DNA of 63,402 nt from Hyphomicrobiales bacterium (GTDB taxonomy: Bacteria > Pseudomonadota > Alphaproteobacteria > Rhizobiales > Methyloligellaceae): contig JAJFHP010000020.1 of the NCBI GenBank assembly GCA_021775555.1, positions 1-63,402 of the forward strand, given 5' to 3'. Each line of letters opens with the position of its first letter. The stretch's first letter is position 1. Below are positions 1 to 63,402 of the stretch, piece by piece. The translations under genes were made by a program, and so were the position numbers. Under the pieces are notes generated by a model. It worked only from the letters and a program-made list of their open reading frames with translations, did no database searches and was not told the origin of the DNA.

Positions 1-140
1 CCTAGGCGCGAGATGGTTAATGCTCTGTTAACCATGAAAGGCCCGATCAACCGGCGGTGCGCGCAAACTGGATTCTCGTCACCCCTGTCATTATAAGGGC
101 TTCATGAAATGAGGGCGTTTCAGCAAAACGGAAACAGACA

Positions 141-887
141 ATGGCCGGCCATTCCAAATTCAAGAACATCATGCACCGCAAGGGTGCACAGGATAAAAAG
201 CGCGGAAAAATTTTCTCCAAGCTGGGCAAGGAGATTACCGTGGCCGCCAAGATGGGCACGCCGGACCCGGATATGAATCCGCGTCTGCGCACGGCTATTC
301 AGGCCGCCAAGGCGCAGAATATGCCGAACGCGAATATCGACCGCGCCATCAAGCGCAGCCAGGAAGCGGGCGGCGAGAATTATGAAGAGGTCCGCTATGA
401 AGGTTTCGGGGCGGGCGGCGTCGGCGTTATCGTCGAAACGCTGACCGACAACCGCAACCGGACTGCCGGCGATGTTCGCTCCATCATGTCGAAGCATGGC
501 GGGAACCTCGGCGAGACCGGTGCGGTCTCATTCATGTTCGACCGGGTCGGCGCGGTGGATTTCGGTGCTGGCGCGGGTTCCGCGGATGAGGTGTTCGAAG
601 CGGCCATCGAGGCCGGCGCAGACGATGTTGAATCCGGTGATGAGGGCCATAGCATCTATTGCGATGCCGATGCGCTGCATGACGTCGCCAAGGCGCTCGA
701 AGAGAAGCTCGGCGCGCCCGAGAGCGCTGCAATCACATGGCGGCCTCAGAATTCCATCGAGCTGGACGACAAGGCCGGCGAGACGCTGCTCAAGATGCTT
801 GAAGCGCTGGAAGATTCAGATGACGTGCAAAGCGTCTACGCCAATTTCGAAGTCTCCGACGCGGTGATGGAAAAGCTTGGCGCTTAG
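141..887 (+). CDS. yebC: YebC/PmpR family DNA-binding regulator
   Basis: This 248-residue protein is a full-length YebC/PmpR/TACO1 family member. It opens with [18 protein letters not shown], the family signature, followed by the lysine-rich first domain, an '[13 protein letters not shown]' segment and a GG-rich '[14 protein letters not shown]' segment. Family members are cytoplasmic; some act as transcriptional regulators, and a role in relieving ribosome stalling has been proposed for others. In many proteobacteria yebC lies next to ruvC, as it nearly does here (an outer membrane protein gene intervenes). The ATG at 141 starts exactly at the conserved N terminus. Family assignment is firm; the precise function in this organism is not shown by the sequence. 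Confidence 0.96.
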
Positions 888-1142
888 GCCTCCCCAAGGG
901 CCCATAAATTTTCCTAGGCAATATCTGCCTAGCTGCTTGACTTTTTGCGAATCACCTTGCCAGCGAAGCTTGTTTTTTGCCTGTGGTTCCCCCCAATAGT
1001 GCAAAAAACCCAAGTATTTCCGCCAAAAATTACAGTTAAGCCTCCGTTAAATACTAAGCCTCATAGTCCCAATATGAAACAGGTTCAGGCATCCGCCCAT
1101 TGGTGCGAGCGGATGTGATGACTGCGAAATTGAGGGTAAGTG

Positions 1143-1958
1143 ATGAAAAATTTCCGCAAAGCGATCGTTGTTACAGCAGCCTTGATGATGGGACAATCGG
1201 CCACCGCTAGCGCCGCTGACCTGCTGCCGCCTCCTCCTGTCATGGAGCCTGTTCCGATCCCGGAGCCTGTCGCCGTGCGTGACATCTATCTCAGGGGCTA
1301 TATCGGCATGACCGAGCAGGAGGCCGATAATTTCACCAACGACATCATCGCGGCCGGTAATTTCACGATCTACAACAAGGAATTCGACAGTTCACCCTTC
1401 ATCGGCTTCGGTGTCGGGATCAAGCATTCCGATCGATTCCGTTTCGATGGAACGGGTGAGTTTCGCGGCAAGGCGACCTTTCATGGCCTGGACCGGAATA
1501 ACACAGCCAGTACGTCGAACGACTATAAAGGCGTCAAGTCGGAATGGCTGTTTCTCGCCAACGCCTATTGGGACCTGGGAACCCACCGCGGTTTCACGCC
1601 TTACGTCGGCGCTGGCATCGGCGCGGCCGAGGTCACGCTCGACAACTTCACGGATACGAACGAGAACACGGGCGGTATTCACTGGGCCGAGAAAAACTCC
1701 GAATGGAACTTCGCCTGGGCGCTGCATGCGGGCTTTTCCTACGATATCTCGCAGGATCTGACGTTTGATATGGGATACCGGTACACTTATCTTGGAGACG
1801 GGAAGACCGGCACTTTCCGGACTTACGATGCCACAACGTCGCCCAGCCCCCTGATACTCGAAGACCTCACGTCTCATGACGTGCATATCGGTCTGCGCTG
1901 GGCCCTGGGTGGCGATGATTGCTGCGCTTCCGAAGTGATGCCGATTGCCTATAAATAG
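1143..1958 (+). CDS. outer membrane beta-barrel protein (Omp25/Omp31-like)
   Basis: A 271-residue protein with a clear Sec signal peptide (MKNFRKAIVVTAALMMG... cleaved near ASAA-D), then a proline-rich linker, then alternating aromatic/glycine strands typical of a small eight-stranded barrel, such as 'YVGAGIGAAEV' and 'DMGYRYTYLGDGKTG'. These resemble the porin-family small barrels abundant in Hyphomicrobiales outer membranes. I chose ATG 1143 because GAGG at about 1132-1135 sits 7 nt upstream; an in-frame GTG at 1140 would add one residue. A strong intrinsic terminator follows. It is a single-gene unit inserted between yebC and ruvC. The related barrel at 19558 suggests a paralogous family. 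Substrate or ligand is unknown. Confidence 0.85.
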   Translation: MKNFRKAIVVTAALMMGQSATASAADLLPPPPVMEPVPIPEPVAVRDIYLRGYIGMTEQEADNFTNDIIAAGNFTIYNKEFDSSPFIGFGVGIKHSDRFRFDGTGEFRGKATFHGLDRNNTASTSNDYKGVKSEWLFLANAYWDLGTHRGFTPYVGAGIGAAEVTLDNFTDTNENTGGIHWAEKNSEWNFAWALHAGFSYDISQDLTFDMGYRYTYLGDGKTGTFRTYDATTSPSPLILEDLTSHDVHIGLRWALGGDDCCASEVMPIAYK

Positions 1959-1981
1959 CAGCCTGCATATATGAGAATTTC

Positions 1982-2014
1982 AACCGGGCGTGGGAAACCG
2001 CGCCCGGTTTTTCT
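1982..2014 (+). terminator. intrinsic terminator after the outer membrane protein gene
   Basis: A perfect 9-bp stem (1982-1990 AACCGGGCG with 2001-2009 CGCCCGGTT) closes a 10-nt loop and runs into a T-rich tract (TTTTTCTT). It lies 24 nt after the stop codon and isolates the barrel gene from the ruv operon. Confidence 0.9.
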
Positions 2015-2129
2015 TATTCTGAATCTTTGGCCGGACACGCAAAACCTGTCCCGTTAAGACCTCCCGTGGCACACTGCCGAAGTGATTCGTTCCGGGTTTG
2101 TCCCGTTTGAAAATCCTGCGGGGGTTGGC

Positions 2130-2651
2130 TTGAACAGTTCAATTCGCATCATCGGCATTGATCCGGGCCTGCGCCGCACCGGCTGGGGCATAATCGAGAG
2201 TGACGGCCACCGGCTTGGCTTTGTTGCGAGCGGCACGGTGACGTCTAACTCCAAAGGTGCACTCGCCCAACGGCTGGTGGAACTGTTCGAGGGGCTCTCT
2301 AAAGTGCTGGCCGAATGGAATCCAGCCGAAGCGGCGGTTGAAAACACCTTCGTCAACAAGGACGCTGCCGCAACGCTCAAATTGGGTCAGGCGCGCGGGA
2401 TTGCATTGGTCACTCCGGCGCTGGCAAATCTGACCGTCGCGGAATATGCGCCCAACATGGTCAAGAAGACCGTTGTCGGCGCGGGCCATGCGGGCAAGGA
2501 GCAAATTGCTGCCATGATCGGGCATCTGCTGCCAAAGGCGTCCCCGGAGACAGAAGACGAAGCGGACGCGCTGGCCATCGCCATAACCCACGCGCATCAT
2601 CGCTCGTGGAAAGTTCTGGAGACCGTGACGGTCAGCGAGGCGGCGGAATGA
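2130..2651 (+). CDS. ruvC: Holliday junction resolvase RuvC
   Basis: RuvC is the dimeric endonuclease that resolves Holliday junctions together with the RuvAB motor. The protein shows the RNase H-like fold motifs: [12 protein letters not shown] with the first catalytic Asp, the AVENTF Glu, and the C-terminal [15 protein letters not shown] with the last two catalytic Asps. Starting at TTG 2130 gives 173 residues, the usual length of the family, with a run of G (2119-2123) as a plausible ribosome site. The frame is open further upstream to GTG 2082, which would add 16 non-conserved residues. The stop overlaps the ruvA start by 4 nt (ATGA), so ruvC and ruvA are probably translationally coupled. 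Confidence 0.95.
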
Positions 2652-3268
2652 TCGGCAAGCTGAAAGGCATTATCGACGCGCTTGGCGACGACTGGGTGCT
2701 GCTGGACGTGAACGGCGTCTGCTACGAAGTCCATTGCTCGCCACGCACCCTCGGGGCCATGCCGCAGGTAGGTGAGGCGGCAACGCTCGCCATCGAAACC
2801 TATGTGCGCGAGGACCAGATCAAGCTGTTCGGCTTTGCAACGGACGCGGAACGCGCCTGGTTCAAACTCCTGCAAAGCGTGCAAGGCGTGGGCGCCAAGG
2901 TCGCGCTCGCCGTGCTCGGAACGCTTTCACCCCAGGACCTTGCCAATGCGGTGGCACTTCAGGACAAGGTTCAGGTGTCCCGCTCGCCGGGCGTTGGCCC
3001 CAAGGTCGCGCAACGCATTGTTTCTGAGCTGAAAGATAAAATCCCGGACATGGTGCTCTCGGGTCAGCCGGGCGCGGCGCTGTCAGCTGTTGGCGCAGAA
3101 CTCGCTCCTGAAATTCCTGCTGCCGCAGATGCGGTTTCAGCTCTCACAAATCTCGGCTATGCGCAGGCACAGGCCAGCGCGGCGGTCGCTGCCGCCTCCC
3201 GCAAGGCAGGCGAGGGAAGCGAGACGGCTGAGCTTATCCGGCTGGGCTTGAAGGAGTTGGCGGGATGA
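2648..3268 (+). CDS. ruvA: Holliday junction DNA helicase subunit RuvA
   Basis: A 206-residue RuvA, the tetrameric junction-binding subunit that recruits RuvB. It starts [15 protein letters not shown] (OB-fold domain I), carries the helix-hairpin-helix segments '[16 protein letters not shown]' and '[15 protein letters not shown]' (domain II), and ends with the mobile UBA-like domain III ([18 protein letters not shown]) that touches RuvB. The ATG at 2648 overlaps the ruvC stop. A 14-residue upstream extension is open but lies inside ruvC and is not conserved. Its stop overlaps the next start by 4 nt. Confidence 0.96.
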
Positions 3269-3756
3269 CCAAGATAAAGTCTGAACGTATTCGCGCCGTA
3301 CTGATATTCCTGACTTTCGTAATCATCGGGCCGCTGGTTGGATGCATCATATTGGGTCTCGCCGGTTCGACTTTTCTAGCCCCCATGATCGACCCTCAGA
3401 GGATCATGGACGGAACGATGCTCATCTATATCTTCATCATGGCCTTTTCGTTTGGCGCCATTCCGGCTTTCGTTTCCGGAGTTATTATGGCTCTGAAATA
3501 TCTCAGGAGCGGTTATTTTCGTGCCCGCTACGCGATCTTCGCAGCGTTCGTATCATCGGGACTGGTCGGGCCGGCATATCATTTATATGCAGGCAATCAA
3601 CCCACCGGCCAGAAACTCATCAACTCGATATTGATGGCATATGTGGCGCTGGGGCCAGTGGCCGCAATTTGCGGTTTTCTCAGTCAAAGAGCAGCGCGGA
3701 CTTTGCGTCTGATTGAGGCTCCTGAAATGTCTCGCGATGCGGGGTTGGACACGTGA
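3265..3756 (+). CDS. small integral membrane protein between ruvA and ruvB
   Basis: A 163-residue protein I do not recognise. It has four hydrophobic segments at about residues 12-35, 48-75, 88-108 and 122-142, with short charged ends, so it is probably an inner membrane protein with four helices. It is embedded in the ruv operon: its ATG overlaps the ruvA stop (ATGA) and its stop overlaps the ruvB GTG start (GTGA). It is therefore almost certainly co-translated with the junction-processing genes. No enzymatic motif is visible. The position may be an accident of operon growth or may reflect a membrane function linked to DNA repair; the sequence does not decide. Confidence 0.8.
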
Positions 3757-4802
3757 CTGACCGCCCCGTAGAAATGGCCCGGCAGGGTGACGATGGGGCA
3801 GACACGTCGCTCCGCCCGCAGACGCTGAGCGAATTCATCGGCCAGAAGCGCGCCTGCGAAAACCTGAAGGTTTTTATTGAGGCGGCCAAGTCGAGGGCCG
3901 AAGCGCTCGACCATGTGCTGTTCGCCGGGCCTCCGGGGCTGGGCAAGACCACGCTGGCGCAGATTGTTGCCCGCGAGCTTGGTGTCAATTTCCGCGCGAC
4001 ATCCGGCCCTGTCATCGCCAAGGCGGGCGACCTGGCGGCGCTGCTGACCAACCTTGAAGACCGCGATGTGCTGTTCATCGACGAGATTCACCGGCTCAAC
4101 CCGGCTGTGGAAGAAATCCTCTATCCGGCCATGGAAGATTTTCAGCTTGATCTCATCATCGGCGAAGGACCGGCGGCGCGCTCGGTGCGTATCGATCTGG
4201 CGAAGTTCACCCTTGTCGGTGCAACCACGCGGACGGGGCTTCTAACCACGCCTCTGCGAGACCGTTTTGGCATCCCCGTCCGGCTCAACTTCTATGAGGT
4301 TGCCGAACTGGAGGAGGTCGTGAAGCGCGGCGCCCGCGTGCTGGGACTGCCCGTAAATGAGGAAGGCGCGCGGGAGATTGCGCGCCGGTCACGTGGCACA
4401 CCGCGCATCGCCGGGCGGTTGCTTCGGCGTGTGCGGGACTTTGCCAGTCATGAGGGCGCGAGCCTTGTAGATGCAAAAGTCGCGGACAAGGCCCTGCAAA
4501 TGCTTGAGGTGGACGGGCGTGGCCTGGATGCGCTGGATCATCGCTACCTGCGCTGTATTGCCGAGAATTACGGCGGCGGGCCTGTCGGAATTGAGACAAT
4601 TTCAGCCGCTCTGTCGGAGCCACGCGATGCTCTGGAAGAAATTATCGAGCCTTATCTGCTGCAGCAGGGCTTTATTTCGCGCACGCCTCGCGGTCGCATG
4701 CTCACGCCTCATTCCTTTGCTCATATTGGCCTCAGCGCGCCAAAAGGGTTTGAAGGCGCGCAGGCGACGCTGTTTGAGGATGGCCAAGAGGCTAAGGATT
4801 GA
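3753..4802 (+). CDS. ruvB: Holliday junction branch-migration ATPase RuvB
   Basis: A 349-residue RuvB, the hexameric AAA+ motor of branch migration. Walker A (GPPGLGKT, about residues 59-66), Walker B/DEIH (about 110-113), the sensor region '[20 protein letters not shown]' and the C-terminal winged-helix DNA-binding domain ([20 protein letters not shown], '[11 protein letters not shown]') are all present. The start is GTG at 3753, giving the family-typical lead-in before LSEFIGQK. It overlaps the preceding membrane protein gene by 4 nt and the following phosphoesterase start by 4 nt, so the operon runs ruvC-ruvA-x-ruvB-phosphoesterase-ybgC. Confidence 0.97.
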
Positions 4803-5707
4803 TCACCCGCCGCGGATTTCTCAAGGGATTTGGTGCACTGTTCATTGCCGGGCTCAGCCTTGGCGGTTATGCCTTCGGTATTGAGCCCGTGCTGCGTATG
4901 AACATTACCCGCTATCGCCTGTCGCCGCCGCGCTGGCCACGGGATTTCAATCTCAAGATCGCGGTTGTTGCGGATATCCATGCTTGCGAACCATGGATGA
5001 GCATAAGCCGTATCCGCGATATCGTCAGTGAGACCAATGCGTTGCAGGCGGACGTCATTCTGCTGCTTGGTGACTATGTGAGCAGCATGAAGTTTGTGAC
5101 CGGCACCGTGACCGCCGATGAGTGGTCTCGTGAGCTGGGCCAACTGAAAGCACCGCTCGGCGTGCACTCGATCCTGGGCAATCATGACTGGTGGGCCGAT
5201 CTGAATGCGCAGAAGCGGCGCGCAGGGCCCGTCTATGCACGCACGGCGTTGGAGAAGGTCGGGTTTCCCGTCTACGAGAACGACGCAGTGCGGCTGACAA
5301 AAGATGGCTGGCCGTTCTGGCTTGCGGGTCTGGCTGATCAGGTCGCTTTCAAGGTGCGCGACAGGCTCGGGCGGCGGCGGTTGCGCGGCATAGATGATCT
5401 GCCGGGCACACTAGCCAAGGTCACAGACGACGCGCCGATTATTTTGCTGGCGCATGAACCGGATATTTTCCCCCAGGTGCCGGATCGCGTCTCGCTCACT
5501 TTGTCAGGGCATACTCATGGCGGTCAGGTGCGCATGTTCGACTACTCGCCAGTAGTTCCCTCGCGTTTCGGCAACCGTTATGCCTACGGGCATGTGATAG
5601 AGGATAACCGACATCTGATCGTTTCCGGCGGCTTGGGTATGAGCATCATGCCGGTTCGCTTCGGATCTCCACCGGAAATTGTCATGATTGAACTTGGCGA
5701 TGGCTGA
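4799..5707 (+). CDS. Tat-exported calcineurin-like metallophosphoesterase
   Basis: A 302-residue protein beginning [19 protein letters not shown], a twin-arginine (RRGFLK) signal followed by a hydrophobic segment, so the enzyme is predicted to be exported folded or anchored on the periplasmic face. The catalytic core has the dinuclear-metal motifs VADIH (Asp and His), LGDYV, LGNHDWW, an HEPD His and GHTHGGQ. This order matches the YkuE/YaeI branch of calcineurin-like phosphoesterases, some of which act on lipid A precursors or lipids; the substrate here is unknown. The start is TTG 4799, overlapping the ruvB stop (TTGA). The stop overlaps the next gene. Confidence 0.88.
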
Positions 5708-6206
5708 GAGTGATAAAGACGACATGACGACAAAAGAAAGCACTGAAAAAAACTGGCCCGATCTCGCCGGGCGCATCGAGGGTGAAATACATATGCTCCC
5801 CGTGCGCGTCTACCATGAAGACACCGATTTCACCGGCCTCGTCTACCACGCCAATTACCTGAAATTCTGCGAGCGCGGGCGCTCGGACTTCGTGCGCCTG
5901 TCCGGCATCAGCCAGACAGACCTGTTCGACGGGGATGGTGACAAAGAGCCTGCCGCCTTCGTCGTGCGGCACATGGATGTGGACTATCTCAAACCCGCCC
6001 GTATGAACGACGTGCTGGAAGTCGCGACCAGCGTGGCAGAGCTCGGCGGGGCCACTATGACCCTTCTGCAGGAGGTGAGGCGCGACGGTGTCGTGCTCTG
6101 CAGGGTGCTTGTGAAGATCGTTCTCGTCAGCCAGTCGGGCAAAGTGATGAGAATGAGCGTTCTCGTTCGGGACGCATTGCAAGCTTTTGTTAACCAAGAA
6201 AGCTGA
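5700..6206 (+). CDS. ybgC: YbgC-type acyl-CoA thioesterase
   Basis: A 168-residue hotdog-fold thioesterase. The core VRVYHEDTDFTGLVYHANYLKFCERGR carries the catalytic Asp and the tyrosine/His-Asn signature of the 4-hydroxybenzoyl-CoA thioesterase/YbgC group. YbgC normally opens the tol-pal cluster, as it does here, and is thought to act on short acyl-CoAs or acyl carriers at the envelope. ATG 5700 overlaps the stop of the phosphoesterase; a later ATG at 5724 would also leave the domain whole, and an upstream TTG at 5688 is possible. A 164-nt gap separates it from tolQ. Confidence 0.92.
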   Translation: MAESDKDDMTTKESTEKNWPDLAGRIEGEIHMLPVRVYHEDTDFTGLVYHANYLKFCERGRSDFVRLSGISQTDLFDGDGDKEPAAFVVRHMDVDYLKPARMNDVLEVATSVAELGGATMTLLQEVRRDGVVLCRVLVKIVLVSQSGKVMRMSVLVRDALQAFVNQES

Positions 6207-6370
6207 CCCTCTGACACAAGACAGGTTTTTCCGACGGCGGTTCATCCCGCTGACTGGAAATAAGCCACACGAGTCCTAAGTTTCGTCACAAACACCCCCC
6301 ACACCACGTGGTGCGAGACACGCATGAGACGGGGGAGCCAATGCGCGAAGGATAGCCAGCAGGCACCCCC

Positions 6371-7084
6371 ATGAATCCGGCTGCAATAACCACATCTGCC
6401 GCACCGGCCCTGAAGGCCGATCTGTCAGTGCTCTCCTTGTTTCTGGAGGCCCATATCGTCGTGCAGATCGTGATGCTGGGGCTTCTTCTGGCGTCCGTGT
6501 GGAGCTGGGCCATCATCGCGGAAAAGATGCTGCTGCTCCGGCGCACCAGGAGCGAGACCGACAGCTTTGAACAGGTGTTCTGGTCGGGCCAGTCCCTGGA
6601 AGAGCTGTATCAAACCATCGGCCCGCGCCCGACCCGCTCCATGGCGGCATTGTTTGTCGCCGCCATGCGCGAATGGAAGCGCTCGGTAGAATCAACCCCC
6701 AAACCACTCGCCGGGCTTCAGATGCGGGTTGAAAAGGTGCTCGATGTGGCACTCTCGCGTGAGGTCGACCGGCTGGAGCGGCGTTTGCTGTTTTTGGCGA
6801 CCGTGGGCTCAACGGCCCCCTTTATTGGCCTGTTCGGCACCGTGTGGGGCATCATGAATTCATTCCAGGCCATTGCAGCCGCCAAGAGCACCAACCTGTC
6901 CGTTGTGGCACCGGGCATTGCCGAAGCGCTGTTCGCCACAGCACTTGGTCTGCTGGCTGCCATACCGGCTGTCATTTTCTACAACAAGTTCACTCATGAA
7001 GTGTCGCGCCACGCGCAGCGGCTGGAAAGTTTTGCAGACGAGTTCTCCGCGATCCTGTCGCGCCAGATGGATGCGAGAGGTTAG
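6371..7084 (+). CDS. tolQ: Tol-Pal system proton-channel subunit TolQ
   Basis: A 237-residue MotA/TolQ/ExbB proton-channel protein of the inner membrane. It has one membrane segment near residues 28-50 (VVQIVMLGLLLASVWSW) and two more near 140-160 and 170-200, with the conserved 'GSTAPFIGLFGTVWGIMNSF' and 'APGIAEALFATALGLLAAIPAV' motifs. With TolR it uses the proton motive force to energise TolA during outer membrane constriction at division. It starts the tolQRAB string; tolR follows 6 nt after its stop. Confidence 0.96.
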   Translation: MNPAAITTSAAPALKADLSVLSLFLEAHIVVQIVMLGLLLASVWSWAIIAEKMLLLRRTRSETDSFEQVFWSGQSLEELYQTIGPRPTRSMAALFVAAMREWKRSVESTPKPLAGLQMRVEKVLDVALSREVDRLERRLLFLATVGSTAPFIGLFGTVWGIMNSFQAIAAAKSTNLSVVAPGIAEALFATALGLLAAIPAVIFYNKFTHEVSRHAQRLESFADEFSAILSRQMDARG

Positions 7085-7090
7085 AGCCCC

Positions 7091-7537
7091 ATGGGAGTGA
7101 TGTTCGGCAGCGGGTACATTAGACGGCGCAGCCGGTCTGGCCGCAATTACCAGCCCATGAGCGAAATCAACGTGACGCCTTTCGTTGATGTCATGCTGGT
7201 GCTGCTCATCATTTTCATGGTGACAGCGCCCTTGCTGACCGTGGGCGTGCCTGTTGATCTACCAAGGACAAATGCCAAGCAGCTTGAGGGCGACAAGGAG
7301 CCGCTCACCATTTCGGTGACAGACAAGGGCACGGTGTTCCTGCAGGAAACCGAAATACCGCTGGACGAAATTGTGCCCAAACTCGTTGCTATAACGAAGA
7401 GCGGATATGAAGAGCGAATTTTCGTGCGCGGTGATCGCGCCACCAGTTACGGCACCATCATGAAGGTGATGGGGACAATTGCCGCGGCGGGCTTCACTCG
7501 TATCGCGCTCGTAACCGAAATCGAGAAGGGACGCTAG
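7091..7537 (+). CDS. tolR: Tol-Pal system protein TolR
   Basis: A 148-residue ExbD/TolR family protein. It has a basic cytoplasmic N terminus, the motif SEINVTPFVDVMLVLLIIFMV with the conserved channel aspartate in the single membrane helix, then a periplasmic domain that includes 'IFVRGDRATSYGTIMKVM'. It forms the stator with TolQ. ATG 7091 lies 6 nt after tolQ. Confidence 0.96.
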   Translation: MGVMFGSGYIRRRSRSGRNYQPMSEINVTPFVDVMLVLLIIFMVTAPLLTVGVPVDLPRTNAKQLEGDKEPLTISVTDKGTVFLQETEIPLDEIVPKLVAITKSGYEERIFVRGDRATSYGTIMKVMGTIAAAGFTRIALVTEIEKGR

Positions 7538-7552
7538 AGCTTAGCAAAACCC

Positions 7553-8413
7553 ATGCGCAGGGGCCTCATCATATCACTTGCACTGCATTTGCTGATCCTC
7601 GTGTCAGCGATCGCCGTTTTCCCGTTCTCGGGTGACAGGCTTGCCACCAAGCCCACGCCGTTGCCGGTGGATCTGGTGACGCAAGCCGAGCTGACAAAAA
7701 TCAAGGCCGGGCAGCGCAAGGCAAAGGCTGATGCAGCCAAGGCTCAAAAGAAGCCGGAACCGGTAAAGAAAAAGGCTGGGAAGAAACCAAAGCCCAAAAA
7801 GGTCAAATCGGTGAAGGCGCCGGCGCCCACACCAAAATCAAAGCCAAAAAAGACCGTGAAGGCAAAGCCCAAACCCAAGCCGAAACCGAAAAAGGTCGTG
7901 GTGAAGAAAAAGCCTAAGCCGAAAAAGGTTGCGGCAAAGCCCAAAGCGAAGCCCAAGCCGGTGACAAAAAAGAGTAAGGACTTCGATCCAGACAATATCG
8001 CCGCGCTGTTGAACAAGGTGCCGGATGCCGGGGTGCAGAAACCAGCGCCACAGGAGCCAAAGACGAAACCCAAACCTGCAAAAGGGCGCTCCGATGGACG
8101 TGACACCGCCATGACGTTTAGCGAGATTGATGCGCTGCGCGCCAAGATCTCCCAATGCTGGAACCCGCCCGTGGGCGGCCTGGGAGCAGAGGCCATCAAG
8201 GTGAAGCTGCGTCTGCAGCTGCGTGAGGACGGCATACTTTCGCGAGAGCCGGAAGTTGTAAACCGGGAAGGTTCACCCTTCTTCGTGGCGGCAGCAGATG
8301 CGGCGGTGCGGGCCGTCATGTTGTGTCAGCCTTATGAATTGCCCGCGAGGAAATACGCCATGTGGCGCGATATGATCCTGAATTTTGACCCCAAAGAGAT
8401 GTTTGGCGGATGA
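7553..8413 (+). CDS. tolA: cell envelope integrity protein TolA
   Basis: A 286-residue TolA. An N-terminal membrane helix ([19 protein letters not shown]) anchors it to TolQR; residues about 45-150 form a long lysine/proline/alanine-rich arm (repeated PKPKPK and KKPKPKK), and the C-terminal ~110 residues form the globular TonB-like domain, with '[20 protein letters not shown]' and a Cys in the CQPYELP region. The lysine/proline-rich arm makes long open frames on the opposite strand, which are artefacts. tolB overlaps its stop by 4 nt. Confidence 0.93.
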
Positions 8414-9762
8414 TGAACCCTGATCGAACTGGAAGTGTGATCCGCGTTTTGCAAGTGGCTCTGCTGGCGGCAGTGATGGCCGTTTTGTCGCTCTGGCCCA
8501 TGAAGCCGGCCCATGCCGTGGTCGAGATTGACATTACCCGGGGCAGCCTGAAACCGATACCGATCGCGATTCCGGTCTTTTCCGGGGCCAGCCTGAACGA
8601 TCAGAAGCTCGGTTCCGATATTGCCGGGGTCGTGGTCTCGGATCTGGAGCGCTCCGGGTTGTTTAAGCTGGTTGACCGTGCGGCCTATATAGAGCGTATC
8701 GCCAATCTGAGCCAGGCGCCGCGCTTTGGTGACTGGCGTACGATCAATGCCCAGGCGCTGCTGGTGGGGCGCATCAGCCGTGAGCCCTCTGGCCGGCTCA
8801 GGGCCGAATTCCGTTTGTGGGACATCTTTGCAGGCAAGCAGCTCGCGGGTCAGCAATTCTTCACCCAGTCGCGCAACTGGCGCCGCGTTGGCCACTTAAT
8901 CGCCGATGCGGTTTATGAGAGGCTGACGGGCGAAAAGGGATATTTCGACACCCGTATTGTTTATGTGGATGAAACAGGCCCCAAAAACGCAAGGGTCAAG
9001 CGTCTCGCTATCATGGACCAGGATGGCCACAATCTGCGCATGCTGACCACGGGACGCGCGCTGGTGCTCACGCCGCGATTCTCTCCAACGACCCAGGAAA
9101 TCACATATCTGTCTTATGAAGGCGGGCGTCCAAGGGTCTATTTGCTCAATATCGAGAGCGGGCAGAAGGAAATCGTCGGAGATTTCCCGAATATGAGCTT
9201 TGCGCCGCGATTCTCTCCCGACGGGCAGCAAATCGTCATGAGCCTGCAACAGGGCGGCAACGCGAACATCTATATGATGGATTTGCGCTCAAGACGCACA
9301 TTCCGGCTTACAAAAACCGCGGCCATCGACACAGCACCCAGTTTTTCCCCCGATGGGCGGCGAATCGTCTTCGAATCAGACCGGACCGGTAATCAGCAGC
9401 TCTATGTGATGAATGCCGACGGTTCTGGGCAAAAACGCATCAGTTTTGGTGAAGGGCGCTATTCAACCCCCGTTTGGTCGCCGCGTGGGGACATGATTGC
9501 CTTCACAAAGCAGCTTGGACCGCAATTTTTGATAGGAGTCCTCAAGTCTGACGGGTCGGGAGAACGTATTCTGACCGAAGGATTCCACAATGAAGGCCCC
9601 ACCTGGGCGCCAAATGGCCGGGTTCTCATGTTCTTCCGGGAGTCCCCCGGGGCGACCGGGGGCCCAAGGCTCTATACCATTGATTTAACTGGATATAATG
9701 AGCAATCCATCAACACGCCTTCATTCGGTTCCGACCCGGCCTGGTCGCCGCTAATCAATTGA
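8410..9762 (+). CDS. tolB: Tol-Pal system beta-propeller protein TolB
   Basis: A 450-residue periplasmic TolB. A signal peptide (cleaved near PAHA-VVEID) precedes the N-terminal domain ([16 protein letters not shown]) and then a WD40-like/PD40 beta propeller with repeated 'FSPDGQ', 'FSPDGRR' and 'WSPRGD' blades. TolB shuttles between Pal and the TolA/TolQR complex. The start may be ATG 8410, overlapping the tolA stop, or the adjacent ATG at 8413. No terminator is seen after it, and pal is 640 nt downstream. Confidence 0.96.
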
Positions 9763-9828
9763 TACTAAAAGATTATTCGTTTTTTTGTGGTGATTGATGG
9801 ATTTACCTTGCCTGTGAGGGGGGTGAAA

Positions 9829-9895
9829 GGTAATTTTCCCGGTGGAGGCTGAGATTCGGGCGTTGCATTTTGGCACCACGTGTTGGGAAAATACC
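9829..9895 (+). other. stem-loop in the tolB-to-lipoprotein intergenic region
   Basis: GGTAATTTTCCC (9829-9840) pairs with GGGAAAATACC (9885-9895) with one bulged A, and an inner GTGG/CCAC pairing is possible. It lies about 90 nt before the small lipoprotein gene, so it may be part of its 5' leader. No T tract follows, so it is not a standard terminator. Confidence 0.35.
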
Positions 9896-9986
9896 TTCCA
9901 AAGTGCAGTCCGTCCTTGATCTAATTGCTTCACGTCACTAAACGCAAAGATGGCTTTTGCCGAATAGATCAAGAGGAGAGAAGACC

Positions 9987-10130
9987 ATGCAGGGTTTGAA
10001 AGGCGTGATCATCGTCGCCAGCATTGTGGCTACAGCTGCAGCACTCGGAGCATGCCGTAAGCATGTTACCGCGAAGCCGATGAAACTCGGCGCTGCGGAC
10101 GTCACGGTTGAGCAGGCAGTGCGCGTCTAA
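9987..10130 (+). CDS. 47-residue predicted lipoprotein between tolB and pal
   Basis: A short open frame with strong support. A purine-rich ribosome site (AAGAGGAGAG, 9971-9980) lies 6 nt before the ATG. The product starts MQGLKGVIIVASIVATAAAL and then has a lipobox LGAC with the acceptor cysteine at residue 23, so the mature peptide would be only about 25 residues, basic then acidic (CRKHVTAKPMKLGAADVTVE). It would be a tiny envelope lipoprotein. It sits alone in the 640-nt space between tolB and pal. I do not recognise the family. A role near Tol-Pal is inferred from position only. Confidence 0.65.
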   Translation: MQGLKGVIIVASIVATAAALGACRKHVTAKPMKLGAADVTVEQAVRV

Positions 10131-10251
10131 TTAGACGTTCACGATCACAATAATAATGCCTGTCAAGCGGGGGGATTCCTCGCAAGATGGATTAGCTGGA
10201 TGCCGTGTCGCCAGAGCTTTTGCAAAGGCGTATACGGCGTTCCAGCGCCGT

Positions 10252-10292
10252 CCGTCTTCTAGAGAGAACATCTTGTTCTTTTAAAAAGACGG
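10252..10292 (+). other. nested hairpin upstream of pal
   Basis: CCGTCTT (10252-10258) pairs with AAGACGG (10286-10292), and inside it AGAACA (10265-10270) pairs with TGTTCT (10274-10279) around a 3-nt loop and runs into TTTT. It could be a weak terminator for the small lipoprotein transcript or a structured leader of pal. Confidence 0.35.
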
Positions 10293-10401
10293 TCCAGTTT
10301 TCCGCGCTGCCATAAGTCTGCCATTTGCGGGCTGTAGGGAAGCGTTAAGGTATTGCGTCTTACGCTACCTTGATTGCAACCGGCAGAGCGGGAGTACTGG
10401 G

Positions 10402-10905
10402 ATGGGCTGTAAAAGCAGCATTGCGCGCGCCATTAGCTTGGCGGGCGTTTTTCTATTGGCGGCAGGCATAGCGGCCTGTTCCAAGAAACCACAGCAAATG
10501 GCAATCGGCCAGCAGGCTGGTGGTCCCGTTGTGCCCGGCACATCGAGGGATTTCAGCGTCAATGCCGGCGATAAGGTCTTTTTCACCGTCAATAGCGCCA
10601 CGCTGACCGCCCAGGCGCAGACCACCTTGCGATCCCAGGCACAGTGGCTTGCCAAATACCCGCAATATGGCGTGACCCTCGAGGGCCATGCCGATGAACG
10701 CGGCACGCGCGAATATAACATTGCGCTTGGAGCGCGGCGTGCCACGGCCGTGCGCACATATCTTTCGGGCCTGGGGGTTAATCCGGCGCGGCTTCAGACC
10801 ATCTCCTTTGGCAAGGAACGCCCGGTGGCGGTCTGCAACGACATTTCCTGCTGGTCCCAGAACCGGCGTGCCGTCACTTTGCTCAATGCCCGGCCCGGAA
10901 GTTGA
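10402..10905 (+). CDS. pal: peptidoglycan-associated lipoprotein Pal
   Basis: A 167-residue outer membrane lipoprotein. The signal peptide ends in lipobox IAAC, followed by a short linker and an OmpA-like peptidoglycan-binding domain containing 'GHADERGTREYNIALGARRA', with the Asp and Arg that hold the diaminopimelate side chain. It tethers the outer membrane to the wall and is the partner of TolB. ATG 10402 is the first start giving a complete lipoprotein signal. Confidence 0.96.
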   Translation: MGCKSSIARAISLAGVFLLAAGIAACSKKPQQMAIGQQAGGPVVPGTSRDFSVNAGDKVFFTVNSATLTAQAQTTLRSQAQWLAKYPQYGVTLEGHADERGTREYNIALGARRATAVRTYLSGLGVNPARLQTISFGKERPVAVCNDISCWSQNRRAVTLLNARPGS

Positions 10906-11090
10906 TTTGGGTGTTTTGATCTAGGGTCCGGATCCAAATTGAAACTGTTGAAATGGACGAGCCAGAGTGAATCTCCTGCTAATGCTTGCAGGCGGGCACA
11001 TGTGACCATAGTTTAGCCCCAAACAGTCCCAACTCTGACCCGTGCAGCCAACAATCGGTCTGCATCTGTGAGACAGCCACCATTCAAGAC

Positions 11091-12137
11091 ATGAAACGGC
11101 GCGCATTTATTTCACTCATCTCGATACTGGCCGCGCTCATAGTGTTTGCCGGCTGGGGTGTGGTTTGGGTGCCTAAGGTTAAGGCGCAGAACAAACCTGC
11201 ACCGCAAAATGCTCAAGCGGCTCAGGCCCAGCCGGTGGGTGATGTGAATGAGCGGATTGCGCGGCTGGAACAACGCATTCTCGATATGCAGAGTGTGATC
11301 GCCACATTGCAAAGCTTCGTGAAGGGTGGTGGTGCTGGTCCGGCAGCGAACGGTGTTCCCTCTTCTGTGAGCCGGCAGGCCGGCGGCAGTGCGGGGGGAG
11401 CGCCGAGCGAAGTCAATATCCGGGTGCTGGCGCTGGAAACACAAATTCGCGCCATCACAGCGCAGATGGAACAAATCTCCCAGAAACTCGGCCAGAACCC
11501 AGCTGGCGCAGCTTCGTTGCCGCCGGGAGGGCAATCGGGTGTTGTCCCGCCAACCGGACCACAAGCGCCGGGCTCGACGGACCCATTTGCATCATCCGCG
11601 CAACCCGCACCTCAGTTTGGCACCACCACGTCGGGTCCTCCGCCTGCAAATCCGTTCGAGAAAGCGATGCAGCCAGGATCTGCTCCCCAGCCGCCACCTG
11701 CACCCCGGCAATCGGCAGGCTTGCCGCCCCTTCGCGGACTGCCGGCGGTCAGCGGTGGTGCGCGCGGCATCTATGATGCGTCTTACCAGAATTTCCTGCG
11801 CAATGATTTGCGTGCCGCAGAGCAGGGTTTCGGTTCTTTTGTAAACACTTATCCGGATGATCCACTCGCCAGCAATGCCTATTACTGGCTTGGCCGCACC
11901 CATTTTGAGCGGAAAAAATTCGAGCCGGCGGCCAAGGCGTTTCTGGCCGGCTATAAAAAGGACAAGAAGAGCGCCATTGCGCCTGATGCCCTGCTGCATC
12001 TGGGCATGTCGCTGGCACAGCTTGGCGAGAAAGACGCCGCCTGTTCCACGCTCAAGGCCATTTCCAAGCAGTTTCCCGATGCACCGGACAAGCTGAAGCA
12101 GGACACCGCTTCGGTGCTGAAGCGCACTCGCTGTTGA
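11091..12137 (+). CDS. cpoB: cell division coordinator CpoB (YbgF)
   Basis: A 348-residue periplasmic protein that closes the tol-pal cluster. After a signal peptide (MKRRAFISLISILAALIVFA) comes a coiled-coil segment (NERIARLEQRILDMQSVI), a long proline/glutamine/glycine-rich linker (about residues 90-220), and a C-terminal domain of TPR repeats starting 'YDASYQNFLRNDLRAAEQGF'. CpoB coordinates peptidoglycan synthesis with outer membrane constriction in E. coli. The frame is open from 10986, but the ATG at 11091 starts the signal peptide and is preferred. Confidence 0.93.
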   Translation: MKRRAFISLISILAALIVFAGWGVVWVPKVKAQNKPAPQNAQAAQAQPVGDVNERIARLEQRILDMQSVIATLQSFVKGGGAGPAANGVPSSVSRQAGGSAGGAPSEVNIRVLALETQIRAITAQMEQISQKLGQNPAGAASLPPGGQSGVVPPTGPQAPGSTDPFASSAQPAPQFGTTTSGPPPANPFEKAMQPGSAPQPPPAPRQSAGLPPLRGLPAVSGGARGIYDASYQNFLRNDLRAAEQGFGSFVNTYPDDPLASNAYYWLGRTHFERKKFEPAAKAFLAGYKKDKKSAIAPDALLHLGMSLAQLGEKDAACSTLKAISKQFPDAPDKLKQDTASVLKRTRC

Positions 12138-12169
12138 GGCTTTTGGCCACCCGGCCTATATCCTAGGAT

Positions 12170-13450
12170 ATGACCATACTCCCGATCTCGGCGGATGAAT
12201 GCGAGACGTTGTTTGCGTGTCTTGACGGCGTGGCCCATGCGGGTCTTGGCGTGTCGGGCGGCGCGGACTCCATGGCTTTAATGCACCTGGTCAACCGCTG
12301 GCGTGAAAGGGCTGGCGACAGATCGCCGAATTTCTGCATTCTGACGATCGATCACGGGTTGCGTGAGGGGTCGGCGCAAGAGGGTGATTGGGTGGCGGAA
12401 AAGGCGGAAGAACTGGGATTTTCCTGCGCTAAACTCCGCTGGAGGCCGGGAGCGAAAACCAGCCGTATACAGGAAGATGCGCGGGCGGCGCGTTATGGCC
12501 TGATGGCAGAATATGCCCATGCCCATGGGGTGGATGCACTTCTCACTGCGCATCATCTGGACGATCAGGCCGAAACACTTCTGATGCGCCTTGGCCGAGG
12601 CTCGGGCCTTGACGGCTTGGCGGCGATACCGGCGTGGGGCCACTGGGCAGGGTTGAGGGTGTTGCGGCCATTGCTGGATATACCCAAGGCGCGGCTGGTG
12701 GCGACACTGGAAAGTTCGGGGATCGAATGGCTTGAAGACCCCAGCAATGACGATGCGCGTTTTGAGCGGGTGCGTTTGCGAAGGTCCATGGACGAGCTGG
12801 AGGCACTCGGTATTTCCGCCCAAGCGCTGGCACGCAGCGCCAGGCGGCTGCGCCGGGCCCGCGAGGCGCTGGACCAGGCTGCGGGTGACTTTCTCAGGCA
12901 ACATTGCGAACTGGAAGATGCCGGATTTTGCCGGATTAACGTTGAGGCTTTCAGTCAAATCCCGGAAGAAGTCGCGCTTCGGGCCATGGCGCGTGCGCTT
13001 CAGGGCGTTGGCGGGCAGGCCTCGCCGCCGCGTCTCGTCAAGCTTGAAACCCTGGTTGAAACACTGAAAACAGTTGATGGTACACCGCTGACCCTCGGTG
13101 GCTGTCAACTGGTGCCGGGCAAGAGAGAGTTACTTATTGTGCGTGAAACTGGGCGGGCCATGCCAAGCGATCTGGTGTTGAAGCCGGGTGAATGTGGCCT
13201 GTGGGACAACCGCTACCAGGTGAGTCTCGATAAGGCGAGCAGAGGGCCGGTACAGGTGCGCGCACTTGGAAAAAACGGCTATGGCGAGGTGCGGGCGCGG
13301 CTGGGCAAGGCTCTCAGCCTTCCTGAACGCGCCGCGGAAAGCCTGGTGTCTTTTTGGGAGGATGAGCACGTGCTTGCTGTCCCCCCGCTGGGCTATTCAA
13401 GCGATGCAGGATGTCGCGCCAGATTTGTCAATTCGGCGCTCTTTACATGA
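12170..13450 (+). CDS. tilS: tRNA(Ile)-lysidine synthase TilS
   Basis: A 426-residue TilS that attaches lysine to C34 of the tRNA-Ile with CAU anticodon, changing its decoding to AUA. The PP-loop SGGADS is at residues 29-34, followed by 'TIDHGLREGSAQE' and 'LTAHHLDDQAETLLMRLGRGSG', both diagnostic. The C-terminal part is less conserved, as is usual in alphaproteobacteria. It starts 32 nt after cpoB and precedes ftsH, a common alphaproteobacterial order (tilS-ftsH). A 254-nt gap with its own promoter separates it from ftsH. Confidence 0.95.
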   Translation: MTILPISADECETLFACLDGVAHAGLGVSGGADSMALMHLVNRWRERAGDRSPNFCILTIDHGLREGSAQEGDWVAEKAEELGFSCAKLRWRPGAKTSRIQEDARAARYGLMAEYAHAHGVDALLTAHHLDDQAETLLMRLGRGSGLDGLAAIPAWGHWAGLRVLRPLLDIPKARLVATLESSGIEWLEDPSNDDARFERVRLRRSMDELEALGISAQALARSARRLRRAREALDQAAGDFLRQHCELEDAGFCRINVEAFSQIPEEVALRAMARALQGVGGQASPPRLVKLETLVETLKTVDGTPLTLGGCQLVPGKRELLIVRETGRAMPSDLVLKPGECGLWDNRYQVSLDKASRGPVQVRALGKNGYGEVRARLGKALSLPERAAESLVSFWEDEHVLAVPPLGYSSDAGCRARFVNSALFT

Positions 13451-13568
13451 TTGTGTTAAGGCCAATCGTCAGTTGGGGTCGCGTCTGGTCTAAAAGAAAG
13501 CTAGAAACGACCATGAGACGGGTGTACTCCTAGAGACAGGATGCGGTAAATCAATCACCAGGTTGCAA

Positions 13569-13597
13569 CTTGGCAAATGGGGTTTCGATACCTATGT
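13569..13597 (+). promoter_or_regulatory. candidate RpoH (sigma-32) promoter of ftsH
   Basis: CTTG at 13569-13572, an 18-nt spacer and CCTATGT at 13591-13597 match the alphaproteobacterial heat-shock promoter pattern (CTTG, 17-18 nt, CYTATNT). It is about 107 nt before the ftsH start. ftsH belongs to the RpoH regulon in many proteobacteria, and rpoH itself is in this window at 58955-59842. Confidence 0.55.
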
Positions 13598-13704
13598 TCC
13601 TTTCAAGGAATTAACCGGGCTGGTCAGACCAGCGCCGCAATTCTCCTCTAGCTTAATTTTAAACGAGATTATCAAAGCTGTAACGGCATATTGAGGCACG
13701 ATTC

Positions 13705-15648
<1,944 letters not shown>

Positions 15649-15673
15649 GCTTTGCCGAACAGGATGAGATTTT

Positions 15674-15707
15674 AGGAGCGGCACTTATGGTGCCGCTCCT
15701 TTTTTTT
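15674..15707 (+). terminator. intrinsic terminator after ftsH
   Basis: A perfect 11-bp stem (AGGAGCGGCAC 15674-15684 with GTGCCGCTCCT 15690-15700), a 5-nt loop and a run of eight T. It lies 26 nt after the ftsH stop. Confidence 0.95.
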
Positions 15708-15740
15708 AAACTGAATTTGTGCTGCTGGTAGTGATTTGAA

Positions 15741-16778
15741 ATGATAACAAAAAATATTGCCCTTCTGGAGGAACGCCTGTCTACCATTCCCCGGCTAGGC
15801 CTAACGGATTTACCGACACCGCTTGAACCGCTGCCGCGGCTCAGCGCGGCGCTGGGTGGCCCGAAATTGTGGGTGAAGCGGGAAGATTGTACGGGTCTGG
15901 GGTTTGGCGGAAACAAGCTACGCAAGCTGGACTTTGTGCTGCGTGATGCTGTTGACTCCGGGGCTGATACGGTTGTCTCAGGAGGTGTTGTTCAGTCCAA
16001 CAGCCAACGCCAGGTTGCCGCTGCTGCAGCCAAGCTGGGGCTGGAATGCCATCTCGCTGTATATCAAGGGCGCCTCAAGCCACCCACACCAGAATATGAG
16101 AGATCGGGCAACGCCCTGTTGAACAGGTTCTATGGCGCGCATCTTTACGACGTGCCGTGGACGGGCGACAGGAATGAGGCGATTGCTTCATTATCCAGGC
16201 GACTGGGGGGTGAGGGGCGTAACCCTTATGTGGTGCCTTATGGCGTCTCAAACGGGTTGGGCGCCGTGGCCTATAGCGAAACCGCTATCGAGATCGCCGG
16301 ACAGGCGCAAACCCTCGGCTTTACACCCGATGCAATTGTGCATTGCACTGGCAGTGCAGGCACCCAGGCTGGGCTTGTACTGGGAGCATCTCACGCTCTT
16401 CCCGAAACTAAAATCGTGGGTATTGATATTGACGCGGAACCGGAACGTGTCCGTGAAGATGTTGTCTCCTATGGGCATGAAGCCGCGCAGTTGCTGGGTC
16501 TTGAGTTCGACCAGGACAAGGTTGAAGTTGTGGCAGGGCATGCCGGGCCGGCATATGGCGTGATTCACGATGCAACCAGGGAAGCGATCGGGATTGCCGC
16601 CAGGCTGGAAGCCCTGCTGCTCGATCCGGTTTATTCGGGCAAGGGCCTTGCAGGATTGATGGCGCTTATTCGCGAGGGCCGCTGGTCGGACCGGGACAAT
16701 GTTGTGTTTGTTCACACAGGAGGCACACCTGCCCTGTTTGCCTATGGCAGTGTGCTGGATATCCAGGCGGGCCCATGA
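15741..16778 (+). CDS. D-cysteine desulfhydrase/ACC deaminase-like PLP enzyme
   Basis: A 345-residue fold-type II PLP enzyme. The motif GFGGNKLRKLD places the PLP lysine, followed by 'TVVSGGVVQSNSQRQVAAAAAKLGL' (VQSN loop that cradles the substrate) and a C-terminal 'FVHTGGTPALFAY' that is typical of D-cysteine desulfhydrase (DcyD) and 1-aminocyclopropane-1-carboxylate deaminase. Which substrate is used cannot be told by eye; DcyD-type activity (D-cysteine to pyruvate, sulfide and ammonia) is the commoner annotation. The stop overlaps the folP start by 4 nt. Confidence 0.85.
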   Translation: MITKNIALLEERLSTIPRLGLTDLPTPLEPLPRLSAALGGPKLWVKREDCTGLGFGGNKLRKLDFVLRDAVDSGADTVVSGGVVQSNSQRQVAAAAAKLGLECHLAVYQGRLKPPTPEYERSGNALLNRFYGAHLYDVPWTGDRNEAIASLSRRLGGEGRNPYVVPYGVSNGLGAVAYSETAIEIAGQAQTLGFTPDAIVHCTGSAGTQAGLVLGASHALPETKIVGIDIDAEPERVREDVVSYGHEAAQLLGLEFDQDKVEVVAGHAGPAYGVIHDATREAIGIAARLEALLLDPVYSGKGLAGLMALIREGRWSDRDNVVFVHTGGTPALFAYGSVLDIQAGP

Positions 16779-17827
16779 GCAACAAGCTATATTTGCGACC
16801 AACCGGACTTATCTCTGGCCAAACGGCGCATGAAGCAGTCTCCAAAGGACAGGCCGGGCTGTTAGCCGGGGGACCTGTTGGCTTCGCGATGCTGGAAATT
16901 GTTGAAGGAGTGCCGGGTAAAACCGGGAAAAGTTTTCAGCCCTTTTCCGATCTGGCGTCCTCTGATGAACCTGTAATCAGCCTATTACTGGATGCGATCA
17001 CCTCACCACGCGCACCAATCAGCGAGCTCTCCTTAGAGCGCACGCGCATCATGGGGGTGGTGAATGTCACTCCGGACAGCTTTTCCGATGGGGGCCTGCA
17101 TGCCGGGCCTGATGATGCCATTGCCCATGCGCATATGCTGGCAAGCGAGGGAGCTGACATACTCGACATAGGCGGAGAATCGACGCGTCCGGGTTCAGAC
17201 CCTGTTGATGAAGACGAAGAGGCCGCGCGTGTCCTGCCTGTAATCGAAGGATTGAAAGAGGCCGGACGGCTGATCTCCGTAGACACCCGCAAAAGCGCCA
17301 TCATGAAACAGGCTGTGAAAGCCGGTGCGCATATGCTCAACGATGTTTCCGCCCTTACCCATGACCCTGGAAGCCTCATGGTGGCTGCGACTTCTGGCCT
17401 GCCCGTGGTGCTAATGCACGCGCAGGGAGACCCCAAGACCATGCAGGATAAACCTGAATATGAGGACGTTGTTCTTGAGGTCTATGACTATCTCGGCGAA
17501 CGCATCGCTGCGTGCGAAGCCGCAGGGATTGAACGGTCCAGGATTATCGCCGACCCGGGTATCGGATTTGGCAAGACGCTGGAACATAATCTGACTTTGT
17601 TGCGCAGCTTGAGCCTGTTTCACTCGCTAGGTGTGGCGCTTCTGCTGGGTGCGTCGAGAAAGCGTTTTATCGGTACGCTCACTGATGTGGAAAATCCTCG
17701 CGATCGCGCCCCGGGGTCCATAGCGGCAGCACTTGCCGGCGTCGCCCAGGGTGTGCAGCTTGTGCGCGTGCATGATGTGGCGGCGACACGCCAGGCATTG
17801 AACGTCTGGAGCGCCATTAACTGTTAA
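16775..17827 (+). CDS. folP: dihydropteroate synthase
   Basis: A 350-residue DHPS, the sulfonamide target that joins p-aminobenzoate to the pterin diphosphate in folate synthesis. The TIM-barrel signature motifs are present: 'IMGVVNVTPDSFSDGG', 'DILDIGGESTRPGSDPV', 'SVDTRKS', 'NDVSAL', 'DPGIGFGKTLEHN' and 'LLGASRKRFIG'. An N-terminal extension of about 90 residues precedes the barrel, longer than in E. coli but common in this class. It overlaps the desulfhydrase-like gene and precedes glmM, the usual alphaproteobacterial folP-glmM neighbourhood. Confidence 0.95.
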   Translation: MSNKLYLRPTGLISGQTAHEAVSKGQAGLLAGGPVGFAMLEIVEGVPGKTGKSFQPFSDLASSDEPVISLLLDAITSPRAPISELSLERTRIMGVVNVTPDSFSDGGLHAGPDDAIAHAHMLASEGADILDIGGESTRPGSDPVDEDEEAARVLPVIEGLKEAGRLISVDTRKSAIMKQAVKAGAHMLNDVSALTHDPGSLMVAATSGLPVVLMHAQGDPKTMQDKPEYEDVVLEVYDYLGERIAACEAAGIERSRIIADPGIGFGKTLEHNLTLLRSLSLFHSLGVALLLGASRKRFIGTLTDVENPRDRAPGSIAAALAGVAQGVQLVRVHDVAATRQALNVWSAINC

Positions 17828-17982
17828 TCCCGGAACAGTGGGGCTGAGCATGCACTGGTGTAATTTTTGCTTACAGTATTTGAAACCATATCTACAGGAC
17901 CTGAAGGCATAATGGTCCGATGCTGGTCAACTGGCATCCTGAATTTGCAAAAAATGTAAGCGTGAAGAACAACGGTTTATCG

Positions 17983-19329
17983 ATGACACGAAAACTTTTC
18001 GGAACGGACGGAATACGCGGGACGGCCAATGCTGCCCCCATGACGTCTGAAATTGCACTCAAGGTGGGTATGGCCGCGGGCAAGCTTTTCACCAATGGTG
18101 ATTATCGTCACAGGGTGGTGATCGGCAAGGATACCCGGCTGTCCGGGTACATGATCGAATCCGCACTTGTGTCGGGCTTTACGGCCGTGGGCATGGATGT
18201 GTTCCAGCTGGGGCCGATGCCGACGCCGGCTGTTGCCATGCTGACACGTTCGCTCAGGGCCGACTTGGGTGTGATGATTTCCGCCTCCCATAATCCCTAT
18301 GAGGACAATGGCATCAAGCTGTTTGGCCCGGATGGTTACAAGTTGTCGGACGAAACGGAACTCAAAATCGAAAAACTGATGCAGCAGGACTCAGATATGC
18401 TGCTCGCCAAACCCAATGATATTGGCCGGGCAAAACGCATCGACAGCGCTCAGGAACGTTATATCGAATTCGCCAAGCGCACGTTGCCGCGCAATATCCG
18501 CTTTGACGGCCTGCGCGTGGTCGTCGACTGCGCCAACGGGTCCGCCTATCAGGTGGCGCCGGCAGCCTTGTGGGAGTTGGGTGCGGAAGTTATCTCGGTG
18601 GGAGTCGAGCCGAACGGCCTCAATATCAACAAGGATTGTGGATCAACCTCGCCCGCGGCACTGTGCAAGAAGGTTCGTGAAATGCGCGCCGATATTGGAA
18701 TTGCGCTTGATGGGGATGCGGACCGGGTTCTCATTATCGATGAAAAGGGCCAGGTTATCGACGGTGATCAGTTGATGGCCGTGGTGGCCCAGTCCTGGCA
18801 AACCCGTGGGCTTCTTGCAGGCGGCGGGGTGGTCGCGACGGTGATGTCCAACCTTGGCCTGGAGCGGCATCTGGAAAGCCTTGGGCTTTCACTCGTTCGA
18901 ACACCCGTGGGTGACCGCTATGTGGTCGAGCATATGCGCAAACATGGTTTTAACGTTGGCGGTGAGCAGTCGGGCCATATCGTGCTTTCCGATTACGCGA
19001 CGACCGGCGATGGCCTCATCACCGCATTGCAGGTGCTGGCCGTTGTGACAGAGAGTGGCAAGCCGGTGAGCGAGGTATGCAATCAATTTGAGCCGATGCC
19101 GCAGATTCTGAAGAATGTTCGCTTCAAGACCGGCCAACCACTTGAAGATCAAGAGGTCATCAAGGTGATCGACGAGGGAAAGTGCAAGCTTGGCAAGGCG
19201 GGCCGTCTGGTTATCCGCCCGTCGGGCACTGAACCGGTCATTCGCGTCATGGCCGAGGGCGATGATGCCAAGCTCGTGGGCAAGGTCGTCAACGATATCG
19301 TGGACGCTTTAAAAGGGGCTGCGGCCTGA
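17983..19329 (+). CDS. glmM: phosphoglucosamine mutase
   Basis: A 448-residue GlmM converting glucosamine-6-phosphate to glucosamine-1-phosphate for UDP-GlcNAc, hence peptidoglycan and lipopolysaccharide. It starts [16 protein letters not shown], has the phosphoserine loop [11 protein letters not shown] with the active serine at residue 102, the metal-binding DGDADR and the sugar-binding GGEQSGH and [12 protein letters not shown] motifs. The frame is open from 17920, but the family start is ATG 17983. A strong terminator follows. Confidence 0.97.
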
Positions 19330-19379
19330 ACCGTGTCCCCTGGGGTTTCCTCCCTAGTAACAGTTGCGTAGTTCTAAAC

Positions 19380-19412
19380 GGGCTCCGGGGAAATCCCCGG
19401 GGCCCGTATTTT
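19380..19412 (+). terminator. intrinsic terminator after glmM
   Basis: GGGCTCCGGGG (19380-19390) pairs with CCCCGGGGCCC (19395-19405) with one G-T wobble around a 4-nt loop, followed by GTATTTT. Confidence 0.85.
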
Positions 19413-19557
19413 GTGTGCCATTCCCCACTCATATCTCCCTGAAGGCGTAATATCAGGGTTAAGCATCTCTTAAATAATCTCGTCTATCGTCCCGAAATGA
19501 AACAGTTCGGCCCCGGTCTCCATGGCTGGTCGCGTCGGACATATGTGAAGGGGGACA

Positions 19558-20265
19558 ATGATGGGCAGTTTGAGCCGAATATTTTTACTGGCTTGTGCGC
19601 TGGTTTTCGGATCGGTCACTGTCGCTGCGGCAGCGGACTTCAGATTTCCGCCTGAACCGGTCACATCGGTGCCTTCCGCCATTGCAATTCCTGATTATTC
19701 CAATCTCTGGTACCTGCGCGGGGATGTTGGCTACTCGATCAATGAAGACCCTGACATCAGCCTTTCCGGCACTTCCTTTACCGGTGAGGAAATAGATGAG
19801 AGCTGGAGCATCGGCGCTGGTTTCGGCTACAATTTCACGGACAATATCCGGGGCGATCTGACACTGGATCATCGCTTTGAGATGGATGTGACGGGTACCA
19901 ATCCGCTCACGTCTGCGCAATCCGCCGCTACGCTGGCCAGCACTGTCGGTCTCGCTAACCTCTATTACGATTTCCAGGACCGGGAGGAATTCGCGCCATA
20001 TCTGGGTGCTGGTATCGGGTGGACCTATAACGAGATGGACGGGCAGACCGGGGCCGCTACGCAAGATGAGAGTTTCGAGCTGGCCCTGGCCGCCATGGCC
20101 GGCTTCAGCTACCGGTTAGGTGGCGAATGGCTGTTCGATGCGGGTTACAGATTTTTGTATCTGGGCGGGGCCCAGACCGGCAGCACCGCAACCGCGGGTG
20201 CGCTGAGCATCGATGACATATACGCGCATGAGTTGCGGATCGGGTTTCGCTACGAACTTCAATAG
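19558..20265 (+). CDS. outer membrane beta-barrel protein
   Basis: A 235-residue small barrel with a signal peptide ending AAAA-DFRFPPEP, then repeated amphipathic strands such as 'WYLRGDVGYSINED' and 'YLGAGIGWTYNEMDG' and a C-terminal strand ending in aromatic-rich 'IGFRYELQ', the usual barrel-assembly signal. It resembles the protein at 1143-1958 in layout. A GGGGGAC ribosome site lies just before ATG 19558, and an adjacent ATG at 19561 is equally usable. It is a monocistronic gene with terminators on both sides. Confidence 0.85.
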   Translation: MMGSLSRIFLLACALVFGSVTVAAAADFRFPPEPVTSVPSAIAIPDYSNLWYLRGDVGYSINEDPDISLSGTSFTGEEIDESWSIGAGFGYNFTDNIRGDLTLDHRFEMDVTGTNPLTSAQSAATLASTVGLANLYYDFQDREEFAPYLGAGIGWTYNEMDGQTGAATQDESFELALAAMAGFSYRLGGEWLFDAGYRFLYLGGAQTGSTATAGALSIDDIYAHELRIGFRYELQ

Positions 20266-20341
20266 GGAGCCGGGGCTGAGATTGACCAAAGGCCACCACG
20301 ACCAGAAAAATAACCCTGCTTAGTACCCCCAACTAAGACCT

Positions 20342-20369
20342 GCGGCGGGAGTGATCCCGCCGCTTTTTT
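20342..20369 (+). terminator. intrinsic terminator between convergent genes
   Basis: GCGGCGGGA (20342-20350) and TCCCGCCGC (20355-20363) form a perfect 9-bp stem with GTGA loop and six T on the + strand. It ends the barrel gene; the convergent POT transporter ends at 20374 and could use the same hairpin in reverse only without a T tract. Confidence 0.9.
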
Positions 20370-20373
20370 GCGT

Positions 20374-21894
20374 CTATCGGGCGCCGGATGAAAGTCGTTT
20401 TACAAGCGGGCTTGCCAACAGCGCGAGTATGCCCGCAGCACCGATGAACATGGCCACCTTCCAGAACAGTGCATTGGGTGAAAGATCCTCGAGGGAACCC
20501 GCCACGAGTCCCGCAATCAGGTTTCCAAGAGCGGTGGCAATAAACCAGACTCCCATCATCTGTCCTACTCGTCCGCGTGGCGCGAGTTTGGTCATGGCTG
20601 AAAGTCCAACCGGGCTGAGGCAAAGCTCACCGCAGGTGTGCAGGAAATAGGTAACGATTAGCCAGGCCGGGGAGGCGGGATTTGCCGCGCTGGTATTGGC
20701 CGCGCCCCAAGCGATGACGAAGAAACCAGTGGCAAGCGCGATGAGCCCCAATGCAAATTTGATTGTGATGGAAGGATCTGTGTTGCGATTTGCCGTCCAA
20801 CTCCAGAGCGTGCCGAAGATTGGGGCAAGAGCAACGATAAACAGCGGGTTGATGGACTGGAGCCAGCTGGCAGGCATGTTCCAGCCAAGTACATTCCGGT
20901 CAGTCAACTCGTAAGCGAACAGGTTGAGCGATGATCCTGCCTGCTCAAATCCGGACCAGAACAGGGCCGCGAGCAGGAACAGCCAGACGATGACAGCAAG
21001 ATGTTGTTTCTCATCTCGAGAAAGCCCGGCCATGAAAAACAGATAGGCAAAATAGAGACCGGCCATGGTGATAACAGCCGCCCCTAGCCACTTCGCGACC
21101 AGTTCCAGTGAAAGAACAAATCCGGTTACGGCACCGCCCAGGGCAATTGTCACGCCGATGAGAACAGCCAGCACCAGTGGCAGAAGTGGGGCAGGCCTGT
21201 TTAACTGTGAGGCGGGGTGAGCCTTGTGCAGGCCAGCTCCTCCCAGATGCTGAGCGCCTTTTTTGTATTGTATCAAGCCAAGCACCATGCCAAATCCGGC
21301 CAGCGAAAAGCCCCAGTGCCAGTTGTAGCTCTCCGCCAGAAACCCGCATAGAAGCGGCCCGAACATGCCACCAAGGTTGATGCCCATGTAAAAAATGGAA
21401 AAGCCTGCGTCCCGCCGTCCCCCGCCTTCCGGGTACAGCTCTCCCACCATGGCGGAAATGTTCGGCTTCAACAGGCCGGTTCCGGCAACGATGAGGGTCA
21501 GCCCGAGCGCGAAACTAGGCATCTCGGGTAGACCAATGAGCGGTGCTGCCATAGAGAAATGTCCGCAGGCTATGATGCAGCCGCCCGCGAACACCGAGTT
21601 GCGTGCCCCCCATAGCCTGTCGGCAACCCAGCCGCCGGGAAGGGCCAGCAAATAGACAAATGCCGTGTAAATTCCATAGACGGCAGCGGCATCCCGGGTG
21701 CCGAGTCCAAGACCGGGATTGGCGCCTGTGGCAGCGGCTGTCATGTAAAGAATGAGCAGTGCGCGCATGCCGTAATAGGAAAAACGCTCCCACATTTCGG
21801 TGAAAAACAGCGTTGCAAGTCCACGCGGATGACCAAGCCAGCGTGTGCTGGCAGGCGAGGAGGGGGGGCTGTCCGTGTCATATGCATTTGTCAT
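20374..21894 (-). CDS. POT/PTR family proton-coupled peptide transporter
   Basis: A 506-residue MFS protein of the POT family, importing di- and tripeptides with protons. The diagnostic motif 'FFTEMWERFSYYGMRALL' (about residues 30-48, containing ExxERF and YYG) and 'GRRDAGFSIFYMGINLGG' (PTR2 signature) are present, with about 14 hydrophobic helices. The C terminus has 'LCLSPVGLSAMTKLAPRG', also typical. It is a single gene, convergent with the barrel gene and divergent from serC. Confidence 0.94.
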   Translation of the reverse strand: MTNAYDTDSPPSSPASTRWLGHPRGLATLFFTEMWERFSYYGMRALLILYMTAAATGANPGLGLGTRDAAAVYGIYTAFVYLLALPGGWVADRLWGARNSVFAGGCIIACGHFSMAAPLIGLPEMPSFALGLTLIVAGTGLLKPNISAMVGELYPEGGGRRDAGFSIFYMGINLGGMFGPLLCGFLAESYNWHWGFSLAGFGMVLGLIQYKKGAQHLGGAGLHKAHPASQLNRPAPLLPLVLAVLIGVTIALGGAVTGFVLSLELVAKWLGAAVITMAGLYFAYLFFMAGLSRDEKQHLAVIVWLFLLAALFWSGFEQAGSSLNLFAYELTDRNVLGWNMPASWLQSINPLFIVALAPIFGTLWSWTANRNTDPSITIKFALGLIALATGFFVIAWGAANTSAANPASPAWLIVTYFLHTCGELCLSPVGLSAMTKLAPRGRVGQMMGVWFIATALGNLIAGLVAGSLEDLSPNALFWKVAMFIGAAGILALLASPLVKRLSSGAR

Positions 21895-21970
21895 GGGATG
21901 CGGCCATTTGTCTTTGATTTGTTTGCCCAGTCTAGACCATCAGCCGCTTGACTTGTGAGGCATTCGCACC

Positions 21971-22026
21971 TAATCCCGCAGGTGGGACACCCCTCCCCAA
22001 CGAGGGGCAACTATCTGTAAGGGTAG
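21971..22026 (+). ncRNA. candidate serC leader RNA motif
   Basis: The leader directly before serC can form three hairpins: TCCC/GGGA (21974-21977, 21984-21987), CCCCTC/GAGGGG (21990-21995, 22002-22007) and CTATC/GGTAG (22011-22015, 22022-22026), ending 6 nt before the start codon. A conserved 'serC' RNA motif is known upstream of serC-serA in alphaproteobacteria, and this position and hairpin layout fit it. I could not compare with the covariance model. Confidence 0.45.
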
Positions 22027-22032
22027 AATATC

Positions 22033-23208
22033 ATGAACGAACTCACCAAACCGGCCGCGCGGCCGGCCAATCCGCGTTTTTCATCCGGCCCCTGTTCAAA
22101 GCATCCGGGTCATTCCCTCGACAATCTCAAACACGCATTTCTCGGGCGCTCGCACCGTGCGCCAGAGGGTCTTGCGCGACTTTCGCAGGCAATTGATCGC
22201 ACGTCAGCCTTGCTCGGTTTGCCAGAGGGCTACCGCCTGGCCATCGTTCCGGGTTCCGACACGGGCGCGATGGAAATGGCCTTATGGTCGCTTCTTGGCG
22301 CACGCGGTGTCGACATGCTGTCGTGGGAAAGTTTTGGCAAGACCTGGGCCACGGACATCGTTGAGCAACTTAAATTGTCTGATGTTCGTGTGCTGGAAGC
22401 GGAATATGGCGAACTGCCTGATCTGTCCGAGGCCGATTTTTCTCGCGATGTGGTTTTTGCATGGAACGGCACTACGTCGGGTGTCCGAGTGCCCAACGGT
22501 GACTGGATAGCCCATGACCGTCAGGGGTTGACCATCTGTGATGCCACCTCGGCGGCCTTTGCGCAAAATCTCGACTGGGCCAAGCTCGATGTCACGACCT
22601 TTTCCTGGCAGAAAGCGCTCGGTGGTGAAGCAGGCCACGGCATGCTGGTTCTTTCACCGCGCGCCGTGGAGCGCCTCGAGAGCTATACCCCGCCCTGGCC
22701 GATGCCAAAAGTTTTCCGGCTCACGAAGAACGGTAAGCTTGCAGAGAAGGTATTCAGGGGCGCGACCATCAACACACCTTCAATGCTGTGCGTCGAGGAC
22801 TGGCTCGATACGCTCGACTGGGCAGAAAGCCTGGGAGGGCTGGACGCCTTGATGGCGCGGGTTGATACCAATGCCAGCGTGATAAACCGGTGGGTTGAAA
22901 AAACACCCTGGGTTGAATTTCTGGGCCGGGATCCTGAAAGCCGTTCAAACACCTCTGTCTGCCTGAAGATTGTCGATTCCGCCGTGGCCGATCTGCCGGG
23001 CGACGAGCAGCGGAAATTTGTCGCCAGGTTCGCGGGCTTTCTGGATGCAGAAGGTGTGGCTTTCGACATCGCGTCTCATCGCAATGCGCCTCCGGGCCTG
23101 CGCATATGGGCCGGGGCAACGGTTGAAACATCGGACCTTGAAGCGCTGATGCCATGGCTCGATTGGGCCTACAAGAGTGCCTCCTCCTCGGAAGCGCAAG
23201 TCGCTTAA
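22033..23208 (+). CDS. serC: phosphoserine transaminase
   Basis: A 391-residue PLP aminotransferase (class V fold) that makes 3-phosphoserine from 3-phosphohydroxypyruvate. The opening '[17 protein letters not shown]' and the PLP-lysine region '[22 protein letters not shown]' match the SerC variant used by alphaproteobacteria and Methanosarcina. It forms a transcription unit with serA, 80 nt downstream, giving the first two steps of serine synthesis together. The leader may carry a regulatory RNA. Confidence 0.95.
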
Positions 23209-23288
23209 GGCAATTATCCGGCCAGCCAGCAGACCCGTTACATCCGGCCTGTGCAGTGATGCGCAATGCCGTCATATGGAGATCAGAA

Positions 23289-24869
23289 ATGACGCCCAGA
23301 GTTCTAATTTCAGACAAGTTGAGCCCTCTCGCAGAGAAGGTGTTTACCGGCCGTGGCATTGAGGTGGATGTGAAAGTTGGCCTCGAAAAGGCTGAACTCG
23401 CTGACATCATCGAAGACTATGACGGACTGGCGGTGCGCTCGGCGACCAAGGCAAGCGAAAAGATCATCGCCGGCGCTGACAGGTTGAAGGTCATTGGCCG
23501 CGCCGGGATCGGTGTCGACAATATCGATATTGCAGCTGCAACCGCACGCGGCATCATCGTGATGAACACGCCTTTTGGAAATTCCATCACAACAGCGGAA
23601 CACGCCATATCACTGATGCTGGCCCTCGCGCGGCAAATCCCTGCGGCCAATGCCTCGACCCAGGCCGGCAAGTGGGAAAAATCCGCCTTCATGGGTGTCG
23701 AGGTCACGGCAAAGACGCTTGGCATCATTGGTTGCGGCAATATCGGGTCGATTGTTGCCGAGCGCGCGCTTGGACTGAAAATGAAGGTTGTGGCTTTCGA
23801 TCCTTTCCTGTCTCCCGAGCGGGCCCTGGAGCTTGGCGTTGAAAAGGTGGAACTGGATGATTTATTCAAGCGGTCGGATTTCATCTCGCTGCACACGCCG
23901 CTAACCGACAAGACGCGCAATATCATCGACGCCAAGGCATTGAACATGATGCAGAAAGACGTTCGCATCATCAATTGCGCGCGCGGTGGGCTGATCGTCG
24001 AGGAGGCACTCAAAGCCGCGCTCGATGCGGGCCATGTGGCTGGCGCAGCACTCGATGTGTTTGCCGAAGAGCCTGCGAAGGAAAACAGCCTGTTCGGCAT
24101 GCCGAACGTGATCTGCACGCCGCATCTGGGTGCGGCCACAACTGAAGCGCAGGAGAATGTTGCGGTGCAGGTGGCTGAGCAAATGGCTGACTATCTGCTG
24201 ACCGGGGCCATTACAAATGCCATCAATTTCCCCTCCATTTCGGCCGAGGAAGCCCCGCGCCTGAAGCCCTATGTGAAGCTCGCCGAGCAGTTGGGATCTT
24301 TCGCCGGGCAGTTGACTGAGAGCGGCCTGAAGGAAGTACGGCTGGAATATGCAGGTGAAATTGCAGACCTGAACACCAAAGCCCTGTCCTCGGCGGCACT
24401 TGCAGGTGTGCTACGGCCCATACTGCAAGAAGTGAACATGGTGAGTGCACCTGCCATGGCCAAGGAACGGGGCATTGGCATTGAAGAGACCACGCGTGGC
24501 CAGGAAGGCGCATATGAAAGCTATATGCGTCTGACCCTCGTTACTGAACGTCAGGAGCGTTCCGTGGCTGGCACCGTCTTCTCTGATGGAAAGCCGCGTA
24601 TTATCCAGGTGAAAGGCATCAATATGGAGGCCGAGCTTGGCGCCAACATGCTTTACACAACAAATGCGGATAAGCCGGGCTTTATCGGCGCGCTTGGCAT
24701 GCTGTTTGGAGAAGCCCACGTCAATGTCGCGACGTTCAATCTGGGGCGTGACGAGCCCGGTGGCAACGCTATTGCGCTGATTGAAACAGATGCACCGATT
24801 ACAGACGAAGTTCTGGCGCAGGTGCGGGTTCTGCCGCATGTTGTGCAAGCGTCAAGGTTGAGTTTCTGA
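23289..24869 (+). CDS. serA: D-3-phosphoglycerate dehydrogenase
   Basis: A 526-residue long-form SerA catalysing the first committed step of serine synthesis with NAD. It starts MTPRVLISDKLSPLAEKVF, has the Rossmann 'LGIIGCGNIGSIVAERALGL', the NAD/active-site 'RIINCARGGLIVEEAL' and 'ICTPHLGAATTEAQENVA' (catalytic His), then the intervening domain and a C-terminal ACT domain (ADKPGFIGALGMLFGEAHVNVATFNLGR) that senses serine. The frame is open from 23154 inside serC; ATG 23289 is chosen from the family start. Confidence 0.97.
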   Translation: MTPRVLISDKLSPLAEKVFTGRGIEVDVKVGLEKAELADIIEDYDGLAVRSATKASEKIIAGADRLKVIGRAGIGVDNIDIAAATARGIIVMNTPFGNSITTAEHAISLMLALARQIPAANASTQAGKWEKSAFMGVEVTAKTLGIIGCGNIGSIVAERALGLKMKVVAFDPFLSPERALELGVEKVELDDLFKRSDFISLHTPLTDKTRNIIDAKALNMMQKDVRIINCARGGLIVEEALKAALDAGHVAGAALDVFAEEPAKENSLFGMPNVICTPHLGAATTEAQENVAVQVAEQMADYLLTGAITNAINFPSISAEEAPRLKPYVKLAEQLGSFAGQLTESGLKEVRLEYAGEIADLNTKALSSAALAGVLRPILQEVNMVSAPAMAKERGIGIEETTRGQEGAYESYMRLTLVTERQERSVAGTVFSDGKPRIIQVKGINMEAELGANMLYTTNADKPGFIGALGMLFGEAHVNVATFNLGRDEPGGNAIALIETDAPITDEVLAQVRVLPHVVQASRLSF

Positions 24870-25031
24870 TCCGCATATACCCACGGTTGCAATATTGAGT
24901 CTCGGACCTTCTCTGTCACGCTACTATCACATGGCAGGAGTAACCACGTTTTACCCTTGTTGATGTAGACTTAGACCCAATATTCTAATGTCTGCGGCGG
25001 TTGCGTTGAGTACTGAGTTCGGAGTTCAACC

Positions 25032-25496
25032 GTGTCGCGTATCAAATTGCGTAGTAGAGATATCTCCCTTTTGGAGCGGCTTAATGCTATGCCGCTCGAA
25101 ATTGGCGATCTCCCCCTCGAGTCCGTGGAGAGATTGACCGCACTCGGCCTTGTAGGAAAGGTGCTCGGGTGCTGTGAGATCACACGCCAGGGACAACTCA
25201 CTCTTCACAGACAACATTTTCTCAAGGCATCCAGCAGGCGGATAGCCCGTGTCACGCGGCGCAATCCCATATTCCTGCAGGAAATGAGTTTGAGCGCGTC
25301 ATTAAGCCGGACCCGGCTTACAGAACATCTCAATATGCGCAGAAAATTCGATGCACGCATCAAGCAGGCAACAAAGTTTCCAAATTGGCTGGTGCGGCTG
25401 GTATCGCAAATCTCAGGCCGGTTCAAGACCGATGAAGATGCGCCATCTGACATGAGCGCAATGGTGCACCCCAGATTGAATCATAAACCCCGATAA
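25032..25496 (+). CDS. hypothetical small basic protein
   Basis: A 154-residue protein with GTG start and a GGAG 8 nt upstream. I do not recognise it. The first ~65 residues (ISLLERLNAMPLEIGDLP..., ending 'CEITRQGQLTLHRQHFL') look like a compact helix-turn/wing segment, and the rest is arginine/lysine-rich and predicted helical. It ends 14 nt before the bactofilin start, so the two are probably co-transcribed, and it could be a regulator or accessory factor of that gene. Confidence 0.6.
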   Translation: MSRIKLRSRDISLLERLNAMPLEIGDLPLESVERLTALGLVGKVLGCCEITRQGQLTLHRQHFLKASSRRIARVTRRNPIFLQEMSLSASLSRTRLTEHLNMRRKFDARIKQATKFPNWLVRLVSQISGRFKTDEDAPSDMSAMVHPRLNHKPR

Positions 25497-25510
25497 GGAT
25501 TAACAACGTG

Positions 25511-25873
25511 ATGTGGGACCAAGACAATAATAACGGCTCGGTGATCGGTGAAGACCTGATCGTCGCGGGTGACATCAATTGCAAGAGTGATCTGCTGATT
25601 GTCGGGAATGTTGAGGGAAATATTTCCTGCGTGTCCCTGCATATTGGCAAGTCAGGCAAGGTAACCGGTGATATCACTACCGAAGACATTATCGTCGAGG
25701 GGACGATAAATGGCAAAGTCACGTCCGGTAGTGTTGAACTGAAGGAGGGGTGCGCCGTTGAGGGAGACATAACCAGCAAGTCGCTTGCCATTGACCACGG
25801 TGCTGGATTTACCGGTTCGGTCTGCCCGGGCAAGGATGCTGGAAAGCCAAAAATGAAGGCGGCAGCCGAATAG
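25511..25873 (+). CDS. bactofilin (polymer-forming cytoskeletal protein)
   Basis: A 120-residue bactofilin (DUF583). The core is a right-handed beta helix of short repeats, 'GEDLIVAGDINCKSDLLIVGNVEGNI', 'IGKSGKVTGDITTEDIIVEGTINGKV', with the regular spacing of glycine and hydrophobic residues. Bactofilins form membrane-associated filaments that position wall enzymes or stalk and division proteins. The ATG at 25511 has an AAGGA site about 12 nt upstream; GTG 25508 is an alternative. Confidence 0.9.
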   Translation: MWDQDNNNGSVIGEDLIVAGDINCKSDLLIVGNVEGNISCVSLHIGKSGKVTGDITTEDIIVEGTINGKVTSGSVELKEGCAVEGDITSKSLAIDHGAGFTGSVCPGKDAGKPKMKAAAE

Positions 25874-26139
25874 CTGCGGCATCCATCTGATTTCAGGACG
25901 TTCCTACCTCTACCAAGCCCCACAGAACTCCTGTCGCCGTGATATTTTCGCGCAGACAACGGAAATTTTTCTTGAACCGGGCGTGGCACAGCTCCCGTAA
26001 CGAACCATGCTGATGCGGTATGAAGATTTTGCCGATTTTACGGGTGGTAGAAGCTATACATGCCGCCTGGTATACTTTATACAAACTAAAATTCCAACGT
26101 CTTCAGTCCCGCTGCAGTAAACAATATCGGGTGTCGGTT

Positions 26140-27810
26140 ATGAATGTTGATCTAGAAATTGCACGTGCCGCCAAACTCAGGCCAATCACCGAAATCGCCA
26201 ACAAAATCGGAATTCCCGATGACGTTGTGCTGCAACATGGCCCGCATATTGCGAAAATTGAGCTCAGCCATGTAGAGAAGATCGCCGAGAAGCCAAATGG
26301 CAAGCTGATCCTGGTGACGGCGATCTCGCCAACACCGAGCGGCGAGGGCAAAACCACGACGACCGTTGGTCTCGGCGATGCGATGAACCGGATCGGCAAA
26401 AAAGCAATGATCTGCATTCGCGAGCCTTCCCTCGGACCCGTTTTCGGCATGAAGGGTGGAGCCGCCGGCGGCGGTTATGCCCAGGTGGTGCCCATGGAGC
26501 AGATAAACCTGCATTTTACCGGTGATTTCCACGCCATTGCCGCCGCCAACAATCTACTGGCGGCCATGGTCGACAATCATATTTACTGGGGCAACGAGCT
26601 TGAAATCGACGAACGAAGGATAAGCTGGAAGCGCGTTGTCGATATGAACGACCGGGCATTGCGTAAAATCGTGAACTCGCTCGGTGGGCGCACCAACGGC
26701 TTCCCGCGTGAAGATGGCTTCGACATCGTCGTGGCTTCGGAAGTCATGGCGATCTTCTGCCTGTCAAACAATATGCGCGATCTGGAACAGCGGCTTGGCA
26801 ATATCATTGTCGGCTATACCCGCAAGGGAAAAGCGATTACGGCGGCGGATATTCAGGCCCATGGCGCCATGACGGTTCTGCTCAAGGATGCTCTGTCTCC
26901 TAACCTTGTGCAGACTTTGGAAAACAATCCCGCCTTTATCCATGGTGGCCCGTTCGCCAATATTGCCCATGGCTGTAACTCTGTGCTGGCCACCCGAACG
27001 GCGCTTGGCATGTCTGATTATGTGGTGACAGAGGCCGGATTTGGCGCTGATCTGGGCGCGGAGAAATTCTTTGACATCAAATGCCGCAAGGCGGGTCTGA
27101 GCCCGGAGGCGGTCGTGCTGGTTGCCACCGCTCAAGCGCTCAAATGGCATGGCGGATGTGACAAGGACGGTCTCAAGTCAGAGAATGTGGAAGCCATCAA
27201 GAAGGGCGCTCCCAATATCGCCCGCCATATCAAGAATCTGAGTTCCTTTGGCGTTCCGGTTATCGTCGGGGTCAACAGGTTTCCGACCGATACGGATGCC
27301 GAGCTGGAAGCCATTGCTGACATTGCCAAAGAGAATGGTGCGGATGTGGCCATCTGTTCGCATTGGGCTGATGGTGGTGCTGGCGCAGAAGAGCTGGCCG
27401 AAAAAGTCGTGGCCCTGGCCGATTCTGGCAAGGCCAATTTCAAACCGCTCTACGAAGACGACATGCCGCTTTGGGATAAAGTCAAGACCATCGCGACCAA
27501 ACTATATGGAGCGGACGATATCATTGGCGACAAGGCGGTGCGGAATCAGTTTAAACGGCTGGAGAAAAGCGGGTTCGGGAATCTGCCAGTGTGCATGGCA
27601 AAGACCCAGTATTCCTTCTCAACCGATCCTACACTGCGCGCAGCGCCAAGCGGCCATGTGATCCCGATCCGCGAAGTGCGGCTGTCGGCGGGTGCAGGTT
27701 TCGTGGTGGTTATTGCCGGCGACATCATGACCATGCCGGGCCTGCCGCGCGAACCAGCCTCGCATCATATCAAGATGGGTGATGACGGCCAGATTGTTGG
27801 ATTGTCTTAA
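26140..27810 (+). CDS. fhs: formate-tetrahydrofolate ligase
   Basis: A 556-residue enzyme making 10-formyl-THF from formate, THF and ATP. The start [16 protein letters not shown] and the P-loop '[18 protein letters not shown]' are diagnostic, as are '[26 protein letters not shown]' and '[12 protein letters not shown]'. The family length is about 557, supporting ATG 26140 over the upstream ATG at 26020, whose 40 extra residues are not conserved. It stands alone (no folD or gcv genes nearby), so it probably feeds C1 units from formate into purine and methionine synthesis. Confidence 0.97.
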
Positions 27811-27887
27811 TACCGCACCCGCGCCGGCCCGCGACCAGCGGGAACAGTCCTGAGCAAAATAAATTCAGGAAATTCCAAGAGTAACAA

Positions 27888-28787
27888 TCAACCTTTTCGT
27901 GCGGCCAGGGTCACACCCACCAGGATGAACGCAATACCAATGAAATGGTAGGGTTCTGGTTTCTCGCCGAGCAGAGTAATGGCAAGCACGGCCCCGAACA
28001 GGGGCACAAGGTGCAGGCAAACGCCCGCACGGTTCGCGCCGATCAGCTCAACCCCGCGATTGAAGCAGATATAGGCCAGTATCGAGGGGAAGATCGAGAC
28101 GTAGGCAATCGCGCCAAGGGTCTGCGGATCAAAGTTCAACTGACGGGTGGTGAGATGCTCCCACACGAAAAAAGGGGTGTTGAAGAATGTGCCGATGAAA
28201 AAGGTCGTGAATATAAAACTCAGCCAGTGGATGGTGGGCCGCTTGCGCAGAAAAGCGGTATAGAGACCCCACAGCACCAGCGCGGCAATAAGCAGGAGAT
28301 CGCCGCGATTTAGCTCAAACCCTGCCAGCACTGAAAATTCACCTCGCGCGACCATGACCAGGACGCCTGTGAGAGACAGCGTAATGCCACATGCCTGGCG
28401 TGGTGAAATCCTGTCACCGAAGATAAGAAAACTCGCCAGCACGATCAGGATCGGCCCGCTCGATTGCAGCACCAGCGCATTAAGCGCTGTGGTGTAGTTG
28501 AGTCCCGTATAGCTGAGCGTGTTGAATGCGCCGACGCCGATGATGCCGAAGAACATCAATATGGGAAGGTTTGTCCGTATCACAGGCCAGTCACGCTTGA
28601 GATGGGGTATTGCGAAGGGAAGGATGATAAGCGTGGCGAGGCACCAGCGCATCCATGCCAGAGCGATGGGCGGAATATATTCATGGACGCCGCGCCCGAC
28701 CACGAAGTTTCCGGCCCAGAACAGCGCCGTCAGGGCCAGCAGCAGATAGGCGTTTGAATAAAGTTTTGCAGCAAGGCGGGAGATCAT
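27888..28787 (-). CDS. DMT-superfamily EamA transporter
   Basis: A 299-residue ten-helix transporter built from two EamA repeats (first about residues 12-145, second about 155-295). Motifs include 'ALFWAGNFVVGRGV' near the start and 'YICFNRGVELIGANRAGVCLHLVPLFG' in the second repeat. Family members export amino acids or other metabolites; the substrate cannot be told. The gene is divergent from purA, with about 140 nt between start codons. Confidence 0.88.
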   Translation of the reverse strand: MISRLAAKLYSNAYLLLALTALFWAGNFVVGRGVHEYIPPIALAWMRWCLATLIILPFAIPHLKRDWPVIRTNLPILMFFGIIGVGAFNTLSYTGLNYTTALNALVLQSSGPILIVLASFLIFGDRISPRQACGITLSLTGVLVMVARGEFSVLAGFELNRGDLLLIAALVLWGLYTAFLRKRPTIHWLSFIFTTFFIGTFFNTPFFVWEHLTTRQLNFDPQTLGAIAYVSIFPSILAYICFNRGVELIGANRAGVCLHLVPLFGAVLAITLLGEKPEPYHFIGIAFILVGVTLAARKG

Positions 28788-28871
28788 GGCCCTCTGTTAG
28801 GCGACACCCGACCTGACGTAAAGAAAACTTATGATGCTCGCCTCGCGCAGGGACTCAGGCTATAAACATGC

Positions 28872-28902
28872 ACGGCCCCCACGCATGTGCGGGGCCGTTT
28901 GG
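28872..28902 (+). terminator. terminator-like hairpin in the purA leader
   Basis: ACGGCCCC (28872-28879) pairs with GGGGCCGT (28891-28898), extended by CAC/GTG with one bulged C around a GCAT loop, followed by TTT. It ends about 30 nt before the purA start. It may attenuate purA or only shape the leader. Confidence 0.45.
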
Positions 28903-28930
28903 CGTTTGTGAAGAAATACAGGATTGGGCT

Positions 28931-30223
28931 ATGGCGAATGTAGTGGTTGTCGGCTCCCAGTGGGGCGACGAAGGCAAAGGCAAGATTGTTGATTGGCTGT
29001 CGGAGCGCGCCGATGTGGTGGTGCGTTTTCAGGGCGGACACAATGCAGGCCATACGCTGGTTATTGACGGGACGACCTACAAGCTCTCGCTGCTGCCATC
29101 GGGCGTGGTGCGTCCGGGCAAGCTGGCGGTTATCGGAAACGGCGTTGTCATCGACCCGTGGGCGCTGGCTCAGGAAATGGAAACCCTTCATGGTCTTGGT
29201 GTGGAAATCACCCGCGATAATTTCCGCATTGCCGAGAACGCGACATTAATTCTGCCGCTCCACCGTGAGCTTGATGCCCTGCGTGAGGCCGCTGCCGGTG
29301 ATGGCAAGATCGGCACCACCAAGCGCGGCATTGGTCCGGCCTATGAAGACAAGATGGGACGGCGCGCCATCCGCGTCATGGATTTGCAAAATTTGAAAAC
29401 GCTCAGGCCCAAGATCGAGCGGATTCTGGTTCACCACAACGCCCTGCGCCGGGGGTTGAACGAACCGGAAATCAGCGGCGATGATTTGTGCGCACAGCTG
29501 ACCGAAATTGCCCCCAAAATCCTGCCCTATGTGGACACCGTATGGTTGCTTCTCGATGCCAAGCGCCGGGAGGGCAAACGGATCCTGTTTGAAGGCGCGC
29601 AAGGCGCGCTGCTCGACATCGATCACGGCACATACCCCTTCGTGACGTCATCCAACACGGTGGCCGCGCAGGCGGCGACAGGGACGGGTATCGGCCCCAG
29701 TGCTCTCAACTACGTGCTGGGAATCACCAAGGCTTACACGACTCGCGTCGGTGAAGGTCCATTCCCGACAGAGCTCCATGACGAAGTGGGGCAACTGCTT
29801 GGAGAGAGAGGCAATGAATTCGGCACGGTGACGGGCCGGGCGCGCCGCTGCGGATGGTTTGATGCCTGCCTCGTTCGGCAAACCATCAAGGTGGCCGGTA
29901 TAAACGGCATCGCATTGACGAAACTCGATGTTCTTGATGGCATTGAAGAACTCAAACTTTGCGTGGGCTACCGTCTGGATGGTGTGCCGGTCGACCATCT
30001 TCCCGCCGCTCAGGGTGCGCAGGCGCGTGTGGAGCCGGTTTACGAGACGATTGAGGGCTGGAGTGAATCAACAGCTGGCGCACGAAGCTGGGCTGATTTG
30101 CCTGCCAATTGCATCAAATATGTCCGCCGTGTTGAGGAACTGATCGAGGCGCCTGTCGCCATGCTCTCCACCAGCCCCGAGCGCGACGATACCATCCTCG
30201 TGACCGATCCGTTTCAGGATTGA
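28931..30223 (+). CDS. purA: adenylosuccinate synthetase
   Basis: A 430-residue PurA, the GTP-dependent enzyme that converts IMP to adenylosuccinate. The start [18 protein letters not shown] carries the GTP/IMP loop with the catalytic Asp, followed by 'GGHNAGHT', '[13 protein letters not shown]', '[22 protein letters not shown]' and '[10 protein letters not shown]'. The frame is open from 28868 but family alignment fixes ATG 28931. A terminator-like hairpin lies in its leader. Confidence 0.98.
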
Positions 30224-30271
30224 GCGCCAAATTTGTGTAAGCTGTGGTCCTGGAAGGAAACGTGATTACCC

Positions 30272-31591
30272 ATGACCCAAGACGCCTACGGACTGGACCT
30301 CACCACTGCCAGCGACGATGCCGCTGCTTCATGGAGCCGTGCCATGGCGGATTCGCTGGAGCACCGCCTGTCAGCAGCCGAACACGTCAAGGCAGCGCTT
30401 GAAGCAGACCCGGACTTCGTCATGGGGCTGTGTATGCGAGCGGGCATGATGCTACAGATCGGCTCCAACCAGGTTCATTCCAAGATCGCTGAAACCCTTG
30501 CCAGGGCAAAGGCGCATGAAACGGGTGCAACAAAGCGCGAGCAGATGCATGTGGCAGCACTCGAGCTGTGGCTGGCAGGCAACCAGGCAAAAGCCTGCAA
30601 GATATGGCAGGAACTGCTCGAACAATGGCCGGCAGATATCCTCGCGCTCAGGCTGCATCACAATGGCAGCTTCTGGACCGGCAACCAGGATGGCCTGCGT
30701 AAGGTTCCGGCAGCTGTTCTGAAAGCGCTCGGTGACGACGCGCCGACGAGCGGTTTTATTATGGGCATGGTTGCGTTTGGCCTGGAGGAGAGCGGCGACT
30801 ATGCCGAGGCCGAAACATTTGGCCGCAAAGCGGTTGAGCGCAATGAGAATGATCTGTGGGCGCTGCACGCGGTGGCGCATATTCTCGAGATGCAGTGCCG
30901 CCATGATGAGGGGCGCACCCTTCTCAACCAGCCTTATGGTACATGGAGCGACCGTTCACCCTTCAAGGATCACCTGTGGTGGCATTCCGCATTATTCTCA
31001 CTTGAGTTGGGAGACATCGATCGCGTCCTGGAGCTTTATGACAGGGAAGTGCGGGTTGATGAGACCGGGTTTTATCTCGATGTGCAGAATGCCGCCTCCT
31101 TGCTGATGCGTCTGGTATTGCTCGGCGTTGACGTGGGAGAGCGCTGGGAGGAGTTGGCTGATCTGGCCGAGAGCCGGTTTTCTGATCATGTAATGCCCTT
31201 CACAGATGCCCATTTCATGCTTGCGCTTGTGGGCGCGGGTCGGTTTGAGGCGGCGCGTGGGTACCTGGCATCGCTACAGGCGTTTTCCCGGGGTGCCGGC
31301 AACGAGGTTTCGGATGTAACGCGGGAGCACACGGTGCCGCTGTGTGAGGGCCTGCTGGCTTATGGAGAGGGATGCTATGAGGATGCGTTCGGCATTCTCT
31401 ATGGCCTGCGCGATAATCTTTCACCCATGGGCGCCAGTCATGCCCAGCGCGACGTTTTCCAGCAACTCATGATCGATGCGGTCACGCGGGCCGGGAAAAA
31501 TGATACCGCCCGTACATTACTGGAGGAGCGTGACAGGCTGAGAGGGGGCAGCAACTGGGCCCGCGAACGGCTCAGCGCCCTGCCCCAATAG
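30272..31591 (+). CDS. tetratricopeptide-repeat protein, TTC38-like
   Basis: A 439-residue soluble protein made of helical repeats; it resembles the TTC38 (tetratricopeptide repeat 38) family seen in bacteria and animals. Typical stretches are 'HMHVAALELWLAGNQAKACKIWQELLEQWPADILALRL' in style and 'LWALHAVAHILEMQCRHDEGR', with a 'WSDRSPFKDHLWWHSALFSLELGD' signature. Function in bacteria is unknown. It starts 48 nt after purA. Confidence 0.75.
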   Translation: MTQDAYGLDLTTASDDAAASWSRAMADSLEHRLSAAEHVKAALEADPDFVMGLCMRAGMMLQIGSNQVHSKIAETLARAKAHETGATKREQMHVAALELWLAGNQAKACKIWQELLEQWPADILALRLHHNGSFWTGNQDGLRKVPAAVLKALGDDAPTSGFIMGMVAFGLEESGDYAEAETFGRKAVERNENDLWALHAVAHILEMQCRHDEGRTLLNQPYGTWSDRSPFKDHLWWHSALFSLELGDIDRVLELYDREVRVDETGFYLDVQNAASLLMRLVLLGVDVGERWEELADLAESRFSDHVMPFTDAHFMLALVGAGRFEAARGYLASLQAFSRGAGNEVSDVTREHTVPLCEGLLAYGEGCYEDAFGILYGLRDNLSPMGASHAQRDVFQQLMIDAVTRAGKNDTARTLLEERDRLRGGSNWARERLSALPQ

Positions 31592-31753
31592 ACGTGGTAT
31601 GGCTGCAAACTGTTTCAGCCGCGTATCAATTTCAATGCGTTGATTTACCGGGCTGGATTTATCCGTACTGCCGCAGGAAATCCTGAACTTTCGTTCCTTC
31701 TCCATAAGGCATATCGTGCCATCTAATTTTAAAAAATATGGGAGGGTCTGTGG

Positions 31754-32149
31754 ATGGACATCGAAAAAGAACAGCAGGATGAATCTTTTAAAAAAGGCCT
31801 CGAAATGCGGCGCTCGGTTCTGGGCGCGGAGTATGTCGATAAATCAATCGCTGCCGCGGACGAGTTCACCGAGGATTTGCAACGATACCTCACCAGCGTT
31901 TGCTGGGGTGATGTGTGGAACAGGCCCGGTCTCGATAGGCGCACGCGCTCTTTCCTGAACCTGTCCATGATTTCCGCTCTGAACCGCCCCCATGAACTCA
32001 AACTGCATATTCGGGGCGCGTTGAACAACGGTCTCACCCGGGAGGAAATCAAGGAAGTGTTCCTGCAGGTCGCCATCTATTGCGGCGCACCGGCGGCGAT
32101 TGAGTCCTTCCGTCTGGCACGGGAAGTATTCGAGGAAATCGATGGCTGA
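31754..32149 (+). CDS. carboxymuconolactone decarboxylase-family protein
   Basis: A 131-residue CMD/AhpD-fold protein of the 4-carboxymuconolactone decarboxylase (PcaC) type: 'LDRRTRSFLNLSMISALNRPHELKLHIRGALNNG' and 'EEIKEVFLQVAIYCGAPAAIESF' are typical. The cysteine of the 'YCGAPA' segment is present but the CxxC of AhpD is not, so a decarboxylase-like rather than peroxidase role is likelier. A GGGAGG ribosome site precedes ATG 31754. It is the first gene of a tight three-gene operon and its stop overlaps the next start. Confidence 0.85.
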   Translation: MDIEKEQQDESFKKGLEMRRSVLGAEYVDKSIAAADEFTEDLQRYLTSVCWGDVWNRPGLDRRTRSFLNLSMISALNRPHELKLHIRGALNNGLTREEIKEVFLQVAIYCGAPAAIESFRLAREVFEEIDG

Positions 32150-33044
32150 GGAACAACAGACAGGCTTTGTCGGCATCGGCAATATGGGTGCGCCGATGGT
32201 GCGCAACCTGGCGAAGGCGAATATCCCCGTTCTGGCCTATGACCTGAATGCGACGGCGCTCGAGAGTGTCACGACTGAGAGCAACCTGGTTGCCGCAGCT
32301 TCCGGCCTTGCCGATGTCGGGGCGAAATGCACTACCGTCATCACCATGCTGCCGACTGGCGCCAATGTGCGCGACGCCGTTCTGGGCGAGAACGGTATCG
32401 CATCAGGCATGAAAGAAGGCGGCATCATTCTCGATATGAGTTCGTCTGAACCCACCGGAACAGTTGAGTTGGCCAGGGAGCTCGAGGCGAGTGGGTTGCA
32501 TCTTGTCGATGCGCCGGTTTCAGGCGGTGTTCCGGGGGCGGAAAAGGCCACGCTGGCGTTGATGACCGGTGGCGACGATGAAATCGTCGCGCGCGTCGAG
32601 AAGGTGCTCGACGCCATGGGCAATATCTTTCGCACCGGCCCGGTTGGTTCGGGCCACGCGGCCAAGGCGCTAAACAATTTCCTCTCTGCCGCCTCCCTCA
32701 CCGCGACCAGCGAGGCGCTGCTCGTGGCGCAGAAATTCGGCCTCGACGGGGCCAAGATGGCGGATATCTGGAACGCGTCGACCGGGCGCTCCAACGCCAC
32801 CGAGAACAAGCTTCATCAGCACATCCTCAACCGGAAGTTTGCTGCCGGCTTCACTCTCAAGCTGCTGAACAAGGATGTTGGCATCGCGCGGTCACTGGCG
32901 GAAAGTCTGGATGTGCGCGCGGATTATCTTGATCGCGTCAGCGGGCTTCTGGGCGAAGCGCTTGAGGAGCTCGGCGACGAGGCCGATCACACGGCACTCT
33001 TCAAGCATCTCGAAAAGCTTGCCGGCGAGGGCCGGGGGACGTGA
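32142..33044 (+). CDS. NAD(P)-dependent beta-hydroxyacid dehydrogenase (3-hydroxyisobutyrate dehydrogenase family)
   Basis: A 300-residue two-domain oxidoreductase. The Rossmann motif 'GFVGIGNMGAPMVRNL', the substrate-binding 'VDAPVSGGVPGAEKATLALM' and the catalytic lysine in 'GSGHAAKALNNFLSAAS' mark the 3-hydroxyisobutyrate/tartronate-semialdehyde reductase family. ATG 32142 overlaps the end of the decarboxylase-like gene by 8 nt; a longer frame from 32100 lies within that gene. Its stop overlaps the next GTG start. The real substrate is unknown; the operon suggests a lactone or hydroxyacid pathway. Confidence 0.9.
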   Translation: MAEEQQTGFVGIGNMGAPMVRNLAKANIPVLAYDLNATALESVTTESNLVAAASGLADVGAKCTTVITMLPTGANVRDAVLGENGIASGMKEGGIILDMSSSEPTGTVELARELEASGLHLVDAPVSGGVPGAEKATLALMTGGDDEIVARVEKVLDAMGNIFRTGPVGSGHAAKALNNFLSAASLTATSEALLVAQKFGLDGAKMADIWNASTGRSNATENKLHQHILNRKFAAGFTLKLLNKDVGIARSLAESLDVRADYLDRVSGLLGEALEELGDEADHTALFKHLEKLAGEGRGT

Positions 33045-33874
33045 GCGAGGTGAGCGAAACCTACGAGGTTTTGGCGCTTGAATATGGGCGCATGGATCGC
33101 TCAAGCAGGGACTTTTACTTGTTTTCACCCGATCCCCATGAGGCGCCGCGAACCATTGCCTATTACCTCTGGGTGATCCGAAACAAGAACCGCACAGTTG
33201 TGGTTGATCTGGGCTTTGATAAACGCAGCGGGGGTGATCGCGGGCGGGTAATGCTGCGCGAACCGATGGAGGCGTTGGGCTCTATCGGCGTGAAGCCGGA
33301 AGATGTCGATACCGTCATCATCACCCACATGCATTACGACCATGCGGGCCACACCCCCCAGTTCCCCAACGCCACTTTCGTATTGCAGGAAAAGGAAGTG
33401 GAATGGTGCACCGGCAAATATATGGGCTACCCACCTTTGAGGAAGTCCTTCGATGTGGAGCATGTCACCGACATGATCCGCGCCAACTTCCAGTCACGGG
33501 TGAAATTCGTCGATGGCAATAAGGACATCTTGCCCGGCATTTCTGTGCACCTGATCGGCGGGCATTCCGGCGGCTTGCAGGTTGTGCGAGTGGAAACGGA
33601 AAACGGCCCGCTGGTGATTGCGTCTGATGCCGCCCATTTCTATGACACGCTGACCGAACAAAACCCGTTTACGGTGATTCAGAACCTGGCCGAGATGGTT
33701 GCCGGGTGGGATCGCATTTTTGAACTTGGCGCGGAAACGAAATATGTCGTGCCCGGCCATGACCCGCTGGTGTCGGAGCTTTACCCGAAACATCCGGATG
33801 ATGACATGACGTTTGTGCTGTCCCAACCGCCGAATAAGGAGACACCCTGGGAGGTGTGGAAGGGGGAGGTTTAA
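33041..33874 (+). CDS. lactonase-like metallo-beta-lactamase fold hydrolase
   Basis: A 277-residue MBL-fold hydrolase annotated in relatives as N-acyl homoserine lactonase-family. The zinc motif HMHYDHAGH is at residues 96-104, followed by 'GGHSGGLQVV', the bridging Asp in 'ASDAAHFYD' and the C-terminal His of 'VVPGHDPLV'. It could open a lactone ring; quorum quenching is possible but not implied, since its operon partners look catabolic. GTG 33041 overlaps the dehydrogenase stop. Confidence 0.87.
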   Translation: MSEVSETYEVLALEYGRMDRSSRDFYLFSPDPHEAPRTIAYYLWVIRNKNRTVVVDLGFDKRSGGDRGRVMLREPMEALGSIGVKPEDVDTVIITHMHYDHAGHTPQFPNATFVLQEKEVEWCTGKYMGYPPLRKSFDVEHVTDMIRANFQSRVKFVDGNKDILPGISVHLIGGHSGGLQVVRVETENGPLVIASDAAHFYDTLTEQNPFTVIQNLAEMVAGWDRIFELGAETKYVVPGHDPLVSELYPKHPDDDMTFVLSQPPNKETPWEVWKGEV

Positions 33875-34009
33875 TCCCTAACGGGGCCAAACCCGCGCTC
33901 CGCGAGTGCTTCGGTGTGAACACCGAAAAAAACAAGCTACCCGCGCCCATGACGCGGGCAGCCTGCTTTAAACGGATCGCGCAGGGGACGCGAGCCGACT
34001 GTTTTATGG

Positions 34010-34351
34010 TTATCGCCGGAAGCTTCGCTGCCTCTTCTTCTGGAATTTCTGGATAAAATTATTCGCCCGGTTCCCTTCGGGCTCTGACTCTACTGCCTTG
34101 TCGTTGCTGGCAGAATCCGCATTTCCGCCACCACCACCGCCATGGGAGTGGGTGTGGCAGGCGTTCAGGCCGTTGATGATACACAGATTTACGGCTTCTG
34201 TGCTTCCGCCTGCAGCATTGCACGAATCGACGATATTGTTCGCGCAGGAGCCTTCTGAATGAGCGGACGCGTAGGCAGCAAAGCCAACAGCCAACGGAAC
34301 CGCAATCGCAGTAGTTTTGAGGGCATTTTTCAGGTTTTCGGTACTAAACAT
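34010..34351 (-). CDS. small secreted histidine/glycine-rich protein
   Basis: A 113-residue protein I do not recognise. A signal peptide (MFSTENLKNALKTTAIAVPL..., cleaved near ASA-HSEG) is followed by a short domain with three or four cysteines (CANNIVDSCNAAGG, NLCIINGLNACHTHSHGG) and a run of glycines after HTHSHG, which could bind metal. The tail is basic. AAGGAG lies 9 nt before ATG 34351; the frame is open six codons further. It stands alone between convergent or distant genes. Confidence 0.7.
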   Translation of the reverse strand: MFSTENLKNALKTTAIAVPLAVGFAAYASAHSEGSCANNIVDSCNAAGGSTEAVNLCIINGLNACHTHSHGGGGGGNADSASNDKAVESEPEGNRANNFIQKFQKKRQRSFRR

Positions 34352-34574
34352 CGGTATTCTCCTTAGCAATGGTTATCTGCCCTTCAAGAGGGCGTTAACC
34401 GGTTAGTTGCCACGAGGAGAAAAAGGTTCACGCTGGAACAACATTTTTTAGATCACATTGCCTGAGCGTGTGCGGGTCATAGCTCGCCGCAGAGGGCGCA
34501 TCGTCCAGCGGAGCAAAGCGGAAGATTTGGGAAAAGAGTTTGGGATGTGGAGGGGAAAAATAGACCCTAAACCG

Positions 34575-34913
34575 TCAATCCTGCGAGCCAACCGGCAAGA
34601 AGTCGTAGACCCCGACCCCCTGTATAATCATGAACTTGCACGGGCCATCGTCCTGGCCTCGCACCATGTGGGCGGTGTTGGGGCCAACCTCATAGCGTTG
34701 GCCGGGCTCCAGCACAGCGGTATCGCTGGGTGCTTTTGTTTCAATGACCATCGGGCCTTCAAGGCAAACAAACCTGTCCGAGATTTCTGAATGATAGTGC
34801 CAGGGCACGCACTGTCCGGGCCCAAGCGTCAGGACCTGGATGCGAATATCAGCGCCTTCCACAACCAATTCCCGGTGCTCAATCTCGTAACTGCCTCGGG
34901 TCCGGACTTCCAT
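34575..34913 (-). CDS. cupin-domain protein
   Basis: A 112-residue single-domain cupin. The first motif 'PGQCVPWHYHSEISDRFVCLEG' has the metal His pair (39, 41) and the second 'VGPNTAHMVRG' the third His. Small cupins of this sort are dioxygenases, isomerases or sugar binders; the role here cannot be told. AGGAG sits 7 nt before ATG 34913, chosen over a longer frame starting at 34979. Confidence 0.85.
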   Translation of the reverse strand: MEVRTRGSYEIEHRELVVEGADIRIQVLTLGPGQCVPWHYHSEISDRFVCLEGPMVIETKAPSDTAVLEPGQRYEVGPNTAHMVRGQDDGPCKFMIIQGVGVYDFLPVGSQD

Positions 34914-34990
34914 GTGCTTGCTCCTGCTTTCAAACGGTTCAGGCAAACAGAGTTTGCTCCTGTTCCTCCATACTGTCATATCCGGGCCTG

Positions 34991-35044
34991 TTCCGGGTGT
35001 CCCAATAGGGCGTTTGTGGGGACGCGCTAATGGGACACCCGGAA
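34991..35044. repeat. long perfect inverted repeat
   Basis: TTCCGGGTGTCCCA (34991-35004) and TGGGACACCCGGAA (35031-35044) are exact inverted copies, 14 bp, separated by 26 nt that can form a further small stem (GCG/CGC). It lies between the cupin gene and the small secreted protein gene. No T tract follows on either strand, so it is not a standard terminator. It may be a degenerate REP-type element. Confidence 0.75.
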
Positions 35045-35095
35045 AAAATCCGGAAGGGACGAGGGGTGAGGCTCAAGGATGACGAAATCGCATCA

Positions 35096-35494
35096 CTAGC
35101 GTCTGCGCAGAGTGAGAGAGCCGGCACCTTTTGAGTTGCGCACGCTCACGCTCTGGCTGTTGCCACGCACTGATATAGAGATCTTGCCAGATACCGTGCT
35201 TTGATCGCCATACAGGCTGCCGCGGTAACTGTTGGCGGAGCGCTTTGAAACGCGGCCATATAGCGCAAACGTGCCGCCGGTAAATGCGCATTTGGAATTC
35301 AGTGTGAAGGTTTTGCCGGCGCTGTCACCCTTGGCATAACTGACTTTGCAACTGACTGGTTCCACCTGACCCGATGCCAAGCGTACCGAGCCGCGGCCAC
35401 TCCACGAACCGACGAGCGATGCCGCAGAGGCTGCGCTGGCGACTGATAACAATCCAAGCATCAAGGCCAGTGTTGCCGCTGAAAAAATGCGCAT
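35096..35494 (-). CDS. small secreted protein of unknown function
   Basis: A 132-residue protein with a Sec signal peptide (MRIFSAATLALMLGLLSVAS, cleaved near AASA-ASLVG). The mature part begins 'LVGSWSGRGSVRLASGQVEPVSCKVSY', has two cysteines likely to form a disulfide, and alternates serine/glycine-rich strands, so a small beta-barrel or beta-sandwich in the periplasm is likely. AAGGAGAC is just upstream of ATG 35494. I recognise the overall type from Hyphomicrobiales but not a function. Confidence 0.75.
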   Translation of the reverse strand: MRIFSAATLALMLGLLSVASAASAASLVGSWSGRGSVRLASGQVEPVSCKVSYAKGDSAGKTFTLNSKCAFTGGTFALYGRVSKRSANSYRGSLYGDQSTVSGKISISVRGNSQSVSVRNSKGAGSLTLRRR

Positions 35495-35681
35495 TGGTCA
35501 GTCTCCTTCCAGTCCTTGCGGGTTCACCGCTCCAAGGTTCAGCAAATCCATGGCGATGATATTCAATTCTCGACCTCTTTCATACAGTTTCCCGTTGGCA
35601 ACCACACCAAATCCGGAATTCCGCATGGAGTGCCGGGTCGGGCAATGACGACGAGTGGAGGCTATTTTGCTCCCTCCCAAC

Positions 35682-35695
35682 TTGATCTGCCTCAA
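35682..35695 (+). promoter_or_regulatory. candidate FNR/FixK box upstream of hemN
   Basis: TTGATCTGCCTCAA matches the TTGAT-N4-ATCAA consensus in nine of ten fixed positions. It is centred about 42 nt before the hemN start. hemN is commonly under FNR/FixK control in alphaproteobacteria, so the site is plausible, but one mismatch and its closeness to the start codon leave doubt. Confidence 0.4.
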
Positions 35696-35730
35696 TCAAA
35701 CCGAGCTAGCTTTAGTCTAGCTTGGCGCCC

Positions 35731-37080
35731 ATGACGACCTATTTGCCAAAATATGCCCAAGCCGCAGTTCCCCGCTATACGAGCTATCCGCCCGCGACCC
35801 AGTTTCACGAAGGCGTTGGCGGACGCGAGTATCAAAGCTGGCTCGGGGAGATTGATGCGGGCGACACGCTCTCGCTCTACGTCCACATCCCGTTCTGCCA
35901 GACGCTGTGCTGGTATTGCGGGTGTCACACTACCGTTCCGAATTCATCGGAGCGCGCACTTGATTATGTTGAAGCGCTGAAAACCGAAATAATGCGGGTC
36001 GGCAAACATGTGTCGCGCTCAGCGAAAGTCGTCCATCTGCACTTTGGCGGGGGAACCCCGAATTACCTGCCCCCCGAAACACTGGCGGAGATCATTGAAG
36101 GTCTGATGGAGCAGTTCTCCTTCAGCGCGGAGACCGAAATCTCCATAGAGGTCGATCCGCGATCTCTCAGCCGGGAGCACATCAAGACCCTGACCCGGTA
36201 TGGCAAAGTGCGGGTTTCCATGGGCGTGCAGGACGTCTCGAGCGATGTCCAGCAACTGATCAACCGCATCCAGTCCTTCGACCTGGTGCGTGTCGTGGTC
36301 GATCAACTTCGTGAGGCGGGCGTTGACAGCATCAACATGGACCTCATGTATGGCCTGCCGGGCCAGAGCGTTGATCATGTGCGCAAGTCAGCCTCCATGG
36401 CGGCCTCACTTGAACCGGATCGCTTCGCGGTTTTCGGTTATGCCCATGTTCCATGGTTCAAGAAGCATCAGCGCGCCATCGACGAGGCGCTCCTGCCTGA
36501 GGGGCAGGAGCGGATGGACCAGGCCGAGGCGGCGCGCGGCACCTTGATTGAGCATGGCTATGAACCCATTGGCATCGACCATTTTGCCAAACCAGATGAC
36601 CCCTTGTTCAAGGCCTATAGGGACGGTCATTTGAGACGCAATTTCCAGGGCTACACCGTTGACCCGGCAAGCGCCCTGATCGGGTTTGGAGCATCATCCA
36701 TCGGCAGTTTTGAGGAGGGCTATATTCAGAACGAGCCTCATATCGGAAAATACAAGGAGGCCCTGGGGCGCGGTGAGCTGCCTGTCGCGCGCGGTGTGAT
36801 GGTGAGCGAGGCGGACCGCCGGACAAGAGCTGTGATTGAACGGCTGATGTGCGATTTCGAGGTCGATTTGCAAGAGATGACCGATGGCGTGAGGTGCGGC
36901 ACCAGCACGTATTTGCTCGTCATGTCCGCACTGGAACCCCTGCGCAAGGATGGACTTGTCGACATTGACCAGCTTGTGGTGAGGGCAACGCAAAAGGGCA
37001 GGCCCTATATCAGAAATATCGCAGCCTGCTTCGATATGGGGCTGGGACAGGGCGAGCAACGCTTCAGCCGCGTGGTCTAG
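35731..37080 (+). CDS. hemN: oxygen-independent coproporphyrinogen III oxidase
   Basis: A 449-residue radical-SAM enzyme that decarboxylates coproporphyrinogen III without oxygen in haem synthesis. The cluster motif CQTLCWYCGC has the CxxxCxxC cysteines at 56, 60 and 63; other HemN marks are 'YTSYPPATQFHEGV' near the start and 'GGGTPNYLPPETLAEI'. This is true HemN (with the YPPATQF lead) rather than the shorter HemW. ATG 35731 is preferred to a TTG three codons earlier. A candidate FNR box lies just upstream. Confidence 0.96.
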   Translation: MTTYLPKYAQAAVPRYTSYPPATQFHEGVGGREYQSWLGEIDAGDTLSLYVHIPFCQTLCWYCGCHTTVPNSSERALDYVEALKTEIMRVGKHVSRSAKVVHLHFGGGTPNYLPPETLAEIIEGLMEQFSFSAETEISIEVDPRSLSREHIKTLTRYGKVRVSMGVQDVSSDVQQLINRIQSFDLVRVVVDQLREAGVDSINMDLMYGLPGQSVDHVRKSASMAASLEPDRFAVFGYAHVPWFKKHQRAIDEALLPEGQERMDQAEAARGTLIEHGYEPIGIDHFAKPDDPLFKAYRDGHLRRNFQGYTVDPASALIGFGASSIGSFEEGYIQNEPHIGKYKEALGRGELPVARGVMVSEADRRTRAVIERLMCDFEVDLQEMTDGVRCGTSTYLLVMSALEPLRKDGLVDIDQLVVRATQKGRPYIRNIAACFDMGLGQGEQRFSRVV

Positions 37081-37149
37081 CCATGTGATTGCACTCCCTC
37101 CCTAGCGTGCTAGAATTCGAAAAAACATGCACGTAACGGGAGTATTTCA

Positions 37150-38004
37150 ATGCCTAAGATTCTGTCCGAAGCCCAGTCCGAAACCTACGAAAGGGACGGC
37201 TATGCCTGCCCGGTACGGGTCATGTCCGGGGAGGATGCTGCCGGGTTCCGCGCGCGCTTCGAGGCTTATGAGCGTGAACATGGCGGCTGGTATGAATACT
37301 CCAAGGGGCAGAAGCTTTATCTCCTCCAGACATGGGCCGCGGACCTTGTGCGTCACCCGAAGGTGCTCGATGCCGTTGAAGACGTTCTGGGCCCTGACAT
37401 TTTCTGCTGGGGTCAATCGCTGTTCGTGAAGGATGCCCATGACCCGGGCTTTGTCTCCTGGCACCAGGACTCGACCTATTGGGGTCTCTCCAAGCCCGAC
37501 GTGGTGACGGCATGGATTGCGCTCTCTCCCGCCACCGAACTTTCAGGATGCATGAAGGTGGTGCCGGGATCGCAGAAATGGAACCAGCTCGACCACAATG
37601 ACACCCTTGATGAGAACAACCTGCTCACAAGAGGACAGGAGATCGCGGTTGCGGTGGATGAGAAGGACGGCATGCTCATGCCGCTGCAGCCGGGCGAAAT
37701 TTCGCTTCATCATGTGCTGGTGGTGCATGGGTCAGCGCCCAATCAGTCGGATGATCGTCGTATTGGTGTCGCGGTGCGCTATGTTGCGCCCCATGTGAAA
37801 CAGGACCTGGCGGAAAAGGACAGTGCCTGGCTGGTGCGGGGTGAAGACAAGTACGGCAACTTTATCCACGAGACGCCGCCCAATGCGGACATGGATGAAG
37901 CAGCACTCGCTGAGCACAAGCGTATCATGGCGCTGCGCCAGGGCGTTCTCTACAAGGGGGTGGCCGGCAAGCCCGCGCACACGGAGATCGCCGGGAAGAG
38001 CTGA
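37150..38004 (+). CDS. phytanoyl-CoA dioxygenase (PhyH) family protein
   Basis: A 284-residue Fe(II)/2-oxoglutarate oxygenase. The iron ligands are visible as 'SWHQDSTYWG' (His 105, Asp 107) and the distal His in 'HHVLVVHGSAPN' (about 193), with an Arg about 17 residues later for 2-oxoglutarate. The family hydroxylates CoA esters, amino acids, ectoine and others; the bacterial clade is large and the substrate cannot be assigned. A GGGAG ribosome site lies just before ATG 37150. It is followed 48 nt later by the GFA-family gene. Confidence 0.9.
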   Translation: MPKILSEAQSETYERDGYACPVRVMSGEDAAGFRARFEAYEREHGGWYEYSKGQKLYLLQTWAADLVRHPKVLDAVEDVLGPDIFCWGQSLFVKDAHDPGFVSWHQDSTYWGLSKPDVVTAWIALSPATELSGCMKVVPGSQKWNQLDHNDTLDENNLLTRGQEIAVAVDEKDGMLMPLQPGEISLHHVLVVHGSAPNQSDDRRIGVAVRYVAPHVKQDLAEKDSAWLVRGEDKYGNFIHETPPNADMDEAALAEHKRIMALRQGVLYKGVAGKPAHTEIAGKS

Positions 38005-38052
38005 TACCGGCTGGACCGGCTCCAGCTTTCATCACTCAATATTGAGGTATAC

Positions 38053-38460
38053 ATGAGCGATCCAGAAACCTTTCGCGGCTCCTGCATGTGCGGGAGCGTG
38101 ACATACGAATTCGATGGCGCGTTGGACGGAGTTGTTTGTTGCCATTGCACGCAGTGCCGTAAACAGACCGGGCATCATTTTGCTACTGTTGAGGCAGACA
38201 AGAACAGGTTTCGTCTGACCAATGACAGTTCACTGACCTGGTATCAAGCCAGTCCGATCGCCAGGCGCGGTTTTTGCAACAATTGCGGCTCAAGCCTGTT
38301 CTGGGACATGTTCGACGCGCCTAAAATTGACATCCTTGCCGGTAGCGTTGATGGATCCCTCGGCGTTGGTGTGAAGGCACATGTGCATGTGAGCGAAAAA
38401 GGTGACTATTACGAACTCGCAGGCGACGCGGCACACTTTCCCAAGGGTAGAAAAGGGTGA
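38053..38460 (+). CDS. GFA family zinc protein
   Basis: A 135-residue GFA (glutathione-dependent formaldehyde-activating, Mss4-like) domain protein. All the zinc cysteine motifs are present: SCMCGSVTY, VCCHCTQCRKQTG and GFCNNCGSSLFWD. Despite the name, most family members have no proven formaldehyde role. It follows the PhyH gene on the same strand and could share its transcript. Confidence 0.92.
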   Translation: MSDPETFRGSCMCGSVTYEFDGALDGVVCCHCTQCRKQTGHHFATVEADKNRFRLTNDSSLTWYQASPIARRGFCNNCGSSLFWDMFDAPKIDILAGSVDGSLGVGVKAHVHVSEKGDYYELAGDAAHFPKGRKG

Positions 38461-38476
38461 GCATTAATTTCACCCG

Positions 38477-39844
38477 TTAATTCGATTGCGCCACTTCACC
38501 CTCTTTGCCCAGATACCCGTTCCAGGCAAACCAGTATGCGATGTGTCCCGGCAGGCGGTGGTGCCTCTTTCCGCCGGGGCCGACAAGAGCATCCTCGGTG
38601 ACCATCCAGCTCTTGCCATCGAGTTTGAGTTCGTCCTGTTTGTCCGACATCTCGAACGCTTGCCCCTGAGTGCGATAGGCGCGAACGGTGCGTGTTTTCG
38701 CATTGCCGATGAGGGTCAGGGAAATGACGCCGGCGGTATCGTTGATTACACGCGTTTTCTCAAACAAGGCTAGTGGCCATGCCTTTTCCTTGCCCGTGCC
38801 GCGAAGTGCGAACACATAGTCCTTTGCCTTCAGTCTGCTCTCATCCACATTTACCGGAAACATGAGATCAGGACTGTTGAAATACGTCGAATAAGGCTTG
38901 CCGGGGGTATAGTTGCGATCGTATCCGGTATCGAGCGAGAGTACTTTTGTACCTGGATTGGCTCTTAGCCAATCAGCCCATCTGGTGATGGTGACAGGGC
39001 GCGTTTTGAGTTCAATGCCTGATCCTGTCAGTTTTCCGACAACGGGTCTGCCGGTAAACTGATTCCAGAGCGAATGGGTTTGCGCGTCGTACATCAATTT
39101 GTTGGAGCGGTAGAGGAAGCCCGAAGAGCCGAAAATGAACGGCATGTCGCGGCCCTCGACTGTGGTTTCGAACAGAATGCCGGAGCCGCACAACGTGCAA
39201 TAGGCGAGACTGACCGGAACGCCGCCAATCACATCGTTGAACATTTCATGCCAGTCGAGCATTCGTAAGGGATAGGCGCGCACATCGCCATTTATGGAGA
39301 CGCCGAATACAAGCTCATCATTGGTGATATATTTTGCTTGCTCGACTGACAGGAGCTTAGGGTTGGTGAGGGCTGGAATTCCGTCCTTTACCACGCCACC
39401 CCAGGTTATTTCTTCAAGACGGATTTCGTGTTTGACGCCGTCATGAAGGAACAATCCAAAGGATGGATCAACCCTCGAATAGAGTGCCGCTTTCAATGCG
39501 GCGAACCCGGAGAAAGGTTTGATCTCTTTATGCGTTTCCTGCCATTTCATCCACTGGTACCAGGTCTTCGCTTTGCGCTCACCGGTGAGGCTTTCTAAAG
39601 CCTCGACGATTTGTTCGCGTCCGACTTCTGAAAATCGAAGGGTGAATATCAAGGCGGGGACGGCGTCTTTTTTGCCGCGTTTTTTAAACCATTCGACCGC
39701 CGACAGGCGTTTTTCGGCCAAGGGGCTTAAGAGCTCAAAGGCATGGCTTGAAACCTCAGAGACGGGTAGCGCGATAGGTGCTGGAGCAGAGAACGACATG
39801 CAGGCCACAAACGCAGCAGCGAAAAAACAAGCTCTTTTCAGCAT
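38477..39844 (-). CDS. DUF3179 domain-containing secreted protein
   Basis: A 455-residue protein with a signal peptide (MLKRACFFAAAFVACMSFS). The DUF3179 signature is clear: 'DELVFGVSINGDVRAYPLRMLDWHEMFNDVIGGVPVSLAYCTLCGSGILFE' type region and 'LMYDAQTHSLWNQFTGRPVVGKLTGSGI'. The CTLC pair lies in the conserved core. Function is unknown. ATG 39844 has AAGGGAG 7 nt upstream; an ATG at 39865 would add seven residues. It faces away from the TPP riboswitch operon. Confidence 0.9.
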   Translation of the reverse strand: MLKRACFFAAAFVACMSFSAPAPIALPVSEVSSHAFELLSPLAEKRLSAVEWFKKRGKKDAVPALIFTLRFSEVGREQIVEALESLTGERKAKTWYQWMKWQETHKEIKPFSGFAALKAALYSRVDPSFGLFLHDGVKHEIRLEEITWGGVVKDGIPALTNPKLLSVEQAKYITNDELVFGVSINGDVRAYPLRMLDWHEMFNDVIGGVPVSLAYCTLCGSGILFETTVEGRDMPFIFGSSGFLYRSNKLMYDAQTHSLWNQFTGRPVVGKLTGSGIELKTRPVTITRWADWLRANPGTKVLSLDTGYDRNYTPGKPYSTYFNSPDLMFPVNVDESRLKAKDYVFALRGTGKEKAWPLALFEKTRVINDTAGVISLTLIGNAKTRTVRAYRTQGQAFEMSDKQDELKLDGKSWMVTEDALVGPGGKRHHRLPGHIAYWFAWNGYLGKEGEVAQSN

Positions 39845-40000
39845 TGACTGTCTCCCTTTTTGCATGGCCTCTTGTTCTTATTACGAACGAGATGAGCTTG
39901 TGTGACACGGGTCCGGCACACTTATTTGTGAAGAGCCTTTCCACTGGTCTCCCGTGCCCCCTTGCATTCGCGCTGCTTCCGCCGCACATTAAGACCACAA

Positions 40001-40099
40001 GTTCCAAGGGGGGCCGGCGGCAAGCTGGCTGAGATCCATCTGGTGCCGATGGAAAACTCTTGAACCTGATCCGGGTCATGCCGGCGTAGGGATAGGAAC
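40001..40099 (+). promoter_or_regulatory. TPP riboswitch (THI element)
   Basis: A thiamine pyrophosphate riboswitch read by eye. The closing stem is GTTCC (40001-40005) with GGAAC (40095-40099); the pyrimidine-sensing arm has GGCTGAGA (40027-40034), and the phosphate-sensing arm has the conserved TGAACCTGATC (40061-40071) and GCCGGCGTAGGGA (40080-40092). It precedes a small membrane protein gene and thiC. No obvious terminator follows, so control may be at translation, as is usual in Gram-negatives. Confidence 0.95.
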
Positions 40100-40158
40100 A
40101 GTTCGTATTTCCCCCGCCCGTGTTGCCCAGATCACCTGATGCGTGAGGACAGCGGGCC

Positions 40159-40545
40159 ATGGATACATCCATTCTGATTGCCAAATATATTGGCCCGGTC
40201 ATGCTCGTGGCCGCAATTGCCGGCCTGCTGAACACGAAGCAGATCATGGCAATCTTCGAGGATTTCATCAAAAGCCCGGCGCTTATTTTCATCGCCGGCG
40301 TCATGACGCTGGTGATGGGTCTGACCCTTGTCATCTTTCACAACAAATGGGTCGCGGATTGGACCGTGATCATCACCATATTTGGCTGGATCGGGATTGC
40401 CGGCGGCATCATGCGCATGGCGTTCCCAATGTTCGCCATCGAGATGGGCAAGCGGATGATCGGGCAGCACAAGATGCTGATCGTCATCGGTATCCTCAAT
40501 ATCCTGCTCGGCACCTTCCTGACCTACAAGGGCTACTTTTCCTGA
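40159..40545 (+). CDS. small four-helix membrane protein under the TPP riboswitch
   Basis: A 128-residue protein with four predicted membrane helices at about 12-27, 40-60, 68-90 and 103-122 ('GPVMLVAAIAGLL', 'ALIFIAGVMTLVMGLTLVIF', 'VIITIFGWIGIAGGIMRMAF', 'MLIVIGILNILLGTFLTY'). I do not recognise the family. It is the first gene after the riboswitch and ends 24 nt before thiC, so it is presumably controlled by TPP. That suggests a role in uptake or handling of thiamine, HMP or another precursor, but no transporter motif is visible. Confidence 0.8.
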   Translation: MDTSILIAKYIGPVMLVAAIAGLLNTKQIMAIFEDFIKSPALIFIAGVMTLVMGLTLVIFHNKWVADWTVIITIFGWIGIAGGIMRMAFPMFAIEMGKRMIGQHKMLIVIGILNILLGTFLTYKGYFS

Positions 40546-42435
<1,890 letters not shown>

Positions 42436-42447
42436 GCCTCTCCACCT

Positions 42448-42548
42448 GTCATGCTCCGGCTTGACCGGAGCATCCAGTAAACGGCGGTCTAAGTGAGACT
42501 CGCAGGCGTTGGCGGCTACTGGATTGTCCGATCAAGTCGGACAATGAC
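42448..42548. repeat. REP-like inverted dimer after thiC
   Basis: Two palindromic units face each other. The first has TGCTCCGG/CCGGAGCA (42452-42459, 42465-42472) and the second ATTGTCCGA/TCGGACAAT (42523-42531, 42537-42545), with TCCAGTA and TACTGGA on the inner sides. Each unit reads GTCAT, stem, CTTGA or TCAAG loop, stem, then TCCAGTA, so they are diverged copies with compensatory stem changes. Such units are common dispersed repeats in alphaproteobacteria and can act as transcription ends. Confidence 0.8.
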
Positions 42549-42560
42549 GTAAAATAAAAG

Positions 42561-42638
42561 TTCCGCGAGATGGGCGAGGTAGTCCATGTCGACGCGGACG
42601 AAGTTGCGAAGGCGAAGGAGGGGAACGGCGCGCTTTAG
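42561..42638 (+). pseudogene. thiC 3'-end fragment 1
   Basis: Twenty-five codons plus stop (FREMGEVVHVDADEVAKAK and then a tail ending GAL-stop) line up with the ThiC C terminus ([17 protein letters not shown]...GL-stop) just upstream. The nucleotide sequence is clearly diverged from the resident thiC end, so it is not a recent duplication of it. It directly follows the REP-like dimer. Confidence 0.7.
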
Positions 42639-43211
42639 CTTCTCCTAAGACACTCGATGTCACCCCGGGGATTTATCCCAGAGTCCATCGGCGGTTCCAG
42701 TGGCAGCGGGCTAAACTGAGAATGCCCAGATTGCTGAAAGAATTATTAAAGCGACAAGTCCTGCAATCGACAGCATCGCAGTTGTTCTAACTGCCAAAGG
42801 ACCTTCGGCCTCAGCCCTTAAGGTTAAAAAGCTGAAACGAAGTCTGTCAGTATGATGCAGTCGCACTTGTTCTGCTGGTTTAGCTGCCACTTCATCAGCC
42901 TTTCTCTATCAATAACAATTGGTCGAATTGAGTTTGCGCAGGCTAACTCCAAGAAACTGAATACGGCAACGAATAGAAATCGAAACAAGGGAGTGCTTAT
43001 CTTTAAAATTCAAAGAGTTAGAACTTTCACTGTGTCAATTTTGGACAATCCCGCCTCAATCTATGGGTTGTTCCCTTTGGAAGGCCCTAGAGCTTGATAC
43101 TAGACAGGGCAAAACTAGTTTCAAGAAATGGAAATCGAATGTACACAGTTGTCCTAGTCGGAATTTCAACAACTTAGAGTGACAACTGTCCGACTTTTGG
43201 ACAATACGGCC
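42639..43211. other. AT-richer spacer without a supportable gene
   Basis: About 570 nt between the first thiC fragment and the recombinase gene. Open frames here are short and lack ribosome sites. It contains two similar 22-bp stretches, TTTTGGACAATCCCGCCTCAAT (43039-43060, written here as 20+2) and its relative at 43195-43216, which ends at the recombinase stop. These may be leftovers of a recombination site. No other signal seen. Confidence 0.5.
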
Positions 43212-44459
43212 TCAATTGGCTGGCGAGTTACCTTCCCCGTTTTCCCACCTCCAAATGTCATGCCAGTGTGTCGCTTCTTTAAATGCGAGACGAAAGGACC
43301 TTGGAGTCACGAGTCCGAGATCGTGGCGGATCAGCGTTTCTCGCCAAACGTATTCCACACTTCGAATATGGCCCCTTGCACCAAATTTTGAGGGGAACAG
43401 ATAAGGAGAGACGAATTGTTCTTCGCCTAGTTCAAAACATCTTTGAATTAAGTTGGCAGTGGTGCCCCTAATTATCTCTCGCCCCTTCCAACCCCTTGCA
43501 TACTGCCAGATATATCCATTCTTGGTCGTATCGTCAGTTCCAAACGGATCTGAGATTTGAGTTGGGAATATGTCGTCGCGTCGTGCTGCCATGATCTGCG
43601 ATAACGGAGCTGATCCAGTCAGATAAAGACGAATACAAGCTGCCTGTTGCCATCTTTCATTGTCTTCAGTCAAATCGTCCAAGAGATCAAAAAACTGCTT
43701 TCTTTTCCAATGCCTAAGCTTCGGTGGAAATGAAACGCTATATGCAACCCGATCGCCCAAATCCAAATAACCATATGGCGAGGACTTGGTTTCAACGCCG
43801 AAATTGAACGGAATTTCCAGGGCACGGCGAAGAAGTGGCCGAAGAATACGAATGTTGCCAGGCTTCGTGTTTAACGTGTTGAGGACCTTCGCCACATCGT
43901 CCAGAGTTATTTCACAAGCTCTCTTATTCGCGATTGCTGGTACTGAACTCGCAACGTAAATATCAAACAGCTTTTGCAATCTATCTCGGTAGGCGAGTGA
44001 GAGGCCTTCAAACTCCATCCCCTTTATGATCGCCTTCACGGCTTGTTCTAGTGACAAAGTTGATGCTCGCTCTTTCCCAACTCGCTTCTGCTCTTCATCT
44101 TCCTCGGCGAGAGTTGGCTTTCCTTTGATGCGATTGATTTCGTCGTATGCCCAAGAGCGAGCGATGCGAACTCCTTCTCCCAAAGCCGCATTTTCTGGAT
44201 CGAGGGGCGGGAAGTTCCACGCAAACTCATGCCGATGATGGAGAAAATAGGCATCCCATAAACGAAGCGTGCGACGGATCGAGCGTCCGTTGGGATCAGA
44301 AACCCTCACGCCATAGGCTTTTTGTGGCTTGCCAGAGGAATCCCGCCAAAGCCGCAAACCAAATCCTTTGATCTGCGTGTCTGCAATCCAACGCTCGCCG
44401 GTTGCGGGTGGTTCCGCTTCGTCGATGATCCTTTGATTTAGTATTGCTCGCTCGACCAT
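43212..44459 (-). CDS. tyrosine recombinase-like integrase, probably inactive
   Basis: A 415-residue protein with the layout of alphaproteobacterial phage/island integrases: an N-terminal arm-binding domain ('DTQIKGFGLRLWRDSSGKPQ' region), a core-binding segment (about 130-230) and a C-terminal domain. The catalytic residues look eroded. Box I, normally TGxRxxE, reads TGSAPLSQ; box II, normally HxLRH, reads PRSFRLAF; and the protein ends soon after THWHDIW with no tyrosine nucleophile in the usual place. It may be a relic or a divergent family. Base composition is lower in GC than the flanking core genes. It points toward the thiC end, as an integrase next to its attachment site would. Confidence 0.7.
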   Translation of the reverse strand: MVERAILNQRIIDEAEPPATGERWIADTQIKGFGLRLWRDSSGKPQKAYGVRVSDPNGRSIRRTLRLWDAYFLHHRHEFAWNFPPLDPENAALGEGVRIARSWAYDEINRIKGKPTLAEEDEEQKRVGKERASTLSLEQAVKAIIKGMEFEGLSLAYRDRLQKLFDIYVASSVPAIANKRACEITLDDVAKVLNTLNTKPGNIRILRPLLRRALEIPFNFGVETKSSPYGYLDLGDRVAYSVSFPPKLRHWKRKQFFDLLDDLTEDNERWQQAACIRLYLTGSAPLSQIMAARRDDIFPTQISDPFGTDDTTKNGYIWQYARGWKGREIIRGTTANLIQRCFELGEEQFVSPYLFPSKFGARGHIRSVEYVWRETLIRHDLGLVTPRSFRLAFKEATHWHDIWRWENGEGNSPAN

Positions 44460-44518
44460 TCCTTTGGCGATGTTTAGCTAATGTTCTAATAGGTGTAGTA
44501 TGCCCCATTCCCTTCTAA

Positions 44519-44665
44519 ACTTGAACTTTGTCTTTGATCTCCAATCATCCGGTTAGTGTCCGGAATTGGTCTTCTCTCCACTTCTCTCCACTTGTATCAA
44601 TGCCGGGCATCATGGGCGCTTCGCTTCCACCCTCTTGCCGAGGGCGGTTGAGCGCCCGTTTCGTT
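44519..44665 (+). repeat. structured repeat R2, copy A
   Basis: About 140 bp shared with 47093-47232, e.g. 'TTTGTCTTTGA', 'AATTGGTCTTCTCTCCACTT', 'ATGCCGGGCAT' and 'GGGCGCTTCGCTTCC'. It folds as GGGCGCT (44614-44620) with AGCGCCC (44651-44657) enclosing CCCTC/GAGGG (44630-44634, 44640-44644). The inner stem differs from the other copy but stays paired. It lies immediately before R1 copy A. Confidence 0.75.
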
Positions 44666-44678
44666 CATCAAGAACAAT

Positions 44679-45199
44679 CTTATCCCCGCCTTCCAAACCT
44701 CCTCTAAACTCCGTCGCATCTCTTCCTCATCAGGGACGCGGGCTTAAGACCGTCTTGAACCGAGAGGGAGAGAGCGGTTCCTGCGAAGACTCTTTGTCTG
44801 CGCTACCGCCCTTTGGGCTACTTGAGCGCGAGGGGTGTGATGCGGTCAGGCATGTGGGCTTAACGACCCCAGTCTTCCCGGGCGTGCCGTCCCGGACCCG
44901 GGGGTACTATGGCCCCCGCGCCGAAGTGCAATTTAGGTTGCGCTACCGCTTCGCACCTTGAGCGCGGTTTGTTTTCACAGATCACGTCCTCAAGTAGCCG
45001 CAAGGCGGTAGGACACTTAAATGAGACGCCGGGCGGATTTCGCAAAGAAGCCGTGCGCGGGGCGCTGGAAGGCTGCCCTAGTCAAACGGAGTGCGGTCAT
45101 CCAGTGCTTCGCGCAGTCCTGTCCTCAACTAGCCGCCAGGCGATAGGACAGCCAAAGATGAGCTTTTTGATACGCGGGCGCTTCGTGAGGCATCCGCCT
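44679..45199 (+). ncRNA. structured repeat R1, copy A (candidate large ncRNA)
   Basis: About 520 nt, matching 51296-51730 in the same orientation. Conserved blocks include a 40-nt identical 5' block containing CATCAGGGACGCGGGCTTAA, the hairpin GAACCG/CGGTTC (44757-44762, 44775-44780), GTGCCGTCCCGGACCCGGGG, and a hairpin at 44986-45014. Helices at GAAGACT/AGTCTTC (44785-44791, 44871-44877) and at 45055-45069/45100-45114 keep pairing although the other copy has other bases. Copy A has an extra ~60-nt hairpin inside the first variable helix. Short open frames cross it but copy B has none, so it is most likely non-coding. Transcription is not shown. Confidence 0.6.
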
Positions 45200-45230
45200 G
45201 TTTCGGCATGCTTTGCTGACAGATAATGAC

Positions 45231-45323
45231 GGCATGGACGAGATGAGCGAGAAGTTCAAAGAGATGGGGTCCGAGGTTTATGCGGATGCCGCTGCCGCAA
45301 TGCCGAGCAATGAGGGGCTTTAA
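45231..45323 (+). pseudogene. thiC 3'-end fragment 2
   Basis: Thirty codons plus stop reading [20 protein letters not shown] and ending PSNEGL-stop, against resident Thi[21 protein letters not shown]...RSNEGL-stop. It is in the same direction as thiC, 2.9 kb downstream, with many base differences, and follows R1 copy A at once. It has no start of its own and is a gene-end remnant. Confidence 0.8.
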
Positions 45324-45384
45324 ATGGTGTGCTGCCACCCCATTTGACCTACTGGGACACTAATTGCAGCAGGGAGTCACATCC

Positions 45385-46146
45385 ATGAATTTGACTGACA
45401 TTTTAGCCGAGGCCCAGGGCGGGCAGGCGATGGCCAATATCGGCCGGCAGTTCGGGCTTTCCGAGCAGCAGAGCGCTGAGGCCGTGCGCCATCTGCTTCC
45501 GGCCTTTACCGCCGGGCTGCAGCGCAACACGGCAACGCCCCTGGGCATGGCCGAGCTTCTGGCGGCGCTCAGCGGCGGACAACATGCGCGCTATTATGAC
45601 GACCCTGCCGAGATGGAAAACAGCGCCACGCGCGATGCCGGCAATGATATTCTCAAGCACCTGTTTGGAAATAAGGATGTCAGCCGCGCTGTCACCCAAC
45701 AAGCCGCGGCGCAGACCGGAATTGGCTCGGCAATCCTGAAGGCCATGCTGCCCTATATTGCCTCCATGATTATGGGCGCCCTGTTCAAACGGGGGCAGAA
45801 CCCGATTGGCGATATCCTGGGAGAGATATTGGGCGGGGGGTCTGCGCGCGCAGGCCACGAGGCCGGACGCCAGGGGCGCGAGAGCGGCGGGCGTGGTGCG
45901 AACGATCCCTTCGGGGAGCTTTCGGACATCTTCAAAAAGCAGATCGAGACACTCCCAGGTGACGGGCCGGCGCCTTCGCCGCAATCAGAGTCCGCACAGG
46001 CCGATGCGCCTGCCCCGCAGACACAATCCGGAACGCCGCAATTCCCCGGCGCGGATGCTGATATTTTCAAGGAAATTTTCGAAACCGAGGGCAACCGCTC
46101 GCCGTTTGAGGATATCCTCAAAGATATGCTCGGTGGGCGGCGGTAG
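45385..46146 (+). CDS. DUF937 domain-containing protein
   Basis: A 253-residue protein. The N-terminal half (MNLTDILAEAQGGQAMANIG, 'FGLSEQQSAEAVRHLLPAFTAGLQRN') is a YidB-like DUF937 domain of helical repeats; a hydrophobic stretch near residues 117-135 is followed by a glycine/serine/proline-rich, poorly ordered C-terminal part. Function is unknown. ATG 45385 has AGGGAG about 8 nt upstream. It lies in the accessory region just behind thiC fragment 2. Confidence 0.85.
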   Translation: MNLTDILAEAQGGQAMANIGRQFGLSEQQSAEAVRHLLPAFTAGLQRNTATPLGMAELLAALSGGQHARYYDDPAEMENSATRDAGNDILKHLFGNKDVSRAVTQQAAAQTGIGSAILKAMLPYIASMIMGALFKRGQNPIGDILGEILGGGSARAGHEAGRQGRESGGRGANDPFGELSDIFKKQIETLPGDGPAPSPQSESAQADAPAPQTQSGTPQFPGADADIFKEIFETEGNRSPFEDILKDMLGGRR

Positions 46147-46154
46147 GGATCACC

Positions 46155-46170
46155 TTCCGCGAGATGGGCG
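46155..46170 (+). repeat. 16-bp match to thiC fragment 1
   Basis: TTCCGCGAGATGGGCG is identical to 42561-42576, the beginning of thiC fragment 1, and the reading FREMG is kept. Similarity fades afterwards. It may be a third, mostly eroded thiC end or a recombination scar. Confidence 0.45.
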
Positions 46171-46208
46171 CGGGTGTCCTTTCACTGCATGAACAAGGGA
46201 AAAAACTG

Positions 46209-46994
46209 ATGTACTTCCGTAGCTTCAGCCTGGCCCTCGTGGCCGCGTGCCTCGCTTTCTCAGCCGCCGCGCAGGATATCTCAAGCGGGCGCTGGGTCGA
46301 CCTGACCCATGCCTTCAACGAGCGCTCGGTCTACTGGCCAACCGCGAAGATGTTCGAGAAAACGGAAGTCTTTCATGGACACACCAAGGGCGGCTGGTTT
46401 TATTCCGCTTACAATTTTTCAGCAGCCGAACATGGCGGTACGCACATGGACTCACCCGTTCATTTTGCGCAAGGCGCCAACACCGCTGACAAGGTGCCGC
46501 TTGAGCAGCTGATCGGCCCGGGCTTCGTCATAGATGTGTCGCGCCAGTCAGCGGCCAACGTGGACTATCTGGTGAGTGCAGCCGATATCGAGGCATTCGA
46601 GGCCAGGCACGGGCAAATCCCCAAAGGCGCCATCGTGCTGCTGAACACGGGGCGCGCGAAACTCTATTCCGACCGCAAGTCCTATATGGGGACGGACGAA
46701 CGCGGCGCCGGCGCTGTGCCTAAGCTGCATTTCCCGGGCCTCGGCGTCGATGGCGCAGCACTTCTGGTCGAGCGCGCGATTGGCGCGGTGGGCATCGACA
46801 CGCCCTCCATCGACTACGGCCAGTCGAAGGATTTCGCCGCCCACGTGAAGCTGATGACGAACAATATACCCGCGTTTGAAAACGTGGCGGACATGAGCGC
46901 GCTGCCTGCGATTGGCAGCACCATCGTCGCGCTGCCGATGAAGATCGAGGGCGGCTCGGGCGGCCCGCTCAGGATCGTGGCGCATCTGCCGTAA
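46209..46994 (+). CDS. secreted cyclase-family (kynurenine formamidase-like) protein
   Basis: A 261-residue member of the cyclase/KynB family. The metal motif 'AEHGGTHMDSPVHF' (HxGTHxDxPxH) is present, together with 'WVDLTHAFNERSVYWP' near the start and 'VGIDTPSIDYGQSKDF'. Unlike KynB it has a signal peptide (MYFRSFSLALVAACLAFSAA, cleaved near AQ-D), so it acts in the periplasm. Its natural amide or ester substrate is unknown. ATG 46209 starts the signal; the open frame upstream is not conserved. Confidence 0.88.
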   Translation: MYFRSFSLALVAACLAFSAAAQDISSGRWVDLTHAFNERSVYWPTAKMFEKTEVFHGHTKGGWFYSAYNFSAAEHGGTHMDSPVHFAQGANTADKVPLEQLIGPGFVIDVSRQSAANVDYLVSAADIEAFEARHGQIPKGAIVLLNTGRAKLYSDRKSYMGTDERGAGAVPKLHFPGLGVDGAALLVERAIGAVGIDTPSIDYGQSKDFAAHVKLMTNNIPAFENVADMSALPAIGSTIVALPMKIEGGSGGPLRIVAHLP

Positions 46995-47071
46995 TGGAAA
47001 AGATGCCGGAGAGGGAGAGGGCGCGGTTCTGGCTCGATGTCTATGGGCGGCTCAAGCCTGCGAAAAACTGA
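46994..47071 (+). CDS. possible 25-codon ORF coupled to the cyclase stop
   Basis: A short frame (MEKMPERERARFWLDVYGRL plus five residues) starts at the TAATG overlap with the cyclase stop. The arrangement would allow re-initiation, and the peptide is highly charged. A related MPER start with the same bases ATGCCGGAGAGGG occurs at about 48369. It may equally be a gene remnant. Confidence 0.25.
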   Translation: MEKMPERERARFWLDVYGRLKPAKN

Positions 47072-47092
47072 ACCCACCCCATCCCCATTCTT

Positions 47093-47232
47093 AACCTGAC
47101 CTTTGTCTTTGAAATCCAGGATCAAGGACAGTGCCTGAAATTGGTCTTCTCTCCACTTTGATCCAATGCCGGGCATTACGGGCGCTTCGCTTCCTCCCTC
47201 GCGGGAGGGTGACTGAGCGCCCGTTTTATTCC
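47093..47232 (+). repeat. structured repeat R2, copy B
   Basis: Second copy of the ~140-bp repeat at 44519-44665. Outer stem GGGCGCT (47180-47186) with AGCGCCC (47216-47222) is the same, while the inner stem is CCTCCC/GGGAGG (47193-47198, 47203-47208) instead of CCCTC/GAGGG. This change with retained pairing supports selection on RNA or cruciform structure. Confidence 0.75.
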
Positions 47233-47281
47233 CCTCGCGAAATCTTCTTCCCACCACCGGGCGTGCGGTCAGGCCGCATGG

Positions 47282-47304
47282 ATTGCCGGAACAAGTCCGG
47301 CAAT
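47282..47304. repeat. single REP-like unit
   Basis: ATTGCCGGA (47282-47290) and TCCGGCAAT (47296-47304) form a 9-bp stem with ACAAG loop, followed by GATGAC. It matches the second unit of the dimer at 42448-42548. As there, CTCCGCGAG follows about 16 nt later. Confidence 0.7.
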
Positions 47305-47336
47305 GATGACATAAAGGAAACTCCGCGAGCAAAACC

Positions 47337-47972
47337 ATGCCCGACCGGTCCAAACACTGGGATGACGTCTATCGCAGGCGCGATGAGGTTGATCTCACAT
47401 GGTATGAGGCACACCCCGGCGTTTCATATGACCTTGTGACCGCCAACTCCCGGCCATGCGATGCGATCATTGATATCGGCGGCGGCACGTCGCGGCTCGT
47501 CGATGCGCTGGTCAAGGACGGCTATGAGGCCATCACGGTCCTCGACGTGTCGCAAGCCGCTCTCGAGACGGCCATGGAACGGCTGGGGGAGCTTGCACGC
47601 CAAGTGACGTGGATCGCGGCTGACATGACCGTATGGGTCCCGACGCGCACCTACGATCTCTGGCATGACCGGGCGGTGTTCCATTTCCTGACCGGACTGT
47701 TAGACCGCGCGGCCTATGTTGCCGCGATGGATGCCGCACTTGCCCCGGGCGGCACTGCGATCATTGCAACCTTTGCCGGGGACGGTCCGGAGACATGCTC
47801 CGGCCTGCCGGTGATGCGGTATTCACCAGACCGGCTGGCCGGGACAATCAAGGCGCTGGCCCCGGGCCGTTTCGAGGCCGTTGAAGCGCGGCATCATATG
47901 CATGTGACGCCAAAGGGAATGGGTCAGAGTTTCCAGGTTTCCGTGTTCAGGAAAACGTCAGGGGCGAAATGA
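47337..47972 (+). CDS. class I SAM-dependent methyltransferase
   Basis: A 211-residue methyltransferase with the SAM-binding motif I 'AIIDIGGGTSRLVDALVKDGY', the acidic loop 'VTVLDVSQAAL'-like segment and 'IAADMTVWVP', typical of the UbiE/thiopurine-type single-domain fold. 'HWDDVYRRRDEVDLTWYEAHPG' at the start resembles bacterial SAM enzymes often annotated as tellurite-resistance or trans-aconitate methyltransferase-like. Substrate unknown. Confidence 0.87.
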   Translation: MPDRSKHWDDVYRRRDEVDLTWYEAHPGVSYDLVTANSRPCDAIIDIGGGTSRLVDALVKDGYEAITVLDVSQAALETAMERLGELARQVTWIAADMTVWVPTRTYDLWHDRAVFHFLTGLLDRAAYVAAMDAALAPGGTAIIATFAGDGPETCSGLPVMRYSPDRLAGTIKALAPGRFEAVEARHHMHVTPKGMGQSFQVSVFRKTSGAK

Positions 47973-47978
47973 GGGGTT

Positions 47979-48278
47979 TTAGAAACCCTGGTAATTTTCC
48001 GCCTCATCGCGGGAGTGTAGTGATGATGAGCAATGAAGAGACCATGTCACATATGTGGCGTCTCTCACCTCGCTCTCGCAGTGCTCGGGATCACGCAGCA
48101 GCCAGTTGATGGAACGCGCACAGATACACCCCATCCATCTGCCTTGCGCCTGCGCTTCGCCGGCCATGACGGAAAGCGTCTTTCCAAACAGGAGACGGCA
48201 AGTCCAGCCATACGCCCAGACGATACGCTGATCAAAGCCTTGGGTTCCGGGGCGCGGTGGCTGGAATTGCGTTAACAT
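47979..48278 (-). CDS. possible hypothetical protein
   Basis: A 99-residue frame starting MLTQFQPPRPGTQGFDQRIV, with GGAG 6 nt before ATG 48278. It contains several cysteines and tryptophans and no repeat or membrane segment. It fills the space between the methyltransferase and VOC genes on the other strand. I do not recognise it; it may be a real small protein or a gene remnant. Confidence 0.35.
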   Translation of the reverse strand: MLTQFQPPRPGTQGFDQRIVWAYGWTCRLLFGKTLSVMAGEAQAQGRWMGCICARSINWLLRDPEHCESEVRDATYVTWSLHCSSSLHSRDEAENYQGF

Positions 48279-48398
48279 GGTTTCGCTCCATCGTTGAGCG
48301 AGGGACATCCCTCCCTCTGCTCATTGGTCGCAATGGCACGCAAAAAGGTTCAATGTGGGGTTGGAAAAATGCCGGAGAGGGTTAAGGGATAAGGACAC

Positions 48399-48932
48399 AT
48401 GGAGATCCTGCAGATTGAAGGCGTCCACCACATCACCCTGAACGGGGCCGACCGGCAAACCTCGATTGATTTCTGGGAGGGGGTTCTGGGAATGCCGTTC
48501 GTGTTCGAGCAGCCCAACCTGGACGACCACGCGATCAACCACCTTTATTTCGACCCCGGCGACGGGCGCCTCATCACCATCTTCACCAGCGAAGACTGGA
48601 AGCCGGACGCAACGCCTAACCCAAACGGCATCGGCAACTTGCATCACCTGGCCTTCACTGTCGCGCGCGCGCAATACGAGGCGGCGGCCGCGCGGCTGAA
48701 GGACGCCGGCTTTGCGCATTCGGGCGAGGTCGACCGCGGCTTCATGGATTCGCTCTATTTCCGCGATCCCCTGGGGCAGCTCATGGAACTGGCCTGCTAC
48801 AAGTTTGCGCCGCCGGAGGGATCAACCCATGCGGACGTGCTTCGCGCCGCGCACCATATCCGCCTCGCGTGCGGCGATGTCGCCATTTCCGACCCGCATA
48901 TCGCGCAGGCCTTAGAGGAGCTTGGAGCGTAG
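48399..48932 (+). CDS. VOC family (glyoxalase/dioxygenase-like) protein
   Basis: A 177-residue vicinal-oxygen-chelate protein. It begins 'IEGVHHITLNGADRQTSIDFW', giving the first metal His, has 'NLHHLAFTV' in the second module and the Glu ligand region 'FRDPLGQLMELACY'. Such proteins include ring-cleaving dioxygenases and glyoxalase-like enzymes; the DPLGQLMEL tail is common in the dioxygenase-annotated group. The frame opens with ATG 48399 after GGGATAAGGA. Confidence 0.87.
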   Translation: MEILQIEGVHHITLNGADRQTSIDFWEGVLGMPFVFEQPNLDDHAINHLYFDPGDGRLITIFTSEDWKPDATPNPNGIGNLHHLAFTVARAQYEAAAARLKDAGFAHSGEVDRGFMDSLYFRDPLGQLMELACYKFAPPEGSTHADVLRAAHHIRLACGDVAISDPHIAQALEELGA

Positions 48933-48963
48933 GGGGAGTAGGTTACCCTGAGAGTGCTCACCC

Positions 48964-49097
48964 GTCATTCCGGTGAAAACCGGAATCCAGTAGAGCGAGT
49001 TCCACACCCAACACTGCTAAAGACTGGATCCCGGATCGCGCAGCAGATCATCTCCGAGACATACCCATTGCCCGGGCTGCTGCTTGTCCGGGATGAC
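48964..49097. repeat. REP-like inverted dimer, interrupted
   Basis: Unit one is ATTCCGGT/ACCGGAAT (48967-48974, 48979-48986) followed by CCAGTA; unit two is ATCCCGGA (49028-49035) with TCCGGGAT (49087-49094), its loop enlarged to about 50 nt. The units face each other and share GTCAT and CCAGT ends with those after thiC. Confidence 0.7.
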
Positions 49098-49212
49098 GAA
49101 GGGGAGGGAATGACGAAAATTGGTTACGCATGCTCACCCTCGTCACTCCCGGGTCAAGCGCAGAGAGTGATGCGCATAACCGCACCGTAAAATCCTACGA
49201 AATTTTGAACCT

Positions 49213-49250
49213 TTTCGCTCCTTCCCGCGACCAATGGGAAAGGAGCGAAA
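49213..49250 (+). promoter_or_regulatory. hairpin that buries the ribosome site of the 53-codon ORF
   Basis: TTTCGCTCCTT (49213-49223) pairs with AAGGAGCGAAA (49240-49250), and CCC (49224-49226) with GGG (49236-49238) after one bulged A. The AAGGAG ribosome site of the following gene lies wholly in the 3' arm, 3 nt before its ATG region, so translation should be blocked unless the stem opens. Confidence 0.65.
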
Positions 49251-49253
49251 ACC

Positions 49254-49415
49254 ATGACCTACGTCATCGTCACCGGAAAAGACGCGGTTTCAGGGCTTCC
49301 GGCCCGCACCTACCAGACCGCGTTCAACCAGGCCAGGCGCCTTTACGGTGGCGATGTGGACGTCTGGATGAAGCTCAATCTCCGTATCGAGGAAAACCGG
49401 AAAACTGGTGCGTGA
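49254..49415 (+). CDS. small hypothetical protein, 53 residues
   Basis: Starts MTYVIVTGKDAVSGLPARTY, continues with a basic, amphipathic middle (NQARRLYGGDVDVWMKLNLR) and ends KTGA. A perfect AAGGAG site is 8 nt upstream but sits in a strong hairpin. I do not recognise the family. The stop is followed at once by a thiC-end fragment. Confidence 0.5.
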   Translation: MTYVIVTGKDAVSGLPARTYQTAFNQARRLYGGDVDVWMKLNLRIEENRKTGA

Positions 49416-49418
49416 ATT

Positions 49419-49463
49419 TTCACGCAGCTCGGCAATGAGATTTATGTGGACGCGGAAGAGCCG
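49419..49463 (+). pseudogene. thiC 3'-end fragment 3
   Basis: Fifteen codons (FTQLGNEIYVDAEEP) match Thi[13 protein letters not shown] and thiC fragment 2. It is in the thiC direction but ends without the GL-stop tail. The short length leaves some doubt, but it lies in the same region and frame style as the longer fragments. Confidence 0.55.
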
Positions 49464-49504
49464 CCTTTTGAACGTGATTGCTCTGTTGATCGGGCATCGA
49501 GAAC

Positions 49505-49966
49505 CTATGCAGCGTGCGATATCCGTATTTTCTTCCAAAGCCAAAAAACAGCCATTGGGCTCGCAACGAATACCGCAGTTGCGATCAAGAGAACTACTAA
49601 ACCTTCGAATCCGGCTTTTCCTAAGAGTTCGCCCACAACTGTGGTTGGAATGGAGAAAATACCACCACCCATTTTCACATGCCCCAGCCCCAACAGTGTC
49701 GTATAGCCGTCAAAAACTATACACATCAGCCAAAATCCTTTGATCCAACTTGGGGCTCCATCTTGGCCCAATATATCAGTTGTCATGAAATTCATCGCAA
49801 CAGCGCCTATCGAAATCGCTATTGGTATGCCCCACATGTAAAAAGGAGCTCCCGACTGGAGGTCAAAGAATGCGATGGCCCCCACAAGTGACGTGAGCCA
49901 GTCATACGCCACGCATGGCACTAGCATCGCAATAATTACTTTATAGAACATATTGCCACTCCACAT
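49505..49966 (-). CDS. hypothetical four-helix membrane protein
   Basis: A 153-residue protein with four hydrophobic helices at about 8-34, 40-62, 75-100 and 115-142. GC content is lower than that of the flanking core genes, suggesting transfer. Starts at ATG 49966 or 49951 are both possible, the latter with GGAG 8 nt upstream. Family not recognised. Confidence 0.65.
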   Translation of the reverse strand: MWSGNMFYKVIIAMLVPCVAYDWLTSLVGAIAFFDLQSGAPFYMWGIPIAISIGAVAMNFMTTDILGQDGAPSWIKGFWLMCIVFDGYTTLLGLGHVKMGGGIFSIPTTVVGELLGKAGFEGLVVLLIATAVFVASPMAVFWLWKKIRISHAA

Positions 49967-50020
49967 AATTGAACCTGCACAATAGGCGAATACTATTCTT
50001 GATAGAAGAAACTCGTGCTG

Positions 50021-50086
50021 AAGATTGGAAGATGGGCCGAGAAAGGCGAGGAGGTTTACGTCAAGCAGGTGGAGGAGGCGTTGTAA
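50021..50086 (+). pseudogene. thiC 3'-end fragment 4
   Basis: Twenty-one codons plus stop (KIGRWAEKGEEVYVKQVEEA, then L and TAA) resemble the end of ThiC proteins (EKGxEVYV...L-stop). It is the most diverged copy and again lies on the thiC strand. Confidence 0.5.
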
Positions 50087-50131
50087 AGCTCAAACCGGGG
50101 CTTTGATCTAAATATACCGACCAAAATTGAG

Positions 50132-50326
50132 CTAATCCTTATGATCCAATAAAACCGCATCGTTTGGTTCATACTTGACCGCCTTCTTGGCAGCCTTTTT
50201 CTTTGGCTTTGGTCGAATCTATATCGGTGGCTTAGGATCAGCTAGTCGAGCGCCTCGCAATGCTTGCTCAAAGCTGTGTAGCGTTTCCTTTTCCTCGTAT
50301 GTGTAGCTGGAATTGTGTTTGGCCAA
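50132..50326 (-). pseudogene. small basic-protein gene with an in-frame stop
   Basis: On the minus strand a frame from TTG 50326 (GGAG 7 nt upstream) reads LAKHNSSYTYEEKETLHSFE and on to DPKPPI, meets TAG at 50219-50221, then continues IRPKPKKKAAKKAVKYEPND to a TAG at 50132. The lysine-rich continuation looks like true coding sequence, so either the gene has a nonsense mutation or only the first ~36 codons are used. It overlaps the start of the divergent HNH gene. Confidence 0.4.
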
Positions 50327-51134
50327 GATTGATCTCCGATACCCAAAGCCCTTATTGAAGGTCTACGACCCGGTCCGAAAGTGCATCTATTGTGGAGCCG
50401 AACCGCCAAACAATGAATTGTCCAAGGAACATATTATCGCCCTTGGACTATCTGGAAGCCTCATACTTCCGCGTGCCAGCTGTTCTGCATGTCGTCAAAC
50501 TACCGGTGATGTTGAAAGCGAATATCTGCAAAGGATGATCCCGGATGCGCGTCAGCATCTTGGCCTTGCCAGCCGCCGCAAACGGCGCAACAAGCGACCA
50601 CCGCCACCTCTAAAAATTGGCAGGATAGACGCGACTGGAAAAGTCGTTCGTTGGGATCACCTACCGAAACACCTGCATCCCTATTGGCTCAACACATGTG
50701 GCTTGCGCCCTCCGGCGATTCTCTCTAACAGCCGGAACGTCAAAAAGCCCTTTGTCGAAATCGTTCTGTTGCCAGGCCAGGACTGGCAAAGGCGATGGGG
50801 CATGCAGGCACCTAACATCGCAGTCGAGTATCATTTTAGTAGCGATACCTACGCCCGCATGCTCGCCAAAATTGCACATTCATTTGCAATTGCCGAACTT
50901 GGTTTTGGAAGTTTTGAACCGCTGCTCACCGATTTCATATTGAAAGAAAATGACGCGATTTATGACTGCGTTGGCGGCATTGAGCGCGAGGATGACGATC
51001 GCAGTGAAAGGCCGGATGTTCTGCATTCCATCGAATTACTCAAGGAAGATGACTGGGTAATTGTTCGACTTAGACTATTCGCCTTTCTCAAGGGAACGCC
51101 AAGCTATGTTATCGTCGTCGGTCGTACTCTCTAG
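50313..51134 (+). CDS. HNH-domain protein
   Basis: A 273-residue protein. The N-terminal domain has two zinc pairs around an HNH-like centre: CIYCGAEPPNNELSKEHIIA then ASCSACRQTTG, as in HNH_5-type endonucleases of defence and mobile elements. The remaining ~200 residues show no family I recognise; they include a basic stretch (SRRKRRNKRPPPP). The start is unclear: TTG 50313, TTG 50319 or TTG 50355. It lies 160 nt before R1 copy B and is divergent from the disrupted small gene. Composition is lower in GC than the core. Confidence 0.7.
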   Translation: MCLAKIDLRYPKPLLKVYDPVRKCIYCGAEPPNNELSKEHIIALGLSGSLILPRASCSACRQTTGDVESEYLQRMIPDARQHLGLASRRKRRNKRPPPPLKIGRIDATGKVVRWDHLPKHLHPYWLNTCGLRPPAILSNSRNVKKPFVEIVLLPGQDWQRRWGMQAPNIAVEYHFSSDTYARMLAKIAHSFAIAELGFGSFEPLLTDFILKENDAIYDCVGGIEREDDDRSERPDVLHSIELLKEDDWVIVRLRLFAFLKGTPSYVIVVGRTL

Positions 51135-51295
51135 CAGCCACATATACAGCCTCAGCCTAAGCGCGATAATAGTTCCGCCCATGGCGGATCCGCCCTCCAC
51201 ATCAAGCTGATTGAGGCGGAAATTACGGTGACAGCGGAAATTACGGTGACAGTTTACTAATTAAACCAGAGAAATTTGCTTTGCATCTGATCTAT
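51135..51295. other. short spacer before R1 copy B
   Basis: No gene. A tandem duplication of about 17 bp, GCGGAAATTACGGTGACA (51219-51234 and 51237-51252 region), is visible. Nothing else supported. Confidence 0.4.
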
Positions 51296-51730
51296 CTTAT
51301 CCCCGCCCTCCAAACCTCCCATAAACTCCAACCCATCTCTTCCTCATCAGGGACGCGGGCTTAAGACCGTCTTGAACCGTGGGGGAGAGAGCGGTTCCTG
51401 CGAAAGAAAGGGCTAACGGCCTTTCTTTCCCGGGCGTGCCGTCCCGGACCCGGGGGTACTACGGCCCCCGCGCCAGAGGCAGTTTAGGTTGCGCTACCGC
51501 TTCGCTACATGAGCGCGGTTTGTTCTTCACAGATCATGTCCTCAAGTAGCCGAAGGCGGTAGGACACTTAAACAAGACGCCGGGCGGATTTCGATCAAGA
51601 TACCGCGCGCGGGGTGCCAGAGAGGTGCCCAGATTAGTCGGAATGCGCCTTCCTGGCGCTCCGCGCAGTCCCTTGTCCCAAGGGATGGAAGCAACTCTTT
51701 GACCAGCGGGCGCTTAACGGGGCGCCCGAA
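51296..51730 (+). ncRNA. structured repeat R1, copy B (candidate large ncRNA)
   Basis: Second copy of the element at 44679-45199, about 435 nt. The variable first helix is GAAAGAAAGG/CCTTTCTTTC (51402-51411, 51420-51429), 10 bp, at the place of GAAGACT/AGTCTTC in copy A. The long helix is 51607-51620 with 51653-51666 and differs from copy A at several pairs without losing pairing. The next hairpin is TCCCTTG/CAAGGGA (51669-51675, 51679-51685), unrelated in sequence to TGTCCT/AGGACA of copy A but in the same place. No long open frame crosses this copy. Confidence 0.6.
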
Positions 51731-51776
51731 CGATTTGACGTGCCATGTTGCCAGCGAAACGGACTAGGATCAAAGC

Positions 51777-52076
51777 ATGATGCCCACCTTCCTCCACTCC
51801 CTCACGCGCGGCACCGTGCTGCTGGAAACCGTGTTCTGGCGTGACATGCTGGCTGTGGGATCAGGGCTGAACATCGCCGCGACGGCGGCGGCACTCGCCC
51901 TGCATGCCGCCGATTACCCCGTGTGGCTCGGGCTGTTGGTCAATTTCCTGCCCGTGCCGTGGAACATGGTCCTGCTCGTCGCCGTGTGGAAGGCCGCCGA
52001 GCGCGAAGGGGGGCCTTCCGCCAGGACGGCCAATATCGTCGCCGTGCTCTGGTTCGTCGTGATGCTGGTGCTGTAG
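51777..52076 (+). CDS. small hydrophobic membrane protein
   Basis: A 99-residue protein with three hydrophobic segments (about 24-43, 46-68 and 83-99, the last running to the C terminus). Two adjacent ATGs (51777, 51780) could start it. Family not recognised. It begins 46 nt after R1 copy B and marks the return to GC-rich core-like sequence. Confidence 0.6.
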   Translation: MMPTFLHSLTRGTVLLETVFWRDMLAVGSGLNIAATAAALALHAADYPVWLGLLVNFLPVPWNMVLLVAVWKAAEREGGPSARTANIVAVLWFVVMLVL

Positions 52077-52144
52077 CCCTTGCCGTCACCACGTGGACAT
52101 GATCCCTTCATATGAAGGACGAGAGAACAAACAAGGAGACCCGA

Positions 52145-52459
52145 ATGCCCAAATTCATTTTCGCCTATCATGGCGGCAAGAAGCCTGAAACCCCCGAAGA
52201 GGGGATGGACTTCATGGCGCGGTGGCGCGCATGGAGCAGTGATAATGACGCGGCTTTTCTGACCAAGGGCGCGCCGGCGGGCATGTCAAAAACCGTCAGC
52301 TCGACAGGCGTTGCGGACGATGGCGGGTCAAACCCCTTGTCCGGCTACTCGGTGGTGGAGGTGGCCGACATGGACGCCGCCCTCGAGATCGCCAAATCCT
52401 GCCCCCATGTGGAGCATGGCACCATCGAGGTCGCCGAGCTCATGGACATGGAAATGTGA
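52145..52459 (+). CDS. YCII-related protein
   Basis: A 104-residue ferredoxin-like protein of the YciI/DGPF type: 'PKFIFAYHGGKKPETPEEG', 'FLTKGAPAGMSKTVS' and 'LSGYSVVEVADMDAALEIAKSCPHVEHGTIEVAEL' are typical. Function is unknown for most members. AAGGAGAC is 5 nt before ATG 52145; the eleven upstream codons include the ribosome site and are rejected. Confidence 0.88.
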   Translation: MPKFIFAYHGGKKPETPEEGMDFMARWRAWSSDNDAAFLTKGAPAGMSKTVSSTGVADDGGSNPLSGYSVVEVADMDAALEIAKSCPHVEHGTIEVAELMDMEM

Positions 52460-52658
52460 GTGGGGCGCTGGAAAGCAGCCTCACTATATCGGATGGGGTT
52501 TTTCAGCGTCCGCAAGTCCCTTGCCCGGGGATGGTGCTGACACCCCCCCCGCGCCTGAGGGCGGCAGGGCGCTCGTCCCTGCGCGAACATTTCTCGGCCA
52601 AAATTGGGTGCTAGGTGCCTCCAGAGAGTCACAGTCAAAAAGTTTGCGAGAGTTGGAT

Positions 52659-53120
52659 ATGATGAACAGGTCAGTCAGCAGAACAACAGCGGCACGATGT
52701 GCCCTCATGGCAGTATTGCTGATCCCGGTGGCGGGGCAGGCGGCGGATGTCTCCATGCAAAGGCCGGGTCCGGGCGCGGGCATTCCGGGCGAGAGTTCGT
52801 GCTACGCGGTGTTTCATGAATTTCGCGACGGGCAGGGCATCTCGATCGAGCGGCAGGGGCCGGAAGCCGTGGAGCGCATCCGCGACATGCATTATTCCGA
52901 TGGCGGCACGCTCAACCGGCGGGTGATGTCGGTCACGACAGGGCCGGACGCCAAGCTCATGCTTTATGACGCGAGCCGTTTTCGCGTGCCGATGTTCGAG
53001 GTCGGGCCGGGCAGCCGGGTTAACCTGGCGCGGCCGGTCATGGACAGCTACGAGTTGCGCTGCAAGGCGCCGCCACCACCTCGCCCCTATGCGCCGCCGC
53101 CCCGAGGCTACAAGCGCTAG
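52659..53120 (+). CDS. secreted protein with crystallin-like repeats
   Basis: A 153-residue protein. A signal peptide (about residues 1-29, ending AGQA-AD) is followed by a domain with two cysteines and two Y/F...G repeats (CYAVFHEFRDGQGISIERQG and VTTGPDAKLMLYDASRFRVP) reminiscent of beta/gamma-crystallin modules, then a proline-rich tail. The crystallin resemblance is my inference from spacing of aromatic and glycine residues. The frame is open far upstream but ATG 52659 fits the signal. Confidence 0.65.
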   Translation: MMNRSVSRTTAARCALMAVLLIPVAGQAADVSMQRPGPGAGIPGESSCYAVFHEFRDGQGISIERQGPEAVERIRDMHYSDGGTLNRRVMSVTTGPDAKLMLYDASRFRVPMFEVGPGSRVNLARPVMDSYELRCKAPPPPRPYAPPPRGYKR

Positions 53121-53134
53121 AGACGAACGGGGTT

Positions 53135-54001
53135 TTACGCTTCGTCGATGATCGGGTTTGCGAGGACGCCGATCCCCTCGATTTCGGCTTCCACGCGGTC
53201 ACCCGCCTTCATCCATCCCGGAGGCTTCATGGCATGAGCCACGCCCGAGGGTGTGCCGGTGGCGATGACGTCGCCGGCCTCAAGCGTCATGAACTCCGAA
53301 ACGATGGCAATGATTTGCGCGGTCGAGAAGATCATGTCGGCGGTGTTGGAATCCTGGCGCGTCTCGCCATTGACGCGGGACGTGATCCGCAAGCCGGAAG
53401 CACCGGGGGGGAGTTCGTCCGGTGTCACGACATGAGGCCCGAGAGGGCCCGTGCCGTCGAAATTCTTGCCCGGCGTCCATTGCGCGGTTTTGCGTTGATA
53501 GTCGCGCACCGAGACGTCATTGAAGATGGTGTAGCCGAACACGTAATTGAGGGCGTCTTCTTCCGCAATGCGCCGCCCGCCGTTGCCGATGATGATCGTG
53601 AGTTCAGCTTCATAATCGAATTTCTCAGAGACCCTGGGGCGGATCACCGGGGCTTCAGCTGGAACGAGCGACGTTGCCCAGCGCACGAAAAGCGAGGGAT
53701 ATTCGGGGATGTCATGACCACCCTCGCGGGCATGGGCCGCATAGTTCAGCCCCACGCAGATAAATTTCCCGGGGCACTCTATGGGCAGGGCGGGGGTGAT
53801 GCTTTCCAATGGCAGTTTGGCGGCTTCTGGCGCGGACTTAATCGCCTGCGCAAGAGTGGCAAGCACGTCTGGACCAGCCTCGATCAGCGCCTGCAGAGTT
53901 TCCGGCAATGCCCCCCCGCACACTGTTACATCGATTACATTTTCGTCTTCAACCACGCCCAGCCGCGCAGCGCCGTTTTGTTTGAACATCATCAGCTTCA
54001 T
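53135..54001 (-). CDS. fumarylacetoacetate hydrolase-family enzyme
   Basis: A 288-residue FAH-fold enzyme. The core 'KFICVGLNYAAHAREGG', the metal-binding 'FDYEAELTIIIG', 'NDVSVRDYQRKTAQWTPGKNFD' and 'TLEAGDVIATGTPSGVAHAM' are diagnostic. Members hydrolyse or decarboxylate acylpyruvates and related diketo acids in aromatic or sugar catabolism; the exact substrate is unknown. ATG 54001 is preferred over a frame open to 54106, where no ribosome site is seen. Confidence 0.93.
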   Translation of the reverse strand: MKLMMFKQNGAARLGVVEDENVIDVTVCGGALPETLQALIEAGPDVLATLAQAIKSAPEAAKLPLESITPALPIECPGKFICVGLNYAAHAREGGHDIPEYPSLFVRWATSLVPAEAPVIRPRVSEKFDYEAELTIIIGNGGRRIAEEDALNYVFGYTIFNDVSVRDYQRKTAQWTPGKNFDGTGPLGPHVVTPDELPPGASGLRITSRVNGETRQDSNTADMIFSTAQIIAIVSEFMTLEAGDVIATGTPSGVAHAMKPPGWMKAGDRVEAEIEGIGVLANPIIDEA

Positions 54002-54121
54002 ATTTACTCGCCCCCATGCGCCGGTTCTTGCGGCCAGATGTTGGTAGATCGCTGTGTGAGAATTTTTGTAGGGGATTGGCGGAGCAGGGGCCAGCCCCCA
54101 CTCCATAACTATGAACCGGTT

Positions 54122-54556
54122 TTATTTTTTCGCCCGCGCCCAGGTGCGCATCCCGCATGGCCCGCCGCCCACACGGCAACCCTCGACGCGGATCGAGCCG
54201 GCGTTCAGGATCGTGAGTGAGGCTTTATAGATGCGCCCGTCGTCCGGGTTGTACATCAGTCCTGACCAGCGTTTCGGTCCGGCGGGTGCCAGGCCGGAAA
54301 ATGTCGATAACCCGAGCACCTTGCGGGTGCGGTGGCGTTTGTTGAGATTGCGTTCATCGCGCACCGGCTGGCCGTCGGAGCCGAGCCCCTTGCGCAACCA
54401 GACGATCTGGCCGCACAGCCCTTTACCGCACTGGGTGATCTTGACCATCGACTTGGCGCCATAGGTGTACCAGTTGCCGGTCACGGGCGCAGCGAAGAGG
54501 GAAGCATTTGAGAAAATGAGGAGGCTGAAGGCCAACAGGGGGGTGTGAAGGCGCAT
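54122..54556 (-). CDS. DUF2147 secreted protein
   Basis: A 144-residue periplasmic protein with signal peptide (MRLHTPLLAFSLLIFSNASL, cleaved near FAA-PVTG). The DUF2147 pattern is present: 'GNWYTYGAKSMVKITQCGKGLCGQIVWL', 'YNPDDGRIYKASLTIL', and 'LRVEGC...CGMRTWAR'-like end. Four cysteines likely pair. AAGGAGAG precedes ATG 54556. Confidence 0.9.
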   Translation of the reverse strand: MRLHTPLLAFSLLIFSNASLFAAPVTGNWYTYGAKSMVKITQCGKGLCGQIVWLRKGLGSDGQPVRDERNLNKRHRTRKVLGLSTFSGLAPAGPKRWSGLMYNPDDGRIYKASLTILNAGSIRVEGCRVGGGPCGMRTWARAKK

Positions 54557-54865
54557 GGCGCTCTCCTTTGCTAAACGAACCCGACCCGTTTCCTGCTACG
54601 GGCCCATCATAGGCAAACAGGGTTAGCAAAGGGTTATCTCATCAGTTATTCCGCCCTGCCGTGATGGCGGCGGAGGCTGAAATGACAGCCGGACCGTTTC
54701 CTGGATTGATAAAATTTTATGCAAATTTGACTCACATCCAAGCGATGGATTTCACATCAAAACAAGGCCGGGATGGTACAGTTGCCGTCAAATAAACTCC
54801 TGACTCTGGATCAGGATTTGCAAATGCAGCAGCTCTGGCGGGGGAGGGCGTTACGGGAGCTTGTT
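54557..54865. other. gene-free region upstream of flagellin
   Basis: About 310 nt with an AT-rich stretch at 54705-54735 that could hold a promoter. No clear flagellar sigma-28 or sigma-54 box is seen. A longer in-frame start for flagellin exists at 54773 but is not preferred. Confidence 0.4.
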
Positions 54866-56002
54866 ATGGAGAGTGTCTTGCTGTCCGGCAGCGCGCGCAA
54901 GAGCGTGCAGACCTTGAAGCTTTTCGACAATGATTTTCGGAAAACCTCGCAGCGCCTTGCGACCGGTCTCAAGGTGAACGGGGCAAGCGATGATCCGACA
55001 GCTTTTTTTACCGCTAGCTCTCTCAACAACCGTGCAGGAGATTTGAACCGCGCGTTGGACAAGGTGAGCACCCAGCTTGGCGCCGTAAGAGCCGCTGAAG
55101 TGGGCGTACGCGCGATTAAACAGCTGGTTCAGTTGGCCCAGGCAGTTGTAAGTTCAGCCGCAAGTCTGCCCGCACCAAATCCTACCGCCACCGGCAATTT
55201 AAATGTGAGCGCCGAGGCTGATGTGACGGATCTCGCTGGCGTTTCCGATGGTGACCAGTTCTCGGTCCAGGTCGGCTCTGCCACAGCCGTGACCATCACC
55301 GTAAACAGTGGCGATACGCCCGATGCTTTGCTGGCGGAACTCAACGCGATCGATAATGTCGAAGCTACGTTCACAAGTTCTGGCGAGCTGCAAATTTCAG
55401 CAACAAATGGCGAGGAGCTGAATCTCACCGAGGTTACAAGCACACCGCTTTCCGGTCTCGGTATAACGGCCGGTACGTTCGATCAGTCAACGGGAACCAG
55501 TCCGGAGCGTGCTGCAAAGGCGGCTGAGTTCGATGCACTGCTCACCCAGATAGATCAATTGGCTGGAGACGCCTCGTTCCTTGGCGTTAACCTGCTCAGC
55601 GGGGATTCGCCGGTACTCAGTTTCAACGCGAATGGATCTTCTTCTCTCACTTTATCCGGCGCGAATTCCAGCTCTTCCGGCCTTGGCATCAATCGCGCGG
55701 CAAACGGCTTTCAGACGGATGCCGATATTTCGGCCGCAAGCGCTGATCTGAAAGGCGCGGTCGGCTCCCTGCGAAGTTTCTCATCACAGCTGTCCACTGA
55801 TCTATTTGTTGCGAATACACGCAGCGACTTTGCCAAGAAGTTGAGCAATGTGCTGACGACGGGCGCTGCAAATCTCACTTTAGCTGATCCGAATGAGGAA
55901 GGTGCAAACCTGCTCGCTTTGCAGACCCGCACGAGCCTTGCGTCCGCCAGCTTTTCACTTACCCAAAGAGCAGAAAGCAGCATCCTGAGGCTGTTCGCCT
56001 AG
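54866..56002 (+). CDS. flagellin
   Basis: A 378-residue flagellin. The N-terminal D0/D1 helix reads 'LSGSARKSVQTLKLFDNDFR', 'TSQRLATGLKVNGASDDPTAFFTASSLNNRAGDL' in outline, and the C-terminal D0 helix ends 'LTQRAESSILRLFA', both hallmark. The middle is serine/alanine/asparagine-rich, as expected of the exposed D2/D3 part, and cysteine-free. Start ATG 54866 has GGGAG 7 nt upstream and gives the short conserved lead-in (MESVLLSGS). It stands alone, away from any flagellar cluster in the window. Confidence 0.88.
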   Translation: MESVLLSGSARKSVQTLKLFDNDFRKTSQRLATGLKVNGASDDPTAFFTASSLNNRAGDLNRALDKVSTQLGAVRAAEVGVRAIKQLVQLAQAVVSSAASLPAPNPTATGNLNVSAEADVTDLAGVSDGDQFSVQVGSATAVTITVNSGDTPDALLAELNAIDNVEATFTSSGELQISATNGEELNLTEVTSTPLSGLGITAGTFDQSTGTSPERAAKAAEFDALLTQIDQLAGDASFLGVNLLSGDSPVLSFNANGSSSLTLSGANSSSSGLGINRAANGFQTDADISAASADLKGAVGSLRSFSSQLSTDLFVANTRSDFAKKLSNVLTTGAANLTLADPNEEGANLLALQTRTSLASASFSLTQRAESSILRLFA

Positions 56003-56011
56003 AAAGATGCA

Positions 56012-57292
56012 TTAAAATACCAGCCGCACCGCCAGTCCGAGCCCGGCGCAGATGGCCAGCACCCAGATGACGCCCATATGCCGCCACAACAGCAGAAGTG
56101 CGGCCAGAACCGAGAGCATGCCTGCGAGCCAGTCGAAGCTGGCAAAGTCCGGCGTCCACAACCGCAAGGGACCCTGGGTAACGGGGGTCACCTTCGCGAA
56201 CAGCACATGCAGCGCGAACCACAATGCAAGATTGAGAATGACGCCGACCACGGCCGCGGTAACACCACCGAGCGCTCCCGAAAGCCGTGCGTTCGATCCA
56301 ATGCGCTCGATATAGGGCGCGCCGGTGAATATCCATAGAAAACATGGTGCAAAGGTCGCCCACAGGGTTACTGCCGCTCCTGCAAACCCCATGAGCCATG
56401 CCGGGCCTTCGCCCGAGCGGTAGGCGGCCAGGGTGCCGACAAACTCGGTCACCAGGATCAGCGGTCCAGGCGTAGTTTCAGCAAGCCCCAGCCCGTCGAG
56501 CATTTCACCGGCCGAGAGCCAGCCATGTGTTTCGACAGCCTGTTGCGCCATATAGGCCAGTACCGCGTAGGCGCCGCCAAAGGTGACGACTGCCAGCTTG
56601 GAAAAGAACAAGCCCGTTTGTGCGAGGACATGAGTGGGGCCGAGGGCGAGGGCGATCAGGCCAAGCGGTGCCAGCCATATCCCGAGCCACAGGACGATGG
56701 TGCTCGCCGTACGCGCCAGGGGCACAGGAGTATGGCGTTCCGTACTGGGTGAAGTGTCATTGCTGCCAAGAACTGCGCCGATGAGCGCGGCGGCAAAAAT
56801 GATGAGCGGGAAGGGTGCGTCTAAGAAAAAGATGGCAATGAAGGAGGTTGCGGCAATCACCCAGTCCGCGCCTCGCTTGAGCGCGCGTTTGGCAATGCGC
56901 AGCAGCGCCTCGATGACGATTACCAGAACCGCGGCTTTCACGCCGAGGAACACGGCCTCGATGACGGGTACATTCCCGAGCGTTGCGTAAATGAAAGCAA
57001 GTGCCAGAACGACACCCGCGCCTGGCAAGACAAACAGGAGCCCCGCCGCCAGTCCGCCTTTGACACCGTGCAGCCGCCACCCTGCATAGGTTGCAAGTTG
57101 CATGGCTTCAGGACCGGGAAGGAGCATGCAGAAGTTGAGCGCATTCAGGAATTTCTGCTCGTTGAGCCATTTATTATCGTCAACCAACATCTTGTGCATT
57201 AGAGCAATTTGACCTGCCGGACCACCGAAGGAGAGCAGGCCGATGCGTGCCCATACGGCAAGCGCTTCGGTAAATGTGGGGTGGGTACCCAT
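56012..57292 (-). CDS. chrA: chromate transporter (CHR family)
   Basis: A 426-residue two-domain CHR transporter. Each half begins with the family motif: 'FTEALAVWARIGLLSFGGPAGQIALMH' in the first and 'FFSKLAVVTFGGAYAVLAYM' in the second, with 'FCMLLPGPEAMQLATYAGW' and 'GLAETTPGPLILVTEFVG' as the paired PGP motifs. Chromate efflux is the classic function. It directly abuts the rhodanese-like gene upstream (no gap), so they form an operon. Confidence 0.93.
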   Translation of the reverse strand: MGTHPTFTEALAVWARIGLLSFGGPAGQIALMHKMLVDDNKWLNEQKFLNALNFCMLLPGPEAMQLATYAGWRLHGVKGGLAAGLLFVLPGAGVVLALAFIYATLGNVPVIEAVFLGVKAAVLVIVIEALLRIAKRALKRGADWVIAATSFIAIFFLDAPFPLIIFAAALIGAVLGSNDTSPSTERHTPVPLARTASTIVLWLGIWLAPLGLIALALGPTHVLAQTGLFFSKLAVVTFGGAYAVLAYMAQQAVETHGWLSAGEMLDGLGLAETTPGPLILVTEFVGTLAAYRSGEGPAWLMGFAGAAVTLWATFAPCFLWIFTGAPYIERIGSNARLSGALGGVTAAVVGVILNLALWFALHVLFAKVTPVTQGPLRLWTPDFASFDWLAGMLSVLAALLLLWRHMGVIWVLAICAGLGLAVRLVF

Positions 57293-57640
57293 TTATTGAT
57301 CCCCGTCATTTTTCTGTGCAGGAACAACACCAAAACCGGCCTCGCGCCAGGCTTCGAAGCCTCCGGTCAGAACGCGTATATCAAAGCCCGCCTCGCGCAG
57401 GGTCCGGCCTGCGTCCTGGCTCACTTCATGGCCATGAACGCAATGGATAATGAGAGGGTTGTCCTTATCCAGATCGCCAACCCACTGCGCAATCGCGAAT
57501 GGATCGTGCCAGCTTGCGCCCGGCAACATAAGGCCGGACTCATCAAACGCCGCGCGCTTGCGCACATCGAAGATGCGCGGTGGTGTGCTGCCCCCACGGA
57601 GGGAATTCAATTCTTCTGCTGATATAAAAAAATCGCCCAT
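57293..57640 (-). CDS. single-domain rhodanese-like protein
   Basis: A 115-residue rhodanese domain with the active-site loop CVHGHEVS (Cys 67) and 'PRIFDVRKRAAFDES' near the start. Rhodaneses carry sulfur or, in the ChrE-type proteins that accompany ChrA, may process chromate-thiol adducts; the ChrA partner makes that link attractive here. The stop is directly adjacent to the chrA start. Confidence 0.9.
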   Translation of the reverse strand: MGDFFISAEELNSLRGGSTPPRIFDVRKRAAFDESGLMLPGASWHDPFAIAQWVGDLDKDNPLIIHCVHGHEVSQDAGRTLREAGFDIRVLTGGFEAWREAGFGVVPAQKNDGDQ

Positions 57641-57860
57641 AGCTCTGCTCCGTACGATTAAATCCGGAGCGGCGTTTGGGCGATCTGGCCTGATGGGGCA
57701 GCCGCAGTAGGCCCCGAATGAACGGTTTTATATGCGATGCGGGGCCGGGCGGCAAGTGAGTGCGTACAGGGCGATGTGTCACAATATCTAGGCTTGCATA
57801 TGACTGGGAACTCGACCAATGTTTGCCTATATCAGGGATATGAAATTCACAGGAACCGGT

Positions 57861-58235
57861 ATGCGCTTTCGCAATTGGATCATTGCCGCCGCTGGCATCA
57901 TGACTGCTGCTCTCCCGCTTACCGTATTTGCCGGTGCAGCGCCTGAGGAAGCAATTTCCATATTACAAAAGCGTGGCTACACGGCTGTAGAGATTGAGCC
58001 GAGCGAGGCTCCGGGTTACCAAGCCTGGGGCTGCAAGAGCGGTACCCGTTTTGCAATTCATATGGATGCGGAAAGCAACATCGTCGATGTGGACCCCGTT
58101 GGCACTTGCGGTGCTGGCCCAAGCCGTGCCGTCGGCGTTGAAGATCTTCACCTCAATGTACCGTTCGCCGACATACGCGTGGGCAAGGACGGGCTGAAAA
58201 TTCGCGCGCCTTTCGTCAATCTCGATATCCGCTAG
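57861..58235 (+). CDS. hypothetical secreted protein
   Basis: A 124-residue protein with a signal peptide (MRFRNWIIAAAGIMTAALPL, cleaved near VFA-GAAP). The first mature part resembles a PepSY-like strand-helix unit ('ISILQKRGYTAVEIEPSEA', 'GTRFAIHMDAESNIVDVDPV'), with two cysteines. The rest is short beta strands. Upstream in-frame ATGs at 57819 and 57840 are less likely, since AGGAA precedes 57861. Convergent with the peroxiredoxin-like gene. Confidence 0.7.
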   Translation: MRFRNWIIAAAGIMTAALPLTVFAGAAPEEAISILQKRGYTAVEIEPSEAPGYQAWGCKSGTRFAIHMDAESNIVDVDPVGTCGAGPSRAVGVEDLHLNVPFADIRVGKDGLKIRAPFVNLDIR

Positions 58236-58257
58236 CGGTCCTTCACAGGCAAAAAAA

Positions 58258-58824
58258 CTATTCCGCCGCCTCGGCCCTGTGGTCGAGCACTTGTCCGCGC
58301 GCGGGATAGTCCATTTCCAGAACTTTCGCAACGGAAGCCTGAACTTCTGCAAAGCTGGGCCGGGCAAAGGGCATGGTTTGGATACTCGACCAGTAGAGCG
58401 TGTTATCTGGCCGCACGAAGAAAAGCCCTGGTTCAATGAAAAGCGGTGTCTCTTCTATGCCTGAGGACGTTTTGCCTTTGCTGGTGGAGATGAAAAGCCC
58501 CCACTTTTTCGCCTCGTCCAGTGAGAATCCGTATCCCATGGGAAGGTTTTTTATTTCCCACTCGGCCTTTGCTTTTTCCGCACGTTCCTGACCGTCATTG
58601 GTGATGGCAATCGTGGTGACGCCAAGATCGGCAAACTTGTCTATCCTGCGGTCGAGGTCTCCCAGATAGCGCGAGCAGATCGGGCAGTGATAACCGCGAT
58701 AAAACACGATCATGGTGAAATTCTCAGGCGTCTGGTCAGACAGCGTCCACGTGCCGCCACCAACGGTGGGGACGCTCAACCCCGGCACGGGCTGACGCGG
58801 AAAAATAGTGGTGTGGGCGCTCAT
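58258..58824 (-). CDS. peroxiredoxin-like (AhpC/TSA) protein
   Basis: A 188-residue thioredoxin-fold protein. The motif 'FYRGYHCPICSRYLGDL' has a CxxC (47, 50) in the position of the peroxidatic cysteine loop, and 'GVTTIAITNDGQERAEKAK' follows, as in the peroxiredoxin-like subgroup often annotated AhpC/TSA family. A thiol peroxidase or reductase role is likely. AGGAG is 6 nt before ATG 58824. A 31-nt near-perfect palindrome lies 66 nt upstream of its start. Confidence 0.88.
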   Translation of the reverse strand: MSAHTTIFPRQPVPGLSVPTVGGGTWTLSDQTPENFTMIVFYRGYHCPICSRYLGDLDRRIDKFADLGVTTIAITNDGQERAEKAKAEWEIKNLPMGYGFSLDEAKKWGLFISTSKGKTSSGIEETPLFIEPGLFFVRPDNTLYWSSIQTMPFARPSFAEVQASVAKVLEMDYPARGQVLDHRAEAAE

Positions 58825-58889
58825 GTGAATCTCCTAAGGTCTATTGGTTGGCGATCAGCCTACCGGCAATCAGCCATGACGCGAAGCCC

Positions 58890-58920
58890 TGCAATTGGCA
58901 ATGCTGCATTGCCAATTGCA
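58890..58920. repeat. 31-nt near-perfect palindrome between prx-like gene and rpoH
   Basis: TGCAATTGGCAATGC (58890-58904) and GCATTGCCAATTGCA (58906-58920) are exact inverted copies around one T. It is upstream of the peroxiredoxin-like gene and downstream of rpoH, both on the minus strand. No T tract follows, so it is more like an operator or a cruciform-forming element than a terminator. Confidence 0.8.
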
Positions 58921-58954
58921 GTTCAAATCCATGTGAGGTGAATTCGGAATTTTG

Positions 58955-59842
58955 CTATTCAGCCAGTTGAGCATCGGCCTGGGCGGCGGATTTTTGCACG
59001 GCTTTTTGAACCTTCTCAAAAGCGCGCACCTCGATCTGGCGGATACGTTCACGGCTGACGCCAAACTCGGTCGAGAGGTCCTCCAGCGTGATTGTATCTT
59101 CAGACAGCCGGCGGGCCTTGAAGATGCGTTTTTCGCGATCGTTCAGCCCCTTCATGGCGTTTTTCAGGAAGTCCCGGCGGCGTTCCAGCTCCTGGGTTTT
59201 GCCAAGCGTGGTTTCCTGGTCTTCGCTATCGTCAACCAGCCAGTCCATCCACTCGCCGCCCTCGGAGTCAGAGCGCACCGGCGCATTCAACGAGCTGTCA
59301 CCGGACAAACGCCGGTTCATGGAAACCACGTCTTCTTCCGGCACCCCGAGTCGGGTGGAAATCTTCTTCACATTGTCCGGGTGCAGGTCGCCATCTTCCA
59401 GCGCCTTGAGCTGCCCTTTGATCTTGCGAAGGTTGAAGAAAAGCTTCTTCTGACTTGCGGTGGTGCCCATTTTAACCAGGCTCCAGGAACGCAGGATATA
59501 TTCCTGGATCGACGCCCTGATCCACCACATGGCATAGGTGGCCAGCCGGAAACCCTTGTCGGGTTCAAACCGTTTCACCGCCTGCATCAGGCCGACATTG
59601 CCCTCTGAAATGACTTCGCCGATTGGCAGGCCGTAGCCGCGATAGCCCATGGCAATGCGCCCCACGAGGCGAAGATGTGACGTGACGAGCTGGTGAGCGG
59701 CGTCGCGGTCGTCATGCTCGCGCCAGCGTTTGGCAAGCATGTACTCCTGATCCGGCTCCAGCATGGGGAACTTGCGGATTTCATCGAGGTAACGGGACAG
59801 TCCGCCCTGTCCGCTAACGGTGGGTAGTGATCTCGTCGCCAT
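58955..59842 (-). CDS. rpoH: heat-shock RNA polymerase sigma factor RpoH
   Basis: A 295-residue sigma-32. Region 2 reads 'LVTSHLRLVGRIAMGYRGYG' and 'FRLATYAMWWIRASIQEYIL', the RpoH box is QKKLFFNLRK (about 131-140), and region 4 has 'TLEDLSTEFGVSRERIRQIE'. The RpoH box separates it from RpoD-type factors. ATG 59842 begins the family N terminus (MATRSLPTVSG); the upstream frame to 59887 is not conserved. It follows rluD on the same strand, the normal alphaproteobacterial order, and would recognise the ftsH promoter at 13569. Confidence 0.96.
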   Translation of the reverse strand: MATRSLPTVSGQGGLSRYLDEIRKFPMLEPDQEYMLAKRWREHDDRDAAHQLVTSHLRLVGRIAMGYRGYGLPIGEVISEGNVGLMQAVKRFEPDKGFRLATYAMWWIRASIQEYILRSWSLVKMGTTASQKKLFFNLRKIKGQLKALEDGDLHPDNVKKISTRLGVPEEDVVSMNRRLSGDSSLNAPVRSDSEGGEWMDWLVDDSEDQETTLGKTQELERRRDFLKNAMKGLNDREKRIFKARRLSEDTITLEDLSTEFGVSRERIRQIEVRAFEKVQKAVQKSAAQADAQLAE

Positions 59843-59953
59843 TTGGATGGGTTCTCCAGGGCAATATATTAGGCACGCACGCGCCACGCTCCCCCCGGCA
59901 CGTCCCTAATATAGGACACGAGCGGTTAAAAAACACCCTATGGGGCTTTTTTT

Positions 59954-60967
59954 TCAGATTTCTGACAGACTTGTGACCACAGCCGAGATGTCGCCTGGTA
60001 ACGGGCTTTCAAAATGCATGATTTCTTGTGTTCGCGGATGTGCAAAACCCAGCACGCAGGCGTGAAGCGCCTGGCGCAGCAGTTTCTCGACAACTTTGCG
60101 CACATCATCAGGCAAAAGCTGAGCTTTTGTTTTAAAGCCCGTGCCGTAGAGCGGGTCACCAATGAGAGGGTGGCCTATATGTGTCATATGTACCCGGATT
60201 TGATGCGTGCGCCCTGTTTCCAGGGTGCATTTTACCCGTGACGCCACGGGTTCATCCGGCGCGCCAAACACCCCGAGCACTTTATAGTGGGTTACGGCCT
60301 CCTTGCCGCCCTTGGCCAGTACGCCCATTTTCTGGCGTTGTTGGGGTTTGCGCCCGAGCGGCGCATTAATGGTGCCTTTGCGTGGGCGCGGCACACCCCA
60401 TACCAGTGCTTCATAGCTTCGCTCCAGTGCGCCCTCGCGCCCGTGATCGGCGAATTGTGCTGCAAGGGCATGGTGCGCCCCGTCGGTTTTGGCAACGACC
60501 ATGAGCCCGCTTGTCTCCTTGTCGATACGGTGGACGATGCCCGGGCGCTTGACGCCGCCGATGCCGGACAGGCTCTCGCCGCAATGGGCAATCAGCGCGT
60601 TCACCAGCGTGCTCGACCAGTTGCCGGCGGCAGGGTGCACCACAAGCCCGGCAGGCTTGTCGATGACGATCAGCCAGTCGTCCTCGTAAACGACGTCCAG
60701 CGGAATATCCTCGCCCTTCGGGATAGCCGGTTCTGCGGGTGGTATGGTGATCTGGTAAATTTCGCCGGGTTTGACCCGCAAATTGGGCTCAACTATCGTG
60801 CGCCCGTTGAGGGCAGCATGTTCTGCCTTGATCAGCGCCTTGAGACGAGAGCGGCTCATCTCGGGCAGATGGTGCGCGAGAAAGCGATCCAGCCGCTCGC
60901 CCTCGTCATCGGCGCCCGCTTCAATTTCGAAGCACTGCGCTTCTTCTGAGGTGTTTGAATCGTCCAT
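59954..60967 (-). CDS. rluD: 23S rRNA pseudouridine synthase RluD
   Basis: A 337-residue RluA-family pseudouridine synthase. An N-terminal S4 domain ('ERLDRFLAHHLPEMSRSRLKALI') is followed by the catalytic motif HRIDKETSG with Asp 149 and 'LETGRTHQIRVHMTHIGHPLIGDP'. RluD modifies helix 69 of 23S rRNA. Its start region overlaps the divergent small gene's upstream frame only, not its preferred start at 60988. Confidence 0.95.
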   Translation of the reverse strand: MDDSNTSEEAQCFEIEAGADDEGERLDRFLAHHLPEMSRSRLKALIKAEHAALNGRTIVEPNLRVKPGEIYQITIPPAEPAIPKGEDIPLDVVYEDDWLIVIDKPAGLVVHPAAGNWSSTLVNALIAHCGESLSGIGGVKRPGIVHRIDKETSGLMVVAKTDGAHHALAAQFADHGREGALERSYEALVWGVPRPRKGTINAPLGRKPQQRQKMGVLAKGGKEAVTHYKVLGVFGAPDEPVASRVKCTLETGRTHQIRVHMTHIGHPLIGDPLYGTGFKTKAQLLPDDVRKVVEKLLRQALHACVLGFAHPRTQEIMHFESPLPGDISAVVTSLSEI

Positions 60968-60987
60968 TAGGTCAGAAAGAACAGGTT

Positions 60988-61353
60988 ATGGCGAAATCTG
61001 AAAACCCATCCGATGTGCTCCCCGGCACGATCTTTACGCTCCGCCAGGTGCAAATCATGAAGGTGGCCGTGGTGGTGATGGGCATAATTCTTATCGCAGG
61101 TTTTGCCTTTGTCGTGTCTGCCCTTGTCTATCAGTCATCGCAGCTGGGTGAAAGCACGTCGAGAAGCGCGACTGCGCGTGACAAAATCCAGCAGCTGGGC
61201 TTGACCCTGCCCGGGGGCATGACCCTCTCTCATATGGCTCTTGGAGATAACCGGCTTGCGGTGCACCTGAAGGGCCCTGGAGTTCAGGAAATCCGGATCA
61301 TTGATCTTGGGACCGGCGAGGTGGTGACCCGTATCCCGGTAAACAGCGAATAG
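60988..61353 (+). CDS. DUF6476-like single-pass membrane protein
   Basis: A 121-residue protein with a short polar N terminus, one membrane helix (about residues 22-46, VAVVVMGIILIAGFAFVVSAL) and a periplasmic domain ending 'IRIIDLGTGEVVTRIPVNSE'. It fits the small DUF6476-type proteins that lie divergently next to rluD in alphaproteobacteria. Function unknown. ATG 60988 is preferred over the frame open to 60955, which runs into rluD. Confidence 0.7.
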   Translation: MAKSENPSDVLPGTIFTLRQVQIMKVAVVVMGIILIAGFAFVVSALVYQSSQLGESTSRSATARDKIQQLGLTLPGGMTLSHMALGDNRLAVHLKGPGVQEIRIIDLGTGEVVTRIPVNSE

Positions 61354-61403
61354 GGCTGATCGGTTGCACCCGTGTTATAGTGTTTTCATTGGCTGATGCC
61401 TCA

Positions 61404-61478
61404 GCCCCGTTCGTCTAGCGGTTAGGACGCTGGCCTCTCACGCCGGAAACAGGGGTTCGATTCCCCTACGGGGTGCCA
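61404..61478 (+). tRNA. tRNA-Glu (anticodon CTC)
   Basis: A complete cloverleaf of 75 nt with encoded CCA. The acceptor GCCCCGT pairs with ACGGGGT, the anticodon stem CTGGC/GCCGG encloses loop CTCTCAC (anticodon CTC), and the T arm has GGGGTTCGATTCCCC. The D loop reads AGCGGTTAGGA. It follows the DUF6476-like gene. Confidence 0.97.
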
Positions 61479-61798
61479 CTTAGTTCAATAAGTTCGGCAA
61501 GATGGCACAATTTTTACCTAATATATTCCCGATATCAGGAGCGCCTGAAACGCTCAATGTACCCGACTCTCAATCAGCTGGTCCGGGGTTGGAGTCCCCG
61601 TACGCCTACCAATCCTTTCAATGGCTTACCCAAGAAATTTTAAGAACTCTCTGGTTTCTTGTTTGTCTGGAAGTCACAACTGGGGCACTGCTTTTTGTTG
61701 ATCTCCAGTCGTGTTCAATGTTCGCTTTACCCCCGAAAGCGGACATCAAACCGCGCAGGCTGGAAGGTCAGCTTTGTGCCAACAGCTGACGAACAATC
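61479..61798. other. gene-free region after tRNA-Glu, with repeat remnants
   Basis: No credible gene; a 95-codon frame at 61502 crosses a known kind of dispersed repeat. At 61719-61745 TGTTCGCTTT and AAAGCGGACA form a 10-bp stem around ACCCCCG, the 'CGCTTTnCCCCCnAAAGCGGACAT' repeat common in alphaproteobacterial spacers. At 61581-61611 a sequence like a tRNA T arm and CCA end occurs (GTCCGGGGTTGGAGTCCCCG, then TACGCCTACCA). The rest shows nothing. Confidence 0.5.
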
Positions 61799-62113
61799 TC
61801 AATGGGAAACCTTCATTGCAACCATCCCTGAGATAATCAGCAATGCCGCAACCGCACGCAGGGGCGTGAATGCTTCACCAAGTAGAATCACCCCAGCCAA
61901 AAAGGCTCCAACTGCTCCAATTCCTGTCCAGATCAGGTAGGCGGTACCAAGTGGCAGGCTGCGCATGGCCAAAGCGAGTAGGCCAACGGATCCAATCATA
62001 GCAGTGATCGTAATCACCGAGGGCACCAGTTGCGTGAAGCCATCAGACAGCTTCATCGCAAAGGCCCAAACGATTTCAAGCAGACCCGCAAAAAACAGAT
62101 AAACCCAAGCCAT
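61799..62113 (-). CDS. gdx: SMR-family guanidinium exporter (SugE/Gdx type)
   Basis: A 104-residue small multidrug resistance protein with four helices. The active-site Glu is residue 13 in LLEIVWAFAMKLSDGFTQLV, and the WAFAMKLSDGFT stretch marks the SugE/Gdx branch, which exports guanidinium, rather than EmrE. A guanidine-II riboswitch lies just upstream, which strongly supports this role. ATG 62113 has GGAGGG upstream; an adjacent GTG at 62116 is possible. Confidence 0.92.
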   Translation of the reverse strand: MAWVYLFFAGLLEIVWAFAMKLSDGFTQLVPSVITITAMIGSVGLLALAMRSLPLGTAYLIWTGIGAVGAFLAGVILLGEAFTPLRAVAALLIISGMVAMKVSH

Positions 62114-62124
62114 CACACCCTCCG

Positions 62125-62175
62125 TGCTCGGGCCGTCCCGAATATATTGTTCTGATTACTGAGGTCGTCCTCTGC
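62125..62175 (-). promoter_or_regulatory. guanidine-II (mini-ykkC) riboswitch
   Basis: Read on the minus strand, two small hairpins each present an ACGR tetraloop: GAGG-ACGA-CCTC (62172-62161) and TCGGG-ACGG-CCCGA (62141-62128), about 20 nt apart. This is exactly the mini-ykkC/guanidine-II architecture. The second hairpin ends a few nt before the ribosome site of the Gdx-type gene, so binding of guanidine should free translation. Confidence 0.92.
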
Positions 62176-62244
62176 ACATCAGGATATCGAACCGGTCATA
62201 GGGGTCAAGCCCGGCTAATGGCCTTGTGGGTTAGATCTCGGAAC

Positions 62245-62877
62245 TTAGGCAGTGGGCCGGTACACAATTGCACGGATGGGTGTTGGTTCGTAACCAGCAG
62301 CAGCATTGTCGCGTTCAGGGCAATTGGAGAGAACAACCAGAACATCCATCTCGGCGCGCAAATCAACATAGTCGCCGGGCTTCGAGAGACCATCGGCGAT
62401 GGCTATTTGCCCGTCTTCACGGACGGGAACATACATGAAGAAGTTGATATTGGCGGCAATGTCTTTCTCACTCATGCCGTGCTTGACTAACTCGGATTCA
62501 AAATTTTGCTGGCAACCCCAACTGTTCTCCTTGTCGAAACGCACCCTGTCGATCTCGATTGAACAGCAGCCATAAATCGTGTCATGCGATCCGCAGGTAT
62601 CGGCGATAATGGTCATCAGCGGCTGTGCCCGTACCGACCACAGCACCGTATCTTGTCCCAGATAAATGCTGTTGTTGAGCTTGATGGTGTTGGCGGCATT
62701 GTAGCGCTCGTCCTTATTGGTCAAATTGTAGCAGAGAAAGTCGACGGCCTGCTGTCCTTCCAGATCGATCAACCGGACAACATCACCCTTTCGAACCTCA
62801 GCACTCCACGGTTTGCATGCCGGTACGATCGTATCTTCGACCACCTGGCCGGGAGTTTTCGAATGCTTGTCGTTCAT
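62245..62877 (-). CDS. DUF1989 / urea carboxylase-associated protein
   Basis: A 210-residue DUF1989 protein, of the kind annotated urea amidolyase/urea carboxylase-associated. Diagnostic parts are 'GDVVRLIDLEGQQAVDFLCYN', 'LMTIIADTCGSHDTIYGCCS' and 'INFFMYVPV'. In guanidine catabolism, paired proteins of this family (CgdA/CgdB) form carboxyguanidine deiminase next to guanidine carboxylase. Only one is in the window. ATG 62877 has AAGGA upstream. It is followed in the same direction by the riboswitch and gdx. Confidence 0.85.
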   Translation of the reverse strand: MNDKHSKTPGQVVEDTIVPACKPWSAEVRKGDVVRLIDLEGQQAVDFLCYNLTNKDERYNAANTIKLNNSIYLGQDTVLWSVRAQPLMTIIADTCGSHDTIYGCCSIEIDRVRFDKENSWGCQQNFESELVKHGMSEKDIAANINFFMYVPVREDGQIAIADGLSKPGDYVDLRAEMDVLVVLSNCPERDNAAAGYEPTPIRAIVYRPTA

Positions 62878-63246
62878 GGTTCGGATCCTTTCGAACTGTC
62901 GCCGTGAGATATATCCAGCCACCAGGATTCGGTAAATATAATCAGTTTTGGCAACGCTTTATCTGAATTCCCCGTGTGTTCTTTCGTTATCTCTTGAAGC
63001 GCATTGCCAAGTTCACAGATTCCGCAAATGCCTCTCGAATTACCTATCCAGTGTTCGAGGTTCAATTTGAGCTCGCTTCAATTCAGGCTTTGACACGTGA
63101 ACAAATTGCTTTACGTCCAACTCTGTTGGTTTTACTATCATTAGTACCAATCTGGCGCAACGCAGCATGTGACCTATAAATGCGACTGCAGTGCAAGCCG
63201 GAAAAAGCTCTAAGTGAAACAAGGGTGTAAGAAACGGGAGGAAGCA
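62878..63246. other. AT-richer divergent intergenic region
   Basis: About 370 nt between the divergent DUF1989 gene and the ABC binding-protein gene. It must hold both promoters. I found no ACGR hairpin pair here, no other riboswitch and no gene; open frames on either strand are chance ones. Confidence 0.5.
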
Positions 63247-63402
63247 ATGATATCCAGCTTTAAAAGGTATGCGCTGACCGCACTGGTGCTGGGCGCCATG
63301 AATTGGCAGGCGCACGCAGCAGACACAATAAATATTGGCGTAAGTGAACCGCTCACTGGGGCTGTTGCCGCGTCTGGAAACTATGTCGTGCAAGGCGCCA
63401 AG
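63247..63402 (+). CDS. ABC transporter substrate-binding protein, 5' part only
   Basis: The first 52 residues of a gene cut by the window end. GGGAGGAAG precedes ATG 63247. A signal peptide (MISSFKRYALTALVLGAMNW, cleaved near AHA-ADT) leads into 'INIGVSEPLTGAVAASGNYV', the usual start of type-1 periplasmic binding proteins of the branched-chain amino acid/urea/amide (HAAT) group. Beside a guanidine locus it could bind guanidine, urea or an amide, which is inference. Confidence 0.85.
   Translation, partial: MISSFKRYALTALVLGAMNWQAHAADTINIGVSEPLTGAVAASGNYVVQGAK

What the first reader, a model, noticed from the sequence alone, without database searches (positions are those of the whole stretch)
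44679..51730. R1: a ~430-520-nt repeat whose helices are kept by compensatory changes
Copies at 44679-45199 and 51296-51730 share several long conserved blocks, yet at three places the sequence differs completely while pairing remains: GAAGACT/AGTCTTC versus GAAAGAAAGG/CCTTTCTTTC; the long helix 45055-45069/45100-45114 versus 51607-51620/51653-51666; and TGTCCT/AGGACA versus TCCCTTG/CAAGGGA. Such a pattern is what selection on RNA structure produces. Copy B has no long open frame. It does not look like tmRNA, RNase P, SRP or 6S RNA to me. The copies lie at the two sides of the mobile cargo. It is a strong candidate for an undescribed large structured RNA or structured mobile repeat.
Basis: partly seen in the sequence, partly recalled or inferred. 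Interest (0 to 1): 0.82.

Follow-up and report, generated by a model that had tools for sequence, protein, structure and literature searches.

The report
Structured RNA linked to gene-transfer particles
The repeat is one of about ten scattered gene copies of a large folded RNA that matches no known RNA family, and its likely on-switch resembles the one found before some genes for DNA-carrying, virus-like particles (gene transfer agents).

Summary
Ten loci lie in this genome, one of them partial. In 25 aligned copies 64 base pairs are formed in 95.7% of cells, 32 pairs show two-sided changes, and 0 of 500 shuffles do as well. A and B match no Rfam family. Relatives occur in 79 of 397 genomes of the order and, class-wide, in 2 further genomes of 385.

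New here: most copies start just after a compact promoter, AACTTATCCCCGCC...TAnnCT, with fixed spacing. The same box lies before a DnaA-domain, GafY-like gene in 21 of 30 genomes, the window's own among them. In Aquisalinus and six Devosia-type genomes it lies before GTA terminase genes. In genome G084 a variant box occurs 13 times: 11 clear RNA copies, one RNA-like copy, and the terminase promoter.

I conclude that it is an undescribed multi-copy RNA, probably switched on with the gene transfer agent (GTA) programme. Transcription, GafY binding and function are not shown, and the main GTA promoter of the window's own genus is of another build.

The parts
44677..44690 (+). Copy A promoter box (ATCTTATCCCCGCC)
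   Evidence: motif hits from 44679 and 44680; coordinates
44705..44710 (+). Copy A -10-like TAAACT, 25 nt from TTATCC
44717..45120 (+). Copy A structured RNA; start inferred, 3' end uncertain
   Evidence: model hit 44677-45120, 259.4 bits
44720..44772 (+). Copy A helix 1 (CTCTTCCTC / GAGGGAGAG)
44785..44877 (+). Copy A helix 5 with inserted palindrome in its 5' arm
44800..44829 (+). Palindromic (REP-like) insert 1 in copy A
44887..45036 (+). Copy A helix 7 (CCGTCCCGG / CCGGGCGG), long-range
44900..44917 (+). Copy A helix 8 hairpin GGGGGTACTATGGCCCCC
44940..45013 (+). Palindromic inserts 2 (44940-44965) and 3 (44987-45013) in hairpin 9 of copy A
45055..45114 (+). Copy A terminal helix 10
45122..45148 (+).
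51294..51307 (+). Copy B promoter box (ATCTTATCCCCGCC)
   Evidence: motif hits from 51296 and 51297
51322..51327 (+). Copy B -10-like TAAACT, 25 nt from TTATCC
51334..51672 (+). Copy B structured RNA; start inferred, 3' end uncertain
   Evidence: model hit 51294-51672, 287.1 bits
51337..51389 (+). Copy B helix 1 enclosing helices 2 and 3
51391..51442 (+). Copy B helices 4, 5, 6 (variable hairpin)
51443..51584 (+). Copy B helix 7 (long-range) enclosing helices 8 and 9
51491..51564 (+). Palindromic inserts in hairpin 9 of copy B (51491-51516, 51539-51564)
51608..51665 (+). Copy B terminal helix 10

Best explanation
A and B are two of ten loci, in this genome, of an independently transcribed structured RNA with a core of about 300-340 nt. 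Shown by sequence: conserved secondary structure, a promoter-like box just before the first helix, many dispersed copies, and sharing of that box with a GafY-like gene and, in some lineages, with GTA head genes. Inferred: the box is bound by the GafY-like activator (a DnaA domain IV type DNA-binding protein), so that the RNA copies fire with the GTA programme and give a burst of this RNA in particle-making cells. Inferred and weaker: the RNA acts in trans as a structured RNA or RNA-protein particle in that programme, comparable in role to the phage-linked RNAs GOLLD and ROOL.
For: Structure: 95.7% of cells paired, 32 pairs with two-sided changes, 0 of 500 shuffles as high, slid controls 47.0-52.6% paired. 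Promoter: TTATCC to TA is 25 nt in 25 and 26 nt in 6 of the 32 rows in which a box was found; the partial copy L029 has none. In five f1 genomes 16 of 16 exact matches of the longer motif fall on RNA copies, reversed control 0. A looser motif gives 37 sites in eight genomes: 28 RNA, 4 GafY-like genes, 5 other, control 2. GafY-like genes: Bac_DnaA_C domain, followed by a DUF6456 gene in the window's genome, found in 30 of 36 genomes; 21 of 30 have TATCCCC within 125 nt upstream, 3 a near variant, 6 neither; the reversed word occurs in 0. The box precedes GTA terminase genes in Aquisalinus and in G153, G034, G370, G244, G309, G392. G084: 13 sites of a variant box, control 0. G001 and G004, same genus, lack RNA, terminase and box together. 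In C. crescentus GafY is homologous to DnaA domain IV and binds many promoters besides the GTA one (PMC9632790, PMC11150451, passages).
Against: No transcript, GafY binding or phenotype was seen. The main GTA promoter in the window's own genus has another build (TTGACA/TTTACA-type -35, TAGGA...TCCTA palindrome) and no RNA-type box. Among f6 genomes with a located terminase, G225, G347 and G381 have no motif site near it. In C. crescentus the mapped GafY element lies far upstream and is not this box (PMC11150451). Terminase is in 32 of 34 genomes with the RNA but also in 15 of 21 without a detected one. G012 and G117 have the RNA but no terminase match. Six of 30 GafY-like genes lack the box. 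Eight of 34 copies from other genera or families fail box-plus-TA, and those 34 were found with a model that includes the promoter. The box also precedes trmFO-like genes (named by eye) in Devosia-type genomes.
Confidence: 0.7

Rival explanations
1. An orphan structured RNA outside the GTA programme: its box is a DnaA-box-like element read by DnaA or another regulator, and GTA genes in some lineages merely use the same factor.
For: TTATCCCC resembles the DnaA box TTATCCACA (recalled); the box also precedes trmFO-like genes; 15 of 21 genomes without a detected RNA have terminase; the main f1 GTA promoter is of another type.
Against: In G084 the 13 sites of its variant box are RNA copies and the terminase promoter; the GafY-like gene has the box in 21 of 30 genomes; RNA, box and terminase are absent together in G001 and G004.
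Confidence: 0.2
2. A non-autonomous mobile element whose RNA or single-strand fold serves its own spread; the promoter only feeds that cycle.
For: About ten dispersed copies per genome; flanking genes rarely shared.
Against: No partner gene in more than three loci; no common 3' end seen; the 5' edge is a promoter-like box with near-constant spacing also found before protein genes; some copies share neighbours between species. Empty sites were not compared.
Confidence: 0.1
3. The loci act mainly as binding sites that titrate the activator, the RNA being a by-product. This could coexist with the main reading.
For: Many copies of one box per genome.
Against: Base pairing is kept by compensatory change, which a decoy would not need.
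Confidence: 0.04

Closest known systems
GOLLD and ROOL RNAs
   Same: Large ornate RNAs of unknown function tied to phage programmes; GOLLD rises during lysis (PMC12286853, passages).
   Different: A and B match neither model; core of about 300-340 nt, not 659 to over 800 nt; about ten dispersed copies; copy B has no match in phage or plasmid records.
GafY/GafYZ regulon of C. crescentus and GafA of R. capsulatus
   Same: DnaA domain IV type activator acting on about 20 promoters including its own (PMC9632790, PMC11150451, passages).
   Different: In the passages and word searches made, no non-coding RNA is named; the mapped GafY element differs from this box.
Multi-copy sRNA families of Rhizobiales (RFMSmelA075/A099)
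   Same: Several copies per genome, structured (PMC3927594, passages).
   Different: Those are two to four consecutive similar hairpins; this is a multi-helix fold with a long-range helix. Not aligned against each other here.
REP-like palindromes
   Same: The inserts in hairpins 5 and 9 are such palindromes.
   Different: They are additions: by my patterns 9 of 31 copies scored have none in hairpins 5 and 9.

Membership tests
Any Rfam 15 family | score above the family's gathering cut-off | tested here: not met
   copies A and B only; sole hit near B was mir-992, 18.8 bits against a cut-off of 79
GOLLD / ROOL / OLE / HEARO | match to the family covariance model | tested here: not met
   4227 models searched
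IscB/HEARO-type guide RNA | linked nuclease gene | tested here: not met
   HNH protein of the window has no match in 40 stretches around other copies; no neighbour in more than three loci
Structured non-coding RNA | compensatory changes beyond controls | tested here: met
Structured non-coding RNA | transcribed | not testable with these tools
   no RNA-seq; promoter inferred
GTA regulon | shares promoter element with GTA head genes | tested here: inconclusive
   met in G084, six Devosia-type genomes and Aquisalinus; not met in the window's own genus nor near the terminase of G225, G347, G381
GTA regulon | shares promoter element with the GTA activator gene | tested here: met
   21 of 30 genomes including the window's own; full motif in G000, G006, G007, G012
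GTA regulon | direct binding and activation by GafY | not testable with these tools
   needs ChIP-seq or reporters
Insertion element | defined ends or target duplication | tested here: inconclusive
   5' edge is promoter-like, 3' edge ragged by eye; empty sites not compared
Rhizobiales-1 motif (Weinberg 2010) | match to its alignment | not tested
   listed without Rfam accession in PMC2864571 (passage); alignment not available here

The most novel reading that the evidence does not exclude
Gene transfer agents of Hyphomicrobiales have a dedicated RNA component: a large structured RNA encoded by about ten dispersed genes that fire together under the GTA activator, possibly assembling or packaging in the particle-producing cell, as GOLLD and ROOL may do for phages.
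Probability: 0.5. Interest if true: 0.93.

Novelty: categorically new. Interest (0 to 1): 0.85.

Why it matters
No RNA component of gene transfer agents turned up in the paper searches made here or in the word searches inside four GTA papers. If these RNAs belong to the programme, a domesticated virus that moves DNA between bacteria has kept or gained a conserved RNA machine in many gene copies. It also offers a promoter signature with which to list GTA regulons across genomes and to test them in culturable Devosia and Bosea strains.

Tried and rejected
Integrase or HNH partner: no match near other copies. Recurrent neighbour gene: at most three loci share one. A small Cys-rich frame follows five of 24 copies scanned and was not pursued. 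Introns, tmRNA, RNase P, 6S: no Rfam hit for A or B. Plasmid and phage records: no match to B. A likeness that I first saw between the f1 RNA promoter and the f1 main GTA promoter (AATAATCC) was dropped: there it is half of a TAGGA...TCCTA palindrome that also stands in GafY-like promoters (by eye). Co-occurrence with terminase is only modest. A text search for TTATCCCC gave nothing relevant among 15 listed of 571 papers. Low scores of the genome-contig loci were not used as evidence of homology, because those loci were picked by the promoter that is part of the model.

Rows dropped before counts: one search extracted 38 rows, two of them (L022m, L069m) reverse-strand matches of palindromes. 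could trim 29; skipped were copy A, L027, L029, L070, L071, L086, L099 and the two reverse rows. Alignment A2 uses 25 of the 29; long inserts in hairpins 5 and 9 were cut by script. One search found no box in 6 of the 38 rows. One search was a first, cruder promoter count (25 of 34); one search replaces it with 26 of 34. One search counts 101 matches, but its variable gap counts some sites twice, and most were not classified one by one.
Full report
OBSERVATION. Copies A and B are real, co-oriented and alike over long blocks. The + strand of B folds with z -7.05 and that of A with -4.89 against shuffles; the - strands give -1.97 and -1.17. Rfam finds nothing at gathering level in either copy and, with permissive thresholds, only a mir-992 match far below its cut-off. 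Other copies were not run against Rfam.

COPIES. Searching the window's own genome with B gives ten loci: C12 (A and B), C20, C5, C56, C15, C40, C34, C4, C71, the last with the 5' part only, besides two 28-34 nt palindrome hits. Similar copies lie in G003, G005, G006, G007, G012 and G031. Contig length and position identify G006 as Hyphomicrobiales bacterium SZUA-148 and G007 as bacterium BMS3Bbin10, so the order is taken to be Hyphomicrobiales.

STRUCTURE. From 25 copies, with long inserts cut from variable hairpins, RNAalifold gives 66 pairs, 32 with two-sided compensatory changes. With two outlying pairs left out, 64 pairs are formed in 95.7% of 1595 cells; the shuffled mean is 85.6%, and 0 of 500 shuffles reach the observed value on any of five measures. 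Sliding partners by 1-3 columns drops pairing to 47.0-52.6%. The structure was derived from these sequences, and the shuffles do not keep relatedness, so both controls lean towards it; the size of the two-sided signal (173 cells against 57 shuffled) is the firmer point. Copy G005:C63 swaps the long-range helix 7 as a block for another complementary pair (by eye; it counts as unpaired). Longest frames differ in length, strand and frame between copies.

INSERTS. Short palindromes of the type GCGCTACCGC...TTGAGCGC or its reverse sit in the hairpin 5 arm of 11 and in hairpin 9 of 19 of 31 copies scored, and 3' of the terminal helix in 6 (patterns not exhaustive). They are common elsewhere in the family. 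This explains the third helix of the finding.

DISTRIBUTION. With model R1: 20 of 30 genomes of the family, 79 of 397 of the order covering 36 of 141 genera (stricter filters, E at most 0.001), and 3 of 385 drawn class-wide at E at most 1e-6, being the window's genome and two genomes of one other family. Weak hits may include chance matches.

PROMOTER. By eye upstream DNA is unconserved up to a sharp edge in most copies. From there runs AACTTATCCCCGCC, an unconserved spacer and TAnnCT, then the first helix. TTATCC to TA is 25 nt in 25 and 26 nt in 6 of 32 rows with a box. Among 34 copies from other genera or families, 26 have box and TA at 25-26 nt at the model start; L175, L179, L184 (all f23), L187, L495, L496, L497 and L499 do not. 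In the three f23 copies a TTGAC stands there by eye, with a TATGCT in two. These 34 were found with a model that includes the promoter, so the count is biased. In G000, G005, G006, G007 and G012 all 16 exact matches of CTWATCCCCNCC...TANNCTC fall on RNA copies; reversed control 0.

LINK TO GTA. Besides RNA copies, in Aquisalinus luteolus (L188) the motif precedes a small frame, terminase, portal and prohead protease genes, and in Falsochrobactrum (L210) a DUF2793 gene; that DUF2793 proteins are GTA head spikes is recalled. It also precedes genes of unknown kind. Terminase upstream regions of 30 loci show the box in G153, G034 and G370; one search adds G244, G309 and G392 (terminase-like frames, by eye). 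No site lies near the terminase of G225, G347 or G381. Family f6 is called Devosia-type because G279 sites match Devosia elaeis contigs. One search found 101 matches in 14 genomes, some counted twice, reversed control 1.

THE G084 CASE. Here RNA promoters read AACTTATCGACGCC, and the terminase promoter AACTTATCGACGCG; the usual box has no match in this genome. The 13-mer AACTTATCGACGC occurs 13 times, reversed control 0: 11 at clear RNA copies, one (L413) at what I judge by eye a diverged RNA copy, one before the terminase. The GafY-like promoter of the same genome reads TTATCTACGC, again with A where others have C.

ACTIVATOR GENE. A motif hit in G225 precedes a 141-residue protein with a DnaA C-terminal domain. 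Relatives outside DnaA itself are found in 30 of 36 genomes (one in a frame of 368 codons, one with a stop inside). Of 24 genomes with both genes located, 18 have them 12-34 kb from the terminase, one about 50 kb, two over 300 kb, three on other contigs. In the window's genome the gene is followed by a DUF6456 gene and preceded by a Ros/MucR gene. C. crescentus GafY is described as homologous to DnaA domain IV and GafYZ as a split GafA (PMC9632790, passages); that DUF6456 is GafZ is my inference. TATCCCC stands within 125 nt upstream of 21 of these 30 genes, near variants in 3, neither in 6; the reversed word occurs in 0 of 30 and the reverse complement in 1. In the window's genome the promoter reads AAACTTATCCCCGC with TA at 25 nt. 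Motif TWATCCCCGC...TANNNT gives 37 sites in eight genomes: 28 RNA, 4 GafY-like genes, 5 others, control 2; G001 and G004 have none, and also no RNA and no terminase.

LIMITS. The main GTA promoter of the window's own genus is of a different build. Terminase occurs in 32 of 34 genomes with the RNA and 15 of 21 without a detected one, a weak association. The mapped GafY element of C. crescentus is not this box (PMC11150451, passages). Nothing here shows transcription.

VERDICT. A new multi-copy structured RNA is close to certain; membership in the GTA programme is likely (about 0.7); its function is open. Literature was searched (listings) and passages; no description of this RNA was seen, but only open-licence papers are held and the Rhizobiales-1 motif could not be compared.

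Noticed in passing
window 42324-42435 and 45215-45323: The 3' end of thiC is duplicated around a 2.8 kb stretch that holds an integrase-like frame (43212-44459, named by eye, no Pfam hit) and copy A: looks like a small site-specific insertion into the thiC end.
   Followed up: partly
window 52457-52531: A lone relative of the RNA's terminal hairpin (23 bits) stands directly behind a small gene; hits to the terminal hairpin alone also occur in other genomes.
   Followed up: no
window 44510-44690 and 47085-47255: A second dispersed repeat, one copy ending at copy A.
   Followed up: no
L101, L102, L105, L107, L110, L114, L116: TGTCCGCTTT...AAGCGGACAT repeats end a near-constant few nt before the RNA promoter in these copies.
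   Followed up: no
L242, L361: In two Devosia-type genomes the box precedes trmFO-like genes, named by eye.
   Followed up: no
G000:C13:33787 (L489): The box precedes a frame that reads like a phage minor head protein (by eye), possibly an accessory GTA gene.
   Followed up: partly
L100, L104, L113, L115, L116: A small Cys-rich frame (HCPxxRCRRAxxCR type) follows the RNA in 5 of 24 copies scanned.
   Followed up: no
window 21980, 39997, 62128: serC leader, TPP riboswitch and a Guanidine-II riboswitch, ordinary.
   Followed up: no
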